Positions 1 through 64,000 of a stretch of DNA of 64,000 nucleotides are shown piece after piece. The notes beneath the pieces were generated by a model, which was given only the letters and a program-made list of their open reading frames with translations, did no database searches and was not told the origin of the DNA. The DNA is taken from contig NZ_QLNP01000063.1 of the NCBI RefSeq assembly GCF_003261175.1, forward strand, positions 152,703-216,702, written 5' to 3'. Origin of the DNA: Arthrobacter globiformis. Its GTDB lineage: Bacteria; Actinomycetota; Actinomycetes; Actinomycetales; Micrococcaceae. The translations under genes and the position numbers were made by a program. Position 1 is the stretch's first letter. Every line of letters begins with the position of its first letter.

Positions 1-363
1 CGCCTTAACAGGGGCGGACGGCTGGAGTGGTGCCTGCCCAAGGGCCACCCCGAGGGCCGGGAGAACAACGAGGAAGCCGCGGTCCGTGAGATTGCCGAGG
101 AAACCGGCATCGACGGTGACATTCTGGCCCCGCTGGGCAGTATCGATTACTGGTTTACCGTCAGCGGGCACCGCGTGCACAAGACGGTGCACCACTACCT
201 GCTGCGCGCCACCGGCGGTGAACTCACCATCGAAAACGATCCTGACAAGGAAGCGGTTGATGTTGCCTGGGTTCCCATCCACGAGCTTGCCCGCAAGCTT
301 TCGTTCCCCAATGAACGCCGCATCGCCGACCTGGCACGCGAAGTCCTTCCCGAGCACCTCTGA
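1..363 (+). CDS. NUDIX hydrolase, 5'-truncated by the window edge
   Basis: C-terminal 120 residues of a NUDIX-fold pyrophosphohydrolase; the beginning lies outside the window. The reading frame is open from base 1 and ends in TGA. A complete Nudix box (Gx5Ex7REUxEExGU) is visible from the G of GHPEGRE to REIAEETGI, so the metal-binding glutamates are intact. The family hydrolyses nucleoside diphosphates linked to another moiety X. Lying next to murJ is typical for actinobacterial origin regions, where this gene sits between the tRNA nucleotidyltransferase gene and mviN. The substrate cannot be read from the sequence. Confidence 0.9.
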   Translation, partial: RLNRGGRLEWCLPKGHPEGRENNEEAAVREIAEETGIDGDILAPLGSIDYWFTVSGHRVHKTVHHYLLRATGGELTIENDPDKEAVDVAWVPIHELARKLSFPNERRIADLAREVLPEHL

Positions 364-426
364 CCGTCCGGCAATGCCTGCCGGGTACCCCCTTGCGTGC
401 CGCAATATCAGCGCCCGGGTGAGACG

Positions 427-2550
427 ATGAAGACGATGTCAGCAGCCAATCCGTCCTCCGACCAGCCCGCGCAGCCGGGCGAAACACCGCCCGGTGTAGC
501 GCCCGCCAGCGAGGCAGCCTCCAGTGCAGTGCAGCCCGGCGAGGCCCGTTCCAGCGCCATCATGGCCGCCGGGACGCTGGTGTCCCGTGTGCTGGGTTTC
601 GGCAAGACCTGGATGCTGGGCTGGGCGCTGGGCCTGGGCTCGACTGTTAATGACACGTTCATCAACGCTAACAACCTGCCAAACCTGATCTTCCTGCTCG
701 TGGCCGGCGGCGTATTCAATGCCGTGCTGGTCCCGCAGATCATCAAAGCCAGCAAGGCACCCGACAGGGGAGCGGACTACATCAGCAGGCTGCTCACGCT
801 GGCAGTTCTCGTGCTTCTGTCCCTGACGTTGCTGGTGACGCTGTTTGCGCCGGTTGTCATCGAACTCACCACGCAGGGCTACTCGCCGCAGCAAAAGGCA
901 CTCGCTGTTACCTTCGCCTTCTGGTGCCTGCCGCAGATCTTCTTCTATGGCCTCTACGCGCTGCTGACGCAGGTACTGAATGCCAACGGTGCCTTCGGCC
1001 CGGCCATGTGGGCGCCCATCCTGAACAACATCGTGGCCATTGCCGGCCTTGGCATGTTCATCTGGATCTTCGGTACGAACAATGTCAACCCGCATTCGCT
1101 GGATAACTGGGGTGCGTCCCAGACGTTCTTCGTCGCGGGGTTCTCCACCATCGGCGTCCTCTCCCAGACGGCCATCCTTCTGATCCCGGTATTCCGGCTG
1201 AAGCTGGGGCTGCGCCCGCGCTTTGGCTGGCGTGGGGTGGGGCTGGGCCATGCCGCGCGACTAAGCGTTTGGACACTTCTGACCGCAGCTGCCGGGCAGC
1301 TCGCGTTCCTGTACGTCATGCGCATCGCCACCATCCCCGGAGCCGAGAGGCTCCGGCTGCAGGAGGCCGGCGACCCCGCCGGCGACATGCTTCCGGGTAA
1401 CGCGGTCCTGGAAGTGGCAAGCCAGCTGTACCTGCTCCCGCACTCGATCATCGCGCTCTCCCTGGCCACCGTGCTGTTCAACCGGATGACCCGCGCATCG
1501 CAGGACGGCAACCGTGCGGAGCTCCGCGAAGCCCTGTCGCACGGGCTGCGGACCATGGCGGTGGCAACGGTGTTCGGTGCGCTGGCGCTGTTCGCCCTCG
1601 CCGGGCCTTTGGGCATGTTCTTCTCCGGCGGTGCCCGCACCGACGGCGTGATGCTGGCGCAGACCCTTACCATCCTGGCGCTCAGCACCCCGTTCATGAG
1701 CGCCAACTTCATGATGTCCCGGGTCTTCTACGCCAATGAGGACGCGCGCACGCCGTTCTACATCCAGCTGGTGCTGGCCCTGGTCAATGTGGTGGCCGCG
1801 TTCTTCATTCAGTTCCTGCCGTTCGACCAGATCATTTTCGCCATCGCCGTCCTTTACACCGCAGGAAACGTCCTCTCGGTGGTCGTCTCTGCCATCTTCC
1901 TGCGCCGCCTGCTGGGCCACTTGGACGGTCCGCGGATCATCAGCTCATACATCCGTATGGGCTACGCGGCCCTCGGCTCGGCCATCGCGGGTGTCGGTGC
2001 GCTGTGGCTTATGGGCAGCTACAGCCCGGTGGGTTTCGCCTGGAGCAGCCGGCCCGCCGCCTTGGCGACCATCATCGTCGTCGGGCCTGTGATGCTGGCG
2101 GTGTACCTGCTGCTGCTGAAGCTGTTCCGTGTCACCGAGCTGCGCGATCTTCTGCGGCCGCTGCTGGGGCGGCTGGGCCGCGGTACCGGCGCGGATTCCG
2201 GTGCACCGGCGGCTGCTCCCGCTGCCACTGGCCCTTCGGCAGCCGGAGCGTCCTCTGGCACTGCTGCACTGCGGCGTCCGAGGCCGGAACGCGCCACGGT
2301 CTCGTCGGACACCGGCCTGATTCCCCGGATTTCCGGCGAGTTCGATTCCGCCTCCTTCCGCGCAGGGCCCGCCCCGCAGCCGGAACCGGAAGATTACGAC
2401 GACGCCGCTTACCTTCCTGAGGAGGACGTCCCGGGGACGGCCCGCGGGAACGCCCTGCGCGGGGAAATCCCGCTCCCGGGCCGCCGAACCTACCAGGGAT
2501 CCCCCGGCCATAACCCCCACTTCCCGTCACGGCGGAGGAAGAAAAAGTAG
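427..2550 (+). CDS. murJ: MurJ/MviN lipid II flippase
   Basis: Polytopic inner-membrane protein of the MOP superfamily that moves lipid II across the membrane for peptidoglycan synthesis. After a 45-residue Pro/Ala/Ser-rich cytoplasmic leader comes the family core, with a conserved start (AGTLVSRVLGFGKTWMLGWALG) and about 14 hydrophobic segments up to about residue 545. A disordered Ala/Pro tail with acidic patches and a basic RRRKKK end follows. ATG at 427 is preferred because GGTGAG lies just upstream; GTG at 397 and ATG at 436 are possible. In mycobacteria MviN is fused to a pseudokinase and an extracellular domain; here that part is a separate gene immediately downstream, so the two products probably act together. 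Confidence 0.92.
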   Translation: MKTMSAANPSSDQPAQPGETPPGVAPASEAASSAVQPGEARSSAIMAAGTLVSRVLGFGKTWMLGWALGLGSTVNDTFINANNLPNLIFLLVAGGVFNAVLVPQIIKASKAPDRGADYISRLLTLAVLVLLSLTLLVTLFAPVVIELTTQGYSPQQKALAVTFAFWCLPQIFFYGLYALLTQVLNANGAFGPAMWAPILNNIVAIAGLGMFIWIFGTNNVNPHSLDNWGASQTFFVAGFSTIGVLSQTAILLIPVFRLKLGLRPRFGWRGVGLGHAARLSVWTLLTAAAGQLAFLYVMRIATIPGAERLRLQEAGDPAGDMLPGNAVLEVASQLYLLPHSIIALSLATVLFNRMTRASQDGNRAELREALSHGLRTMAVATVFGALALFALAGPLGMFFSGGARTDGVMLAQTLTILALSTPFMSANFMMSRVFYANEDARTPFYIQLVLALVNVVAAFFIQFLPFDQIIFAIAVLYTAGNVLSVVVSAIFLRRLLGHLDGPRIISSYIRMGYAALGSAIAGVGALWLMGSYSPVGFAWSSRPAALATIIVVGPVMLAVYLLLLKLFRVTELRDLLRPLLGRLGRGTGADSGAPAAAPAATGPSAAGASSGTAALRRPRPERATVSSDTGLIPRISGEFDSASFRAGPAPQPEPEDYDDAAYLPEEDVPGTARGNALRGEIPLPGRRTYQGSPGHNPHFPSRRRKKK

Positions 2551-2722
2551 CCCGGCAGAGAGCCGGTCAGCCCCGTCTTCCGCGGCCGTTGCACAGCATC
2601 GGCTAGGATCGAGGGGGAACAAAGGTAGTTGCAGACCACGGGTCCGCCGGCGCGCCGGAGGCCTTTCAGGGCGATGCATCGCCAGGGCCAGAAGCATTTC
2701 CCGGACAGGCTAGGAGGAACAC

Positions 2723-4447
2723 GTGTCCCACCCGATCGATGTCGGATCAGTACTTGGTGGCCGCTACAAGGTCACGGCCACTGTGCTGAGCTCGCATGAC
2801 CAGGATCTGGTGCTGGACGGTGTGGACCAGGTGCTGAACCGTTCGGTCAGCATCCTGGTGGCCGGCCCGTACAACGCCGACCAGGTGGCTCAAAGTGCCC
2901 GCGAAGTTGCCACGGGGGAGCGCCCCGGGAACGTGCAGATCTTGGACCTTGGTGTCAGCGACGCCACGACCTATCTGATCACCAACCACACCTCCGCGGC
3001 TGACCTGCTGGACCTTGTGGTTGCCTCCAACCCGCCCTACGTGGAGCCCTTCTTCACGGACACCCTGGGCAGCGAGATCTTCGGCCAGGCGCGCTCCCAC
3101 GAACCCGAAACCTACGACGAAGACGACGAGGTCGAAGCCGGGTACATCAACTACAGCGAAGGCCAGTCCGGGCCGGGCGGGCAGTACCCTGCCACCGCCC
3201 CGGCCCCTGCCGGCGGCCGGTCCACCCACGGGGCAGCGGCTCCGCAGGGCCGCGGGCAGCAGGCTCCTGCGCAGGCACCCGCAGCGCCAGTCCGGAAGGC
3301 TCCCGTTGTGCCGCCGCTTCCGATTGCCCGCCCCGTAGCGGGGCCGGCAGCGGGTGCGGCTGGTGCGGCAGCAGCTGGTGCGGCTGGTTCGCGGGGAAAC
3401 CGGCAGGGCGTCCCGGAAACCACTGCGCCGCAGCCGGTTCAGCCGGACAGAGGCTACGAGCAGGACGCCGGCCGCGAGTCCGTCCAGCACGACAACGTTG
3501 AGCAGGCGCTCCTGCACCGCGACAACAACCGTTCCGGAAGCGCCCCGCGCGGTGCGGCCGGTGCCGGTGCGGCGGCAGCAGGTTCCGCGGGGGCTTCCGG
3601 CGACGGCCGCGGCTCATCCAAGGTGTCGCTGTGGTCCGAGAACGACTATGACTACGCCCCCGAAGACGGGTATGACGACGAGGGCGGCGACGCGCACGAG
3701 CCGGACCGCCGTGCAGGCAATTTCCCTCCCGTCGCCCGCACCGGCACTGCTCCCGCAGCCGACTATTACGACGATGAAGACGACGAGCCGCAGAAGGAGC
3801 CGCGTTCCATGCGTTGGCTCGTTGGTGGCCTTCTCGCGGCCGTCCTGATCGTCGGACTTATCTTTGCCGTGACCAACCTCGGCAGCCTCTTCAAGAGTGC
3901 ACCGCAATCGGAAGCAACCCCCGGAGCCACCGCCCCGCCGTCGGCTGCCACCCAGCCGAGTACCGGTACGCCGGCCCAAAGCACCGCTCCGGCGGCAGGG
4001 CCGCCGGCCATCGAGGGGATCACCCGCCAGGGCAACTTTGATTTCGCTTCGACGTACGACGGCGACCTCGGCAAGGCGTCGGACGGAAACGCGGCGAGCT
4101 ACTGGTCAGACATGGAGTTTGCCACCGAGGACTGGGGCGGCCTTGCCCCCGAGGGTGTCCCCCTGGTGGTCAAGCTCAAGACCCCTTCCAAGGTCTCCTC
4201 GATCACCCTGAACCAGTTGGGCGCCTCGGGCGGAAACATCACGGTCTTCACCAACGACCGCCCCTCGCTGGACGGTGCAAAACAGGTGGGAACCAACAGC
4301 TTCACCTCGCCTGACCTCACCATGCCTCTGGCCGAACCGGTAACTGCCCAGTACGTCATCGTCTCGATCAAGAACCTGCCCAAGCTCGCAGCCCCGAAGA
4401 CCCGCTTTGGCTACGGCCTGCGGCTCGCGGAGATCAAGGTCCAGTAG
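2723..4447 (+). CDS. Membrane protein: truncated kinase-like domain, TM helix, discoidin-like ectodomain
   Basis: 574-aa single-pass protein starting at GTG behind a strong TAGGAGGA ribosome site. Residues about 8-110 resemble only the N-lobe of a Ser/Thr kinase (GGRYKVTATVLSSHDQDLVL); no HRD or DFG motif follows, so it should be catalytically dead. A long Ala/Gly/Pro and acidic linker (about 110-360) leads to one TM helix at about 364-386. The outer part, about 430-574, has a beta-rich pattern resembling a discoidin/galactose-binding fold. Known biology: in Mycobacterium tuberculosis the MviN pseudokinase domain is phosphorylated by PknB and bound by FhaA. Here it appears as a stand-alone partner of MurJ, and pknB and fhaA are in the same window. 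Partner role is inferred. Confidence 0.75.
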   Translation: MSHPIDVGSVLGGRYKVTATVLSSHDQDLVLDGVDQVLNRSVSILVAGPYNADQVAQSAREVATGERPGNVQILDLGVSDATTYLITNHTSAADLLDLVVASNPPYVEPFFTDTLGSEIFGQARSHEPETYDEDDEVEAGYINYSEGQSGPGGQYPATAPAPAGGRSTHGAAAPQGRGQQAPAQAPAAPVRKAPVVPPLPIARPVAGPAAGAAGAAAAGAAGSRGNRQGVPETTAPQPVQPDRGYEQDAGRESVQHDNVEQALLHRDNNRSGSAPRGAAGAGAAAAGSAGASGDGRGSSKVSLWSENDYDYAPEDGYDDEGGDAHEPDRRAGNFPPVARTGTAPAADYYDDEDDEPQKEPRSMRWLVGGLLAAVLIVGLIFAVTNLGSLFKSAPQSEATPGATAPPSAATQPSTGTPAQSTAPAAGPPAIEGITRQGNFDFASTYDGDLGKASDGNAASYWSDMEFATEDWGGLAPEGVPLVVKLKTPSKVSSITLNQLGASGGNITVFTNDRPSLDGAKQVGTNSFTSPDLTMPLAEPVTAQYVIVSIKNLPKLAAPKTRFGYGLRLAEIKVQ

Positions 4448-4707
4448 AGGACACTGCCCAATAGGGCACAGCCCTAAGTAGCGGATACTGCCGTTCAGCG
4501 GCCACGTTCCTCCAGGGCGTAACGGGCATGCCCTGGATGGCCGGAGACGGTACCCTTGTGGAAAGTCCCGTGGCGGTGTTCTCGTGCAGGCACGGGCGTT
4601 TTTGGCTGCCTGCAAACACGTTTGGAATATTCCACACTGCCAATCAGTTGTGCCATGTGGCCGGCCGGAAGGCTGGCGCATCGACAAAGGAAGAGGTTCA
4701 CCGTTCA

Positions 4708-5664
4708 GTGAGCACCGCAGAAAACAGCGCGTCAGAAGTACGTGATGTCATCATCGTCGGCTCCGGCCCCGCAGGCTACACGGCCGCCGTGTACACGGCC
4801 CGTGCCAACCTGAAGCCGCTGCTTCTGGCTGGCTCCGTCACCGCGGGCGGTGAGCTCATGAACACCACCGACGTCGAGAACTACCCCGGCTTCCCAGAGG
4901 GCATCATGGGACCTGACCTCATGGAGAACTTCGAAAAGCAGGCTGCGCGCTTCGGCACCGAAATCCAGTTTGAGGACGTCACCGCCCTGGATCTCGACGG
5001 CGACATCAAGACCGTCACCATCGCAACGGGGGAGACCTTCCGCTCCCGCGCCATCATTCTGTCCACCGGCTCGGCGTACCGCGAACTCGGCCTGGCCAAT
5101 GAAAAGCGGCTTTCAGGCCACGGCGTCAGCTGGTGCGCAACCTGCGACGGTTTCTTCTTCAAGGACCAGGACATCGCAGTGATCGGCGGCGGCGACTCGG
5201 CCATGGAAGAAGCGCTCTTCCTCACCAAGTTCGCCAAGTCCGTGACGGTGGTCCACCGCCGCGACACGCTGAAGGCCTCCAAGATCATGGCAGACCGAGC
5301 ACAGGCCCACGAGAAGATCAACTTCGTGTGGAACACCGCCGTCGATGACGTCCTCGGCGGAGACAAAGTCACCGGCCTGAAGCTGAAGAACCTGGTCGAC
5401 GGCACCGAGTCCGAACTTGACGTGACCGGAGTTTTCGTGGCTATCGGCAACGATCCGCGCACCGAACTCGTCAAGGACAGCCTGGAGATCACGGACGCCG
5501 GGACCATTGCCGTCGAGGGCCGCAGCTCCCGCACCAGCATCAAGGGCGTCTTCGCCGCCGGCGACGTTGTGGACCCGACCTACCGCCAGGCGATCACCGC
5601 GTCAGGCTCCGGCTGTGTCGCAGCGATCGATGTTGAGCACTACCTCGCAGACCTTCACGCCTAA
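4708..5664 (+). CDS. trxB: Thioredoxin-disulfide reductase
   Basis: 318-aa FAD/NADPH flavoenzyme that reduces thioredoxin. It shows the FAD-binding GSGPAGYTAA at the N terminus, the redox-active CATC (Cys143 and Cys146), the NADPH-binding GGGDSAMEEA and the C-terminal FAD motif GVFAAGDVVD. The start is GTG at 4708 behind AAAGGAAGAGG; the frame stays open another 180 bases upstream, but that stretch has no ribosome site and gives an atypical extension. It lies 38 bases from trxA and is probably co-transcribed with it. The 260-base gap before it should hold the promoter. Confidence 0.97.
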   Translation: MSTAENSASEVRDVIIVGSGPAGYTAAVYTARANLKPLLLAGSVTAGGELMNTTDVENYPGFPEGIMGPDLMENFEKQAARFGTEIQFEDVTALDLDGDIKTVTIATGETFRSRAIILSTGSAYRELGLANEKRLSGHGVSWCATCDGFFFKDQDIAVIGGGDSAMEEALFLTKFAKSVTVVHRRDTLKASKIMADRAQAHEKINFVWNTAVDDVLGGDKVTGLKLKNLVDGTESELDVTGVFVAIGNDPRTELVKDSLEITDAGTIAVEGRSSRTSIKGVFAAGDVVDPTYRQAITASGSGCVAAIDVEHYLADLHA

Positions 5665-5702
5665 CCGGCGCTGAGAACCATTCGAAGAGAGAGACAAGGG
5701 TT

Positions 5703-6029
5703 ATGAGCAACGCAAAAGACGTAACAGACGCAAGTTTCAGCAGTGACGTACTCGCCGCCGACAAGCCGGTAATCGTTGACTTCTGGGCCGAATGGTGCGG
5801 TCCGTGCCGGAAGCTGGGTCCCATCCTTGATGAGATCTCCGTTGAGTATGGCGAGAAGGTCAATGTCGTCAAGGTGAACGTTGATGACAACCCTGCCATC
5901 GCCGCCGAGTACGGCATCACCTCCATTCCTGCCGTGTACCTGTTCCAGGGCGGCGAAGTGAAGAGCACTGTCATCGGTGCCAAGCCGAAGCAGTTCTTCG
6001 AAAAGGAGTTCGCGGACGTCCTGTCCTAA
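5703..6029 (+). CDS. trxA: Thioredoxin
   Basis: 108-aa thioredoxin of normal length, the electron donor reduced by TrxB. The active site WCGPC lies at residues 31-35 (Cys32, Cys35) and the cis-proline motif SIPAVYLF follows. A GAGAGAGAC stretch upstream serves as ribosome site. It is the last gene of the forward operon and is followed by a strong intrinsic terminator. In mycobacteria the next gene here would be cwlM; in this window it is replaced by a long gene-free segment. Confidence 0.98.
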   Translation: MSNAKDVTDASFSSDVLAADKPVIVDFWAEWCGPCRKLGPILDEISVEYGEKVNVVKVNVDDNPAIAAEYGITSIPAVYLFQGGEVKSTVIGAKPKQFFEKEFADVLS

Positions 6030-6083
6030 GGCCAGACGCCGGACGGGGAACCTGATCGGGAACGCTGGTCAGGGTTCCGCCCA

Positions 6084-6126
6084 AAGGGTGGCCATTACTC
6101 CAAGGGGAGTGGTGGCCACCTTTTTG
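6084..6126 (+). terminator. Rho-independent terminator of trxA
   Basis: A stem of about 18 pairs, including GGTGGCCA pairing with TGGCCACC, has a four-base loop around 6102-6105 and ends in TTTTTG. It lies 55 bases after the trxA stop and closes the murJ-trxA side. Confidence 0.88.
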
Positions 6127-6561
6127 TTCCTCAGGTATTTCTCGGTGACGAAGTAACCATGGGCCCCGCTCCTTCTGTAAGGCATCTTGGGCAAGGTGCC
6201 CAAGGCCACTGCACGGCCGGGCAAGCTCCGGGTACAGTCGACTCGCCAGTCACCGGAGGCCACCGCCACCCTCTGGCCCATCATTCGCCGCGTCTAGGGT
6301 CCTCCATTGCGCCAGCGCCTTCCGCTGCGGGCTGTCAGGCGACGGAAGGAAACCTTTCGCGGTCTCGTTCACAGCAGTTCCTCGCCGAGAATCCCTCAGA
6401 CATCCGCGTTCGCGCTTCATGCTTCCTGCGCACCCACCGCCGCCAACCGCGGCTTATCGCGCCGCGCTCGATCCGGATTCGGGGGACTCGACGAAGGCAC
6501 ACTACCCGCCCCAGTGCGAACTGCCAGGCTCCTGCCTGGGACACGCCGCCCCAGAGGACGA

Positions 6562-6577
6562 TGTTTCACGTGAAACC
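6562..6577. other. parS site 1
   Basis: TGTTTCACGTGAAACC carries the complete 14-base ParB-binding palindrome GTTTCACGTGAAAC. It is the site closest to trxA. Confidence 0.95.
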
Positions 6578-7054
6578 AGCCGCACCTCCGGGCCCCCTGA
6601 GGCGGGTGCCACACCACGTCCACAAGAGCACAGGATGAACATTACAGTCTGCGCTGTCGACACTCTCGTTGCTCAAACTGGCGAAATCCGCTGTTCAGCA
6701 GGGCAGCATGGACGAGCACTAGCGCACGGGGAAATGCCAGGTACGCGTCACTGTCTAAGCCACCCGGGCGGATTGAATAGACCGTGACAGGGGTTGTCAT
6801 TGCACAAGCGCTGGGAAGACAACTGTGTCTGCCCCCGCCGCCCGCTGGGGGTACGACATCAGTGCGTACAGAAGTACCCAGTAGTTACCCTGTGAGCTCT
6901 CGAATCACTCTCCAGTTGAGCGATACCACGCGGTGGCCCTTGGGCCGCGTTCGCTGGACGAGCACTACGCTCGAGCGTCATCTAGAGCCGCAACCGCATG
7001 CGCGCCGAGGCATCCCACGAGCGTCCTCAGTAAGGGGATGCCACGCAGTGCACT

Positions 7055-7070
7055 TGTTTCACGTGAAACA
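7055..7070. other. parS site 2 (perfect)
   Basis: TGTTTCACGTGAAACA is the exact 16-base bacterial parS consensus, palindromic throughout. Confidence 0.97.
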
Positions 7071-8006
7071 TGAACCGTAAGCCGGGCGGGATTTCGTGTT
7101 CGAGTCCTTGGAAGTTCTAGGTTTACAGCCCCCCAAAGGTGAGGGTGCGCGCTAGGCTGCCTCCTTATGACCGTGTCGACGGCAAAACCAGCGAGAAGAG
7201 CTGAGCTTTCCCCGCTTTCGCGGTCGGGGCGGCGCTCAAACGAACCAAAGCCGAACACTGCTCACCACCGTCTCGGCCATGTCGCCCCCTGTGCCCGTCC
7301 AATGAGGAATGCCGACGTCGCCCCTCACTCACCAAAACGGGAACCCCACCAACAACGTCCAGCACCCTAAGCGCCTCGACCACCACAATCGCAGCATGCA
7401 GGCCATGCCCAACGTAGGCCATTGCGCACGCCGCAATGCAGCCGTTGGGCCGCATGACAACTGTATAAGGCAGATCGCGCCGAGCAGAACGCACCCAGGC
7501 AAAGGGCTAAGACGAAACTCACCCCAACTGGACGCGATAAGTGTCCGGGTACGGCCCGACCTCTCAGCTCACACGGGCACGTAATACTTCCCTTCTAGGA
7601 ACGCCGGCGCGACCCGCTTCCTACTCCACCACGGGGCAACACTGAGGGTGCGCCGCAAAAAAGCAGGCGCCAGCGTCCGTCCGGACCGACCATCATAGTG
7701 CGGTCACCAGCCTCCTTGCTAACACTTAACGCCGAGTGCGGAATGGGCGTTAGTTGAAATGTCGACTCGGTACCATCATGCGCACTTCTCATCGTGCCGC
7801 CACTGTAGTCGCCCAGCACCGGTACCAAGAAACCACCGGGCATGTCCTCAGGAGCTTCCGGTCTCGGGAGCATCCGGAGCGCTCCTAGCATGGCGGCCAG
7901 ATGCACGGGGCCGGGCCACTCCATTGGGCTATGATGCAGTGCCCGTCTGTCCCGCGACTAAGAGTCCGATTTCGCGCTGCTCGTGGCCACGAGTTATCGT
8001 CCGGCC

Positions 8007-8022
8007 AGTTTCACGTGAAACG
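8007..8022. other. parS site 3
   Basis: AGTTTCACGTGAAACG has a complete 14-base core with different outer bases. It starts only 56 bp before site 4, the closest pair in the field. Confidence 0.93.
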
Positions 8023-8062
8023 TGACCTACACCACGATGGTGCACCCGCACGCCAGGAACAG

Positions 8063-8078
8063 TGTTTCACGTGAAACA
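8063..8078. other. parS site 4 (perfect)
   Basis: TGTTTCACGTGAAACA is the exact 16-base consensus. Confidence 0.97.
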
Positions 8079-8350
8079 AGGCAGGCAAACTCCGGCGGAA
8101 GCGTAGCTACCAGCCGACCTCTTCCCAACATTGGGGGCCCCTCTCCACCCGGCGTCGGGTAACCACTCGAACAACCTAAGCGAGGGGCTATGCAGGTATC
8201 GGCCACGTTTCTGGCTCTAAAATTGCGCGCAGGCCGCCGCTGCTTATCTGGGACCAGCGGGCATGCACGGATGCCGCCGGATGATGCCCCTTGACCTGCG
8301 CGTCGGCTCAGCTGTTGATAGGGACCTGCTGATGTCCCGGTGGGTTGCAA

Positions 8351-8366
8351 GGTTTCACGTGAAACC
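8351..8366. other. parS site 5
   Basis: GGTTTCACGTGAAACC is a 16-base perfect palindrome with the full core. Its outer bases match those of the copy inside parA. Confidence 0.95.
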
Positions 8367-9572
8367 ACGCGTGGAGTGCTGGTGGCCTTCGATCTGTAGC
8401 ATCACCACAATCGCGGTGGGATCCGCGCCACGTGCCTCCGCTGACTCCACGACCATGCCTGGCCCTTCCCGCCCCTGTCTTACGAGACGCGGCACCGAGT
8501 CCACTAGGGGGAGCGCGATGGAATTCGAATTGAGACTTCGGCGGATTTCGACTTGGCTGCCCTGCTCTAGGTCTCAGGTATGGGAAGCCACATGCGTGCG
8601 TGCCCAGCCTTCCTTTATGCACGGAAGCGAGAGCAGCAAGATCACCCCATCGTTAAGCTCTAGGGACCACAGGGCGGGGTCGTCACCGCCGTCTCATTTA
8701 GGCTCCTCAGCGTCCGGTGCAGACCTCACCGTTAGAGGAGCCGAACCGCGCCCATAGCCACGATAGCTTCCGCGCGGCTTCCGGTAGGGGGATGAGTGCA
8801 GCGCGTGCCTCCGGCCCCCGGCTGGCGCGACGGCTGGCGAACCGGAAGGCAATCAAGTGTGAACGAGCGAAGGCTAGCCCGTGGCCAGCTCGCAACTCCC
8901 TTCTTTGTGGTGCCGTTCATACTGGCTGCAGCGCACGGGCAGTGCCGCCAGCGGCTACCGCACACGCCCGAAGACCACGCAGGACGTCAGAATAGAGCTC
9001 CATCACTGCGCCGCCCATGCTCCCGGTGTTTCGACTACAGCCCAGAGAGGACTCACTGGGGTCCTATGGGACCTGCAATCTTTCGTGAGATTCGCACCGC
9101 ACTCCAGGGACCGTTGCATTTGGATCGGGATCCTGCGCGCAGAACTGTTCGAACGGGCTCTGCACTGTAGGACGCAGGACGAAGAAGGTAAGACGACATA
9201 GGTTCATGGGCTCGACCACCGTGCTGCGGGGCATGCGTTTCTGCTGCTTGATGAGGAGCTCAACGATCATGAGGGCCGAGACATTTTTAACCACCTCGAT
9301 CGGCCGATGACCCAATCACCAGGGACCCCCTGGGCCCCGGCACCCCCTGCTGTACTGCCCCTTGGCACCAGCGAATGCCTGGGGCGGAATCGACGTTACT
9401 AGACTGGCCCCTCGCTGGTCAGACCAGCGCCGAAGAGGGCGACAGCGGACAGTACAAATCCTTCGTTGCAGCTGCTCCGCAACCGCAACACAGGTCCCTT
9501 CGATGACAATGAAATGAGCCACGAGCGTGAATCGTGGCTGACGGGCGCCATGTACTAGGTCTCACCATGACA

Positions 9573-9617
9573 TTATTCACAGTGTTATCCACAGGCGAAT
9601 CCACAGGCTTATCCACA
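9573..9617 (+). repeat. Tandem array of four DnaA boxes, 12-bp period
   Basis: Four 9-base boxes start at 9573, 9585, 9597 and 9609, exactly 12 bp apart: TTATTCACA, TTATCCACA, GAATCCACA, TTATCCACA. Two equal the DnaA-box consensus, one differs at one base and one at two. All face the same way, so neighbouring boxes are a little over one helical turn apart. The repeat unit is TTATCCACAGGC-like, as in plasmid iterons. No gene overlaps it. Confidence 0.85.
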
Positions 9618-9853
9618 ACGCATGGCGGAAGGCAACGGCACATTCGCTCAGTCGGTGAAGAGCCTCACAGCGCGCGCTATTCAAGGGACGTCACGTCACC
9701 GGCCGAGTGTCGCGGTTTTCGGATAGTCGGTCGGCAAGCACGGGGACCGGCTCGGGCAGTGAAACGCGGTGTAGGTAACCATATTGATTCGGTGAACTGC
9801 TCGTGGAGCACATGGAGGAGAATCGAAACCAGGTGTGCGGGAAACCAGTCTTC

Positions 9854-9869
9854 AGTTTCACGTGAAACA
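9854..9869. other. parS site 6, between the two DnaA-box arrays
   Basis: AGTTTCACGTGAAACA has a complete core. It lies 236 bp after the first DnaA-box array and 83 bp before the second. Confidence 0.95.
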
Positions 9870-9952
9870 ACAAGTGAGCGCCTAGCGTCTTCGGGTGTCA
9901 CGCGGGCCAGGACAACTCCTCTAGGCGGCTCCTGGGGGAAAGCGGGAGCACG

Positions 9953-10009
9953 ATATCCACCCCGATACCCACAAGGTTATCCACATGCTTATCCACCGGC
10001 TTATCACCT
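9953..10009 (+). repeat. Tandem array of five DnaA-like boxes, 12-bp period
   Basis: Boxes start at 9953, 9965, 9977, 9989 and 10001, again exactly 12 bp apart: ATATCCACC, ATACCCACA, TTATCCACA, TTATCCACC, TTATCACCT. The central one is the perfect consensus and the others carry one to three changes. In one frame the array reads as a YPxx tetrapeptide repeat, an artefact of the 12-bp period. Confidence 0.8.
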
Positions 10010-10519
10010 AGCTTCCGGGGCGGAAACTTGTGTAGGAGCCTGTGTCACCTGTCGGTCAGAACTGGTCGGTCCGGTGCCAGAGCTCGTCCGGCGACAGCCT
10101 CCGCCTCAGCGCAACCCGCTGGCATCGTCGTGCTCGATGCAGACCGATCCTGCGGTCTCAGCTCGCGGCACATCCCACCCATCGGTCGGGGCTCGCCTTT
10201 ACAGAAGCCACGAATAGGTCCTCGCGGCGCAGGCCCATTCAGAGACTGGGAAATCCAGTCGATGGGTGAGTGGTATGCACGGGCACATTCGCAGCAACAT
10301 CTGTCAGCCACTCGCGGCATGTGCTAAACGCCGTTGCGATCCGTCATGGTCTCCTTTCGTCAGAGCCTTACGGTTGTTGGGCGTCGCAACTTCTGTCTGT
10401 CGCCGGGCACGGACCTTCGGCGGGAATGGCTGCATAAATCCCAAACTTTGGGCGAGTCACCCAGTGAAGGCGATGGGCGCCGGCGCGACTGCTGATCAGT
10501 CGAACGGCGCATGCCGGAA

Positions 10520-10535
10520 CGTTTCACGTGAATCG
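10520..10535. other. parS-like site 7 (degenerate)
   Basis: CGTTTCACGTGAATCG has one change in the right half of the core (GAATC instead of GAAAC). It probably binds ParB more weakly or is a decaying site. Confidence 0.6.
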
Positions 10536-11092
10536 CATGCTGGCCCGCGCTTCACGCCGAGCTGCGGAGGAGGGAGAAGAGGATCATTTGCGTTTCCGCA
10601 GCGGCTGGCAGGGGAGGTCAGTGAACGCGCGATGTGGGGACCAAGGAATGCCGTACCGTTCGCCGCCGCATGCGCGAGCGTCCAGGATCTGCGTACCCCC
10701 GGACCACCAAGCGGGCCCAGGGTAGGACCAGTTGTAGGCCGGGGGACACGCATCCCAGGGGCTACGATTGAGGGGCCGGGAGGATCACAGAACTGCTGTA
10801 CACCGTCCTCCTTCTAGGTCTAGGTTCTCGCCGTGGCTCCTCTGTTCCCCGAATACTGACCATGGTTCCGCCTGCCCTCAGTTGGGCCTTCGAGCTGACG
10901 CGCTTTGCAGCAAGCGCTGAGGCGCCCGGCCGTTGGCTTTCCAGTCGGCCGTAGGACCCATGCGCGGCTGCCGAGCCACTCTCACTATGGCACATCGAAA
11001 ATCGAAGGGGCCAGCCCGGCTAGAAGTGGCCCGACACTGCAGAACTCGTACACCCCTCGTTGGCTGTCAGGCGGGCGGCCAACTGGTTGCCG

Positions 11093-11108
11093 CGTTTCAC
11101 GTGAAACA
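11093..11108. other. parS site 8
   Basis: CGTTTCACGTGAAACA has a complete 14-base core. Confidence 0.95.
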
Positions 11109-11469
11109 GCGCCGGACAAGGGTCCGCTTCGTCGGAGCGCCACCAACCCCGTTGGCACGCCAACCTACACCTTTGGCGGCCCTTGAGTTACGCCGCTAGA
11201 GGTCAACTCTCGTCCATCTCTGTGGCGACGAAATCTGCTAGCAATGCAGCGAGTTGATCGATCATTTGAGTGCAAGTAGGACGCTGATCCTTTTGCGGCA
11301 TTCAGCCAAATCGCCCTAGTTCCGACGGGCGGACTGCAAAAAGTGCAGTCCAAGGGACTGTACTGGTGTATCTATCGGGCCGGATGTTTGGAGAAGAGGG
11401 GACACAAAGGCCATCGCGGAAATGCACCTCGAGCAGAAGCTCAGCCGTCTATTGGACCACGTGCGTGTA

Positions 11470-11485
11470 CGTTTCACGTGAAACA
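11470..11485. other. parS site 9
   Basis: CGTTTCACGTGAAACA has a complete 14-base core and is the site nearest parB in the non-coding field. Confidence 0.95.
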
Positions 11486-12082
11486 GCGCAACAGACGCGG
11501 CGGCGGCACTAGTGCTGATGTCGCGCGGCCGAACCGAGGCCGACTGCCTGGCGCTTTCACATCACCAAGGACACGCAGGGCACACGCTAAGAGCTAGCAG
11601 CACCGTAGAAGGCAGAATGGCTGCAGAAGCGACTAGGCGGCCCTGAAAGCAGCCAAGGACGTCTCTCTGGCCCCTAACGCCGCGCTCTCGCGTCCGCAGT
11701 GCACCATCCTCCGCCAGGGACCGAAGACAAGCAACTGTGGTTCCGGCAAATTGTTAGGAATGCGGCACCGAGCGTGATGGTGGCAGACAGTTGCGGTCGG
11801 CCGAATTCCCAATGGCGCAGGAAAGTCTCGGGCCGCAGCCACATGAAAAGGACGACGGCCGCTCTGTTGCGTCCAACCCCTGAGCCAGGTTTCGTCCCCA
11901 CCGACATGGGTGCTGGTTGTCCGCAAGGCAACCGTGGAATCCGCAACCCACGAGCCGTCAGCCAGTTGCTGAAGCTCAATTCATCTTGACTGTACGACCA
12001 AGACAGGTGCCGCACAGCCCAACCTTGGTCCCACGGCAATAGCGTCTGTAGAAGCAGCGAAGGAAAAAGACCTCAAGGTACA

Positions 12083-12116
12083 GAAAAGGGCCCGTTCACC
12101 TGAACGGGCCCTTTTC
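12083..12116 (-). terminator. Rho-independent terminator of parB
   Basis: A perfect 16-bp inverted repeat, GAAAAGGGCCCGTTCA and its complement, has a two-base centre. It starts 13 bases beyond the parB stop. Read from the minus strand the stem ends in TTTTC. It closes the rpmH-to-parB direction. Confidence 0.88.
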
Positions 12117-12128
12117 GATAGAGGTTCT

Positions 12129-13469
12129 TTAGTTTTCCGCGCCTGGCGCGAGAACGTCCATGATGCGGTTCAGATCTTCAACGCTAGCGAATTCGATACT
12201 CACGCGCCCCTTTCGCGCTCCGAGCGAGATCTTCACGTTGGTGTCGAGCCTGTCCGAGAGCGAGGAGGCCAGATAATCCAGCCGCTCGTGACGTGCGCCT
12301 GGGCGCGGAATATTGTTCTTCGCCGGCGTCGCGGGTTCACGGTGCAGGGTGACCGCTTCTTCGGTGGCTCGGACCGACATGCCCTCAGCCACAATCTTCT
12401 GCGCCAGGCGTTCCATGGAGGCAGCGTCGGGAAGCGAGAGGAGAGCCCTGGCATGGCCGGCGGACAGCACATTGGCCGCAACACGACGCTGCACCAGCGG
12501 CGGGAGCTTCAACAGCCGCAGAGTGTTGGACACCTGCGGGCGTGAACGGCCGATACGGTCAGCCAACTGCTCGTGCGTTGTTCCGAAGTCCTCCAGCAGC
12601 TGCTGGTAGGCGGCCGCCTCTTCCAGCGGATTAAGCTGGCTGCGGTGCAGGTTCTCCAGAAGTGCGTCGCGGAGCAGGTCGTCATCCGTCGTGTCCCGGA
12701 CAATCGCGGGGATCGTGGAGAGTCCAGCGGCTTGGACTGCCCGCCACCGACGTTCACCCATGACAAGTTCATACGGTTCTCCACCCTTTTCGGTTGAAGT
12801 CCGCACCACAATTGGCTGGAGGACGCCTATTTCACGAACGGAGTGAACGAGCTCCGCCATGTCGTCCTCATCGAAGACAGAACGGGGCTGTTTACGGTTT
12901 GGGTGGATGTCGGTGACAGGAATCTCGGCAAAACGGACGCCCGGTACCTCGACGAGATCGACGCCGTTGTCCGAGACAGCAGCCGAGTCTACGTTCTCCC
13001 CGGCAGCGGCGGCCCGGGCAGAAGCGGCAAGCTTCTCATCCGCCGACGGCGTGCCAGGGCGGACGGCTTCAGACTTCCCAGCATCCTTGTCGGCCTTGGT
13101 CGCCCCGGCCTTTGCAGAAACCGCGCCGGCCTCCGAGTCACCGCTCCTGGAAGCGGCGGTCTTCGCCGCGGACTTGGCAGGGGAGGGCTTCGCCGCATCC
13201 GAAGTACTCTCGGTGCCTGCATCCGTACCCGCTGCATCCGTACCCGCCTCGGCCAAAGCCTTCAGACCGGAGCGGCGTGCAGGCGTTTCGTCGAGATCTG
13301 GCGTATCCGGCTCAACGGCCGGGGCGGGTTCAGCCGTCTTGCGCGCCTCGGGGAAGAACAGATCCACGGGGCGCGACGGAGCTGCTCCGTTACCCGAAGC
13401 GCTTGCGGACGCGGAACTTGGAATGAGTGCGCCAAGACCGCGACCGAGCCCGCGTCGCTTATCGCTCAT
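12129..13469 (-). CDS. parB: Chromosome-partitioning protein ParB
   Basis: 446-aa ParB, a CTP-dependent DNA clamp that loads at parS and spreads to organise the origin for ParA-driven segregation. The N terminus [15 protein letters not shown] is the usual ParA-interacting peptide. A long Ala/Ser/Asp-rich linker (about 20-170) precedes the conserved core with [14 protein letters not shown], the CTP-binding [12 protein letters not shown], and the helix-turn-helix around [18 protein letters not shown]. The C-terminal dimerisation domain is present. The linker is longer than in many ParBs. Nine parS-type sites lie just beyond its 3' end and one lies inside parA. Confidence 0.97.
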
Positions 13470-13536
13470 GGATGATTCCCTCCATCGGAAGAGCCCGGCT
13501 ATGCCGGGCTCCGGCTGTTGCTGTGTTTGGAAAATT

Positions 13537-14589
13537 CTAACGCTCAGCGATTTCCGCTGCGGCTTCCAGATAGGACAACGCGCCGCTGGAGGATGGATCG
13601 TAGGTCATGACCGTCTGCTGGTAGCTCGGCGCTTCGGAGATTCGCACGGAGCGCGGCACGACGGCGCCGAGGACCTGATCCGGGAAGTGCTGGCGGACTT
13701 CAGCTGCGACCTGAGCGGCCAGGTTGGTCCGCCCGTCGTACATGGTCAGCAGAATGGTGGAAACCTCCAGATCTGCATTCAGGTGCTTCTGGATCATCTC
13801 TATGTTCTTCAGCAGCTGGCTCAGTCCCTCGAGTGCATAGTATTCGCACTGGATGGGGATGAGCACCTCGCCGGCCGCACAGAAGGCATTGACCGTCAGC
13901 AGGCCCAGGCTGGGCGGGCAATCGATGAAGATGTAGTCGAGCCGCTGCTCGCCCTTCTTCTGCCGTGCCTTGGCATAGACGTCGATGGCTCGGCGGAGGC
14001 GCTGCTCGCGTGCCACCAGGGAGACGAGCTCGATCTCGGCGCCGGCCAAGTGGATAGTGGCCGGAGCGCAGATGAGGTTGCTGATGTCCGGGCACTGTGC
14101 AACGACGTCTTCGAGAGGCAGATCGTTGATCAGGACATCGTAGATGCTGTCGACGTCGGCATGGTGCTCAATGCCCAGTGCCGTGGACGCGTTGCCCTGC
14201 GGGTCGATGTCGATGACCAGGACGTTCAAGCCAGCAGCCGCCAGCGCCGCAGCGATGTTGACGGTGGTGGTGGTCTTTCCCACTCCACCCTTTTGATTTG
14301 AAACCGTGAAGATGCGCGTCTTCTCCGGCTTGGGCAGGTTGCGCCCGAGGAGCCGTTCCCGCCTTCTGTTCTCGTGCGCCAGTTCCCGCGCGATGGGGCT
14401 CGAGTCATCGAGGGTATCCAGGACGTTGCCCCGCGCCGCGGTTTCACGTGAAACCTTGGGGGCACTCGTGGCTGCAACCGGACTGGGCTGATTTAGCGTC
14501 GTAGCGACCGGTGATACGCCAAAGGCACGCGCCGACCCCAGAGACACGAACGGGGGGATCCGCTGCGTGGAGGTTTCGCTACTGGTCAC
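13537..14589 (-). CDS. parA: Chromosome-partitioning ATPase ParA
   Basis: 350-aa Walker-type ATPase that drives origin segregation with ParB. The deviant Walker [10 protein letters not shown] follows an N-terminal extension of about 95 residues; the remaining ParA motifs ([17 protein letters not shown]) are in place. The extension includes KVSRETA, which is encoded by a parS site. parB follows after 67 bases, so they form one transcription unit. The gap of 85 bases to rsmG upstream can hold a promoter. Confidence 0.97.
14440..14455. other. parS site inside parA
   Basis: GGTTTCACGTGAAACC, a perfect 16-base palindrome, lies within the coding region for the ParA N-terminal extension and encodes part of VSRET. 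It is the only parS I found inside a gene in this window. Confidence 0.93.
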
Positions 14590-14674
14590 TGGGACACACT
14601 CACTCTCGTTCGGCTTTCACTGCCGTTCTCTAGCCTAACCGCTACACCCTAAGGACCCGCGGCACCTTGCGGGG

Positions 14675-15325
14675 CTAGGCCCTCTTTTGGGTCTTCTTAA
14701 CTACGATGCGCACCACAGTGGTGGGCTCCTCGAGCAGGTCCTGGCCAACAGTGACCACCGACGTCTCCACGCCACCAAGCTTGCGGATGGCCTTAGCCGC
14801 CTTGTCGATCTCATCGGCGGCGCTGCGGCCCTTGATGGCCACGACTTCACCCTCGCCGCCGAGCAGCGGAATGGTGAGGCCGGCAAGATTACTCAGGGCG
14901 GACACCGCCCGGGCGGTCACGACGTCGGCCGTCACCATCCCAACGGCAAGTTCGGCACGCGTGCGCATGACGGTGACGTTACTCAAACCGAGGTCGTCAA
15001 CCACTTCCTGCAGCCAGATCACCCGGCGCTCCAGCGGTTCGATGAGCGTCAGTTCGAGGTCAGGGCGGGCGATAGCCAGGCAAAGTCCCGGAAGTCCGGC
15101 GCCACTCCCGACGTCGGCCACGTGGCTGCCTTGGGCGATTTCACTCTCGATCACGGCGCAGTTCAGGACGTGGCGCCCCCAGAGCCTGGGGATTTCCCGC
15201 GGTCCGATGAGCCCGCGCTCGGTGCCTGACGTCGCCAGGTGTTCAACGTACCGTTCAGCCAGGCCCAGGCGGCCGCCGAAGATCTTTTCCGCCGCCTGGC
15301 GCTCGGCTGGCGTCATTTCAACCAT
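14675..15325 (-). CDS. rsmG: 16S rRNA (guanine-527-N7)-methyltransferase RsmG/GidB
   Basis: 216-aa SAM-dependent methyltransferase that modifies G527 of 16S rRNA. Motifs: HLATSGTERGLIGPRE, RHVLNCAVI, the SAM-binding loop DVGSGAGLPGLCLAI and the acidic VVTARAVS. The start is set at MVEMTPAERQAAEKIFG, where family similarity begins. The frame stays open 99 bases further upstream, but that would overlap khpB by 80 bases and adds a non-conserved leader. It follows khpB by 19 bases. Loss of this enzyme is known to give low-level streptomycin resistance. Confidence 0.95.
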   Translation of the reverse strand: MVEMTPAERQAAEKIFGGRLGLAERYVEHLATSGTERGLIGPREIPRLWGRHVLNCAVIESEIAQGSHVADVGSGAGLPGLCLAIARPDLELTLIEPLERRVIWLQEVVDDLGLSNVTVMRTRAELAVGMVTADVVTARAVSALSNLAGLTIPLLGGEGEVVAIKGRSAADEIDKAAKAIRKLGGVETSVVTVGQDLLEEPTTVVRIVVKKTQKRA

Positions 15326-15344
15326 CAGTAAATCAGCCAACGGT

Positions 15345-15908
15345 TCAGTCGGCGGAAACGACGATATGCCGGCCTGCACCCTCGCCCTCGGACTCACTGA
15401 CGAATCCAAGGTCGGCGACGGCATCGTGGACGATCTTCCGCTCGTACGCGCTCATGGGTTCGAGCGCGACGGCGTCGCCGGTTTCCTTGACCGAGGCGAC
15501 GGCGTCTTCGGCGATCTTCTGCAGGTGGCCCGCGCGTTCCTTGCGGTAGCCGTTGATGTCGAGCACCAGGCGCGAGCGGTTTTCCGTTGCGGAAAGAACG
15601 GACAGCCGGGTCAGTTCCTGAAGGGCTTCCAGGACCTCGCCGTCGTGCCCGACGAGGCTATCCAACCCGGCAGATTCTTCCTCGGCCACAATCGAGATGT
15701 AGGTGCGGCCGTTGCGGACCTCAATGTCAATGTCGCCGTCGATGTCGGCGATGTCGAGCAGTTCCTCAAGGTAATCGGCGGCTACATCGCCCTCTTCTTC
15801 CAGGCGGCTTGCCGTCGTGCCCTTGCCCGCATCTGCGGTAGCGGCACCGGAGTCCTGGTCTTCGCCGGCTTCAGCGGAAAGTGCGTGCTCAGAGCTCTCA
15901 ACAGACAT
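15345..15908 (-). CDS. khpB: KhpB/Jag RNA-binding protein (KH and R3H domains)
   Basis: 187-aa RNA-binding protein. An acidic N-terminal region (to about residue 50) leads to a KH-type domain with LDSLVGHDGEVLEALQELTRL and then an R3H domain with RKERAGHLQKIAEDAV and LEPMSAYERKIVHDAV. The family is linked to cell elongation and small-RNA handling, and its gene usually follows yidC. Its ATG overlaps the yidC stop by one base, so translation is coupled. Confidence 0.93.
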   Translation of the reverse strand: MSVESSEHALSAEAGEDQDSGAATADAGKGTTASRLEEEGDVAADYLEELLDIADIDGDIDIEVRNGRTYISIVAEEESAGLDSLVGHDGEVLEALQELTRLSVLSATENRSRLVLDINGYRKERAGHLQKIAEDAVASVKETGDAVALEPMSAYERKIVHDAVADLGFVSESEGEGAGRHIVVSAD

Positions 15909-16882
15909 TACTTCTTCTTCCTGTTCTTGCGTTGTGGCTGAATGCGCTGCGTCCGGGCCTCGGCAACCGACGCGGCGGCAGCAGCTTCCGCTTCGGGGTC
16001 AGCCTTCTTGCCGCCCAGGATGGGAAGGGCCGGAAGGCCCTTGGCGGCACGGCGCTCGGCGAGGGCCTTGGCGGCGGGGGAGCCCGGCGTCGGCATCCGG
16101 CGGATGACAAAGAACTGCTGCGCCATGGTCCACAGGTTGGTGGTGGTCCAGTAGATGAGGACACCGATGGGGAAGTTGATGCCACCCACGCCGAACACAA
16201 TCGGCAGGATGTAGAGCATCATCTTCTGCTGGCGCATGAACGGGCTGGCCATGGCCTCCTCGGACATGTTCTTGGCCATGATCTGCTTCTGCGTGATGAA
16301 CTGCGAGGCCGTCATGGCCAGGATCATCACGATGGTCAGGATGGTTACCGCTACCGGGTTGCCTTCAGGATTGTGCAGCAGCGTTGCCGACAACGGCGCA
16401 CCGAAGATGCTGGACTCGTCGAACTGGGCAACCTGGTCGTGGCTCATCGCCCCGATGCCCTTGCCCTGGTCGCGGGCAGTGCTGATGCCGGAGAGCACTT
16501 GGAACAGCGCGAAGAAGAACGGCATCTGGATCAGCATGGGCAGGCAGGCCGAGAACGGGTTGGTCCCGTGCTTCTTGTACATGGCCATCTGTTCCTGCGC
16601 CATGGCCTGGCGGGACAGCTGGTCGGTCTTGCCCTTGTACTTGTCCTGAAGCTTCTTGAGGTCCGGCTGCAGGAGCTGCATGCCGCGCTGCGCCTTGATC
16701 TGCTTGACGAAGACCGGGATGAGGGCGGCACGGATCACCAGCACGAGCCCGATGATGGACAGCGTCCACGTCCAGCCGCTGGCCTCGGGGAGTCCAATGC
16801 TACTCAGGCCCTCGTGGAAGCCCACCATGATGATGGACACAAGCCACTTGAACGGAAACATGATTGTTTCAAAGAAGTCCAT
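15908..16882 (-). CDS. yidC: Membrane protein insertase YidC
   Basis: 324-aa Oxa1/YidC insertase that places membrane proteins with or without SecYEG. It begins MDFFETIMFPFKWLVSIIM and contains the conserved Arg-bearing segment LVIRAALIPVFVKQIKAQRG in the hydrophilic groove. The coiled cytoplasmic loop (LQDKYKGKTDQLSRQAM) and further TM helices, including INFPIGVLIYWTTTNLWTM, follow, with a basic tail ending NRKKK. This is the short actinobacterial form without the large periplasmic domain. Sixteen bases separate it from yidD. Confidence 0.96.
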   Translation of the reverse strand: MDFFETIMFPFKWLVSIIMVGFHEGLSSIGLPEASGWTWTLSIIGLVLVIRAALIPVFVKQIKAQRGMQLLQPDLKKLQDKYKGKTDQLSRQAMAQEQMAMYKKHGTNPFSACLPMLIQMPFFFALFQVLSGISTARDQGKGIGAMSHDQVAQFDESSIFGAPLSATLLHNPEGNPVAVTILTIVMILAMTASQFITQKQIMAKNMSEEAMASPFMRQQKMMLYILPIVFGVGGINFPIGVLIYWTTTNLWTMAQQFFVIRRMPTPGSPAAKALAERRAAKGLPALPILGGKKADPEAEAAAAASVAEARTQRIQPQRKNRKKK

Positions 16883-16898
16883 ACGATATCCCTATTCG

Positions 16899-17294
16899 TC
16901 AGGCCGCAGCGCGGCCTTCTTCATCAGTCTGAGCAGCCAGATATTTGTCCGGGTTGTTCAGCACAACAATTGTGGGGGTCCGGTTTTCAGGCCATTCCCG
17001 GTGGCCGGCGGGGACATGGTCCACGCCACCGGCGTTCCACGGGTGGCAGCGTGCCAGACGCCTGGCGGCGAGCCAGCTGCCCTTGACGGCACCGTGGACG
17101 GTGACTGCTTCAAGCGCATAGGCCGAGCAGGAGGGAAAGAAGCGGCAAACCTGGCCGTACAAGGGAGAAATCACCTTGCGGTAGGCCAGAAGCAGAAGAA
17201 TGAGGATATTGCGGGGCAGGTTCCAGGTGAAGCTGCCAGCAGCCGCAGCTGCGGACTTAGGGGAACGGACGACGGCAGCACTCGGGTCAAGCAC
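16899..17294 (-). CDS. yidD: Membrane protein insertion efficiency factor YidD
   Basis: 131-aa protein with the YidD signature: LAYRKVISPLYGQVCRFFPSCSAYALEAV and GSWLAARRLARCHPWNAGGVDHVP. The conserved cysteines are present. A non-conserved N-terminal leader of about 25 residues and a C-terminal tail flank the core. GTG at 17294 overlaps the rnpA stop by eight bases, indicating coupling. It is thought to aid YidC-dependent insertion. Confidence 0.93.
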   Translation of the reverse strand: MLDPSAAVVRSPKSAAAAAGSFTWNLPRNILILLLLAYRKVISPLYGQVCRFFPSCSAYALEAVTVHGAVKGSWLAARRLARCHPWNAGGVDHVPAGHREWPENRTPTIVVLNNPDKYLAAQTDEEGRAAA

Positions 17295-17712
17295 GCTGTG
17301 TCCCCTCCTGTGTTGTTCCGTCCGGTCGCGTTCCGGCCGGCCTTGTTCCGGTTACCGCCGGGTGGCGGCCAGCCAGCCGCCTCATGGTGTTTGCCAAGGC
17401 AGCGTTGTAGTCCGCCAGGAGTTCATCCCAGCTGGCTGTTGCGGAGGCCGGCAAAGCACGCACCACAATAGCGAATCCGGTGCCGTACTCGTGCAGCGAG
17501 GCAGCGCCGGCTTCTCTAAGTCTCCTCTTAACGAGGTTCCTGGCAACAGCGTTCCCGACAGCCTTGGAAACGATGAAGCCGATACGGCTTGGTTCGTCGG
17601 CTCCAATAGTTGCCGTATATAACACTACGTTCCGGCGTCCATTGCGGACGCCGGAACGTACAGTTGTTGAAAAATCGGTTGAAGTCCTCAGGCGGTTCCG
17701 GGTGGCAAGCAC
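17287..17712 (-). CDS. rnpA: Ribonuclease P protein component
   Basis: 141-aa basic protein subunit of RNase P, which matures tRNA 5' ends. The N terminus LATRNRLRTSTDFSTTVRSG and the RNR motif in VGNAVARNLVKRRLREA are diagnostic. The C-terminal extension after NTMRRLAGRHP is Thr/Gly/Arg-rich and not conserved. The start is GTG at 17712, 40 bases after the rpmH stop. Confidence 0.95.
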   Translation of the reverse strand: MLATRNRLRTSTDFSTTVRSGVRNGRRNVVLYTATIGADEPSRIGFIVSKAVGNAVARNLVKRRLREAGAASLHEYGTGFAIVVRALPASATASWDELLADYNAALANTMRRLAGRHPAVTGTRPAGTRPDGTTQEGTQRA

Positions 17713-17752
17713 CGCTAATCTCGCAGAAGGAAGAAGACCGACAAGTCAGTAT

Positions 17753-17890
17753 TTAGGCCGACAGTTCGGTGCGGCCCTTGCCACGGCGGGCGGCCAGAAT
17801 GGCACGGCCGGCACGGGTGCGCATACGAAGGCGGAAGCCGTGCTTCTTGGCCCGACGGCGGTTATTCGGCTGAAAAGTCCGCTTGCTCAC
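17753..17890 (-). CDS. rpmH: 50S ribosomal protein L34
   Basis: 45 codons starting at GTG on the minus strand: [19 protein letters not shown], then [19 protein letters not shown] and an end in TELSA. This is the full length and sequence of L34. GGAGT precedes the start at suitable distance. It is the first gene of the leftward block and is divergent from dnaA. Confidence 0.97.
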
Positions 17891-18362
17891 GTTAGTTACT
17901 CCAGTGGATCAAAGGTGCGCCCACCCGATCAGTAAAGGGGAAGAACTGGCCGACGCTAAGTTTTGTATGTGTCTGCTTCCCCTGGATTTTCCCGGAACAC
18001 ATAAGCGTCCGAGAGTCCAAAATGGGGTCAGAAAGCAGGCACAAAGGACTCCACAACGTTAGGGCAAAACGCCGCCGGGAGTCAAACCGGCAGGCCATTC
18101 CGCGTGTTTCCCCAGCTGTGGCTAACGGTGCGGCGAACCTGTGGACGAAGCGGCTACCGATCGCCGTTTTAGAACCACAACGGTGTAATTATCCACAAGG
18201 CACTTCCCAGCTATCTTCTAGGCTTTTCATCCCCTAGAGTGTCCCAGTAGCCGATTATCCACGGACTGTGCATAACCCTGTGGATTAAGCCGGGCCAGCA
18301 CCCTGGTTTCGGGCTTGCGGCTGCATGTAATGCAGACAGCAAGCTTTGAGGAACCAAATTTG
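17891..18362. other. oriC, left part: rpmH-dnaA intergenic region
   Basis: 472 bases between divergent rpmH and dnaA hold both promoters and DnaA boxes. Boxes seen: TGTGGCTAA (18117), perfect TTATCCACA (18189-18197), TTATCCACG (18255), TGTGCATAA (18267) and TGTGGATTA (18279). The last three are spaced exactly 12 bp, with the first facing opposite to the others. The boxes next to dnaA should also give autoregulation. Promoter hexamers could not be fixed reliably by eye. Confidence 0.85.
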
Positions 18363-19784
18363 ATGACAGTAGACGAAGCCAACCACGCCAACACTGTCGG
18401 AAGTTCCTGGCGGCGCGTGGTCAGCCTTCTCGAACAGGACGACCGCGTCTCGCCCCGGCAACGCGGCTTTGTCATCCTCGCGCAGGCCCAGGGCCTCATC
18501 GGTTCCACCCTTCTCGTTGCTGTGCCCAACGAACTGACCCGGGAAGTGCTCCAGACCCAGGTCAAGGACGCTCTCGATGACGCGCTCCGCAATGTGTTCT
18601 CGGACGACATCCGTTGCGCGATCGACGTCGACACCGACCTGGTGCCCATCCACGAGGAGCCGGAACCCGCCGTCGAGCTTTCCCTCGCAAACGACCCGTC
18701 CCTCGAACAGAAGCCGCAGCCCATGCTGCCGAGCACTTCGCACGAGTTCGGCCGGCTCAACCCCAAGTACGTTTTCGACACGTTCGTGATCGGTTCCTCC
18801 AACAGGTTTGCCCATGCTGCCGCCGTCGCAGTGGCGGAAGCCCCGGCCAAGGCGTACAACCCCCTGTTCATCTATGGCGATTCGGGACTGGGCAAGACCC
18901 ACCTGCTGCACGCCATTGGCCACTACGCCCGGCGCCTCTATAGCGGCATCCGCGTCCGGTACGTGAACTCCGAGGAATTCACCAACGACTTCATCAACTC
19001 GATCCGTGACGATGAAGGCGCCAGCTTCAAGACGACGTACCGCAACGTCGACGTCCTGCTGATCGACGACATCCAGTTCCTGGCCGGCAAGGACCGGACG
19101 CTGGAGGAGTTCTTCCACACGTTCAACTCACTGCACAACAACAACAAGCAGGTGGTCATCACCTCGGACCAGCCTCCCAAACTGCTGGCAGGCTTCGAGG
19201 ACCGGATGAAGTCCCGCTTCGAGTGGGGCTTGCTGACGGACATCCAGCCGCCCGAACTGGAAACCCGCATCGCCATCCTCCGGAAGAAGGCCCTCAGCGA
19301 AGGCCTCTCCGCCCCGGACGACGCCCTGGAGTACATCGCCTCGAAAATCGCGAGCAACATCCGCGAACTCGAAGGCGCCCTCATCCGTGTGACGGCGTTC
19401 GCCAGCCTCAACCGCCAGCCGGTGGACGTGGCCCTCGCGGAGATGGTGCTCAAAGACCTCATCACCGACGACGGCGCCCAGGAAATCACGTCGGGCCAGA
19501 TCCTGCAGCAGACCGCGGATTACTTCAAGCTCAGCATGGAGGAGCTCTGCAGCAAGTCGCGGACCCGGACGCTGGTGACCGCACGCCAGATCGCCATGTA
19601 CCTGTGCCGCGAGCTGACCGACATGTCGCTTCCCAAGATCGGCCAGGAACTCGGCGGCCGCGACCACACCACCGTGATCCACGCGGACCGAAAGATCCGT
19701 GAGCTCATGGCCGAGCGTCGTGTGATTTACAACCAGGTCACCGAGCTCACCAACCGCATCAAGCAGCAGCAGCGCGACTCCTAA
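18363..19784 (+). CDS. dnaA: Chromosomal replication initiator DnaA
   Basis: 473-aa AAA+ initiator. Domain I is residues 1 to about 90. The short linker region contains EEPEPAVELSLAND. The ATPase has Walker A GDSGLGKT (172-179) and Walker B LLIDDIQF (Asp235, Asp236). Domain IV carries the box-recognition signature GRDHTTVIHADRKI around residues 432-445. ATG at 18363 is chosen because GAGGA precedes it and the protein start MTVDEANHANTVGSSW fits the family; the frame is open 48 bases further upstream. DnaA boxes lie on both sides of the gene. Confidence 0.98.
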   Translation: MTVDEANHANTVGSSWRRVVSLLEQDDRVSPRQRGFVILAQAQGLIGSTLLVAVPNELTREVLQTQVKDALDDALRNVFSDDIRCAIDVDTDLVPIHEEPEPAVELSLANDPSLEQKPQPMLPSTSHEFGRLNPKYVFDTFVIGSSNRFAHAAAVAVAEAPAKAYNPLFIYGDSGLGKTHLLHAIGHYARRLYSGIRVRYVNSEEFTNDFINSIRDDEGASFKTTYRNVDVLLIDDIQFLAGKDRTLEEFFHTFNSLHNNNKQVVITSDQPPKLLAGFEDRMKSRFEWGLLTDIQPPELETRIAILRKKALSEGLSAPDDALEYIASKIASNIRELEGALIRVTAFASLNRQPVDVALAEMVLKDLITDDGAQEITSGQILQQTADYFKLSMEELCSKSRTRTLVTARQIAMYLCRELTDMSLPKIGQELGGRDHTTVIHADRKIRELMAERRVIYNQVTELTNRIKQQQRDS

Positions 19785-20322
19785 TCCCAGGTTCTTAACC
19801 TTATTAACAGGGGGGTGTGGATAACCCTGTGGACAGTTAAGGGGACAACCGCCGTTAATGGGCTTAAAACCCTTAAGGTGTCTGTGGATCACCGCAACAG
19901 GCCAAAAAGGTTGTCCCCATCCACACCCTGTTTAAAACGTGCCGAACCCACAGTCCATGAACAGGGCTTAACCGCGGATCCCGGCCGTGAAACCGGGTTA
20001 TCCACAGTTTCCACAGCAGTTATTAACACTACTAATCCCAAAAAATTGAAATCCCTCAAATAACAATCTCGTTCCCGGACCTCCACCGCACCAGCCCAAG
20101 CATCGGCCACCGCGCCCCGGCAGAGCCGGCATCACCGGCGGGGATGGGGAAATCCTCGGAGTTCCGGCTAAGCTGTCTGCAGCGCTCCCATCCCTGGGTT
20201 TGTTTGCGGTCGCCCATGCGCGGACCATGCAGGTTCCGGGACTTCGGGGGCACCGGTCTTATGGGCTCCTTGCGAGTTCCCGTTCAGAAAATGGCAGCAG
20301 CAATGAAAGGCGGCACCCTTCC
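19785..20322. other. oriC, right part: dnaA-dnaN intergenic region
   Basis: 538 bases rich in DnaA boxes. Seen: TGTGGATAA (19816-19824) and TGTGGACAG (19828-19836), 12 bp apart; TGTGGATCA (19883); CCATCCACA (19917); TTATCCACA (19998-20006) with GTTTCCACA directly behind it. Next comes an AT-rich stretch at about 20017-20070 with TTATTAACACTACTAAT and AAAAAATTGAAA, the likely unwinding element; read on the other strand it contains TAGTAG, resembling the DnaA-trio. The remaining 250 bases before dnaN are GC-rich and hold the dnaN promoter. Together with the left part this is the probable chromosomal origin. Confidence 0.88.
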
Positions 20323-21447
20323 GTGAAGTTCAGAGTCGAACGGGACGTCCTGGCCGAAGCCGTCACCTGGGCAGCCCGGTCGTTGTCTCCGCGGCCGCCA
20401 GTACCCGTGCTCTCAGGCCTCCTGCTCAAGGCCGAATCCGGGACCGTCAGCCTGTCCAGCTTCGACTACGAGACCTCAGCCAGGCTTGAGATTCCTGCCG
20501 ACATCAGGGACGAAGGCACCATCCTGGTTTCCGGCCGCCTGCTCGCGGACATCTGCCGCAGCCTTCCGTCGGCGCCGGTTGACATCGAAACCGACGGCAA
20601 CAAGGTCACACTCACCTGCCGCCGAAGCAGCTTCCACCTGGCCACCATGCCCGAGGCGGAATACCCGCCCCTGCCTGCGCTTCCCACCATCACTGGTACT
20701 GTGGCCGGCGACGCCTTCGCCCAGGCTGTGTCCCAGGTGATCATCGCGGCCAGCAAGGACGACACCCTTCCCATCCTCACCGGCGTGCGGATGGAGATCG
20801 AGGATGACCTCATCACCCTTCTGGCCACGGACCGCTACCGGCTCGCCATGCGGGAAGTACCGTGGAAGCCTGTCACTCCGGGCATCTCCACCAGTGCCCT
20901 GGTCAAGGCCAAAACGCTGAACGAGGTTGCCAAGACTTTGGGCGGCAGCGGCGACATCAACCTGGCCATCGCCGAGGACGACAGCCGCCTCATCGGCTTC
21001 GAAAGCGGCGGCCGCACCACCACGTCACTGCTTGTCGACGGCGACTACCCCAAGATCCGCTCGCTGTTCCCGGACTCCACGCCTATTCACGCCACCGTCC
21101 AGACCCAGGAACTTGTGGAGGCCGTCCGCCGAGTCTCGCTCGTTGCAGAACGCAACACCCCGGTTCGGCTCGCGTTTACCCAGGGGCAGCTGCACCTCGA
21201 TGCCGGCACCGGCGAGGACGCCCAGGCCTCCGAAGAGCTCGAGGCACAGCTGTCCGGCGAAGACATCACCGTGGCCTTCAACCCGCACTACCTCGTTGAA
21301 GGCCTCAGCGTGATCGAAACCAAGTTTGTGCGCTTCTCGTTCACCACGGCGCCGAAACCGGCCATGATCACCGCGCAGAACGACATCGACGGTGAGGACC
21401 AGGACGACTACCGCTACCTCGTGATGCCGGTGCGCCTGCCCAACTAA
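20323..21447 (+). CDS. dnaN: DNA polymerase III beta subunit (sliding clamp)
   Basis: 374-aa ring clamp that tethers the replicative polymerase. The start is GTG at 20323 (KFRVERDVLAEAVTWAARSL), where family similarity begins; the open frame reaches further upstream without a ribosome site. All three clamp domains are present, including LLATDRYRLAMREV and the C-terminal YRYLVMPVRLPN, whose end forms the peptide-binding pocket. It lies in the order dnaA-dnaN-gnd-recF. Confidence 0.97.
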   Translation: MKFRVERDVLAEAVTWAARSLSPRPPVPVLSGLLLKAESGTVSLSSFDYETSARLEIPADIRDEGTILVSGRLLADICRSLPSAPVDIETDGNKVTLTCRRSSFHLATMPEAEYPPLPALPTITGTVAGDAFAQAVSQVIIAASKDDTLPILTGVRMEIEDDLITLLATDRYRLAMREVPWKPVTPGISTSALVKAKTLNEVAKTLGGSGDINLAIAEDDSRLIGFESGGRTTTSLLVDGDYPKIRSLFPDSTPIHATVQTQELVEAVRRVSLVAERNTPVRLAFTQGQLHLDAGTGEDAQASEELEAQLSGEDITVAFNPHYLVEGLSVIETKFVRFSFTTAPKPAMITAQNDIDGEDQDDYRYLVMPVRLPN

Positions 21448-21555
21448 TCCCCACCGCCACCCTCGCCTCGCAAGCTCGGCCAGGGAACCCTGGCGGCGTG
21501 GGCCCACGCAGTTGAGCTACCCACCCTCCTACTAGCGCAGAAAAGAGTTCACACG

Positions 21556-22440
21556 GTGCATATTGGACTGATCGGCCTTGGAAAAATGGGTTTCAACATG
21601 CGCGAGCGGCTGCGCAAGGGCGGGATCGATGTCACTGGCTTCGACCGCAACCCCGAGGTCACCGATGTCCCCTCCACCGACGAGCTCATAGCCGCACTTC
21701 CTGCCCCGCGCCTGATCTGGGTCATGGTTCCGGCCGGTGAAATCACCGACGCCGTCATCACCGAGCTCGGTGCGAAGCTGCAGCCCGGCGACATGGTGAT
21801 CGACGGCGGGAACTCCCGCTTCACCGAGGACCAGAAGCATGGCGCGGCCCTGGCCGAAAAGGGAATTCGCTTCGCCGACTGCGGCGTATCCGGCGGAGTC
21901 TGGGGCTTGCAGAACGGCTACGGCCTCATGGCAGGCGGCGACGCCGAGGACATCGAACGTGCCCTTCCCGTCTTCGATGCACTCCGGCCGGAAGGCGACC
22001 GCGCGGACAGCTTCGTCCATGTGGGCGGCGTCGGCGCAGGCCACTACGCGAAAATGGTGCACAACGGCATCGAGTACGGCCTGATGCAGGCCTACGCGGA
22101 AGGCTATGAACTCCTCGCTGCCAAGGAAATCGTCACGGACCTTCCCGGAACGTTCCGCGCCTGGCAGAAGGGAACGGTTGTCCGGTCCTGGCTGCTCGAC
22201 CTCATGGTGAAGGCCCTGGACGAGGACCCGGGACTGGCCTCCATCGACGACTACGTCGAAGACTCCGGTGAAGGCCGCTGGACCGTGGAAGAGGCGATTG
22301 CCAATGCGGTTCCGGCGCCGGCCATTACCGCCGCGCTGTTTGCCCGCTTCGCCTCGCGCGAGGACAATTCGCCAGCCATGAAGATGGTGTCCGCACTGCG
22401 CCACCAGTTCGGCGGGCATGCCACCCGTCCAGCCAAGTAG
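21556..22440 (+). CDS. gnd: 6-phosphogluconate dehydrogenase, decarboxylating (short GndA/GntZ type)
   Basis: 294-aa NAD(P)-dependent enzyme turning 6-phosphogluconate into ribulose 5-phosphate. The N-terminal Rossmann motif GLIGLGKMGFNM, the substrate loop VSGGVWGLQNGYGLMAGG and the catalytic Lys/Asn region GAGHYAKMVHNGIEYGLMQ are all visible. This short form (about 300 aa) differs from the 470-aa enzyme of E. coli. The insertion of gnd between dnaN and recF is a known actinobacterial arrangement. Its TAG overlaps the recF GTG by one base. Confidence 0.95.
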   Translation: MHIGLIGLGKMGFNMRERLRKGGIDVTGFDRNPEVTDVPSTDELIAALPAPRLIWVMVPAGEITDAVITELGAKLQPGDMVIDGGNSRFTEDQKHGAALAEKGIRFADCGVSGGVWGLQNGYGLMAGGDAEDIERALPVFDALRPEGDRADSFVHVGGVGAGHYAKMVHNGIEYGLMQAYAEGYELLAAKEIVTDLPGTFRAWQKGTVVRSWLLDLMVKALDEDPGLASIDDYVEDSGEGRWTVEEAIANAVPAPAITAALFARFASREDNSPAMKMVSALRHQFGGHATRPAK

Positions 22441-23657
22441 TGTACCTAGAACACCTGTCCCTGACCGACTTCCGCAGTTACGCCCAGGTGGATCTCCGGT
22501 TTGACCCGGGCGTCACGGTCCTGGTCGGTTCAAACGGTATCGGCAAGACCAACCTGATGGAGGCCATCGGCTACCTGGCAACCTTGAGTTCGCACCGGGT
22601 CAGCGCCGACGGGCCGCTGCTGCGCTTCGGAACCGACCGTGCGCTGATCCGGGCGAAGCTGGTCCGTGGCGACCAGTCCACCATCCTGGAGCTCGAAATC
22701 AACGGCGGCCGGGCCAACCGGGGACGCATCAACCGCAGCAATCCGGTCCGTGCGCGCGACCTGCTGGGCATCTGCCACACAGTCCTGTTCGCCCCGGAGG
22801 ACCTGGCGCTCGTCAAGGGCGATCCGTCGAACCGGCGCCGTTTCCTGGACGAGCTCCTGGTGAGCCTTATTCCGCGGCACGCTGCCACCCGCAGCGACTA
22901 TGACCGGGTGCTTAAGCAGCGGAACGCACTGCTGAAATCTGCACGGGCCGGCAAGTTCACCGCCGGCCACGAAGCCACCCTCGATGTCTGGGACCAGCAC
23001 ATGGCACGCGCCGGGGCGGAGCTGCTCCACGCCAGGCTCGAACTCGTCGAGCGTCTGCGGCCGCACCTCAACAATGCCTACGCCCAGCTCACCGATGGCT
23101 CGAAGGCCGCCGATGCGCTCTACCGCTCAACGCTGCAGAACACAATGGACGACGACGGCGAGCCAGCCAGCGCTTCGACGGCACCGTCCGGGCCGGGCCA
23201 CCCCAATGGGGAAAACGCAGCCGAGGATCTGCGGCTGTTGTCCGTGGACGAGCTTGCCGAACGCTACGTGCAGGCCTTTTTGGCGTCCCGCCGGAAAGAG
23301 CGCGAACGGGGCATCTCACTGGTGGGCCCGCACCGGGACGAACTGGAACTCGTGCTGGGCCAGGCCCCCGCCAAGGGTTATGCGTCGCACGGTGAAACAT
23401 GGTCCATGTGCCTTTCCCTGCGGCTGGCGTCCTACTACGTCATGCTTGACGACGCCCGCACCGGAGGCTCAGCACCAATCCTCATCCTCGACGACGTTTT
23501 CGCCGAACTCGATGTCCAGCGGCGGCGTAAACTGGCCGCAATAGTTGCCGGCGCCGAGCAGGTGCTGGTTACCGCCGCTGTCGACGCCGATATTCCGGAC
23601 GAGCTGTCGGGCCGGCGGGTGAAGGTAATCCCGGGAGGAATCGATGAACAGGGATAA
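22440..23657 (+). CDS. recF: DNA replication and repair protein RecF
   Basis: 405-aa SMC-like ATPase that loads RecA at gaps. The start YLEHLSLTDFRSYAQ, Walker A GSNGIGKTNLMEAIGYL, and the signature/Walker B region GETWSMCLSLRLASYY ... PILILDDVFAELD are present. A low-complexity insertion (about residues 238-262) separates the coiled part from the C-terminal lobe. Start GTG overlaps the gnd stop, and its own end overlaps the next gene by 14 bases. Confidence 0.96.
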   Translation: MYLEHLSLTDFRSYAQVDLRFDPGVTVLVGSNGIGKTNLMEAIGYLATLSSHRVSADGPLLRFGTDRALIRAKLVRGDQSTILELEINGGRANRGRINRSNPVRARDLLGICHTVLFAPEDLALVKGDPSNRRRFLDELLVSLIPRHAATRSDYDRVLKQRNALLKSARAGKFTAGHEATLDVWDQHMARAGAELLHARLELVERLRPHLNNAYAQLTDGSKAADALYRSTLQNTMDDDGEPASASTAPSGPGHPNGENAAEDLRLLSVDELAERYVQAFLASRRKERERGISLVGPHRDELELVLGQAPAKGYASHGETWSMCLSLRLASYYVMLDDARTGGSAPILILDDVFAELDVQRRRKLAAIVAGAEQVLVTAAVDADIPDELSGRRVKVIPGGIDEQG

Positions 23658-24201
23658 GGACGGCGGCCTGCAGCCGGGCCGCGATCCCGATGAAATCGAT
23701 GCCGCCCAGGCGGCGCTGAACAGAATGCGCGAGGCAGCGGCAGCCCGCGGCGAGATCCGCCGGAAGGCCCCGCGAGCCGGCGCCAGTCAAAAACCGCGAA
23801 CCGTTTCCGGGGGAACGCGGGGCTTCAGCCAGTTCCACTCCACCGGACGCGATCCCTTGGGACTGGGAAAAGTCGTGGGGCGGCTGGTTGCCGAACGCGG
23901 CTGGACCTCCCCGGTGGCCGTGGGCTCGGTCATGGCCGAGTGGCCGGCACTTGTGGGCCCGGAAATCTCTGCCCACTGCACCCCGGAGAGCTTTACCGAT
24001 ACCACCCTCCATGTCAGGTGTGATTCCACGGCGTGGGCGACGCAGCTCCGGCTGCTCAGCATGAGCCTGCTCGAAAAGTTCCGCTCCGAACTCGGTGACG
24101 GCGTGGTCACGAGCATCCAGGTGCTGGGCCCGGCGGCACCGAGCTGGCGCAAAGGCGGACGTACCGTCAACGGCCGCGGGCCCCGGGACACCTACGGATA
24201 A
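23644..24201 (+). CDS. DUF721 (DciA-like) protein
   Basis: 185-aa protein whose ATG lies inside the recF end. A disordered basic N terminus (to about residue 75) precedes the DUF721 core: LGKVVGRLVAERGW, VMAEWPALVGPEISAHCTPESF, LHVRCDSTAWATQLRLLSMSLLEKF. DUF721 members in the recF-gyrB gap are related to DciA, the ancestral helicase loader/operator, so a role at the replication fork is likely by family and context. Confidence 0.85.
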   Translation: MNRDKDGGLQPGRDPDEIDAAQAALNRMREAAAARGEIRRKAPRAGASQKPRTVSGGTRGFSQFHSTGRDPLGLGKVVGRLVAERGWTSPVAVGSVMAEWPALVGPEISAHCTPESFTDTTLHVRCDSTAWATQLRLLSMSLLEKFRSELGDGVVTSIQVLGPAAPSWRKGGRTVNGRGPRDTYG

Positions 24202-26654
<2,453 letters not shown>

Positions 26655-26712
26655 CGGTTCCCGCTTGTGATATTCCCGGACTGACATATACCTGAAACGG
26701 AAAATACAGACT

Positions 26713-29448
26713 ATGAGTGACGAAACACCCGAGGTCCCGGCCGAGTCTCCGGACGGCACGGAGCCGGTGCTGGAGGGCGACGTGCTGGTCGACCGCGTGG
26801 AGCAGGTGGACCTCCAGACGGAGATGCAGCGCTCCTACCTCGACTACGCGATGGCCGTCATCGTTGGCCGTGCGCTGCCAGACGTACGCGACGGGCTGAA
26901 GCCCGTCCACCGCCGCGTGCTGTACGCGATGTTCGACGGCGGGTACCGCCCGGATCGTGCCTTCAACAAGTGTGCCCGTGTGGTGGGCGAGGTCATGGGC
27001 CAGTACCACCCGCACGGCGACACGGCAATTTACGATGCCCTGGTGCGCCTGATCCAGGACTGGACCATGCGCTACCCGCTGGCGCTGGGCCAGGGCAACT
27101 TCGGCTCACCCGGCAACGACGGCGCCGCGGCCCCGCGGTACACGGAAACCAAGATGGCGCCGCTCGCCATGGAGATGGTCCGTGACATCGATGAGGAGAC
27201 CGTCGACTTCCAGGACAACTACGACGGCAAGAACCAGGAACCCACCATCCTCCCGGCGCGGTTCCCCAACCTGCTGGTCAACGGGTCCTCGGGCATCGCC
27301 GTCGGCATGGCCACCAATATCCCGCCGCATAACCTCCGCGAGGTGGCCGACGGCGTCCAGTGGTACCTGGCCAACCCGACCGCCAGCCGCGAGGAACTCC
27401 TCGAGGAACTGCTGAAGCGCATTAAGGGACCCGATTTCCCCACCGGTGCCACCATCCTGGGCCACAAGGGAATCGAGGACGCCTACCGCACCGGCCGGGG
27501 TTCCATCACCATGCGCGCTGTGGTCAACGTCGAGGAGCTGCAGGGCCGGACCTGCCTCGTCGTCACCGAGCTGCCCTACCAGGCCAACCCGGACAACCTG
27601 GCCATCAAAATCGCCGAACTGGTCAAGGACGGAAAAGTCCAGGGCATCGCCGACCTTCGCGATGAGACGTCCGGCCGCACCGGGCAGCGCCTGGTCATCG
27701 TCCTGAAGCGCGACGCCGTCGCCAAGGTGGTGCTGAATAACCTCTACAAGCACACCCAGCTGCAGGAGAACTTCGGCGCGAACATGCTGGCGATCGTGGA
27801 CGGAGTGCCGCGAACTCTCAGCCTCGATGCCTTCATCAGGCACTGGGTCACCCACCAGCTGGATGTCATCGCCCGGCGCACGCGCTACCGCCTGCGCAAG
27901 GCAGAGGAAGAAGCGCATATCCTGCGTGCCCTCCTCAAGGCACTGGACATGCTGGATGAGGTCATCGCCCTGATCCGCGCCTCAAGCACTACGGAGGCAG
28001 CACGCGATGGCCTGATGCAGCTGCTGGAAATCGATGAGATCCAGGCCCGCGCCATCCTCGATATGCAGCTTCGCCGGCTCGCTGCCCTGGAACGCCAGAA
28101 GATCCAGGACCGCCACGCCGAGCTCGAAGCGATGATCGCCGAGTACAACGCGATCCTTGCTTCGGAGGAGCGCCAGCGCTCGATCATCAGCGAGGAACTC
28201 GCCGAGATCGTGGCCAAGCACGGGGATGACCGCCGCACCCAGATCCTCATGGGCTACGACGGCGACATGTCCATGGAAGACCTCATTCCCGAAGAGGAAG
28301 TGGTGGTCACCATCACCCGCGGCGGCTACGTCAAGCGCACACGGAGCGACAACTACCGTTCGCAGCAGCGCGGCGGCAAGGGTATCAAGGGCGCCCAGCT
28401 GCGCGGCGATGACGTGGTGGAACACTTCTTCGTCACCACCACCCACCACTGGCTGCTCTTCTTCACCAACTTCGGACGCGTATACCGGGCCAAGGCCTAT
28501 GAACTAGCCGAGGGTGGCCGCGACACCAAAGGCCAGCACGTGGCAAACCTGCTGGCCTTCCAGCCGGACGAGCGCATCGCCCAGGTGCTGGACCTGAAGG
28601 ACTACCAGCACGCGCCGTACCTGGTGCTGGCCACCAAACGCGGCCTGGTCAAGAAGACCCGGCTGGAGGATTACGACACCAACCGCTCCGCGGGCGTCAT
28701 CGCCATCAACCTCCGGGACGAGGATGAACTGGTGTCCGCACAACTGGTCTCCGAGACGGACGACCTCATGCTGGTCTCGCGGAAGGGCCAGTCGATCCGC
28801 TTCACGGCGACCGATGACGCACTCCGCCCCATGGGACGTGCCACGTCCGGCGTAACAGGCATGAAGTTCCGCGAGGATGACGAACTGCTCGCCATGAACG
28901 TGGTCGCCGAGGGATCCTACGTTTTCGTGGTGACCGAGGGCGGCTACGCAAAGCGCACCGCCGTCGAGGAATACCGGCTGCAGGGCCGCGGTGGCCTGGG
29001 CATCAAGGTGGCCAAGCTCGCCGAGGAACGCGGCGACCTTGTGGGCGCCCTGGTGGTGCAGGAGGAAGACGAAGTCCTCGTGGTCATGGGCGGCGGCAAG
29101 GTTGTCCGCTCGTCCGTGGCCGGGGTCCCCGCCAAGGGGCGCGACACGATGGGCGTCATCTTCGCGAAGCCGGACAAGAACGACCGCATCATCGAGGTGG
29201 CCCGCAACACCGAACGCGGCCTCGAAGACGAAGTTGAAGCCAGCGCAGAGCGTGAATCCGAAGCCGACCACACCGATGAGCCGAGTGCGTCAGAAATCTT
29301 GGCTATCGCTGCCGATGACGTAACGTTGGCTGAAGATGCCGGACCAGACGAGGACGCCGCAGAGGCGTCCTCAGGACTGGCCGATGAAGCAGAAGGAACG
29401 TCCGGCGATGCTGAGGCGAACGAAGACAACACCGGAGGTAACGAGTGA
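26713..29448 (+). CDS. gyrA: DNA gyrase subunit A
   Basis: 911-aa breakage-reunion subunit. The active-site tyrosine is Tyr143 in AAPRYTETK. The quinolone-determining region reads [15 protein letters not shown], with Thr at the position of E. coli Ser83 and an acidic Asp four residues later. The C-terminal beta-pinwheel repeats are visible, including the gyrase box-like QRGGKGIKG. The last 90 residues are an acidic Glu/Ala/Asp tail. The stop overlaps the next start (GTGA), coupling it to the DUF3566 gene. Confidence 0.97.
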
Positions 29449-30092
29449 GCAATTCCGACTCATTTCCCAAGCCGAGCAGTAATGGTCCCGGCGGGATGCG
29501 TCAGCCGGCATCCGCTCCCCGGGTGAATGCCCCGGTGCGTCCCCAGCAGAGCCCGGCCACGCCGTCTGGCCCTCCGGGACAGCGTCCCGCAGGTGCGGGA
29601 CAGCGGCCGGCGCCTGCAGGACAGGGCCAGCGGCCGGTCGCTCCGGCACAGCGCCCGGCAGCCCCCGGACAGCGCCCCCAAGGCGCGCCGGGTGCACAGG
29701 GGCTGGTCAAGCCGGCTCCGAAGGCCAAGGCGCGCCGCGCACGGCTTTTGGTCAGCAAGGTTGACCCTTGGTCCGTCCTGAAGATGGCCTTCCTGCTGTC
29801 TGTCGCGCTTGGCATCGTCACGGTCGTGGCCGCCATCGTCCTGTGGACCGTGCTGGACCTGACCGGTATCTTCGACCAGGTGGATAGCCTGCTGGGAACC
29901 CTCGCCGGTTCCGAGGGCGGCGGCTTCGAACTGAAGAAGGTCGCATCGCTTGGCCAGGTGGCATCGTTCGCGACCATCATTGCTGTCGTGAACGTGGTCC
30001 TGCTGACCGCCCTGTCCATGCTGTCGGCCGTGCTGTACAACATCTCGGCGACGCTTGTCGGCGGCATCGGTGTGACCCTCACCGACGACTAA
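29445..30092 (+). CDS. DUF3566 membrane protein
   Basis: 215-aa protein conserved behind gyrA in actinobacteria. The first 95 residues form a Pro/Gln/Ala-rich cytoplasmic region with several GQRP-type repeats. The DUF3566 domain follows: [30 protein letters not shown] with one TM helix, then a loop and a second helix ending [16 protein letters not shown]. The function is unknown; the position suggests constitutive expression with gyrase. It starts at GTG overlapping the gyrA stop. Confidence 0.88.
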
Positions 30093-30136
30093 AAACCCTG
30101 TGTTTCCGCGGAAAAACTCCGGTGGAATGCCTCGAT

Positions 30137-30166
30137 TTGAGATCGGGCCGGGATGTGCTGTAGAGT
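30137..30166 (+). promoter_or_regulatory. Probable promoter of tRNA-Ile
   Basis: TTGAGA at 30137-30142 and TAGAGT at 30161-30166 have an 18-base spacer and lie 25 bases before the tRNA 5' end. Confidence 0.6.
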
Positions 30167-30191
30167 CGTGTCTCGGCCCGATGAGGCATCG

Positions 30192-30265
30192 GGGCGTATA
30201 GCTCAGGCGGTTAGAGCGCTTCGCTGATAACGAAGAGGTCCCAGGTTCAAGTCCTGGTACGCCCA
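30192..30265 (+). tRNA. tRNA-Ile (anticodon GAT)
   Basis: A 74-base cloverleaf. The acceptor GGGCGTA pairs with TACGCCC, the anticodon loop carries GAT at 30226-30228, the T arm is CCAGGTTCAAGTCCTGG, and the discriminator is A. CCA is not encoded. Confidence 0.97.
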
Positions 30266-30335
30266 CGGAACCTGCACAGGTTCAAGACGAGGTTTAGGCC
30301 GGATTCCCCAGGAATCAAGCCGGAACGGGGTGCGT

Positions 30336-30455
30336 GTGAAGAAGTTGCTGGTCATTGCAGCTGCAGTCGCAGGCGCCCTCCTCTACAAGAAAAAGGTGCA
30401 GGAATCCGAAGCCCGGAAAACAGTCTGGAGCGAATCAACCGACAAGGTTGAATAG
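30336..30455 (+). CDS. DLW-39-type small protein
   Basis: 39 codons from GTG: KKLLVIAAAVAGALLYKKK, then QESEARKTVWSESTDKVE. Length and pattern (N-terminal hydrophobic helix, KKK turn, charged tail with a conserved Trp) match the DLW-39 family found between the tRNA-Ile and tRNA-Ala genes after gyrA in actinobacteria. It is probably a short membrane-associated peptide of unknown function. A second GTG two bases earlier is out of frame. Confidence 0.8.
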   Translation: MKKLLVIAAAVAGALLYKKKVQESEARKTVWSESTDKVE

Positions 30456-30526
30456 CCCGGATCCCGGTGCGGAGGCTGGTAAGCCAGCCTACGGAACTAG
30501 GGTATGATGGACGGGTTGCTTCTTAT

Positions 30527-30602
30527 GGGGGCATGGCGCAATTGGTAGCGCACCTGCTTTGCAAGCAGGGGGTTCGGGGTTCGAGTCCCCGTGCCTCCAC
30601 CA
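30527..30602 (+). tRNA. tRNA-Ala (anticodon TGC)
   Basis: 76 bases including encoded CCA. The acceptor GGGGGCA pairs with TGCCTCC (one G-T pair), the anticodon TGC lies at 30560-30562, and the T arm is CGGGGTTCGAGTCCCCG. A TATGAT box at 30503-30508 is a likely -10 element. Confidence 0.97.
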
Positions 30603-30607
30603 TAAGG

Positions 30608-30640
30608 AAGGTCCCGGTCGGAAACGACCGGGACCTTTTT
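30608..30640 (+). terminator. Terminator after tRNA-Ala
   Basis: AAGGTCCCGGTCG pairs with CGACCGGGACCTT around a GAAA loop and is followed by a T-run. A textbook intrinsic terminator. Confidence 0.93.
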
Positions 30641-30693
30641 GCTTTGCCTTGGTTTCGACAGGCTCAACCAGCGGGGCACACTACTGTGGAACA

Positions 30694-31617
30694 GTGAATG
30701 TCTTCCTTGCGGCCCTGGGCGTGCTGGGCGTGGCCTCGTCGGGACCGCTCATCGCCGCCACACTCGGCGCCACCACAGTCACGGCCCTTGCCATCGCCTT
30801 CTGGCGCAATGCCATCGCGGCTGCCGTCATGGCCACTCCTACGCTTGTCCGGGAACCGCGCCAGTTCGGCCGCATCGGGCGCTATGAGTTCCGCTGGTCG
30901 CTCGTGGCGGCCGTGGCCCTGGCCCTCCACTTCGCCTGCTTCATCACGTCCCTGCAGCTGACCTCCGTGGCTGCCGCTACGGCCCTCGTCTGCCTGCAGT
31001 CCGCCTGGATCGCCATCATTCAGCTCTTCCGCGGCGTGCGGCACCGTTGGCAGGTCCTGGTGGGCCTGGGCATCGCCTTCGGCGGCGTCGTGGCCATCAC
31101 CGGTTTCGACATGGGAACCTCCCCGGGCGCCTTGCTGGGCGATCTCCTGGCCATGGCCGGCGGGCTCCTCGCGGGAATCTACACGCTGGCCGGAGGCCGG
31201 GCCCGCCAGAGCATGACCACCGGAACGTACACGGCCCTCTGCTACGGCATGTGTGCCGTCCTGGTCGCGGTGCTGGCGATCTTCACCAACCAGCCCCTGT
31301 CCGGGTTCGACGCCGGCGGCTGGCTCGGGATTCTGGCGATCACCGTGTGCGCCCAGCTCGTGGGACATACGGCATTCAACCACCTGCTGGCCACCATGAG
31401 CCCTTTGCTGGTGTCCATGATCATCCTGCTGGAAATACCGGGAGCGGCCCTGCTGGCCGCCATGTTCCTGAATGAGACGCTGCCGGCGGGCACCTACGCC
31501 GGGCTGGCGCTCATTCTCGTGGGGCTCGCCGTCGTGGTGGCCGGGCAAAGGAATGGCAAGGCCGGGCGCAGCAAGCCGCCGGAGGAACGCCCGCTGGCGG
31601 AGCTGGGGGCTGACTGA
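30694..31617 (+). CDS. EamA/DMT-family transporter
   Basis: 307-aa integral membrane protein with about ten TM helices in two EamA halves (GVASSGPLIAATLGATTVTALAIAFWRN at the start; QLVGHTAFNHLLATMSPLLVSMI in the second half). The family exports or exchanges metabolites such as amino acids; the substrate cannot be told from sequence. The start is set at GTG 30694, where the first hydrophobic helix begins; the frame is open further upstream through the tRNA and terminator, which cannot be coding. It converges on the glycosyltransferase gene, 24 bases apart. Confidence 0.85.
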   Translation: MNVFLAALGVLGVASSGPLIAATLGATTVTALAIAFWRNAIAAAVMATPTLVREPRQFGRIGRYEFRWSLVAAVALALHFACFITSLQLTSVAAATALVCLQSAWIAIIQLFRGVRHRWQVLVGLGIAFGGVVAITGFDMGTSPGALLGDLLAMAGGLLAGIYTLAGGRARQSMTTGTYTALCYGMCAVLVAVLAIFTNQPLSGFDAGGWLGILAITVCAQLVGHTAFNHLLATMSPLLVSMIILLEIPGAALLAAMFLNETLPAGTYAGLALILVGLAVVVAGQRNGKAGRSKPPEERPLAELGAD

Positions 31618-31641
31618 CGAACGCCGGGCGATCCGGCGGCG

Positions 31642-32541
31642 CTACTGGCCGCCGCGGCGGACTGGCTGGCTGGTGTTGACGGTGTGAATGGCGCGCAGGA
31701 GCTTGGCCGGGAAATACACCGAGAAGAACACCACCATGGGCGCCTTGAGGGCCATCTTCTTCACGTTGTGGGCCTTGTAGGTCCGGTCGAAGCGCGTCAC
31801 GTAGTACCGGTAATCCCGGGGTGAGTCCTCAAGCCGGCGGGCCGACATCCCGGAGACCATCTGCGGCCAGTACTGGACCTTGAGGTCGTGGTCTGCCAGA
31901 TGCAGGGACAGGTCGATGTCCTCGTGCATCTCGTCTCTTTCGTCCCGGCAGCATTCGCTGCGGATGGTTTCCCACGCGGACCGGCGGAGGGCCATGTTGG
32001 ATCCGAACAGGAAGTGGTACTGGTGCTTGGCCAGCTTCAGCATCAGCTGGCGCATCTTGTCGTCGGCCTTGAGGCCGAAGCGGCGCATCGGCATGTCGTA
32101 GTAGACCACTGGGCCGGTGGCGGCCGACGTGGACAGGTCCTGGAAGGCCTTCTGCACCTGCTCCACCCAGTCAGGCTCCACCACTGAGTCGGCATCGATC
32201 CGGCCCAGAATGTCCCCGGTCGCGTGGTCCAGGCCAAAGTTACGGGTGGGAATGAGTCCCTGCTCCCTGTCCTGGCGGAGCAGGATGATGGGGCTTTCCG
32301 GGTACTCCTGCTGCATCTGCGTGACGATCGACGCCGTGCGGTCCTTGGACATGTTGTCCACCACGATGATCTCGTGCGCCGGAACCGACTGGTACACCGC
32401 CGCGATGAGGCACTGCCGGATGACACTTTCCTCGTTGTAGGCCGGGATAACAATTGATACGAGCGGCTCAGTGTCAGTCAAGGCATCCTCTGCGGATCTA
32501 TCGGGTGACGTCACCACAAACTTAGCACCGATGCTTTCCAT
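31642..32541 (-). CDS. Family 2 glycosyltransferase
   Basis: About 299 aa. GT-A fold with VSIVIPAYNEESVIRQCL at the start, the nucleotide-binding VDNMSKDRT, the metal-binding DXD as RIDADSVVEPDW and a later HEDIDLSLH. A C-terminal amphipathic or TM segment (MALKAPMVVFFSVYFPAKLLRAI) suggests membrane association. The start is placed at MESIGAKFVV; an in-frame start 51 bases further upstream is possible. The acceptor is unknown; cell-envelope polysaccharide or lipid synthesis is likely by family. Confidence 0.85.
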   Translation of the reverse strand: MESIGAKFVVTSPDRSAEDALTDTEPLVSIVIPAYNEESVIRQCLIAAVYQSVPAHEIIVVDNMSKDRTASIVTQMQQEYPESPIILLRQDREQGLIPTRNFGLDHATGDILGRIDADSVVEPDWVEQVQKAFQDLSTSAATGPVVYYDMPMRRFGLKADDKMRQLMLKLAKHQYHFLFGSNMALRRSAWETIRSECCRDERDEMHEDIDLSLHLADHDLKVQYWPQMVSGMSARRLEDSPRDYRYYVTRFDRTYKAHNVKKMALKAPMVVFFSVYFPAKLLRAIHTVNTSQPVRRGGQ

Positions 32542-32596
32542 CCCGGCGGCGCCGTGCCTGTCAGGCAGAGCGGAGCGCGGATGCGCCCGCACAGAC

Positions 32597-32634
32597 GACA
32601 GGAGGGGCCCCGCTGCTGCGGAACCCCTCCTGTC
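32597..32634 (-). terminator. Possible terminator hairpin
   Basis: GACAGGAGGGG and CCCCTCCTGTC form a perfect 11-bp stem with a 16-base loop, 21 bases beyond the end of the 32656 gene. There is no T-run, so termination here is only probable. Confidence 0.4.
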
Positions 32635-32655
32635 ACTGCCCCTACGGGCAAATGG

Positions 32656-33666
32656 CTACGACTTCTTGTCTGCACCGTTGTCGATGTTGGATGCGATGTT
32701 CTTCACCGCGGCCTTGGCGTCGGTGGCAACTTCGCCGGCGTCGGAGTCCGCGTCCTCGGCAACGTGCTTTGCCTTGTCAGCAGAAGTGTCGGCTTCGTCC
32801 TCCGCGGCCAGTGCAAAGGCAGCATCGAGAGGTGTATCGGCGGGCGCGGAAGAAGAGCTGCCAGCCGGGGCGGCCGGAACCGGTGCGGGCGTCTCCGTAG
32901 CCGACCCAACACCCGCGGCCGATCCAACACCGGCGGCGGATGCCGCGGGGGTGGTCACCTCAGAGGTTGACGGCGCGGGCGTTACGGGCGCGGGGGTCTT
33001 CCACGGGTCCTCGACCGGCTTTGAAGCCTTCCACGCCGCAACGCCGGCGGCCACGGCCGCGGCTATTACACCGACAATCAGGAGGCCGCGCTTCTTCGGT
33101 TTCTCCGGCTCCACCACCAGCGCCTTGCCGGTCACGGCCCTGCCGGCCTCCGACGCGGCCGACTTCAGGTGCCCGCCAGCCAGATTCGCCTGCTCCTGGA
33201 TGGTGTGGATGATGCCGACGTCGCCGAGTCGCTGGGCCACCGCGTCGATGCGTGCCGGCGTGCCCTCAAGGGTCCGGTGGACGGCCTCGGATGCGGTTCC
33301 GATCTGATCAGAGAACCGGGGAAGGTACTCCACTACGACGCGGTCGCGGGCCTGGGTAATGACGGGCGTTGCCCGGTCCAGGGCCTCGTGCATGCGCGGC
33401 GTGGCGCCCTCCACGGCGTCGTGGATCTTGGGTGCAAGCTGCGCCAGGCCGTCCTGAATGCGAGGCGTCACCGTTGCGACTCCGCCAGCAAGGTTGTGGG
33501 CCGCCACCTTGAGCCCCTCCTGGATTTTGGGGGAAGCGGTATCAATGCCTTGCTGCAGGCGGGGAACTGCCCAGTCCACTGCTGCTTCCACGCGGTCTTT
33601 TGCGTTCTCGACTGCAGAACTGACCGACAACTCCAGTTCGCGGGCAATACGATCCGATTTCTTCAC
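32656..33666 (-). CDS. Helical-repeat single-TM protein of unknown function
   Basis: 336-aa protein not assigned to a named family. Residues about 10-150 form consecutive amphipathic units of 11-14 residues with the pattern T-P-x-I-Q-x-G-L/A (TPRIQDGLAQLAPK, EGATPRMHEALDRATP), like apolipoprotein/perilipin-type helices. A further helical region leads to a Lys-rich turn and one TM helix at about 196-216. The C terminus is a Pro/Ala/Thr-rich extended region. Predicted topology is ambiguous. It is transcribed away from ppiA across a 156-base gap. Confidence 0.75.
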   Translation of the reverse strand: MKKSDRIARELELSVSSAVENAKDRVEAAVDWAVPRLQQGIDTASPKIQEGLKVAAHNLAGGVATVTPRIQDGLAQLAPKIHDAVEGATPRMHEALDRATPVITQARDRVVVEYLPRFSDQIGTASEAVHRTLEGTPARIDAVAQRLGDVGIIHTIQEQANLAGGHLKSAASEAGRAVTGKALVVEPEKPKKRGLLIVGVIAAAVAAGVAAWKASKPVEDPWKTPAPVTPAPSTSEVTTPAASAAGVGSAAGVGSATETPAPVPAAPAGSSSSAPADTPLDAAFALAAEDEADTSADKAKHVAEDADSDAGEVATDAKAAVKNIASNIDNGADKKS

Positions 33667-33822
33667 AACTACCTCCCGATTAATGTGACGGTTCTGTTGT
33701 TAGCCTACGTGCACCAATAGCGGGGCTGCTATCGTTCCGGCGGATTCTCGGTGGATTTCACCCAGCGCGGAACTGTCTTTTCCGCCCGCGTCCGCGTTGA
33801 CCCGCCGTGAAAGAATGGCCAT

Positions 33823-34368
33823 ATGACTGCCTCAGCAACTGCAAAAGCAACCATCCACACCAGCCTCGGCGACATCGTCGTGAACCTCTTCGGCAACCAC
33901 GCGCCCAAGACTGTTAAGAACTTCGTCGGACTGGCCACCGGCGAACAAGCCTGGACCCACCCGGAAACCGGCGAGGACAAGACCGGCACGCCGCTCTATG
34001 ACGGCACCATCTTCCACCGCATCATCAAGGACTTCATGATCCAGGCCGGCGACCCGCTGGGCCGCGGCACCGGCGGACCGGGCTACCGTTTCGACGACGA
34101 GATCCACCCCGAGCTGAGCTTCAGCGCACCGTACAAGCTGGCCATGGCCAACGCCGGCATCCAGATGGGCAAGGGAACCAACGGTTCCCAGTTCTTCATC
34201 ACCACCATCCCCACGGACTGGCTGCAGGGCAAGCACAGCATCTTCGGCGAAGTGGCCGATGAGGAATCCAAGAAGGTTGTGGACGCCATTGAAGGTGTCC
34301 GCACCGGCATGGGCGACCGCCCGGTTGAAGATGTGACCATCAACAGCATCGACATCGAGCAGCTCTAG
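33823..34368 (+). CDS. ppiA: Peptidyl-prolyl cis-trans isomerase, cyclophilin type
   Basis: 181-aa cytosolic cyclophilin without signal peptide. Family landmarks: FGNHAPKTVKNFVGLATG, YDGTIFHRIIKDFMIQAGDP with the catalytic Arg, GSQFFITT and the substrate Trp in TDWLQGKHSIFGEV. It corresponds in position to Rv0009 of M. tuberculosis. Four bases separate it from the rhomboid gene. Confidence 0.95.
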   Translation: MTASATAKATIHTSLGDIVVNLFGNHAPKTVKNFVGLATGEQAWTHPETGEDKTGTPLYDGTIFHRIIKDFMIQAGDPLGRGTGGPGYRFDDEIHPELSFSAPYKLAMANAGIQMGKGTNGSQFFITTIPTDWLQGKHSIFGEVADEESKKVVDAIEGVRTGMGDRPVEDVTINSIDIEQL

Positions 34369-34372
34369 CCAC

Positions 34373-35254
34373 ATGAGCTACGGAACTCCGGCGGCGGAGC
34401 CGTCAGCGCAGGCACCGGTGTGCCCCCGGCACCCGGATCGGCCCTCGTATGTCAGCTGCCAGCGTTGCGGGCGGCCGGCATGCCCGGAGTGCCAGCGTGC
34501 GGCCGCCGTCGGATTCCAATGCGTTGACTGCGTCAACGAAGCAAAGCGTACGTCGCCGACAGCACGGACCGTCTACGGCGGCGCCGTTGCGTCCGGCAAG
34601 CCTGTAGTAACGCTCGCGATCATCGCCGCGTGTGTACTCCTGTTTGTTCTGCAGTGGGTGCTTCCCGGAAACGCGGTGTTCCGGACCCTCGCTTACGCGT
34701 CGGTTTACGCGACGCCTGAGTACGGGGTGTTCCAGCCATGGCGCATGCTCACTTCCGCTTTTCTGCACTCCCAGGGCTTCCTGCTCCACATCGTCCTGAA
34801 CATGTACACGCTGTGGATTTTCGGCCAGGCGCTGGAACCGCTACTGGGGCGGATCCGCTTCCTTGCTGTCTACCTGCTGTCCGCCATCGGCGGGTCGGTG
34901 GGATACCTGCTTATGACACCGATCCTGCCCGAGGGCGGCCCCGTGGGCCTGGTCGGTGCTTCCGGCGCGATCTTTGGACTGTTCGGCGCCATGCTCGTGG
35001 TGCAGCGGCACCGCGGCGGTGAGACGAGACAGCTCTGGGTGCTCATCGCCATCAACGGCGTCATCGGCTTCATGGTGCCGCAGATCGCCTGGCAGGCCCA
35101 CTTGGGCGGCTTCATCACCGGCGCCCTGTGCGCAGCCGTCATTGCCTATGCCCCGCGCGGCCCGCGCCGCAACATGCTGCAGGCCGGAGGGCTGGCGCTC
35201 GTTCTGGCCCTGCTGGCCGTGGCTTCCTGGTACCGCGTGCTCGTAGTGTCCTGA
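34373..35254 (+). CDS. Rhomboid family intramembrane serine protease with N-terminal zinc finger
   Basis: 293 aa. The N terminus has a B-box-like cysteine cluster (CPRHPDRPSYVSCQRCGRP, then CPEC and CVDC) expected to bind zinc. Six or seven TM helices follow, with the catalytic serine in GASGAIFG (Ser197) and the partner histidine in WQAHLGGF (His243). HIVLNMYTLWIFG matches the conserved TM2 region. It cuts membrane helices; the substrate is unknown. It is translated right behind ppiA. Confidence 0.92.
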   Translation: MSYGTPAAEPSAQAPVCPRHPDRPSYVSCQRCGRPACPECQRAAAVGFQCVDCVNEAKRTSPTARTVYGGAVASGKPVVTLAIIAACVLLFVLQWVLPGNAVFRTLAYASVYATPEYGVFQPWRMLTSAFLHSQGFLLHIVLNMYTLWIFGQALEPLLGRIRFLAVYLLSAIGGSVGYLLMTPILPEGGPVGLVGASGAIFGLFGAMLVVQRHRGGETRQLWVLIAINGVIGFMVPQIAWQAHLGGFITGALCAAVIAYAPRGPRRNMLQAGGLALVLALLAVASWYRVLVVS

Positions 35255-35290
35255 CAGCTTCCGACGGTTTTTTGGTCCGGACCCTCCCCT

Positions 35291-35324
35291 AATGCCCCTG
35301 CTTTCCGAAGCGGGGGCATTTTTG
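35291..35324 (+). terminator. Terminator after the rhomboid gene
   Basis: AATGCCCCTGCTT pairs with AAGCGGGGGCATT (one G-T pair) around a four-base loop and is followed by TTTTTG. Confidence 0.9.
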
Positions 35325-35364
35325 TGTCTCCTGGCCGCTGCTGGGACGCGGGCCGCCCGGCGAG

Positions 35365-35768
35365 TTTTCCACAGCTGTTATCCACACTGTTAATAACTTA
35401 CACAGTTGTAAGTCAACTCTTGGCCCCTGCGATAGCGGGCTGGTGGGCCACTTCCGATCATTTTGCACGCCTCCGTCCACACGCGTGGATAACTTCGAGG
35501 CCTGCCCTTGTGGTTAAGTGGACAACTTTGCCCAAATCCGGCCTCAGCGGGGCCTCTTGGGGATAAGCAGGCAAATCAGCGTCGGGGAAGGGGATTATTG
35601 GGCGCACTTTCAACAGGGTTATTCACACTGTTAATAACTCACCGGGATGTCATTCAGGGGTTGAGAGGCTCCTCAACCCCTACATTCTGGCGTCGGCGTC
35701 ATCGCTACCCACAAGTTTTCCCCATCTGTGGATAACTTGTGGGTAGCCGCCTGTTGCTAAGTGGATAA
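35365..35768. repeat. DnaA-box cluster A, between the rhomboid and AhpD-like genes
   Basis: Boxes: TTTTCCACA (35365), perfect TTATCCACA (35378), CGTGGATAA (35484), TGTGGTTAA (35509), TGGGGATAA (35558), TTATTCACA (35619), perfect TGTGGATAA (35727), AGTGGATAA (35760). Two are followed after one base or less by TGTTAATAACT (35389-35399; 35629-35639). The cluster fills nearly all of the 595-base intergenic region, which has no gene of its own. Confidence 0.75.
35704..35747. repeat. 14-bp perfect inverted repeat enclosing a DnaA box
   Basis: GCTACCCACAAGTT (35704-35717) and AACTTGTGGGTAGC (35734-35747) are exact complements with a 16-base spacer. A perfect DnaA box, TGTGGATAA, spans the edge of the right arm (35727-35735). 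No T-run follows, so it does not look like a terminator. Confidence 0.7.
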
Positions 35769-35849
35769 CCCGCCGCGCGCGCAGCGCGCCCGTGTAGTCT
35801 CTGACTGAGAGCCGCGGGGGTGAACCCGTGGGACCCGAGGAGCAATGAC

Positions 35850-36317
35850 TTGACTACCCACAGCCACATCTTCCTGGACAAGCATCACCCCGCGGCCTGG
35901 CGGGCGCTGAATGGGCTCGGGCTGAAGGCCAAGGAAGCGATGCTGGAAGCCGGCCTGGACGAAAAGCTCATCGAACTGCTCAATGTCCGGATATCGCAGA
36001 TCAACGGCTGCGCGTATTGCCTCGACATGCACGTCGCCGATGCCGTCAAGGGCGGTGAATCCACGCAGCGCCTGGCCGTCCTGCCAGCTTGGCGGGACAC
36101 CGCGGTGTTTGAGGACCACGAGCGCGCAGCGCTGGCCTTGGCCGAGAGCATCACGGTTCTCCCCGATGCCCGCACGCGCGATCTGGAGGACGCCTGCGCG
36201 CGGGAGCACCTCACAGACGAGCAATACTCAGCCGTGAGCTGGCTGGCCATCGCGATGAACGCCTTCAACCGCGTGTCCATCACCAGCCAGCACCCTGTCC
36301 GCCCTCAGAAGGACTGA
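35850..36317 (+). CDS. AhpD-like carboxymuconolactone decarboxylase family protein
   Basis: 155 aa. The redox pair of the AhpD family is visible as NGCAYCLDMH (CxxC then His three residues on) after LLNVRISQI. The family includes alkylhydroperoxidase-like enzymes. The start is TTG at 35850 with GAGGAG seven bases before; GTG at 35820 in frame lacks a ribosome site. No partner gene is nearby, and the gene sits between two DnaA-box clusters, so its expression could respond to DnaA (inference). Confidence 0.85.
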   Translation: MTTHSHIFLDKHHPAAWRALNGLGLKAKEAMLEAGLDEKLIELLNVRISQINGCAYCLDMHVADAVKGGESTQRLAVLPAWRDTAVFEDHERAALALAESITVLPDARTRDLEDACAREHLTDEQYSAVSWLAIAMNAFNRVSITSQHPVRPQKD

Positions 36318-36325
36318 ACGCACGG

Positions 36326-36456
36326 TTTTCCACAGTCATTTCCACAACTGTTAATAACTTCAAATATGCAAGTTTGGCCATCCGGACGCCGCCAGCCCGG
36401 CGCGCATTGCCTTTTCCTTGGGCTGCAGTCAACGAAGTTATCAACAGTGTGGATAT
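36326..36456. repeat. DnaA-box cluster B, after the AhpD-like gene
   Basis: TTTTCCACA (36326), ATTTCCACA (36338) directly followed by ACTGTTAATAACTT, then TTATCAACA (36438) and TGTGGATAT (36448). The TGTTAATAACT word is the third copy in this neighbourhood. It lies in the 208-base gap before the convergent Tag-like gene. Confidence 0.65.
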
Positions 36457-36525
36457 CTTTACCAACACGTGTGGACTGGAGGGCGCGGGTGCGGGGCTGA
36501 GCAGCGGTCCAGCGCCCGGCAGCGG

Positions 36526-37122
36526 TCAGGCCCAGACGCCTGAGGTTCCCCTGCGGTGGCTGTCCACCAGATGCGTGTCCACCATGCCGATGGCTTCCAT
36601 CAGGGCGAACATGGTGGTGGGCCCCACGAAGGCGAAGCCCTTCTTCCGCAGTGCCTTGGAGAGGGCGATGGACTCGGGGGACGTGGTGGGCACGTCGGCG
36701 TAGGTGGCGGGGGCAGGAGTGGCGGTCGGCTGGAACGCCCAGACAAAGTCAGCGAGGCCGCCCTCGTCCCGCAGCGCTATGGTGGCCCGGGCATTGGTGA
36801 TGGCGGCACGGATCTTCAGGCGGTTTCGCACGATGCCGGGGTCCTGAAGGAGGCGCTCGACGTCGGCCTCGGTAAAGGCGGCCACGGTTTCGGGTTGGAA
36901 GTCGTGGAAGGCCGCACGGAAGGCAGGGCGTTTGCGCAGGATGGTGGCCCAGGACAGGCCCGCCTGGAACGCTTCGAGGCTGATGCGCTCGTAAAGGCCC
37001 TGCTCGTCCCGGACGGGCAGGCCCCACTCAGTGTCGTAATACTCGCGCAGAAGGGGGTCCGTGGAAGCCCACAGCGGACGGGCCAGGCCATCCTCGCCGA
37101 TGATGATGCCTTCTGCGGTCAT
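36526..37122 (-). CDS. tag: DNA-3-methyladenine glycosylase I family protein with altered zinc ligands
   Basis: 198 aa, full family length. Conserved core: PLWASTDPLLREYYDTEWGLPV, SLEAFQAGLSWATILRKR with the catalytic Glu (Glu50), DPGIVRNRLKIRAAITNA, FVWAF and LSKALRKKGFAFVGPTT. The E. coli enzyme binds zinc with Cys4, His17, His175 and Cys179; here Pro16, Tyr29, His184 and Ser188 occupy those places, so only one ligand remains. It may be folded without zinc. Known function: removal of 3-methyladenine from alkylated DNA. It is followed by crgA upstream on the same strand, 10 bases apart. Confidence 0.85.
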   Translation of the reverse strand: MTAEGIIIGEDGLARPLWASTDPLLREYYDTEWGLPVRDEQGLYERISLEAFQAGLSWATILRKRPAFRAAFHDFQPETVAAFTEADVERLLQDPGIVRNRLKIRAAITNARATIALRDEGGLADFVWAFQPTATPAPATYADVPTTSPESIALSKALRKKGFAFVGPTTMFALMEAIGMVDTHLVDSHRRGTSGVWA

Positions 37123-37132
37123 GGGTGTCAGT

Positions 37133-37384
37133 TCAGGAGCGCCAGCGCGTGGTCATCAGGAAGCCGACGATCGCTATGCCGAACCCGGCCAGGATATTCC
37201 AGGACTCCCATGCCTGCACGGGCAGCTGGCCCTCGCTGATGTAGAAGGTGATGATCCAGAGCAGCCCGATGATCATCAGGCCGAACATGACCGGCTTGAA
37301 CCAGACGGGGTTCGGCTTGTAGGCCTCGGTGGAAACGGGCTCGGCCGGGCGGGCAGTCTTCTTACGTGGCTTTGACTCGGGCAC
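37133..37384 (-). CDS. crgA: Cell division protein CrgA
   Basis: 83 aa with a basic N terminus (PESKPRKKTARP) and two TM helices (FKPVMFGLMIIGLLWIITFYI and NILAGFGIAIVGFLMT) joined by the conserved loop SEGQLPVQAWESWN. Length, topology and the PNPVWFKPVM motif identify CrgA, an actinobacterial protein that links FtsZ, FtsI and other divisome parts. It lies at the same place in M. tuberculosis (Rv0011c) and Streptomyces. Confidence 0.94.
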   Translation of the reverse strand: MPESKPRKKTARPAEPVSTEAYKPNPVWFKPVMFGLMIIGLLWIITFYISEGQLPVQAWESWNILAGFGIAIVGFLMTTRWRS

Positions 37385-37556
37385 ATGTCCTCCTTGGCTG
37401 CTGAATCAAGAGGAGGGACCGGGGCTTGATATCCTGCTGGAAGGGGATTGCCGGCGGTCTGCACACTCTTGGTCAGGTCTGAAGTCTTACTAGCAGCCAA
37501 TTCTAGCTGTAGTTCAGTCCGCGCCGGTGCCCCGCAACCGCCTTGGAGGAGATCGC

Positions 37557-38357
37557 GTGGTATTGCAGGAGAAGGTGACGGCAACCGCTAAGCCGGCAAC
37601 CGGCGTCGTAATCCTGCGGAAGGCCGTGCAGATCTTCGGCGAGCTGCTCATCACCGCCGGCATAGTGCTGCTCCTGTTTGTCGCGTGGCAGCTTTGGTGG
37701 ACCAACGTGGAGTCCGATGCCAAGCAAACCGCCGCGGTCAAGGACTTTGCCAGGGACCTGGGTGGTCCGGTGGCGCCCGCGCCCACACCGGCTGCGACGG
37801 GCGGCACGGCCGCTTCCGGTCCGAAGGACTACGGAGCGCCAGCGGTGGGAGAAGCCCCCGGGCACGGCGGAACCATCGGGATCATGTACATTCCCCGGTT
37901 TGGCGAGAACTACACCCGGCCCATTGTCGAGGGCACCAGCGGCGACGTCCTGGACACCCTCGGCCTCGGCCACTACGGCAACACGTCCATGCCGGGCGCC
38001 GTGGGCAATTTCGCCGTGGCAGGCCACCGGCAGACACACGGCGCCGTCCTGGACAATATCCACACGCTGGTTCCCGGCGACAAGATCTACGTCCAGACGC
38101 GGGACGGTTACTACGTCTATGTGTTCCGCAACAACCGCATTGTTCTGCCGAGCGAAGCCGATGTCCTCCTCCCGGTGCCCAACCAGCCCGGGGTGCGCCC
38201 CAGCGAAAGGCTTCTGACCATGACCAGCTGCAATCCCCGCTTCGGCTCAGAGGAACGGATCATCGCCTATTCGGTGCTGGACCGCTGGCAGCCGACGTCC
38301 GCGGGGCCGCCCGCAGAGATCGCGGCCCAGGTAGCACGCGCACGGGGGGAAGGCTAG
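37557..38357 (+). CDS. Class E sortase
   Basis: 266-aa membrane-bound transpeptidase. GTG at 37557 has GGAGGAG six bases before. The N-terminal TM helix (ELLITAGIVLLLFVAWQLWW) is followed by a Pro/Ala/Thr-rich linker and the sortase beta-barrel with catalytic His157 (VAGHRQTHG), Cys225 (LTMTSCNP) and the Arg in NPRFGSEERI. Class E enzymes prefer LAXTG-type signals; no obvious substrate gene is nearby. It is divergent from crgA. Confidence 0.9.
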   Translation: MVLQEKVTATAKPATGVVILRKAVQIFGELLITAGIVLLLFVAWQLWWTNVESDAKQTAAVKDFARDLGGPVAPAPTPAATGGTAASGPKDYGAPAVGEAPGHGGTIGIMYIPRFGENYTRPIVEGTSGDVLDTLGLGHYGNTSMPGAVGNFAVAGHRQTHGAVLDNIHTLVPGDKIYVQTRDGYYVYVFRNNRIVLPSEADVLLPVPNQPGVRPSERLLTMTSCNPRFGSEERIIAYSVLDRWQPTSAGPPAEIAAQVARARGEG

Positions 38358-38359
38358 GC

Positions 38360-38530
38360 ATGTATGGCTGGATTTTCCGTCACCTCCCCGGGCCCCTCTG
38401 GCTCCGCGTCCTCACGTCGCTGCTGCTGGCTGCCGGCGCGGTGTTCCTGATGGTCGAGTTCCTTTTCCCCTGGATGTCCCAGTTCACCCAATTCACCGAC
38501 TCAACGATTGGTGCACCAAGAAACCCATGA
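38360..38530 (+). CDS. 56-aa membrane protein between sortase and pabA
   Basis: A short frame from ATG: MYGWIFRHLPGPLWLRVLTS, then LLLAAGAVFLMVEFLFPWMSQ and a polar end TDSTIGAPRNP. One hydrophobic helix of about 22 residues is clear. It starts two bases after the sortase stop and its TGA overlaps the pabA ATG by four bases, so it is translationally locked into the operon. I recall similar short proteins at this site in related actinobacteria, but no function is known to me. Confidence 0.75.
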   Translation: MYGWIFRHLPGPLWLRVLTSLLLAAGAVFLMVEFLFPWMSQFTQFTDSTIGAPRNP

Positions 38531-39168
38531 GCACAGCAAAGATACTCGTCGTGGACAACTACGACAGCTTCGTCTACACCCTGGTGGGCTACCTCCAGGA
38601 GCTCGGCGCCGAGACAACAGTTGTCCGCAATGACGATGTGACCCTCGCCGAGGCGATCGAAATGGCAGAAGCGCGCGACGGCGTACTCATCTCGCCCGGC
38701 CCGGGCTCGCCGTCCGAAGCGGGGGTCTGCATCGAGCTGATCCGCTGGTGCGGGGAGAAGACGAAGCCGATGTTTGGCGTCTGCCTCGGGCACCAGGCCC
38801 TTGCGGAGGCGTACGGCGGAACGGTGACCCATGCCCCGGAGCTCATGCACGGCAAGACCTCCCTGGTCCAGCACGACGGGGCCAGCGTTTTTGCCGGCCT
38901 GCCCTCCCCCGTGACGGCCACGCGCTACCACTCCCTGGCCGCCGTCCGGGACACGATTCCGGAGATCCTGGAGATCACGGCGGAAACCGCCAGCGGCGTC
39001 ATCATGGGCCTGCAGCACCGCACCGCGCCGCTGTGCGGTGTCCAGTTCCACCCCGAGTCCGTGCTGACGGAGGGCGGCTACCAGATGCTGGGCAACTGGC
39101 TCGAGTCGCTTGGCATGAAGGGTGCCGCCGAACGGGCAGCCAAGCTCAGCCCGCTCATCCAGCACTAG
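38527..39168 (+). CDS. pabA: Anthranilate/aminodeoxychorismate synthase glutamine amidotransferase subunit
   Basis: 213-aa class I glutamine amidotransferase. It has NYDSFVYTLVGYL at the start, SPGPGSPSEAG, the nucleophile elbow GVCLGHQALAEAYGG, and the His/Glu of the triad in VQFHPESVLTEGG. It supplies ammonia to TrpE- or PabB-type partners; the partner is not in the window, so trpG versus pabA is unresolved (M. tuberculosis trpG, Rv0013, has the same position). It converges on pknB, 18 bases apart. Confidence 0.92.
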   Translation: MSTAKILVVDNYDSFVYTLVGYLQELGAETTVVRNDDVTLAEAIEMAEARDGVLISPGPGSPSEAGVCIELIRWCGEKTKPMFGVCLGHQALAEAYGGTVTHAPELMHGKTSLVQHDGASVFAGLPSPVTATRYHSLAAVRDTIPEILEITAETASGVIMGLQHRTAPLCGVQFHPESVLTEGGYQMLGNWLESLGMKGAAERAAKLSPLIQH

Positions 39169-39186
39169 GATCCGGCTCGGTGGGCC

Positions 39187-41118
39187 CTACTTGCCCTTCG
39201 TGGGGCTCGGCGTCGGCGTCGGGGTGGGTGCGGGCGCCGGGGCCTTGGCCACCGTCACGGTGATGGCCTTGCCCTGCTCCACGAGGGAGTTGATCGGATC
39301 GCTCTGACCGGTCACCTGGCCCGGCTGGACCTGGGAGTTCTCCACCTCGGTGATGACGGCAACCAAGCCGAGCTCCTTGAGCGCTGCTTCGGCCTCGGCA
39401 CGGTTCATGCCGCGAAGCTCAGGCATAGCCACCTTGCCTGTGGACACCAGGATCTCAACGGTGCTCCCCACCGCCACCTGCTGGCCGGGCGCCGGCTTGG
39501 TGGTGATCACCAGGCCCGCGGGAACTGTGGCGCTGTTGGCCATGGTGGTGGACGGCGCACCCACCAGCCCCGCCTGCCGCAGGATGTCGCGGGCTGCCGC
39601 CTCCGTCCGTCCCGGCAGCGTCTCCGGGATCTTGACGGCACTGGGGCCCGACGAGATGTTCAGGACAATTTCCGAGTTCGGTTCCAGCGACGATCCCGCC
39701 GGCGGCGCAGTGCCAATGGCAGTGCCCTTGGCGACCGAGTCGTGCTGCACCCGCTTTATCTGCGGCCGCAGCTTCGCGTCGTAGAGCGCCTGCAGCGCCT
39801 CTGATTCGGAGAGCTTCTCCACCGCGGGAATCGCGACGCGCACCGGTTCGGCGGGCGGCTGGTTGAGGAAGTTGTAGAACCACAGGCCGCCGCCCGCCAG
39901 CACCAGGAGCGTGAAGATCACGAATGTCGTGATCCAGGCCCGACGGCGGGACGTCTGTAAGCCCGATCGCTCCCGTTCGCGGGGCAGGCCCAGCGGAAGT
40001 TCATCGTGCTCAGCCGTCTCGTAGACCGCCGCGGCCTCGGTGGGCAGCACGGACGCATCATCGTCCGTGTCCCGGGTACGGCGCAGGCGGCCCGCGGGAG
40101 CGTCGTCGAGGAAGCTGGCTCCGGTCGTGGAAAACGCTTCGGTGGGAGGCGTGCGGTGCGGCTCAGGAATGTCATTGGGGTCCGTCGGCGCTTCGCTCGG
40201 CGACAATGCCGGAACCGGGATCCCGTTCTTGGCGGCCCGCAGCGCACGGCGGAAGGCCGCTGCATCCTGGAAACGGTCGGCACGGTTCTTCTGCAACGCC
40301 TTTTCAAGCACGCTGTCCAGCGCTCCGGTGATTTCCGGATTGAAGTTGCTGGCGGGTTCCGGCTTCTCGCGGACATGCTGGTACGCCACGGATACGGGGC
40401 TTTCACCCACGAAGGGCGGGCGGCCGGTCAGCGTTTCGTACAGCAGGCAGCCTGCGGAGTACAGGTCGCTGCGCGCGTCCACTGCCTCGCCGCGGGCCTG
40501 CTCCGGCGACAGGTACTGGGCGGTGCCCACCACCGCCTGGGTCTGGGTCATGGTCGCGGAGGAATCGGCCACCGCGCGGGCAATGCCGAAGTCCATCACC
40601 TTGACCATGTCCGAGTTCGCGCAGTACATCACATTCGCCGGTTTGATGTCCCGGTGCACGATTCCGGCCTTGTGGCTGTATTCCAGTGCAGACAGGACAC
40701 CCAGCGTGTACTCCACCGCCTGGTCAATGGTGATGTCGCTGGCCCTGATCAGGTCCCGGAGCGTCTTGCCGGCCACGTACTCCATGACGATGTAGGGAAC
40801 GCGGACCTGGTCGTGCGCGTCGCCCGGTACGGTGTGTTCGCCCGTGTCGTAGATGGCCACGATCGACGGATGGTTCAGGGCTGCGACGGCCTGGGCCTCG
40901 CGCTTGAACCTGGCCTGGAACTGGGGGTCCCGGGCCAGGTCGGGGCGGAGCAGCTTGATGGCAACCGTCCGGCCCAGCCGGGTATCCAGGCCGCGGTGCA
41001 CGTCGGCCATGCCCCCGCGGCCGATGAGTTCCCCAAGTTCATAGCGTCCGTTCAGAACGCGCTGACTGGTCACCGGGATGTTGTCTTCCCGGTGTGACGG
41101 ATTTCGCGGCGTCGTCAC
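39187..41118 (-). CDS. pknB: Ser/Thr protein kinase PknB with PASTA domains
   Basis: 643-aa transmembrane kinase. Gly-rich loop LIGRGGMADV, Lys55 in VAIKLL, catalytic HRDIKPAN (155-162), DFG (176-178) and the activation loop MTQTQAVVGTAQYLSPE are intact. The juxtamembrane linker is acidic and disordered; the TM helix is at about 394-416. Three PASTA domains (about 425-630) are expected to bind peptidoglycan fragments, and a Pro/Thr tail follows. It controls cell-wall synthesis and division; PstP in the same operon is the counteracting phosphatase. Confidence 0.95.
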   Translation of the reverse strand: MTTPRNPSHREDNIPVTSQRVLNGRYELGELIGRGGMADVHRGLDTRLGRTVAIKLLRPDLARDPQFQARFKREAQAVAALNHPSIVAIYDTGEHTVPGDAHDQVRVPYIVMEYVAGKTLRDLIRASDITIDQAVEYTLGVLSALEYSHKAGIVHRDIKPANVMYCANSDMVKVMDFGIARAVADSSATMTQTQAVVGTAQYLSPEQARGEAVDARSDLYSAGCLLYETLTGRPPFVGESPVSVAYQHVREKPEPASNFNPEITGALDSVLEKALQKNRADRFQDAAAFRRALRAAKNGIPVPALSPSEAPTDPNDIPEPHRTPPTEAFSTTGASFLDDAPAGRLRRTRDTDDDASVLPTEAAAVYETAEHDELPLGLPRERERSGLQTSRRRAWITTFVIFTLLVLAGGGLWFYNFLNQPPAEPVRVAIPAVEKLSESEALQALYDAKLRPQIKRVQHDSVAKGTAIGTAPPAGSSLEPNSEIVLNISSGPSAVKIPETLPGRTEAAARDILRQAGLVGAPSTTMANSATVPAGLVITTKPAPGQQVAVGSTVEILVSTGKVAMPELRGMNRAEAEAALKELGLVAVITEVENSQVQPGQVTGQSDPINSLVEQGKAITVTVAKAPAPAPTPTPTPSPTKGK

Positions 41119-41121
41119 GGC

Positions 41122-42984
41122 TTATGGTCCGCTGGGCGAGCCGCTTGGAGTCGGCGTGGATGAGGGAGTAGGGATCAGTGCCTCGGACAGGTGGTAAGTC
41201 ACCACAGTGCCTGCGTCGACCTCCCGGCCGCTTTCGGGCTCGGAACGGACGAAGGTTCCGGCGTCCTGGCCGGGATCGCCGGGCTCGTCGGCGCCCTTTT
41301 GCCAGCGCAGACCCGCCTTCTCGATGGCTGACTGGACTTCGGACTCGCTGCTTCCCGTACCGATGTCCGGGACGGCGATCTTCTTCGGTCCCTTGGAATA
41401 GGTGACCTTTACGGTGTCGCCGGCCTGCAGCGGGCCGGACGGGTTGAGGTCCGTGACCGTGCCGGGTGTGGCGGGGTTGAAGACTTCATCGCCGTTGACC
41501 TTGAGCCCGAGCGCGATCAGTTCGGCGCGGACCTCGCTGTACTGCTTGCCGAGGTACGCGTCCGGAATGACGTTGATGGCCTGGGGGGTGGACTGCGTCG
41601 GCGTCGGTGTGGGCGTCGGCGTTGGAGTCTCCGACGTCTGGGTAGGCGTGGGCGTGGAACTGGTGCTCACGCTGCGGCTGGGTGTGCTCGACGTGGTGGC
41701 GGCAGGGCTCTGGCCCGGAAACAGGACGCCGCCCTGGCTCAGAAGGATACCGGCGACGGCGAACAGGACCAGCAGGATCAGGGCGATCAGAGGCCAGGTC
41801 CACGGGCTGCGCTTCCGCCGCTCGGGCTCATCGGCGGGTTCGCCGTCGTACGGTGCTGCGTACTGGTCCTCTTCCTGGTCCCAACTGCGCTCGGCGGCCA
41901 GGGCATCGGCACGCGACAACGTGCTCCCTGCCCGCGTGGGGGCGGCATCTGAGGGGCTCCCGGCGGCCGCAGCAGCGGCTCCGCCCGCGGCAGCACCAGC
42001 GGCTGCCGCGCCGAGCACGGGCAGCGCGGAGGTGGCCGCCGTCGGGCTTTTCTCCGAGCCGATCACCCCGGTTGGTGCCGTAGCGATATTGACCGGGGCC
42101 GTCATGGCACCGGTGCCCCCCTCGTATAGGAGCATGCCGGGGACAGCGGCGTGGGCTGCCGAGATATCACCGTTGCGGATGGCCTCCGCTGCCTCGGCCA
42201 GTTTGATGGCGTTGGCCGGGCGGTTCTTCGGATCCTTGGCCAGCATGGACATCAGGAGCGCCCGGACCGGCTTGGGCAGGGACTCCGGCAGGGGCGGCGG
42301 CGCATCGTTGACCTGGGCAAGGGCGATTGCGATCTGGGATTCGCCGGAGAACGGCCGGTGCCCGGTGAGGCATTCGTAACCGATGACGCCGAGCGAGTAG
42401 ATGTCCGAGGCGCCGGTGGCGGTCTGGCCGGTGGCCTGTTCCGGGGCGAGGTACTGGGCGGTGCCCATGACCTGGCCGGTCTGGGTCAGCGGCACCTGGT
42501 CTGCCAGGCGCGCGATGCCGAAGTCGGTGACCTTGACCCGCCCGTCAGGGGTGATGAGCAGGTTCCCGGGCTTGATGTCACGGTGCACCAGGCCCTGGGC
42601 GTGGGCCACAGACAGGGCGCGCGCCGTCTGCGCCATGATGGACAGCGTACGGTCCGGTGAGAGCACCTGCTCATGCTCGATGATGCTGCTCAGCGGCTGG
42701 CCGGGAACCAGCTCCATCACGAGGTAGGCGGAGCCTTCCTCCTCGCCGTAGTCGAAGACGTTGGCGATGCCCACGTGGTTGAGGAGCGCGGTGTGGCGGG
42801 CTTCCGCGCGGAACCGCTGGAGGAAGCCGGGGTCGCCCGTGTACTCCTCTTTGAGCACCTTGATGGCCACGATCCGGCCCAGGATCTGGTCCTTGGCCTT
42901 CCAGACTTCACCCATGCCGCCGATCGCAATACGCGTGGTCAACTGGAATCTGCCGCCGAGGGTGATTCCCGATGTAGGCCTCAC
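41122..42984 (-). CDS. pknA: Ser/Thr protein kinase, PknA position, with two PASTA domains
   Basis: 620 aa. Intact kinase: GGMGEVW loop, Lys42 in [17 protein letters not shown] (134-141), DFG (154-156), [11 protein letters not shown] long Ala/Gly/Pro linker precedes the TM helix ([20 protein letters not shown]) and a Thr-Pro tract. Two PASTA-like units follow ([40 protein letters not shown]), then a second Ser/Thr/Pro tail. Mycobacterial PknA lacks PASTA domains, so this is an extended form. Its end is three bases from pknB, and its start overlaps the pbpA stop. Confidence 0.93.
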
Positions 42985-44435
42985 TTATTCAACACCGCCT
43001 CAAAAATTCTCTTTGCGTTCGGACTGGTTAGCTGTGCTCCGGCGGTGATGTCCACGCCCTGCATGACGACGGTGACGGACACTTGCGGATCGTTAGCCGG
43101 GGCGAACCCCGTAAACCAAGAGTTATTCAGGCCGTCCCCGAGTTCGGCGGTGCCGGTCTTGCCGGCGACCTCGACGCCGGGGACGGCGGCGCCGGAGCCG
43201 ATGCCCTCGCTGACCACACTGGTCATCCACTCGGTGATCTGTCCCGCGATCTCCGGCGTCGTGGAGGTCCGCAAAGCCACCGGCTTGGGTTCGTCGATCA
43301 CGCGGAGGTCGGGGGAACGTACGGCCTTGATCAGGTTCGGAGCCATCTGCACCCCACTGTTCGCGATGGCCGAGGTCATCACCGCGATCTGGAGCGGCGT
43401 CGCACGGACGTCGCGCTGGCCGATGGCGGACTGCGCCAGTCCTGCGTCGTCGAGGTTCGAGGGGAAAATGCTGCGTGCGTAGTCCAGCTTGAGCTGGTCG
43501 CCGAGATCTGAATTGAAGCCGAACTTGCTGGCCTGCTCAGCGATCGCCTTTTCCCCAAGATCGCGGGCAATACTGGCGAAGGGCGTGTTGCAGGACTGCT
43601 GCAGCGCGAACGCGAAGCTCGCTGTGTTCCGGGTGTAGCAGTTGCCGCCGGCGTAGTTGGGCAGCTGGTACTGGATGCCCGGGAAGCTCATCTGGGCCGG
43701 GTTGGGCAGCACGCTGTCGGCGTTGTACTTGCCGGATTTCAGGGCTGCTGCCGTGTCCACCAGCTTGAAAACCGAGCCCGGTGCCAGCAGGGCGCCAGTG
43801 GGGCCGCTGACCGAGGGGTTCAGATTGATGCCCGGGACCTTGATCGCCGCGTTGTAAGCAGCCTGCTCCTTGGATACGTCCTGGCTTGCGATGAGGTTGG
43901 GATCGTAGGAGGGCTTGCTGACCATGGCCAGGATGTTGCCCGTCTTGGGATCGGTCACGACGATCGATCCCCGCTGGCCGTCCGGAATGAGGTCGTAAGC
44001 CAGCTTCTGGATCTTGGGGTCAATGGTCAGCTCGACCGATGCGCCCTTGGGCTGGTTGCCCAGGAAGAGCTGTCCGATCCGGTCGAAGAAGAGCTGGTCC
44101 GCGCTTCCGGCCAGCTGCGCGTCCATGGCGCTTTCCAGACCGGTTACCCCGTAACTCCGGGAAAAGTATCCGGTCAGCCCGGCATACAGCTCGGGCTGGT
44201 TGTACCGGCGCTGGAACTTGCAGGATTCATTGCCCGGGACGGATTCGGCGATGGCGGACCCACCCACGAGGATCGCTCCCCGGTCATTGCAGTAGTTCTG
44301 CAATATGGCTCGCCGGTTCCACGGATTGGCTTTGAGCTCGTCCGCGCCCACCACCTGGACGTAGCTGATCGCACCAAAAATCAGGGCGAACATGGCGATC
44401 GCGGCGATCCATGAATGTCGAATGGCCTGGTTCAC
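42981..44435 (-). CDS. pbpA: Penicillin-binding protein A (class B transpeptidase)
   Basis: 484-aa membrane-anchored DD-transpeptidase. N-terminal TM helix ([19 protein letters not shown]), dimerisation region, and the penicillin-binding domain with SVFK (Ser221), SCN (Ser281) and KTG (Lys426). It cross-links peptidoglycan made by RodA. Its ATG overlaps the rodA stop by four bases. Normal length for actinobacterial PbpA. Confidence 0.95.
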
Positions 44436-45886
44436 AGGTGTTTCACCGCCTCGGTGGGAGCGTCTGGGAGAGTCTGGGTAGTGTTCCGGTCCTGCCGGCT
44501 GCCTGCGGCTGTCACCGGAGCCGGCTTCTGCGCCTCAGGTGTGCGGCCGGGCTGCATCGGTGAGGTGTCCACGGGGCCGCGGGCCGTGTGCGAGATCATC
44601 AGCAGCAGGCCTACGATGATCCAGTTGGCCAGCAGCGAGGAGCCACCAGCGGCCAGGAAGGGCGTGGTGAGGCCGGTCAGCGGAATCAGCCGCGTGACGC
44701 CACCGATCACCACGAAGCACTGCAGCGCCACCGCGAAGGACAGGCCGCAGGCGAGGAGCTTGCCGAAGGCGTCGCGGGTGCCGAGGGCGGCACGGAAACC
44801 GCGGGTGAAGAGCAGCAGGTACATCATCACGATGGCGAACAGGCCGATCAGGCCCAGTTCCTCGCCGAAGGAGGCGATGATCATGTCGCTGTTGGCGAAC
44901 GGCACCAGGTTGGGCCGGCCCTGTCCGAGGCCGGTGCCTACGAGCCCGCCGCTGGCCATGCCGAACAGGCCTTCCACGATCTGGCCGCTGCCGCCGGGGG
45001 ACCGCCCGAAGACTTCCTCGGTGAAGGCATTGAGCCAGCTGTCGATGCGCAGGCCAACGTGTGAGAAGACCTTGGACGCCACGAAGCCGCCGCCGAGGAT
45101 CAGGGTGAGGCCGATGACCACCCAGCTGATGCGGCTGGTGGCCACGTAGATCATCACGATGAACAGGCCGAAGAACAGCACGGACGATCCGAGGTCCCGC
45201 TGGAAGATCAGCACGCCGATGCTTACCAGCCAGGCCGTGATCATGGGTCCCATGTCCTTGAACCGGGGGAACTGCATGGGCCCGATCTTGCGGCCGGCCA
45301 GCATGATGAGGTCGCGGTTCGAGGAAAGATATCCGGCAAAGAATATGGCGAGGGTGATCTTGGCGACCTCACCTGGCTGGAAGGTCATCGGGCCGAGGCG
45401 AATCCACACCCGGGCGCCGAGGATCTCGCCGGCGGAGATGCCGGGGACCAGCGGAAGTATCAGGAGCAGGGCGCTGACGGCCAGGGAGATGTAGGTGAAG
45501 CGGCGCAGGACACGGTGGTCCTTGAGGAACCAGATCACCGCGATGGCCACGGCCATGGCGATGACGGTCCAGCGCAGCTGGTTGTTGCCGGTGTCGTCAC
45601 CCGGAGCGTCGAGCCGGTGGATCATCGCCAGGCCGAGGCCGTTCAGGGCAACGACCAGCGGAAGTATTACCGGATCGGCATACTTGGCGCGGAGCCGGAG
45701 GACCACATGGAACACCAGGGACGCAACGGCGAGCAGGCTGGACTGGAACCAGAAGTCCGTGTCCAGCGAGGTCTGTTCGTCGATGCTGATTAGCGCGTTG
45801 GCGCCGATGCTGACCGACAGGGCGAGCACCAGCAACAGCAGTTCCACGTTGCGCCGGGGTTTGGGCATGGTGTCGGCGTGGCTCAT
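44432..45886 (-). CDS. rodA: SEDS glycosyltransferase RodA/FtsW
   Basis: 484 aa with about ten to twelve TM helices. SEDS motifs are present: GARVWIRLGPMTFQPGEVAK, the catalytic Asp in FQRDLGSSVLFF and GLPLTG-like RLIPLTGLTTPFLAAGGSS near the end. It polymerises lipid II together with PbpA. A disordered cytoplasmic C terminus with several Thr residues is a possible kinase target. Overlaps both neighbours by four bases. Confidence 0.95.
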   Translation of the reverse strand: MSHADTMPKPRRNVELLLLVLALSVSIGANALISIDEQTSLDTDFWFQSSLLAVASLVFHVVLRLRAKYADPVILPLVVALNGLGLAMIHRLDAPGDDTGNNQLRWTVIAMAVAIAVIWFLKDHRVLRRFTYISLAVSALLLILPLVPGISAGEILGARVWIRLGPMTFQPGEVAKITLAIFFAGYLSSNRDLIMLAGRKIGPMQFPRFKDMGPMITAWLVSIGVLIFQRDLGSSVLFFGLFIVMIYVATSRISWVVIGLTLILGGGFVASKVFSHVGLRIDSWLNAFTEEVFGRSPGGSGQIVEGLFGMASGGLVGTGLGQGRPNLVPFANSDMIIASFGEELGLIGLFAIVMMYLLLFTRGFRAALGTRDAFGKLLACGLSFAVALQCFVVIGGVTRLIPLTGLTTPFLAAGGSSLLANWIIVGLLLMISHTARGPVDTSPMQPGRTPEAQKPAPVTAAGSRQDRNTTQTLPDAPTEAVKHL

Positions 45887-47673
45887 TGGCCCCCCTCACA
45901 GGTTGCGGTTGGGGTGGGTGCGGCCGAGGCTCCGGCTGTTGCCGATGGCGTCGGCTTGGCGGTTGCGGTCGCCTTCGGGGTCGTGGCCGTAGGCTTCGGA
46001 GTGGCGGAGGCCTTGGCTGCGCCTGATGCCGTAGCCCTCGCCGAGGCCGAGGCGGTGGCCGTCGGAGACGGAGTCAAGCACTCATCCGAGGGTGCGGTGC
46101 TTCCCGTGCGCTCAAGGTTCTTGACGATCCGCTGGGCATCGTACAGATCCCGCGCGGGGACCGTCTGGCGGACCCGCTGCTGCGAGAACTGGGGCAGCGA
46201 ATCCATCCGGATGTCCGTGACCGCTTCCAGGTTTGAGAGCTGGATGGGGCCGAGGCGCTGGGAGACGCCGTTGAAGATGGCCACCCGCTGGTCGAATTCA
46301 CCGATGTAGTAGCGCGTCTGGGTCCAGGCGTAACCGAGCCAGAGTCCGACGGCCAGGACCAGGAGTGCGGCGCCCGCAATTCCCAGGGTAAGCCAGCGGC
46401 GCGGGCGCCTCGCGGGCGTGAATTCCTCGGACTCTTCGCGGGCATGGTCTGACTTGTGCGTCAGGACGGTTGCCGCGCGGCGCGCGACGGTGCGGCCAGC
46501 AATGGTGGGGATGGAACCGGTCTCGGCAGCAGCGACAGCTGCACCCACGAGGATGTGGGGCCGGGAGGACAGTTCCTCGCGCAGTACCTCCGCGGACAGA
46601 TGCTCGCCCAGATGTGGATCGGTGCTGGTAGCCGGTTCGTTCGACGGCGGTTTGCCGGCATCCTCGCTTGTCTCGTCGGCCCCGGATGTCCGGGCGGGGC
46701 CGGAGTTGCCGGACGTGGGTACTGCGGCTTGCGGGGCGGAAGAGTCCGTGGATCCAGGGTTCGATTCCGTTGCCGCCGAGCCGGCCGGGCCGGAAATCGG
46801 GGCGGCGGCTGGCTCATCCGGGGCCGCGGCCTTCGTCCCGGTAATCGCTTGCGGTTGTTCGGCGTCAGGGACGATGTCGACGGCGGCCGTGCTGACGTCG
46901 TCGGGCGTTTCCTCCACGATTTCCACCATGACAACGGTGACGTTGTCCGGTGCGCCCGCCTCGAGGGTGAGGTCAACGAGGGTCTCGACGCATTCGCTCA
47001 GATTCGGCGTTTCCCGCACGGTGCGCTCCACGACGTGGCCCGCGACGTAATTCAGACCGTCGGAGCAGAGCAGCCAGCGCTCTCCGGGCTGCACCTCGAT
47101 GGTGGCGAGGTCCAGTTCGGGGCTCGCATCGACGTCACCGAGGACTCGCATCAGGACGTTCTTGTGCGGATGGGTTTCTGCTTCTTCGGGGCGCAGCCGG
47201 CCCTCGTCGATGAGGCGCTGAACGAAAGTGTGGTCAATGCTGATCTGCTCGAACTCGCCGTCGCGCAGGCGGTAGGCGCGGGAGTCGCCGATGTGGGCGA
47301 AATGGAGCTTGCCCTCGGCCAGCAGCAGGGCAGTCACGGTGGTGCCCATGCCCGCCAGCTTGGGATTGATGTGAACGAGCTCCGAGAGCAGCGAGTTGGC
47401 GGTCTGGATCTCGTCGGCCAGCACGGTGCCGGCGTCATCATCGTAGTCGTCGGTGTCCAGGTGGATCATGTCCAGGACAGTGGCGGCGGAAGCAACATCG
47501 CCGCCGGCGTGGCCGCCCATGCCGTCCGCCACGACGGCCAGATGCCGTCCCACGTAGGCGGAGTCGTCGTTCTTCGCGCGGATGCGGCCGACGTCAGAAC
47601 GCGCCGCATAGCGCAGGATGAGGGGCCGAGGCGAGGCTGGCACCTCGCCCGCGGGTATGTCCGGAGCGGCCAT
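45883..47673 (-). CDS. pstP: PP2C-type Ser/Thr phosphatase PstP
   Basis: 596-aa membrane phosphatase that reverses PknA/PknB phosphorylation. The N-terminal PP2C domain has VVADGMGGHAGGDVAS, GMGTTVTALLL, AHIGDSRAYRL, LLCSDGLNYV and DNVTVV, with all metal-binding Asp residues. A very long Pro/Ala/Ser linker (about residues 240-410) precedes one TM helix (WLTLGIAGAALLVLAVGLWLG) and an outer domain ending in a Thr/Ala/Pro-rich tail. Outer tail and linker are longer than in M. tuberculosis PstP. Confidence 0.94.
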   Translation of the reverse strand: MAAPDIPAGEVPASPRPLILRYAARSDVGRIRAKNDDSAYVGRHLAVVADGMGGHAGGDVASAATVLDMIHLDTDDYDDDAGTVLADEIQTANSLLSELVHINPKLAGMGTTVTALLLAEGKLHFAHIGDSRAYRLRDGEFEQISIDHTFVQRLIDEGRLRPEEAETHPHKNVLMRVLGDVDASPELDLATIEVQPGERWLLCSDGLNYVAGHVVERTVRETPNLSECVETLVDLTLEAGAPDNVTVVMVEIVEETPDDVSTAAVDIVPDAEQPQAITGTKAAAPDEPAAAPISGPAGSAATESNPGSTDSSAPQAAVPTSGNSGPARTSGADETSEDAGKPPSNEPATSTDPHLGEHLSAEVLREELSSRPHILVGAAVAAAETGSIPTIAGRTVARRAATVLTHKSDHAREESEEFTPARRPRRWLTLGIAGAALLVLAVGLWLGYAWTQTRYYIGEFDQRVAIFNGVSQRLGPIQLSNLEAVTDIRMDSLPQFSQQRVRQTVPARDLYDAQRIVKNLERTGSTAPSDECLTPSPTATASASARATASGAAKASATPKPTATTPKATATAKPTPSATAGASAAPTPTATCEGGQ

Positions 47674-47675
47674 GG

Positions 47676-48158
47676 CTACGGCCTCAATTCAATGACCGTC
47701 TTGCCGATTCTCACGGGTACACCAAGGTCCACGGGCAGGGCCCTGGTGAGCTGCTGTTCGGCCAGATAGGTGCCGTTGGTGGAGCCGAGGTCCTCGATGA
47801 ACCAGCGGCTTCCCTGTGGAAAGAGCCGGGCGTGCCTGCCGGAAGCGTAGTCATCCTCGAGTACCAGTGTGGCCTCCTGCGCGCGTCCCAGGAGGATGGG
47901 GCTGGCAGCGAGCGGGACCGTACGGCCCTTGAGCGGGCCTTCGGTGACAAGCAGCTGGCGGGCCTGCTGCTTTGCCGGTGCGGGGGCCGGTTCGGCCAGT
48001 TCCGGGTTCTTCCGCACCTGCCTAGCCGTGGGGGCGCCGGTGGCCGCCTTGCGGCCAATCATGAGGTCGCGCCGCATGGCGGAGACGATGCTGAAGATGA
48101 GAACCCAGAGAAGAAGCAGGAACCCGAAGCGCAGGGCTGTGATGGTCAGTTCGCTCAT
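47676..48158 (-). CDS. fhaB: FHA-domain protein FhaB/FipA
   Basis: 160 aa. An N-terminal hydrophobic helix (LRFGFLLLLWVLIFSIVSAM) anchors it; the C-terminal FHA domain has SPILLGRAQEATLVLEDDYASGRHARL and DLGSTNGTYL, so the phosphothreonine-binding Arg/Ser/His/Asn residues are present. In mycobacteria it couples kinase signals to the divisome. It lies two bases before pstP and overlaps fhaA by four. Confidence 0.94.
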   Translation of the reverse strand: MSELTITALRFGFLLLLWVLIFSIVSAMRRDLMIGRKAATGAPTARQVRKNPELAEPAPAPAKQQARQLLVTEGPLKGRTVPLAASPILLGRAQEATLVLEDDYASGRHARLFPQGSRWFIEDLGSTNGTYLAEQQLTRALPVDLGVPVRIGKTVIELRP

Positions 48159-48904
48159 GGGCGGCCGCCATTGTTGGCGGGCAGGAGGCGGAAGATGATT
48201 TTGGTCCGTCCCATCGTGATGGTGGAGCCATCGGTGAGCTCCATGCTGCCGGCCACTTTGTGTCCGTTGACGTAGCTGCCGTTGGTGGAGCCCAGGTCGA
48301 CAGCGGTGGTGGTGCCGCTGTGGGTCTGGATTTCCAGATGCCGGCGGGAGACTCCGGTGTCGTCCACCAGGATGTCAGCCTCTGATGAACGGCCCAGAAC
48401 GACGGAGGGTGCATTGAGTGAATACCGCTGTCCGTCGATGTCCAGGACTGGCTGGAGGCGGACGGGCTGGCGGCTCGGCGCTGCCGGCACATTAGCCCGC
48501 GGAGCAGCCGGCGCGGGCGCCGCTGAACCGGAGGACTTTTCGGTTTTGGAGGTGATCTCGAAGTCGCCGGCCCGGTGGGATTCGTCCCGGCGGAAAGAAA
48601 TGCGGACCGGTCCCTGCAGGATGTAGCCCTGGCTGCGGACATGGTTGATCACGACGTCGCAGAGTTCCTCGGCCAGGGGAGTTCCCCATTCCTGGGCGCG
48701 CTGAAAATCCTCGTCACTCAGGAGCACGTCGAAAATGTTGGGCACTAGAGTGCGTCCGGCGGCGATGGTGATGGCCTTGTGGTCTACTTCGCGGCGGAGG
48801 CGGCTCGCGATTTCCACGGGCTCAACCTGGGCTTTGGAGCCGGTGGAGAAGACGCCGCGGACGGCCTTTTCAATGCCGCGTTCGACCTTGTCCAGCAAAC
48901 CCAT
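48155..48904 (-). CDS. fhaA: FHA-domain protein FhaA with N-terminal DUF3662 domain
   Basis: 249 aa. DUF3662 domain at the N terminus (GLLDKVERGIEKAVRGVFSTG, then TLVPNIFDVLLSDEDF and HVRSQGYILQGPVRISFRRD), a short Ala/Pro linker, and a C-terminal FHA domain with VLGRSSEADILVDDTGVSRRHLEI and DLGSTNGSYVNG. In M. tuberculosis FhaA binds the phosphorylated MviN pseudokinase; the equivalent partner here is the protein at 2723-4447. First gene of the operon; its promoter must lie in the 404-base region upstream. Confidence 0.94.
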   Translation of the reverse strand: MGLLDKVERGIEKAVRGVFSTGSKAQVEPVEIASRLRREVDHKAITIAAGRTLVPNIFDVLLSDEDFQRAQEWGTPLAEELCDVVINHVRSQGYILQGPVRISFRRDESHRAGDFEITSKTEKSSGSAAPAPAAPRANVPAAPSRQPVRLQPVLDIDGQRYSLNAPSVVLGRSSEADILVDDTGVSRRHLEIQTHSGTTTAVDLGSTNGSYVNGHKVAGSMELTDGSTITMGRTKIIFRLLPANNGGRP

Positions 48905-49308
48905 GGTCCTCTCCTTTCCTTGTTGCTGAGGGACAGCACGTCCCGTGGAACTCGTTCTGGCGATGCGGTCACAACGAAGCTCATGACAAAACGCCTGCCC
49001 GCCGGAAGCGGGCCCCTATGTATCCGATACTACTTGCCACGTCTGCGAAAGACCTTAATCCACAACGCGCCGGGAACCCGATTCGTTCACGTTTCTTCGG
49101 TGGATGTGGGGGCGATCACAGGCCCAGACCTTGCCTCCGTAGTGGCGTCGACGGCTGTCGCAACCGCGGCACTGACGGGGAAAAACATGCCGCAAGGGGG
49201 CTGCAATGCCCCGATTAGGAATTTGCGGGGAATGTCCGTTATGCTTGATCTCGCTGCTTTCACGAGGTGCACAACCGGATTCCGGTTGGGCGAAGTGGAA
49301 GAAGTTGC
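48905..49308. other. Intergenic region between fhaA and tRNA-Leu
   Basis: 404 bases that should hold the divergent promoters of the fhaA operon and tRNA-Leu. I could not fix -35/-10 pairs with confidence, and saw no gene or conserved RNA. Confidence 0.5.
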
Positions 49309-49391
49309 GCGCGAGTGGCGGAACGGCAGACGCGCTGGCTTCAGGTGCCAGTGTCCGAAAGGGCGTGGGGGTTCAAATCCCCCCTCGCGCA
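49309..49391 (+). tRNA. tRNA-Leu (anticodon CAG)
   Basis: 83-base class II cloverleaf. The acceptor GCGCGAG pairs with CTCGCGC, the anticodon CAG lies at 49342-49344, a long variable arm TGTCCGAAAGGGCGT follows, the T arm is GGGGGTTCAAATCCCCC, and the discriminator is A. CCA is not encoded. Same location as leuT in mycobacteria. Confidence 0.97.
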
Positions 49392-49399
49392 CGCATCAG

Positions 49400-49436
49400 A
49401 ACCCCGGGAAATCGATGATTTCCCGGGGTTCTTTCT
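49400..49436 (+). terminator. Terminator after tRNA-Leu
   Basis: AACCCCGGGAAATC pairs with GATTTCCCGGGGTT around a three-base centre, followed by CTTTCTTGTT. Confidence 0.88.
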
Positions 49437-49468
49437 TGTTTTCGGGCCTGGGTGGGTTAGCCGGTCCC

Positions 49469-50263
49469 TTAGCCGGCAGCCAGAGCGGCATTGACGAGCT
49501 TGGCGAGTTCCGGGGCAGCGCTTTCGGTCACGGCGCCGGCGGCTCCCGTTTTCGCGACTGTGGCCGCCAATGTGCCTTTAACACCCGTAACCGTTAGGAC
49601 GGCCTGCTTTTGGCCATTGGGGAGGGTCTGGGTTTGCAGCGCGCTTACCGACTTGTCCGCGTCCACCGGAACCTCGACCGGCTTCATCGAACTCGTGATT
49701 TTCTGCCCCTTCAGTTCGACCGTATAGGTTGAACAGTCGCGGACTGCTGCATCGCTCTTGTCGAACTGGGCTGTCATGACGGTGGGGTCCTTAACCGCGA
49801 AAACCGTCACGATCGTTGCAGTCTTGGCTTCCGCCGCCAGGCTTGCTCCCGCTGCGTAGGTGCTGCCTTCCGGAACCTGGGTGTTGTTGTCCGCCAGCAC
49901 CCCGCACGCTTTCGGCGTGATGACGGCGTTCTTGAGCAGTTCCCGGGCGACGATAAGCCCCTGGTCCAGCTGGGCGGCAGGAACCACTGTCAGCGCCCGT
50001 CCCTGCACGTCCTTGAGTCCTGTGACGATCGCCGTGAGGTCCTCGTTGGTGTAGGCCGTCGCCGCTGACGTCGGTGCGGCGGACGCGGAGGACGGTTCCG
50101 CCGTCGTACTTGCCGCCGGTGAAGTGCTGGAGGGTGCCGCGTCAGTTGCTGCAGACGCGGAACTCGAGGGAGCGGCCGTGGTTGACGGCGCTGGCCCTCC
50201 GCATCCGGCGAGGAAGAGTGCCGCCGCGGCGGTGAGGGAGAGTGGTGCGATGCTTCGCTGCAT
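49469..50263 (-). CDS. Secreted lipoprotein of unknown function
   Basis: 264 aa. Signal peptide QRSIAPLSLTAAAALFLAGCGG has a lipobox LAGC, so the Cys at about residue 20 would be lipidated. A Ser/Thr/Ala-rich linker (about 20-75) precedes a folded domain of about 180 residues (YTNEDLTAIVTGLKDVQG ... LVNAALAAG). It resembles the sensor-like DUF5642 or LppX-type domains only vaguely. The start at 50263 has GGGGAT before it; the frame is open further upstream without a signal peptide. Confidence 0.8.
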   Translation of the reverse strand: MQRSIAPLSLTAAAALFLAGCGGPAPSTTAAPSSSASAATDAAPSSTSPAASTTAEPSSASAAPTSAATAYTNEDLTAIVTGLKDVQGRALTVVPAAQLDQGLIVARELLKNAVITPKACGVLADNNTQVPEGSTYAAGASLAAEAKTATIVTVFAVKDPTVMTAQFDKSDAAVRDCSTYTVELKGQKITSSMKPVEVPVDADKSVSALQTQTLPNGQKQAVLTVTGVKGTLAATVAKTGAAGAVTESAAPELAKLVNAALAAG

Positions 50264-50536
50264 GAGTGGATCCCCGTTCCCTGTGCCGGCTGTCCCCCGG
50301 GTTCTCGCGGGACTATCCCGGTAAGCGCACCAGCCGGGGGCCGGAGCGCAGGGAGCAGCGTTCGGCTTTCGCCCGGCCGCGTGCGATTGCTCCGAGCGTA
50401 CGATGCTTGTCCCTGCAATGCCAGAGCGCCGGCGGGCCCAGTCGCGGCCTTGGCAGGAAAAACGCCGCGGGGCGGGTGCCAGCATTCCGACACCCGCCCC
50501 GAGGGCTCAGGACAATACTGGTTGGCGCAACGTGGC

Positions 50537-51901
50537 CTACTTCGCCGCCGACGGCTCCAGCTGTGTTGCGGCAGGCGCTGATGCCTTCTCCGTGACGTCG
50601 GAGGCCGGCTTCCGCTCCTTGAGGAAGTACACCAGGACGGCGGCCACCGTCGATGCTGCTGCCAGGGCGAACAGGCCGGGCACAACGCTTCCGGTCTGCT
50701 CCTTGATGATGCCGAACCCGAACGGTGCCACGAAGCCGCCGAGGTTGCCCAGGGAGTTGATGATGGCGATGGCGGGGGCGAGGACGAGCGGGTGCAGGGT
50801 CGACTGCGGGATGGTCCAGAACAGCGGTGATGCGCTTTTGAAGCCCATGGCTGCGACGGCCAGGAACACCAGGGCAAGGACCGGGGAAGCGACGGCCGCT
50901 GCGAGCGTGCCGACGGCGGCCACGAGGAGTGCGGCGACCAGCAGCGGGCGCTTGGACTTCGCCTTGTCCTGCCACTTGGCCGCGAAGTACATGGCGAAGA
51001 CGGCGCACACCCACGGGATGGAGGAGAGGAAGCCGACGCTCAGGTCCGTGGTGCCAGGGATCTGCTTGACAATGCTCGGCAGCCAGAACGTGTTCGCATA
51101 AATGGAAAGCTGCACGGAGAAGTAGATCCCGCACAGCAGGAGGATCTGCGGGTTCAGGAGCATCTTCCAGCGGTTGACCTTGCCGTCCTGCTTGCCGTTG
51201 GCCGTCGTGTGCTGGGAGTCCTCCTGGGCGATCGTTGCCGTCAGGGCCGATTTCTCGCCAGCCGTCAGCCACTTGGCATCCTGGACCTTTGCGTCCAGGA
51301 AGAAGAACACGGTGGTGCCGACGATGACGGAGAGTGCCCCCTCGAAGCCGAACAGCCACTGCCAGCCGCGCAGGCCCAGGACGTCGTGCAGGCTCAGGAG
51401 CAGGCCGGCGATGGGGCCGGCCAGGGCGGCTGCCACCGAGGATCCGGCGATGAAGACGGCGGTCGCCTTGCCGCGCTGGCCGGCGGGGACCCAGCGGGCG
51501 AAGTAGAAGATGACGGCCGGGAAGAAGCCTGCTTCCGCAGCACCGAGCAGGAACCGCAGTACGTAGAACATCGTCTCGCTCTGGACGAACGCCATCAGGA
51601 AGGACACGATGCCCCAGCTGATCATGATCCGGGTCAGCCAGATTTTGGCACCGTACTTCTCCATCATCACGTTGCTGGGCAGTTCGAAGATGGCATACGC
51701 AATGAAGAACAGACCGGCGCCGAAACCGTAGGCCGCGGCGCCGATGCCGACGTCAGCCTGCAGATGGTCTTGGGCGTAGCCGATGTTGGACCTGTTCAGC
51801 TGGTTGCATACGAGCATGACCAGCATGATGGGCAGCACACGCCGGAAAAACTTCTTCATGGCCGAAGCCAGATCCGTGACAGCGGTGTCTACAGACTGCA
51901 T
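50537..51901 (-). CDS. MFS transporter, anion:cation symporter family
   Basis: 454-aa permease with 12 TM helices. The start region PIMLVMLVCNQLNRSNIGYAQ, the loop FLLGAAEAGFFPAVIFYFARWVPAGQRGKA and a central cytoplasmic loop are typical of the ACS family, which moves organic anions such as hexarates, hexuronates or tartrate. It lies beside a FadR-type regulator and a talarate/galactarate dehydratase, so a hexarate substrate is the best inference. The 233-base gap to the fadR-type gene may contain its own promoter; no palindromic operator was seen there. Confidence 0.87.
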   Translation of the reverse strand: MQSVDTAVTDLASAMKKFFRRVLPIMLVMLVCNQLNRSNIGYAQDHLQADVGIGAAAYGFGAGLFFIAYAIFELPSNVMMEKYGAKIWLTRIMISWGIVSFLMAFVQSETMFYVLRFLLGAAEAGFFPAVIFYFARWVPAGQRGKATAVFIAGSSVAAALAGPIAGLLLSLHDVLGLRGWQWLFGFEGALSVIVGTTVFFFLDAKVQDAKWLTAGEKSALTATIAQEDSQHTTANGKQDGKVNRWKMLLNPQILLLCGIYFSVQLSIYANTFWLPSIVKQIPGTTDLSVGFLSSIPWVCAVFAMYFAAKWQDKAKSKRPLLVAALLVAAVGTLAAAVASPVLALVFLAVAAMGFKSASPLFWTIPQSTLHPLVLAPAIAIINSLGNLGGFVAPFGFGIIKEQTGSVVPGLFALAAASTVAAVLVYFLKERKPASDVTEKASAPAATQLEPSAAK

Positions 51902-52134
51902 GGGGGGAATCCTCTTTGATAGAGCAGCAAGATCACGCTGTGGGGACTACGGGGCAGGCCGTTGTGGTCCTCGCCACAGCACCTATTAACTGTAAGCAGT
52001 GGGTTTCATGCCCGTCCAACACGCATATTGCATGGCGCGATACCCGCAGGGAACTGCTGCTCGCTACCGGGGCCCGACGTCGGCCTTTACCGCCGTAACA
52101 GGGCAGCCGGCCTCGAGGATCACCCGTTGGGCGC

Positions 52135-52830
52135 CTATTCGCGTCCGGCGCGAAGGCGGCGCCGCGAGTTGGCCAGGTGGTTCCGCATGGCAGCGGAGGC
52201 CGCCGCTCCGTCGGCGTCTGTAATGGCGGCGAAGATGGATCCGTGCTCATGGACCACCTGTTCGAAATGGTCCCGGGCGTAATGCTCGACGCCGGTCATC
52301 AGGCGGGTGCGCGGCATGGCGATCATCGTCTGGCCGAGGGAGGCAAGGCAGTCCGTGTAGAAGGGGTTGCCCGACGCTGCGGCCACGGCCTTGTGGAACT
52401 CGAAGTCTGCCTTCATGGCGTGCGCCGGGTGCTCGACGCTGTCCGTGAACTCCGCCAGGGCTTGCCGGATGGCGTTCAGCTGCCGCTCTGTCCGGTTTCC
52501 GGCCGCCAGCGCTGCGGCTTCGGTTTCCACGCCCATCCGGAATTCGAGCAGGTGCAGCCGGTCCTCGGCGGTGACCACAGCCCTGGTGGGCTGGCCCGAC
52601 GTCGGACTTCCCGTGGGCGGGGTCAGCGCGAAGCTGCCCCGCCCGCGTTCGGTTTCCACGAGACCTTCTGCCTGGAGCCGCGTGAGCGCGGACCGGACGA
52701 CTGTCCGGCTGACGCCGAACTCACCGATGAGGGTGTTTTCGCTCGGAAGCTTTTCGCCGGGCTGGATGACGCCGTCGACGATGCGGGTGCGAAGGTCGGC
52801 GGCGAGCTCCGCGGTCAGGTTCCGGCTCAT
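52135..52830 (-). CDS. FadR-type GntR-family transcriptional regulator
   Basis: 231 aa. The N-terminal winged helix has LAADLRTRIVDGVIQPGEKLPSE and FGVSRTVVRSALTRLQAEGLV; the C-terminal FCD domain binds metal and ligand through DFEFHKAV, HEHGSIFAAI and the His of MRNHLANSR. It lies 10 bases after the dehydratase gene and probably senses its substrate or product. A matching palindromic operator lies upstream of the dehydratase (54016-54041). Confidence 0.92.
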   Translation of the reverse strand: MSRNLTAELAADLRTRIVDGVIQPGEKLPSENTLIGEFGVSRTVVRSALTRLQAEGLVETERGRGSFALTPPTGSPTSGQPTRAVVTAEDRLHLLEFRMGVETEAAALAAGNRTERQLNAIRQALAEFTDSVEHPAHAMKADFEFHKAVAAASGNPFYTDCLASLGQTMIAMPRTRLMTGVEHYARDHFEQVVHEHGSIFAAITDADGAAASAAMRNHLANSRRRLRAGRE

Positions 52831-52840
52831 GGATTCAAGG

Positions 52841-53968
52841 TTACGCGCCGAATTCCGCAGTTTCGGTGGTCCACGCGCGGGCCTGGTCGCTGAGGCTGAC
52901 GCCGAGGCCCGGGCGGTCCGGAACGATCATGCGGCCGTCCTTGGTTTCGAGACGTTCGTTGAACAGCGGGTCCAGCCAGTCGAAGTGCTCCACCCACGGT
53001 TCGCGGGGGTAGGCGGCGGCGAGGTGCAGGTGGATTTCCATGGCGAAGTGCGGGGCGAGGCCCAGGCCGCGTTCGTCCGCGAGGGCCGCCAGGCGGAGGA
53101 ACTGGGTGATGCCGCCGACGCGCGGGGCGTCGGGCTGGATGATGTCGCAGCCGTTGGCGGCGATGAGGCCCTTGTGTTCGGCGACGGAGGCGAGCATTTC
53201 GCCGGTGGCGATGGGGGTGTCCAGCACCTGCGCGAGGTGGGCGTGGCCTTGGAAGTCGTAGGCGTCCAGCGGCTCTTCGATCCAGATGAGGTTGAATTCC
53301 TCGAGCTGGCGGCCCATGCGCAGCGCCGTGGCGCGGTCCCACTGCTGGTTGGCGTCGACCATGAGCGGCACGTCCCAGCCGATGTGGTCGCGGATGCCTG
53401 CAACGCGGCGAAGGTCTTCCTTGGTGTCCGGGAGGCCCACCTTGATCTTGATGCCGCCGATGCCCTCATCGACGGACTGCGTGGCGCGGGCCTTCACCTC
53501 GTCGAGGGTGGCGTTCAGGAAGCCGCCGGAGGTGTTGTAGGTCTGGACGGAGTCGCGGTAGGAGCCCAGGAGCTTGGCCAGGGGGAGGCCGGCGCGCTTG
53601 GCCTTGAGGTCGTAGAGGGCGATGTCGATGGCGGCGAGGGCCTGGGTGGCGACGCCTGAGCGGCCCACGGAGGCGCCGGCCCAGAGGAGTTTGGTGTAGA
53701 GCTTGCCGATGTCGTTCGGGTCCTCGCCGATGATTCCTTCGGCGACTTCCTTGGCATGGGCGTACTGGGCGGGGCCGCCGGCGCGCTTGGAGTAGCTGAA
53801 GCCGAGGCCGGTGTGGCCCTGTTCGGTGGTGATCTCGGCGAAGAGGAAGACGACTTCGGTCATGGGCTTCTGGCGGCCGGTGAACACCTTCGCGTCGCTG
53901 ATCGGGACGGCCAGCGGAAGGCGGGCGGTGGAAAGTTTGACGTGCCGGATGAGGTCGACGGTGCTCAT
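52841..53968 (-). CDS. L-talarate/galactarate dehydratase (enolase superfamily)
   Basis: 375-aa acid-sugar dehydratase of the mandelate racemase group. Conserved pieces are close to the characterised Salmonella enzyme as I remember it: PISDAKVFTGRQKPMTEV, GFSYSKRAGG, KLLWAGASVGRSG, KxK in GIKIKVG, metal ligands around LMVDANQQWD and IWIEEPLDAYD, and APHFAMEIHLHLAAAYP with the acid/base His. It dehydrates galactarate/talarate to a keto-deoxy acid. ATG at 53968 has AAGGAG before it. Confidence 0.9.
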   Translation of the reverse strand: MSTVDLIRHVKLSTARLPLAVPISDAKVFTGRQKPMTEVVFLFAEITTEQGHTGLGFSYSKRAGGPAQYAHAKEVAEGIIGEDPNDIGKLYTKLLWAGASVGRSGVATQALAAIDIALYDLKAKRAGLPLAKLLGSYRDSVQTYNTSGGFLNATLDEVKARATQSVDEGIGGIKIKVGLPDTKEDLRRVAGIRDHIGWDVPLMVDANQQWDRATALRMGRQLEEFNLIWIEEPLDAYDFQGHAHLAQVLDTPIATGEMLASVAEHKGLIAANGCDIIQPDAPRVGGITQFLRLAALADERGLGLAPHFAMEIHLHLAAAYPREPWVEHFDWLDPLFNERLETKDGRMIVPDRPGLGVSLSDQARAWTTETAEFGA

Positions 53969-54015
53969 GGATTCTCCTTGGGAAAGTAGGGGCGACATCG
54001 CCCGTAGACCTAGGA

Positions 54016-54041
54016 TACAAGCGTGGTACTTGTAGTACAAG
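54016..54041. promoter_or_regulatory. FadR-type operator upstream of the dehydratase
   Basis: CTTGTAGTACAAG (54029-54041) is a 13-base palindrome containing TTGTAGTACAA, which matches the FadR-subfamily pattern TNGTNNNACNA. An overlapping inverted pair TACAAG (54016) and CTTGTA (54029) may form a second half-site arrangement. It lies about 48-73 bases before the dehydratase start, where a repressor would block the promoter. Confidence 0.75.
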
Positions 54042-55068
54042 CGCTTCCGGGTCGGCTTAGTGCCAGCAACCGGGCACAGGATGGCTGTCGGACTGGCGAT
54101 GTCGGAGTTGATCGAGTCGGCTCACTGAGCGGTCTCGGCGTCGCCAACCTGCGATTCAGCGATCGCCCGTTGGGCGCCGAAAATCGGCGACCGAGTTTTA
54201 GCCAGGTGATGAGTGCGCGGCGAGTCCCTGAAATGAAGGAACGTTGCCGGCGCAACCTGTTCTACAGGCATAGACCTCCACCTGGCCTGAACCAATTGCG
54301 CAACAACCTGTTGCACAATTGCCGTGTGGTCACGCCTGCTGCTGCACGAACTACTGACTAGGAGCAATTGTCTTGGTACCCGGCAGCAGCGCCTGAGCAC
54401 GAACGGTCCCTGAACACGACCATGAAAAAGACCCTGAAGGGGGTCAGGGGCAGCACCCGCAGACTTTGTCCAACGGCTTGTTGGACGAGATTTCGAACTG
54501 GCACCAGCAAATTGTGAAGGACTCCTGAAATTACGAATTCCTCAGTCTCTCCGGCGAGGTCGCCCAACGCGACCTCCGCAACGCCCTCACCAACAGGACA
54601 AGGAAACGCTCCCTTGGCGCTCAGTCCCGGTTGCGCCTTCGTCGGACGGCAAGTGCATCTTCTATGTCGACGGCGACGGCTTCTATGTGGACTGGCCGGA
54701 TCGCAACCTAGGCTAAAGGACCAGTCGCCCGCACGGATGATATCGCCCTAAACCGTCGAGAACAGCTCGCGCCCAGGCTTACATATGCGCTGTTATCGGC
54801 GTTGCAAAGAACCGCGGACTTTCAATCAGTGTTCGTGAGAGTCGGCGGGATGTCTCCGCCGGGTTGTCACAGCGGATCCCGACCTCAGGCAGTGCGATTC
54901 TCTGCGAACGTCGGCCGCGACTGCACAAGAATGAGGCCGGACGCCCGAAGCCCTGTTAGGCGATACCGTATCGTCCCGGCATCACTTCTGTTCGCCCGCT
55001 ACGCTAGAATCTCGCAGCGGGAAGAACGCTAACAACCCCGTGGGGGTGCAAATACGCGGAGGAGACAA
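54042..55068. other. Region without an intact gene at the island's left edge
   Basis: About 1 kb. No complete gene with ribosome site and family motifs was found. It includes a probable gene remnant (listed next) and, at the right end, the ribosome site GGAGGAGACA of the following gene. Base composition is mixed and less GC-rich than in core genes. Confidence 0.55.
54534..54716 (+). pseudogene. Possible C-terminal remnant of a protein gene
   Basis: Two protein-like stretches lie in different frames. The first reads EFLSLSGEVAQRDLRNAL; the second continues DKETLPWRSVPVAPSSDG and then KCIFYVDGDGFYVDWPDRN before TAA at 54714. The second has an aromatic, well-formed C-terminal look and no start. 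A frameshift between about 54590 and 54610 would join them. The family is not recognised. Confidence 0.3.
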
Positions 55069-56127
55069 GTGGCGAGGGCAGGAACTGAGGCCTACTTTGA
55101 GCTGTACGGGAAGGTCGAGGAAGCTAAGCCGGTAGTTGAGCACGATTCCTTCTCGACGAGATTTGATTCTCCCGTTGTGGCCGAGATGGTCCGTGAAGTT
55201 TTTTATGTCCTACATACCTTTCTGAACGAGCACTCCATCCAGGAAGTAGATGCTGATCTGGCGATGAACGGCGGTGCACATATTGACGGAGAGTATGCGT
55301 GGTTCGTGGGCAGTGGTGCTCTTTACACGGCGCAGAGCCTAGAGGGAATTACTGGACTCGCTTATCGACAAGTAAAAGCGCCCGCCCAGGTCGCCTCGGA
55401 TTTCAGAAAGAATGTTGAACTGCTCACCGCCCAGGTAGGTGACTTCCTGGACCGGATTGGCGGGACTGCGGCAACACGAGCGGCGGTTCAGCTAGCAGTA
55501 ACGGCCCTCAACGATCTGCGTCGGAGGGAAGTAACGCGTCTCCTCGAAGATGTTGAGGGTGTTGTTGAACAGATTCAGGAGCAGAAGAAGAAAGCCGAAG
55601 CCTCTGCGACTGCTGCCTCGGACGCTGCCGGAATAACGGGTGATGCCGCACTGTCGTCTTACTACAGCGAGCTGGCGGCGGAAGAAAAGCAGGCAGCAAA
55701 CACCTTCCGCAAGCTAACGGTCGTTATGGCATTCGCTGGCGCCGGGGCGACTGGGATTTTCTTAGCTGGCCACAGCTTCGGATTGGTGTGGCTAGACGTT
55801 GCCCAAGGAGACTACGTCCACCTAATTCAGCGCGCCGTCTTCGTTGGTGGTGTGTTTGGCCTCGCCGGTTACTTTGCCAGGCAGGCGCACCAACATAGAT
55901 CGATGGCCAACTGGGCTTCCGCGCTTGCAGTGCAACTCATGACATTTGACGCGTACCTACGCGCTGTTGATAGCTCGGAAGTGAAAGACGACCTACGGAG
56001 ATCATTCGCCGCAAGAGTTTTCGGCGAGCATCCTGCAATGAAGGGCGAGCCCGTGCCGACGCCGTCAGCTGCAGCGATGGACACGGCCGTCGACTGGGCA
56101 GCGAAACTGATGCCCGGTGGCAAATAA
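55069..56127 (+). CDS. Coiled-coil protein with two TM helices, unknown function
   Basis: 352 aa from GTG with GGAGGAGACA before it. Residues 1-150 are a mixed alpha/beta region not matched to a family (FELYGKVEEAKPVVEHDSF; FYVLHTFLNEHSIQEV). A coiled coil follows at about 150-215 (EQIQEQKKKAEASAT). TM helices lie at about 216-236 and 256-271, and a helical tail ends AVDWAAKLMPGGK. Codon use is less GC-biased than in the core genes, consistent with acquisition by transfer. Next come a small frame and the NTPase gene on the same strand, suggesting one module. Confidence 0.75.
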   Translation: MARAGTEAYFELYGKVEEAKPVVEHDSFSTRFDSPVVAEMVREVFYVLHTFLNEHSIQEVDADLAMNGGAHIDGEYAWFVGSGALYTAQSLEGITGLAYRQVKAPAQVASDFRKNVELLTAQVGDFLDRIGGTAATRAAVQLAVTALNDLRRREVTRLLEDVEGVVEQIQEQKKKAEASATAASDAAGITGDAALSSYYSELAAEEKQAANTFRKLTVVMAFAGAGATGIFLAGHSFGLVWLDVAQGDYVHLIQRAVFVGGVFGLAGYFARQAHQHRSMANWASALAVQLMTFDAYLRAVDSSEVKDDLRRSFAARVFGEHPAMKGEPVPTPSAAAMDTAVDWAAKLMPGGK

Positions 56128-56158
56128 ACCCTCTCCGGTCCTGCAGGGTGTCCTCGGA

Positions 56159-56434
56159 ATGCCAACAAACGAGCGCATCGAGGGGTCCCTGGAAGACTTC
56201 GTCGGCCTTCCTGGGCATGAGGACCTCCTGATACGGGGTGGTGAAGTTCGCGCGACGGGGCCAGTCAGATCGATTCGAATCCGCGAAGGATTCACTTCCA
56301 ACAAGAAAGATGAGAAAGCCAACGTAGTCTCATCCATTCCATTCCCGACTTTCCCTTCACCTTCGGGTGGCGTGGATGCAGAAGCTTCTTGCCTAAACTT
56401 TCCGAAAGGGACGCTGCTCAGAGCTGTCCAATAG
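56159..56434 (+). CDS. Putative small protein in the island
   Basis: About 91 aa from ATG 56159 (PTNERIEGSLEDFVGLPGHE ... IRIREGFTSNKKDEKANVV). A GTG at 56117 overlapping the previous gene is an alternative start. The first 60 residues look protein-like, with a LPGHEDLLIRGGEV stretch; the end is less convincing. Ribosome site is weak. No family recognised. It may be real because it bridges the two larger genes with little free space. Confidence 0.35.
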   Translation: MPTNERIEGSLEDFVGLPGHEDLLIRGGEVRATGPVRSIRIREGFTSNKKDEKANVVSSIPFPTFPSPSGGVDAEASCLNFPKGTLLRAVQ

Positions 56435-56453
56435 AGATCTTCAGGGGGAACCT

Positions 56454-58859
56454 TTGCCGTCATCTTGGCGCTCACGGAAGCGCCGCGAATCTAGCCTTGG
56501 GTTGCTTGCTTGCATCGTCATACTCGCGGCCGCCAATACCTTCCTCACCCGCGTCGGATGGGACCCGTGGATCTTAGGGTCCCTCATGATTGCCTGCGCC
56601 GTTTTGGCGGTCCTTGTACCGTTCGTGAAGGAAAGGCACAAAGCCACGGACGCTGCGGTAGCAATTCGACAGCAAAATATGCGGACCAGTGGACCCGAAT
56701 CGATGACCGGTCTGCTTGCCAAGGACATTCCACTCCGGATGTGGGGCGTCCACCAGTCTTGGATCGAAACTCCCTACTTACATCGGGATGCCGAAGAGGA
56801 GACAAAGAAGGCACTCGCTCGGCTTGAGCCGGTCCTAATCCTAGGTTCCTCTATGGCAGGGAAGACTCGGATGGCGGCGGAACTTGTGCAAGAGCTCTTT
56901 CCCGGTAAGCGCGTGTTCATTCCGGACCCCCCAGACGGCTTAGCGAATGTCATGAACGCCGGCGATATGCCCGAGCAGCACGTGGTGTGGCTGGATGATC
57001 TCGAGAGGTATCTTCAGGATTCAAAAAACGCGAAGGCAAGGTGGATTGAGGGCCTTCAGAAGAGCGGGAATATCGTCGTGGCGACCATGCGGTCTAGCCT
57101 ATTCGAAGGGTTCATGCCGAATAATGATCAACCTAGAACGCAGTGGGAAACCTTGCAATGCTTCACAAGGGTGCACCTTACCGACGAAACTGTTGAAAGC
57201 CAGAGGCTGGCGAGCCTGAGCAGAAACCCGGAACTACGCAGGGGTATCTTGAACTACGGTTTGGGTACTTACCTCGGTGGAGGATTCCTAGCCGTAGAGC
57301 GGTTAGATGCCGGTCGTTCCACTAATCCTGTCGGGAGAGCTTTCGTATTGGCAGCCATTGACTGGCAGCGGTCTGGGATCGGTGATGCAATCCCGGAGGC
57401 TGTCGCCCGGGCCCTCGTTAGTACATACGCCGCTAGCAGCAAATCTCGGCCATCAGCTGAGGAGCTCGACGCCGGCTTGAAATGGTCCACTGCAAAGACT
57501 GTCGGCGGTGGCCTCTTCAGCCTGCTGGAACTGACCCAGGACGGCAGCCTGCGTCCCTTCGATTATCTGGTGGACCATGTTGCCTCGTCCGGTGTGCCGG
57601 TTACATCACAGGTCTGGCGGGCGGCCGTGAAAAGTGATGTGCCTCCCGGGCAGCTGACGAGCGCAGGCATCAATGCGCAATTCGCCGGTCATGATGACAT
57701 CGCCGCGGCATTCTTCGAACGTGCAGCTCGATTGGGCGACTCGAACGCAATGGTCAACTATGCAATCAGTCTTGAGCGACAGGATCAGATTGGCGAAGCA
57801 AAAGTCTGGGACACCAAGGCCGCGGAGGCCGGAAATCCGCGCGGAGTGACCGGACTCGCGGTCAAATTGCTACGGGAAGGAAAAACGGAGGACGCCGAAA
57901 AACTTCTCCAGCAGGCGGCCGGCGCCGGGGAGGGATCGGCTATGACAAACCTCGGCTACATACTCATTGGCCGCGGTGAAACGGCTGAGGGAATCGCATG
58001 GCACAAACGGGCTGCAGAGGCGGGAAGTCCTCTAGGCATGACCAATTACGGTCTGCAGCTGGAGCTGCAGGGCAACGTCACAGCCGCTGAGGCTTGGTAT
58101 CGTAAGGCACAGAGCAAGGGGGACGGAGCCGCCCTCTTTCAATTGGCCATGTTGTCCAAGAAGCAGGGCAAGAGCGATGAAGTGGAGCCGCTCCTGCGCG
58201 AAGCTGTGAAGCGGGGAAATCCCGCAGCCATGGGCTGGCTCGGTTCCATAATGGCCGCCAAGGGGCAACAGCTAGAAGCAGAGCGTCTGTTTGAGAGGGC
58301 CGCCAAACGAGGTGGAGCCGCCGGACTTGCGATGGTTGCAAGAAAGCTTGCTGAAGAAGGGAACTACGATGAGGCGGAAAGGCTACTCAGGAGAGCGGTC
58401 GAGCAGAAACTTCCTGGCTCGATTACTGATCTAGGCGTCATTTACGTCCGCCAAGGTCGAATAGAAGATGCTAAGTCGCAATACGCGTTGGGGATTGCAG
58501 CAGGTGAGGACCAAGCCAGACTCAATCTTGGCCTCCTCCTCATTGAGGAAGGCGAGTTGCAAGATGGGCAAGCTCTATTCAGAGCGGCCGCCAATCGCGG
58601 ATCTTCGGACGGCATGTACTTGTTGGCGCAGTCTTTGTTAGAGGAGGGAAAGAGAGGGGACGCTGCCGAAGCGGCCGTGCTCCTGGAGAAAGCAGCGGTA
58701 TTGGGGCATCTGGATGCTCTCTGTGAGTCGGGGAAAAGGGCCGCCGATCAGGGTGATCTCGTCAAGGCATTCAAGCGTCTGGCTCAGGCGGCGGATCACG
58801 GACACCTCCACGCTGCCGAATGTCTTGCTCTTTTGAAGTTGCAGGCCGGTGAGAAGTGA
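56454..58859 (+). CDS. Membrane-anchored P-loop NTPase with Sel1/TPR repeats (STAND-like)
   Basis: 801 aa from TTG with AGGGGG before it. Two N-terminal TM helices (about 15-36 and 40-58) are followed by a P-loop NTPase: Walker A GSSMAGKT (131-138) and Walker B HVVWLDDLERY (Asp181, Asp182), with NIVVATMRSS as a likely sensor strand. A helical region leads to a long run of roughly 36-residue Sel1/TPR-type repeats from about 405 to 795 (AEAGNPRGVTGLAVKLLREG; AKRGGAAGLAMVARKLAEEG). The NTPase-plus-repeat layout is that of STAND signalling ATPases, where the repeats sense a ligand. A role in defence or stress sensing is inferred. Confidence 0.8.
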   Translation: MPSSWRSRKRRESSLGLLACIVILAAANTFLTRVGWDPWILGSLMIACAVLAVLVPFVKERHKATDAAVAIRQQNMRTSGPESMTGLLAKDIPLRMWGVHQSWIETPYLHRDAEEETKKALARLEPVLILGSSMAGKTRMAAELVQELFPGKRVFIPDPPDGLANVMNAGDMPEQHVVWLDDLERYLQDSKNAKARWIEGLQKSGNIVVATMRSSLFEGFMPNNDQPRTQWETLQCFTRVHLTDETVESQRLASLSRNPELRRGILNYGLGTYLGGGFLAVERLDAGRSTNPVGRAFVLAAIDWQRSGIGDAIPEAVARALVSTYAASSKSRPSAEELDAGLKWSTAKTVGGGLFSLLELTQDGSLRPFDYLVDHVASSGVPVTSQVWRAAVKSDVPPGQLTSAGINAQFAGHDDIAAAFFERAARLGDSNAMVNYAISLERQDQIGEAKVWDTKAAEAGNPRGVTGLAVKLLREGKTEDAEKLLQQAAGAGEGSAMTNLGYILIGRGETAEGIAWHKRAAEAGSPLGMTNYGLQLELQGNVTAAEAWYRKAQSKGDGAALFQLAMLSKKQGKSDEVEPLLREAVKRGNPAAMGWLGSIMAAKGQQLEAERLFERAAKRGGAAGLAMVARKLAEEGNYDEAERLLRRAVEQKLPGSITDLGVIYVRQGRIEDAKSQYALGIAAGEDQARLNLGLLLIEEGELQDGQALFRAAANRGSSDGMYLLAQSLLEEGKRGDAAEAAVLLEKAAVLGHLDALCESGKRAADQGDLVKAFKRLAQAADHGHLHAAECLALLKLQAGEK

Positions 58860-58962
58860 TGCGCCATCCCGTTAGGAGGACCGTTGGCGGTCGCCTGCGT
58901 GAACTGACCCGCCTGAACGATCGCGATGCTAGGGACGGACTGCCAGCACACGTTGACTTCGG

Positions 58963-60600
58963 CTAGCTCTCCGAACTCTCCGCTGAACGTGCAGGGGGAG
59001 GGATCAGGCATACCTCCCAACGACGATAGGGATGGGCTGGATTCAGTTCACCGATGCACTGCCACCGAAGGACAGCTCCCGCGGTGACCCTGTGGCCGTG
59101 TATAAGAGCAGACACTGGCTTGGAAGGCACCTGAGACATTAGCTTGGAAACTGTTAGGGCTAGATTTTCATTCAGTACGGGGGGCGGTACTTCGGCAGCA
59201 AGCCCATTCGTAGAGTCCTGCACGAACCAGCGATGAAGTCCGTTGGGGTAACTGACCAGGATGAGTTCTAAGTTCTCCTCGCAACCGACATGACGCCCCG
59301 CTCGAATGCGCGCTACTTCTTGCTTCCAGCGTCGAAAGTACTGGCCGGGCGCCGGGGGAGGATACAAGTTGTCCTGTCTAACCATCTCTTGAAATTTGAG
59401 TATCTGCCCTCGGCGGGCCAGGCCGTCGTCACCCAGAAATATTTTCGTGGTTGCAGAATACTTCCGCATATTAGCGACCAGCCGGTCACCAATATAGCGC
59501 TCAAGCGCCTCGAGGCTTTCAAAAGCACCTTGTATCATCCGGTCATCAGGAAAGTGACCCGCATGTACGGCGCTATTGCGCAAGTCCGCTAGATTGACCC
59601 GCCAGTCACGAATGGGCCCTGGCTGCCTGGTGTTCCACTGGCCCCCCAGCCGGCCTGCAAACTGCGACGTCACCTTCTTCGTGACCGTATCTTTGGTATC
59701 CAAAATTTTCGCCACTGATGTGCAATCCAAATCTTCTTCCCACATCATGAGGAGCATGATCTCCACCAGCAGTGCCTCGGCGGCGGCGCCAGCGAGAATG
59801 ATGGCGGACAAGTTTTCGCCTCGTGCATATGCGAGGCGCCCCTCTCGTCGCATATCACTGAAGGCGCTAAACAGATTTGGGGAGTAGTCGTTGAAAGCTA
59901 GCGTCAACCCTCGGAGCTTTTCCCAGGGTAGTTCGGGACCGCGGACGCGGCTCGCATGCTGCTCGTCCTGGTTCACCAAGAATAGGCTCATCTCAGGTTT
60001 TGCGAATATTTCACCGCCGGAAATCATCACCGGAAGTACTGGCGGAAGGCTCTTTCTGACCACGAGACTCAAAGGTCTCGTGGTGACCATATGATGCGAT
60101 CTCTGAAAGGTGCGCAAGACTTCAAGTGCGCTATCGAATCCCATTGTTAGCCCATCTTCGTCCGCTAGTGCCATGGGGCCTGATACCTCGGCAACCGTGA
60201 TGCTTCGAGGCCGGTCTAAGAACGGTGCGTTCACGTTGTCTTTTCCGCCCAGTGCGTCCATTACGGCCGTGACGGCGGGAGAAGACACCGTGTGTTCGGA
60301 TTGGTGGAATCGCACCTTCATCCGGAACACACTCTCTACACCCTGGCGTTTCTCCAAAAAGACGGAAGGTGACTCGTCTCTGGGGTCGAGTACCTCAGTT
60401 ATCGGTACTTCGTATAAGTGGGGAACGTCCAACGGCTCAGGCAGTGGGATGAAGTACGCGACGACAGCCGTTTCTGCAGTCCAGTGGCGACGCTGAGAGC
60501 GCGGGACGGAGTAGCGAGGCCACATCGCGATTACGGGCGGGTAGGCGACGAACTTGAGACTCAAGAGCCATTGGCTCTTGTTTACGATTTCATGTAGCAC
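58963..60600 (-). CDS. HEPN-domain-like protein, unknown function
   Basis: 545 aa from GTG with GAGGG before it. The N-terminal 250 residues are mixed alpha/beta without recognised motifs. Residues about 255-375 look like a HEPN four-helix domain: LSAIILAGAAAEALLVEIM in the first long helix and LRNSAVHAGHF with RNxxxH (Arg341, Asn342, His346), the catalytic motif of HEPN ribonucleases. A C-terminal region of about 150 residues is unassigned. It converges on the NTPase gene, 103 bases apart. RNase activity would fit an abortive-infection or toxin role, but related domains can be inactive. Confidence 0.7.
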   Translation of the reverse strand: MLHEIVNKSQWLLSLKFVAYPPVIAMWPRYSVPRSQRRHWTAETAVVAYFIPLPEPLDVPHLYEVPITEVLDPRDESPSVFLEKRQGVESVFRMKVRFHQSEHTVSSPAVTAVMDALGGKDNVNAPFLDRPRSITVAEVSGPMALADEDGLTMGFDSALEVLRTFQRSHHMVTTRPLSLVVRKSLPPVLPVMISGGEIFAKPEMSLFLVNQDEQHASRVRGPELPWEKLRGLTLAFNDYSPNLFSAFSDMRREGRLAYARGENLSAIILAGAAAEALLVEIMLLMMWEEDLDCTSVAKILDTKDTVTKKVTSQFAGRLGGQWNTRQPGPIRDWRVNLADLRNSAVHAGHFPDDRMIQGAFESLEALERYIGDRLVANMRKYSATTKIFLGDDGLARRGQILKFQEMVRQDNLYPPPAPGQYFRRWKQEVARIRAGRHVGCEENLELILVSYPNGLHRWFVQDSTNGLAAEVPPPVLNENLALTVSKLMSQVPSKPVSALIHGHRVTAGAVLRWQCIGELNPAHPYRRWEVCLIPPPARSAESSES

Positions 60601-61053
60601 AGCGGTACCCTCTAGGGGCTTACGTCCCTTCCCTTCGAACTGACAATTCCTTGCACCGATGGATGGTTACCGGGTGCATCCACCCAAGCCAGCCGGTCAT
60701 GCTCGGCAGTGTAGTGCTCACGGTACCGCGAGCCGGCCTCCGGCGTCGTGCCAACCGGGCGATCGGGGTTTGAGCATAATTATGGCTGGTGCGAGATATC
60801 TTCAGGATGTCGCGGTGGAGGACCGTCCTAAGCCACGTATGTCAGGTTTACACCTAAGACCTTCGAGAGGGTGTGTCAGCAATTAGGAAAAAGAAGTCTA
60901 TTCTGACGCTTTTCGGAGACGCGCCTGACGTCAGGGTGGGGTGTGCCTTATTTGAACAGGCCCTTCCTTGCCCTCCGCCGATAACGCTGGTGGGCCGGGT
61001 GCGGGAGGAACTACAAAACGGGCAGATCTGGCGCGCTTCGATGGTTCGGGCCG
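60601..61053. other. Intergenic region between the HEPN gene and the small ORF
   Basis: 453 bases with promoter space for the HEPN gene. Short open frames here have no ribosome site or protein-like pattern. Nothing else recognised. Confidence 0.5.
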
Positions 61054-61209
61054 TCAGCTGTTGCCGGGGTAGACGAGGCTGTCCGGGTCCTCTTGGTGGG
61101 CCAGCGTGTCGGCGAGCCCTTCCGGTGAGAGGTCGAACTGGTGAATGCTTTGCCCTTCGGCGGGGGTGGTGACGGGGGAGTGACCGGCGGGGGTGGTGTG
61201 ACTAGTCAC
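61054..61209 (-). CDS. Putative 51-aa peptide
   Basis: GTG at 61209 follows AAAAGGAAC at good distance. The product starts TSHTTPAGHSPVTTPAEGQS and continues with FDLSPEGLADTLAHQEDPDS and ends VYPGNS. It is Thr/Pro-rich first and acidic later, without Cys or a hydrophobic core. A disordered small protein or a modified-peptide precursor are possible, but no modifying enzyme is in view: the neighbour on one side is cut off by the IS element. Confidence 0.35.
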   Translation of the reverse strand: MTSHTTPAGHSPVTTPAEGQSIHQFDLSPEGLADTLAHQEDPDSLVYPGNS

Positions 61210-61360
61210 GGTTGTTCCTTTTCTTACGGAGAGGATCGGCGCCGCAGGCCTCGGCTGGGGTCGCGGGGCATGGGGAAGCAGACAAAATAGTGGCCTGAAC
61301 CAGCGCTCTGCTGCGTGGCACACAAGCAAGCGGCGGAATGGCAGCTAGGACTGGGGTGTG

Positions 61361-61452
61361 TCAATGGCCAGTAGTTTGTGCCCACGGGCGGCCAGTTAAT
61401 GTGCCCGCTGGTGGCCAGTAAAACTGCCCGGTGATGGCCAACAGATCTGCCC
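61361..61452. repeat. Left-end transposase-binding repeats of the IS21 element
   Basis: Four units with GGCCA at 61366, 61390, 61413 and 61436, each followed by a TGCCC word about 12 bases later. Spacing is 24, 23 and 23 bp. Confidence 0.8.
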
Positions 61453-61491
61453 ACTGAAGGTTTCGGCGGGGTTGGCCATCGTGGGGTCGTG

Positions 61492-62280
61492 TCAGTTCAG
61501 TTGGGTGACTCCTTTTCCCGCGAGGGCCTGGGTGAGGCGGATGGAATCGCCGCTGGTCTGGCAGACATGGGCGTGGTGCAGCAGCCGGTCCACGGTGGCG
61601 GTGGCCAGGGTTTTGGGCATGAGCTCGTCAAAGCCTGCCGGGTGAAGGTTCGATGAGATCGCGACGGAGCGCTTTTCGTAGGCTGCGTCCACGACCCGGT
61701 AGAGGCCTTCGGCGGCGTCGGTGGCCACCGGCAGGAGCCCGATGTCATCGATCACGACGAGTTCGGCGCGTAGGATTCTGGCGACGGCCCGGGTGACGCT
61801 GTCGTCGGTGCGGTGGGCCCGGATCAGGGCGCCGAGGTCCTCGAGCCTGAACCAGGCCACGCGCATGCCGGCTTCGACGGCTTGCTGGCCGAGGGCTTCG
61901 AGGAAGAATGTTTTCCCCGTGCCGGACGGTCCGCAGACGACCAGGTTCTCCCGCCGGCCGATCCATTCCAGGGTGCGCAGGGCCTGCTGGGTCGGCGCGG
62001 GGATCGAGGAGACGGCGGGGTCCCAGGCGTCGAAGGTTTTCCCCGTGGGGAAGCCTGCTGCCTTGCGCCGGGTGGCGAGCATGGACCGGGCCCGGCCGGC
62101 TGTTTCCTCGGTGAACAGTGCCTTGATGATCTCTGCCGGTTCCCAGCGCTGGGCGCGTGCGGTCGCAATCAGCTCCGGGGCCAAAGCCCGGGCGTGGGGC
62201 ATTTTGAGCTGCCGCATCAGTGCTTCGAGTTCGGCCGGCAGGGGCGGGGCGGTCGTGTTCGTGGTGCTGACAGGGCTCAT
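61492..62280 (-). CDS. istB: IS21 helper ATPase IstB
   Basis: 262-aa DnaC-like AAA+ ATPase that helps the transposase select targets. Walker A GPSGTGKT and Walker B ELVVIDDIGLLP are intact; the N terminus (LEALMRQLKMPHARALAPEL) and the end (DSIRLTQALAGKGVTQLN) match the family length. ATG overlaps the istA stop (ATGA). Confidence 0.95.
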   Translation of the reverse strand: MSPVSTTNTTAPPLPAELEALMRQLKMPHARALAPELIATARAQRWEPAEIIKALFTEETAGRARSMLATRRKAAGFPTGKTFDAWDPAVSSIPAPTQQALRTLEWIGRRENLVVCGPSGTGKTFFLEALGQQAVEAGMRVAWFRLEDLGALIRAHRTDDSVTRAVARILRAELVVIDDIGLLPVATDAAEGLYRVVDAAYEKRSVAISSNLHPAGFDELMPKTLATATVDRLLHHAHVCQTSGDSIRLTQALAGKGVTQLN

Positions 62281-63803
62281 CGGTTCTGCTCCTTCACAGG
62301 GGCGGGTTCAGTGCCCAGGCCGGCCCATGCACTGGTGCCCTGGGTCAGGGACCGGGTCTCGTCCGCGGCGTGGGTAGTGGTGCGTCGGATGTTGGCGTTC
62401 AGGATCGAGGCCAGATCGCCGTGAGCGAAGCGGCCATGAAGCGCGGCGTCACCCAGGGCCCGGTCCACCGCCTCGGCGCCGGCGATTTTGGCCAGCGTCA
62501 CGGCCTCAGCCATTTTCACGTTCATCCGGGCCGTCCCGGTCCCGGCGGCTTCCACGAGCCAGGTCCTCGCGCCCTCGCCGATGGCAAGGAACTCGGCCTC
62601 ACCGGCGTTGCGGGCCTTCACTGCGTAGTCGCCCGGGATCCTGGTCCTGGTTCCGGGAAAGTGCTCTTCGATGATCGCGGGGCTGCCGGGCCTGGCCCGG
62701 TGATGACGGGCGACCTCGACCGGACCGGCGGAGCCGTGGTGGACGATGATGACCTGTTCATCGGGCCCGGTGCCGTGGGAGCGGACGAACACCCTCGCGC
62801 CGAGCAGATGCGCGGGCACGGAGTACTGGGCGTTCTCGAAGGTGACCATCGGGGTGTTCTCCGGGACGGTGCGGGCCACTCCGAACGCGACCGTGTGCGC
62901 GGTCTCCGGGATCCGGTGCAGCCGGAGCTGTTCCTCTGCCAGCACCGCTGCCGGTTTGCGCCGGATGGTGCGGTGCTCCCGGTTGTTCACCTCGTCCATG
63001 AATGCCTCGCAGGCCGCCTCGAGAGCGGTGAAGGAACCGTAGTCCGCCCGCAGGTTGGTCTCTTTTGGGACGATATCGGCCTTGGCTAGCTTCACGGACG
63101 CTTCGACCCCGCCCTTGGTGGCGGGGTCCGCCGGCTGGCAGGTCAGCACTGTGACCCCGTAGTGGCGGGCGAAGTCCAGGGTTTGCTGGTTCCGCACCGG
63201 CACCCCGGCCACGTGGGCCGTGGTCACAGTTTTCTCGTTGTCCGTGAGGACATAGGTCGGTGCCCCGCCCAGGATCCGGAAGCAGCGGTCCAGAGCGGCG
63301 AACACGCTCGGCGCGGTCCGGTCCCGCAACGGGATCACGATCCTGAACCTCGAGAACGCCAGCCAGGCCACGAACAGGATGGTCTTCACCCCGCCGATCC
63401 GTGGTCCGTCGCCGAAGTCGTACTGCAGCCACATCCCGGGCTCGGTGATCCACGGTCGGTGAACGCGGGTGTGTCCCAGCCGCCACGCGGCCTTGACCTG
63501 CGCGATCGCCCGGCGGGTGGATCGCTCGGACCCCGCGTAACCCATGGCGAGGAGCTTCGCGTGGGCTTTATCGGCACGGATCCGTCCTTTGGACGCCTCG
63601 ACCCATTCCTCGATCTTGGGCAGGTAAGTGTCCGTGACCCGGGGCCTGGGCGCGGGTTCGGCGATCGGCCGGCCGGCGTCCCGTGCCGCTACATGCCTGG
63701 CTACAGTGTGGTGCGAACAGCCCGTGAGCTCGGCCGTGGCGCGCAACGATCCGGTCAGATCGTAGGCAGCAAGAATTTCCATGATTTCTCCGTCATGCTT
63801 CAT
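62277..63803 (-). CDS. istA: IS21 transposase IstA
   Basis: 508-aa DDE transposase. N-terminal helix-turn-helix around GSLRATAELTGCSHHTVARHV; rve catalytic core with the acidic triad in YDFGDG, VLTDNEK and TKGGVEASVK; C-terminal Mu-type domain. The start is set at MKHDGEIMEIL, preceded by GGAAGAGG; the frame extends 72 bases upstream into the end-repeat side. No frameshift seen, so it is probably active. Confidence 0.94.
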   Translation of the reverse strand: MKHDGEIMEILAAYDLTGSLRATAELTGCSHHTVARHVAARDAGRPIAEPAPRPRVTDTYLPKIEEWVEASKGRIRADKAHAKLLAMGYAGSERSTRRAIAQVKAAWRLGHTRVHRPWITEPGMWLQYDFGDGPRIGGVKTILFVAWLAFSRFRIVIPLRDRTAPSVFAALDRCFRILGGAPTYVLTDNEKTVTTAHVAGVPVRNQQTLDFARHYGVTVLTCQPADPATKGGVEASVKLAKADIVPKETNLRADYGSFTALEAACEAFMDEVNNREHRTIRRKPAAVLAEEQLRLHRIPETAHTVAFGVARTVPENTPMVTFENAQYSVPAHLLGARVFVRSHGTGPDEQVIIVHHGSAGPVEVARHHRARPGSPAIIEEHFPGTRTRIPGDYAVKARNAGEAEFLAIGEGARTWLVEAAGTGTARMNVKMAEAVTLAKIAGAEAVDRALGDAALHGRFAHGDLASILNANIRRTTTHAADETRSLTQGTSAWAGLGTEPAPVKEQNR

Positions 63804-63908
63804 ACAGGGCCTCTTCCTGGGACGACATTTGGTGCGACTAGACACCGTCATCAAATCCCGGGGAGAGGCCCCCACCGCTTAAGACGCGGCAGGTTCAGTA
63901 AGGAAGTG

Positions 63909-64000
63909 GGCAGATCTCATGGCCACCAACGGGCAGTTCTACTGGCCGTCAGTGGGCATTTCCGTGGCCGCCTACGGGCAGTTTTTCATGGCCGCTAACA
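63909..64000. repeat. Right-end transposase-binding repeats of the IS21 element
   Basis: Four TGGCC words at 63920, 63943, 63965 and 63989, inverted relative to the left end, each with a GGGCA partner. The last repeat unit ends at the terminal ACA. Confidence 0.8.

Follow-up and report, generated by a model that had tools for sequence, protein, structure and literature searches.

What could two regularly spaced arrays of DnaA boxes be doing around a parS site, in DNA that apparently codes for nothing, about 10 kb from the replication origin? The question is raised by the window analyzed here, a stretch of 64,000 nucleotides (C31:152703-216702) from an assembly of 88 contigs and 4.88 Mb. The ParB protein encoded in the window has 92% identity to ParB of Arthrobacter sp. 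AFG20 and 89-90% to the next two proteins, and, as read from these identities, the window is a piece of an Arthrobacter chromosome (Micrococcaceae). The gene order is murJ, an ORF, trxB and trxA, then a long gap, followed by parB, parA, rsmG, yidC and yidD, all directed leftward, and finally dnaA and dnaN. The ORF in the murJ/trxB interval (2723-4447, 574 aa) had no Pfam match at E 0.001. Features of the window are collected in Table 1.

Table 1. Coordinates of the features discussed, counted from the first nucleotide of the window.
Feature	Position	Strand	Description
trxA-parB gap	6027..12131		6105 bp, apparently gene-free, 9 of the 10 genomic parS
parS	6563..6576		exact
parS	7056..7069		exact
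parS	8008..8021		exact
parS	8064..8077		exact
parS	8352..8365		exact
DnaA-box array A	9573..9617	+	four boxes, 12-bp pitch: 9573, 9585, 9597, 9609
midpoint element	9774..9797		24-bp pseudo-palindrome, degenerate in the window: GGTAACC...TTCGGTGAAC
parS between arrays	9855..9868		exact GTTTCACGTGAAAC; 122 bp before the exact B box at 9977
DnaA-box array B	9953..10009	+	five boxes, 12-bp pitch: 9953, 9965, 9977, 9989, 10001
parS	10521..10534		1 mismatch
parS	11094..11107		exact
parS	11471..11484		exact
parB	12129..13469	-	Pfam ParB_N, HTH_ParB, ParB_C
parA	13537..14589	-	Pfam AAA_31, CbiA
parS in parA	14441..14454		exact
dnaA	18315..19784	+	GGRDHTTV in the DNA-binding domain
dnaA-dnaN intergenic origin	19785..20199		AT-rich, trio-like element near 20008-20067

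The trxA-parB gap and its parS sites

The assembly contains ten parS-like sites with at most one mismatch, nine of them exact, and all lie within 8 kb of each other (window 6563-14454). As nine of the ten are located between trxA and parB, and the tenth inside parA, this gap is the likely centromere of the chromosome. Clustered parS sites near oriC and beside parAB are what a ParABS centromere consists of, and by its sequence the gap is a compact centromere with multiple parS. The original prediction, which had singled out the parS between the DnaA-box arrays, overlooked that this site is one of ten and that the surrounding 6.1 kb are apparently gene-free. In relatives from the Arthrobacter group, the parB-trxA gap contains a median of 8 exact parS, its length ranging from 4.0 to 9.4 kb across loci, and multi-parS clusters are common across the family and the order.

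Several observations suggest that the gap is indeed gene-free. First, none of nine gap ORFs of 106-227 aa matched a Pfam family at E 0.001 or 0.01. Second, GC content by codon phase is nearly flat in the gap (spread 0.01-0.14 in 600-bp steps), while the spread reaches 0.55 in coding stretches, some of which are low as well. Third, tblastn of 42 gap ORFs of at least 60 aa against the other gaps yielded any match for five, mostly in the nearest relatives, and near the trxA flank or over the arrays. A location of the arrays inside a gene was considered and rejected, the ORF that spans them (9534-10217, 227 aa) having no Pfam match; its matches in four related loci are explicable by the array DNA itself.

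The DnaA-box arrays and their conservation

Both arrays were found as predicted, with all boxes on one strand and spaced by exactly 12 bp, and an exact parS is present between them, its core beginning one base pair to the right of the predicted 9854. Box by box, array A has 1, 0, 2 and 0 mismatches to TTATCCACA, and array B has 2, 2, 0, 1 and 3; the last box of array B (10001-10009) is very degenerate and is not counted as a firm site. The claim that such a register exceeds chance expectation was upheld by two kinds of shuffling. The window contains 29 boxes with at most one mismatch against a mean of 4.2 in shuffled sequences, none of 100 shuffles reaching 29. Chains of four boxes with period 12 on the plus strand number one if three mismatches are allowed in total and two if five are allowed; no such chain was found in 30 Markov shuffles scanned on both strands. 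In the entire 4.88-Mb assembly there are ten pairs of boxes at 12 bp (at most 3 mismatches in 18 positions): five in arrays A and B, two around dnaA, one at window 36.3 kb, and two elsewhere. As dense groups of consensus DnaA boxes outside oriC, the arrays have the composition of a DnaA-box cluster (DBC).

Other groups of DnaA boxes are present on both sides of the origin. A cluster of 11 sites with at most one mismatch (window 35365-36456) is located after a rhomboid gene, approximately 15.5 kb to the right of dnaA-dnaN; it contains three copies of the 11-mer TGTTAATAACT, found otherwise in the window only in the dnaA-dnaN origin, and the minimum of the window's cumulative GC skew is at 36.4 kb. 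Likewise, all three complete relatives have clusters roughly +16 to +18 kb away from the contig start. To the left of the window, two exact boxes occur within 370 bp (C31:123599-123967), about 47 kb left of dnaA, and three complete relatives have box clusters at -55 to -79 kb.

To follow the arrays in related genomes, 103 trxA-parB gaps were collected, 95 of them distinct. Spacings and pairs were counted in the 90 gaps of at least 3.5 kb, the five shorter ones being cut contigs; for loci without trxA a default stretch was taken, 6.5 kb in the gap collection and 8 kb in the distribution survey. Counting boxes with at most one mismatch, the 90 gaps contain 503 on the plus strand and 26 on the minus strand, and pairs of boxes are spaced by 12 bp in 199 cases, by 13 bp in 25 and by 11 bp in two; 20 shuffled sets of gaps gave a mean of 33 boxes and no pairs at 12 bp. 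Of the 90 distinct Arthrobacter-group gaps, 87 have paired arrays, which lie 321-404 bp from each other, so that, as sequence motifs, initiator sites do stand among parS sites. The exceptions are L077, with arrays approximately 1.85 kb apart, L135, where one array was seen, and L109, with neither arrays nor an identifiable trxA. A pattern search found array pairs in at least 23 of 24 genomes of the same genus, a sample that overlaps the 90 gaps and is not independent of them. Lack of the 12-bp register in relatives had been named in advance as evidence against the prediction; the register is conserved.

The remainder of the gap is not. Compared with the gaps of the two nearest relatives, it is 0.52 and 0.55 identical, where shuffled sequence gives 0.42 and 0.41 and 4-fold sites of parB and dnaA reach 0.77-0.88; in 14 of 14 close pairs picked by hand, conservation of the gap falls below that of the 4-fold sites of both genes. 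As codon bias may slow the latter, we do not claim that the gap evolves faster than neutral DNA; still, the retention of the arrays in filler that is close to saturation in this genome points to selection on them. In distant gaps, similarity to the gap of the window is confined to the arrays and to the 200 bp that follow trxA, the exceptions being matches of a single locus in each of the 100-bp bins at 6527 and 9627, and an alignment of 87 cores has four conserved blocks (array A, a midpoint block, parS and array B) and little else. In array B, the register next to the strong box reads ATATCCACC in 45 of 86 loci and is thus a conserved weak box.

An artefact of chance or shared ancestry has the relatedness of the loci in its favor, yet it is extremely improbable, since the arrays exceed shuffled expectation and survive in otherwise nearly saturated DNA; we regard it as excluded for the arrays, while the 11-12-bp phasing described below, taken by itself, could be partly inherited. 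It is also quite improbable that the sites are genuine and mainly bound by another protein, such as a nucleoid protein with a similar motif. DnaA binding is predicted here from the motif, which leaves room for such a binder; against it, the array consensus is that of the oriC boxes of the same genome, DnaA carries GGRDHTTV, and the strong box is exact in 66 of 87 loci for array A and 76 of 86 for array B.

The taxonomic distribution was surveyed with a strict rule that overlooks some true cases. Arrays were recorded in 68 of 80 named loci, with at least five of the misses being cut contigs, as well as in 6 of 7 loci of genus g1, 5 of 6 of g21 and 3 of 4 of g33, the misses in these three genera still having 3-5 plus-strand boxes within 600 bp. 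By the same rule, no arrays were found in 29 other genera of the family, represented by 37 loci, or in 14 other families, represented by 20. As all 37 loci contain parB, the arrays are dispensable for ParABS as such. In a four-gene tree (61 tips, 1302 columns), 17 array loci fall into one clade of 20 tips (support 0.995), the three remaining tips being threshold misses with 3-5 boxes each. The arrays are thus conserved over a clade of three genera, the Arthrobacter group and two further ones, and, judging from this distribution, look like a single later addition.

Spacing, parS position and the midpoint element

Two features of the region were overlooked in the original prediction, a conserved element midway between the arrays and the quantization of distances. 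The midpoint element is pseudo-palindromic in the alignment of relatives (AAATcAACC-N7-GGCGATTT). A de novo search of the sequence between the arrays, with parS masked, returned the motif AATcAACC..aat..GGCGATTT (12.6 bits, against 5.4 in shuffled sequence), and its picks fall at relative position 0.51 of the A-B distance (10-90% range 0.48-0.55), although position was not used in the search. After training on 43 loci, the motif was scored across 44 held-out gaps, and in 27 of them the best match of the whole gap fell at the midpoint (1.2% expected), the held-out loci being related to the training loci and the test not fully independent. In the other 17 gaps the best match lies elsewhere. The window is among them: the trained model misses its degenerate copy, the best score between the arrays being 2.2, at 9696. 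In g21 the best plus-strand match is near the midpoint in 5 of 6 loci (scores 0.9 to 10.5, some of them weak), and in g33 it is so in 2 of 4 (3.8 and 3.6). The pattern is not unique by itself, as 3-8 matches per genome were found in ten genomes when up to two mismatches were allowed.

Five distances were compared between loci: from A to B, from A to the element, from the element to B, from A to parS, and from parS to B. They vary over 34-83 bp and cluster at steps of approximately 11-12 bp. When each 80% ParB cluster was represented by a single locus (n 32-37), the highest R for periodicity was 0.51-0.83, and for each of the five distances all 300 uniform nulls stayed below it; when the loci were grouped into 13 clusters, the element-B (0/300) and parS-B (2/300) distances alone beat the null. 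In this test, 84 of 87 ParB sequences, those of at least 380 aa, were clustered, and the maximum over all scanned periods was compared with a matched null; the null assumes uniform spacing and is not an evolutionary model, and the 11.8-bp period was first picked post hoc. For distances to the midpoint element, a locus had to score above 5 for the motif within the central fifth of the stretch from A to B, which left 69 of 87. Distances to remote parS gave R of at most 0.09 (n=657). A second test, based on changes between paired loci, was weak: R was 0.22 for A-B changes and 0.13 for changes larger than 4 bp (controls 0.10 and 0.03), with partial ParB sequences included in the clustering and erratic cluster numbers. 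The steps, near 11.1 bp for element-B and 11.8 bp for A-B, fit helical phasing in vivo and gain or loss of 12-bp units equally well.

The strong B box has a parS within about 145 bp in all 87 loci. The nearest one lies 109-143 bp before it in 75 loci and 76-103 bp after it in the other 12, one of which (L129) also has a parS between the arrays. In g33, all four loci have a parS that follows the anchor box of array A at 103-116 bp. In the sister genus g21, it precedes array A by 77-78 bp in 2 of 6 loci; in the remaining four no parS occurs within about 290 bp of either array, the nearest being approximately 297-704 bp from the first A box. Hence a parS near one array recurs, and its side changes; since its position is not fixed in g21, parS adjacency is not essential to the arrays. 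Bracketing of a parS was accordingly abandoned as the defining feature of the locus.

Candidate functions and known systems

Could replication start at the arrays themselves? The boxes are dense and unidirectional, with a spacing like that of iterons; mean GC, about 0.61 around the arrays, drops to about 0.49 halfway from one to the other, and in one relative the array region falls to 0.33 over 60 bp, within the range of dnaA-dnaN regions (0.30-0.37). A second start or unwinding site, or a relic of an iteron origin, is nevertheless hardly credible. In the window, GC over 60 bp stays at 0.43 or above throughout the gap but falls to 0.30 in dnaA-dnaN, which makes a start site at the arrays unlikely; among relatives, the lowest value has a median of 0.42 (n=87), and downstream of dnaA one of 0.32 (n=77), a GC minimum of 0.00 in control segments being most likely due to runs of N. 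Inspected by eye, trio-like runs were seen only in dnaA-dnaN and none beside the arrays, so that the AT-rich unwinding element or DnaA-trio of an origin was not found next to them. An initiator (Rep) gene of its own, as expected for an iteron origin, was not recognized by Pfam among the nine ORFs tested. The GC-skew minima of three complete relatives lie to the right of dnaA, 10-21 kb right of the contig start near it, and not at the arrays; as the skew is weak and the minimum of the window falls at 36.4 kb, skew does not settle whether the real origin is elsewhere. Two of the functions initially proposed found no support: the unwinding site, because both a trio-like run and a strongly AT-rich stretch are present in dnaA-dnaN and neither was seen here, and the iteron relic, because of the long-term constraint, the oriC-like TTATCCACA consensus and the lack of an initiator gene among the tested ORFs. 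The other two, regulation of DnaA by titration or reactivation and cross-talk between ParB and DnaA, both stand. The dnaA locus itself has five DnaA-box-like sites upstream of dnaA (18117-18287) and three after it, giving the origin a bipartite look.

According to the former of the two, the arrays would be a regulator of the datA/DARS or DnaA-box-cluster type, which binds DnaA after each initiation and inactivates or titrates it. This is a real, if somewhat less than even, prospect; on this view the centromere would merely offer gene-free, early-replicated DNA, ParB being irrelevant. Two arrays on either side of an AT-flanked site that resembles a palindrome bring to mind datA and DARS2, where IHF or Fis shape the binding of DnaA, and DnaA-box clusters outside the origin of Bacillus subtilis provide a precedent (PMC5295017). 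That review describes six such clusters, whose joint removal leads to early initiation, and states elsewhere that they play no significant role (PMC5295017). Moreover, further clusters flank the origin in the present chromosome (35365-36456 and approximately 47 kb left of dnaA), and, as these origin-near clusters sit outside the centromere, the arrays may be just another one of them. Titration, however, leaves unexplained both the parS that accompanies the strong B box in all 87 loci and the quantized spacings, and as a passive sink the arrays would be small, with 3 of the 36 exact boxes of the assembly.

We therefore favor cross-talk, in view of the position of the arrays inside the centromere and their geometry relative to parS. 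The predicted DnaA nucleoprotein site within the partition complex may couple the state of the initiator to segregation or origin firing, a proposal that we consider about equally likely to prove right or wrong; it is preferred to a datA- or DBC-like regulator on account of precedents in Vibrio, Caulobacter and Deinococcus and of the general biology of DnaA and ParB. A DnaA filament that runs head to tail from a strong box is well served by boxes 12 bp apart on one strand, and ParB clamps loaded at parS slide over adjoining DNA. In the proposed mechanism, DnaA would bind each comb cooperatively and head to tail, with one protomer per approximately one helical turn, nucleating on one or two strong boxes and spreading to the weak ones. 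A dimeric or bending protein at the midpoint site could align the filaments so that both occupy corresponding faces of the helix. From the flanking parS, where they are loaded, ParB clamps would slide into the array DNA, and DnaA and ParB occupancy would affect each other. The level or nucleotide state of the initiator could thereby be read at the centromere and adjust assembly or release of the partition complex, and/or ParB loading could evict DnaA and feed back on oriC. Several observations weigh against coupling: the midpoint element of the window is degenerate, and 17 of 44 held-out gaps have their best motif match elsewhere; parS has no fixed position in g21; parB occurs without arrays in the 29 other genera sampled; further DnaA-box clusters near the origin are outside the centromere; and part of the periodicity might come from whole 12-bp box units being gained and lost.

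A more elaborate version is doubtful. It pictures a helically phased initiator-centromere machine, in which two directional DnaA filaments would stand equidistant around a central site for a dimer, and ParB would be loaded next to one of them in constant phase; the machine would assemble once per cycle inside the partition complex and gate both centromere release and re-initiation, and the centromere around it would be specific to the lineage, with filler that outpaces synonymous sites in turnover.

Coupling of replication and segregation is known mainly from Caulobacter, Bacillus and Vibrio. The co-location described here suggests that copying and segregation of the chromosome may be wired together at one spot in a common and harmless soil genus, in an apparent built-in DnaA-centromere junction of simple, deletable anatomy. 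Eighty-odd natural variants reveal the spacings that are tolerated, the 29 sampled genera of the family without arrays serve as natural controls, and the question of whether DnaA acts at the centromere outside Caulobacter becomes directly testable. By analogy, non-coding centromere filler that diverges beyond 4-fold sites while protein-binding sites are kept recalls the fast-evolving centromeres of eukaryotes.

Among actinobacteria, H69 of Streptomyces is a DnaA-box cluster outside oriC that affects initiation; we know of no parS context for it. No report of such arrays in Arthrobacter or any actinobacterium was found in a search of open-access literature. Initiator sites at a centromere as such are already known; the present layout and the occurrence in Actinomycetota appear to be new. 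The arrays share with datA and DARS2 of Escherichia coli the non-coding DnaA boxes, combined there with architectural-protein (IHF/Fis) sites (PMC5295017), of which the midpoint pseudo-palindrome of relatives is a candidate counterpart; they differ in lying inside a centromere, E. coli being described as having no parABS (PMC4255298). With the B. subtilis clusters (Okumura 2012, cited in PMC5295017) they share a location outside oriC and near the origin, those clusters affecting free DnaA; unlike the arrays, these have neither a parS link nor a phased double array as described in that review.

The closest precedents are DnaA at parS in Caulobacter and RctB at parS2 on chromosome II of Vibrio cholerae, and contacts between ParB and DnaA have been reported in Vibrio and Deinococcus (PMC7022226). 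At rctA/parS2, initiator sites and parS are intermingled, and spreading ParB2 out-competes the initiator at inhibitory 39-mers (PMC3688505; PMC6399470), which offers a model for ParB prevailing over DnaA (PMC3688505); there, however, the chromosome is a secondary one, the initiator is RctB and not DnaA, and the 39-mers are not DnaA boxes. In Caulobacter crescentus, as in Arthrobacter, initiator sites lie in the centromere near oriC: DnaA binds the parS region through DnaA boxes (Mera et al., 2014, cited in PMC6399470), and DnaA at levels too low for replication still starts parS movement (PMC6399470). Arthrobacter belongs to an unrelated phylum, and its boxes form two 12-bp combs around a midpoint element within a multi-parS centromere.
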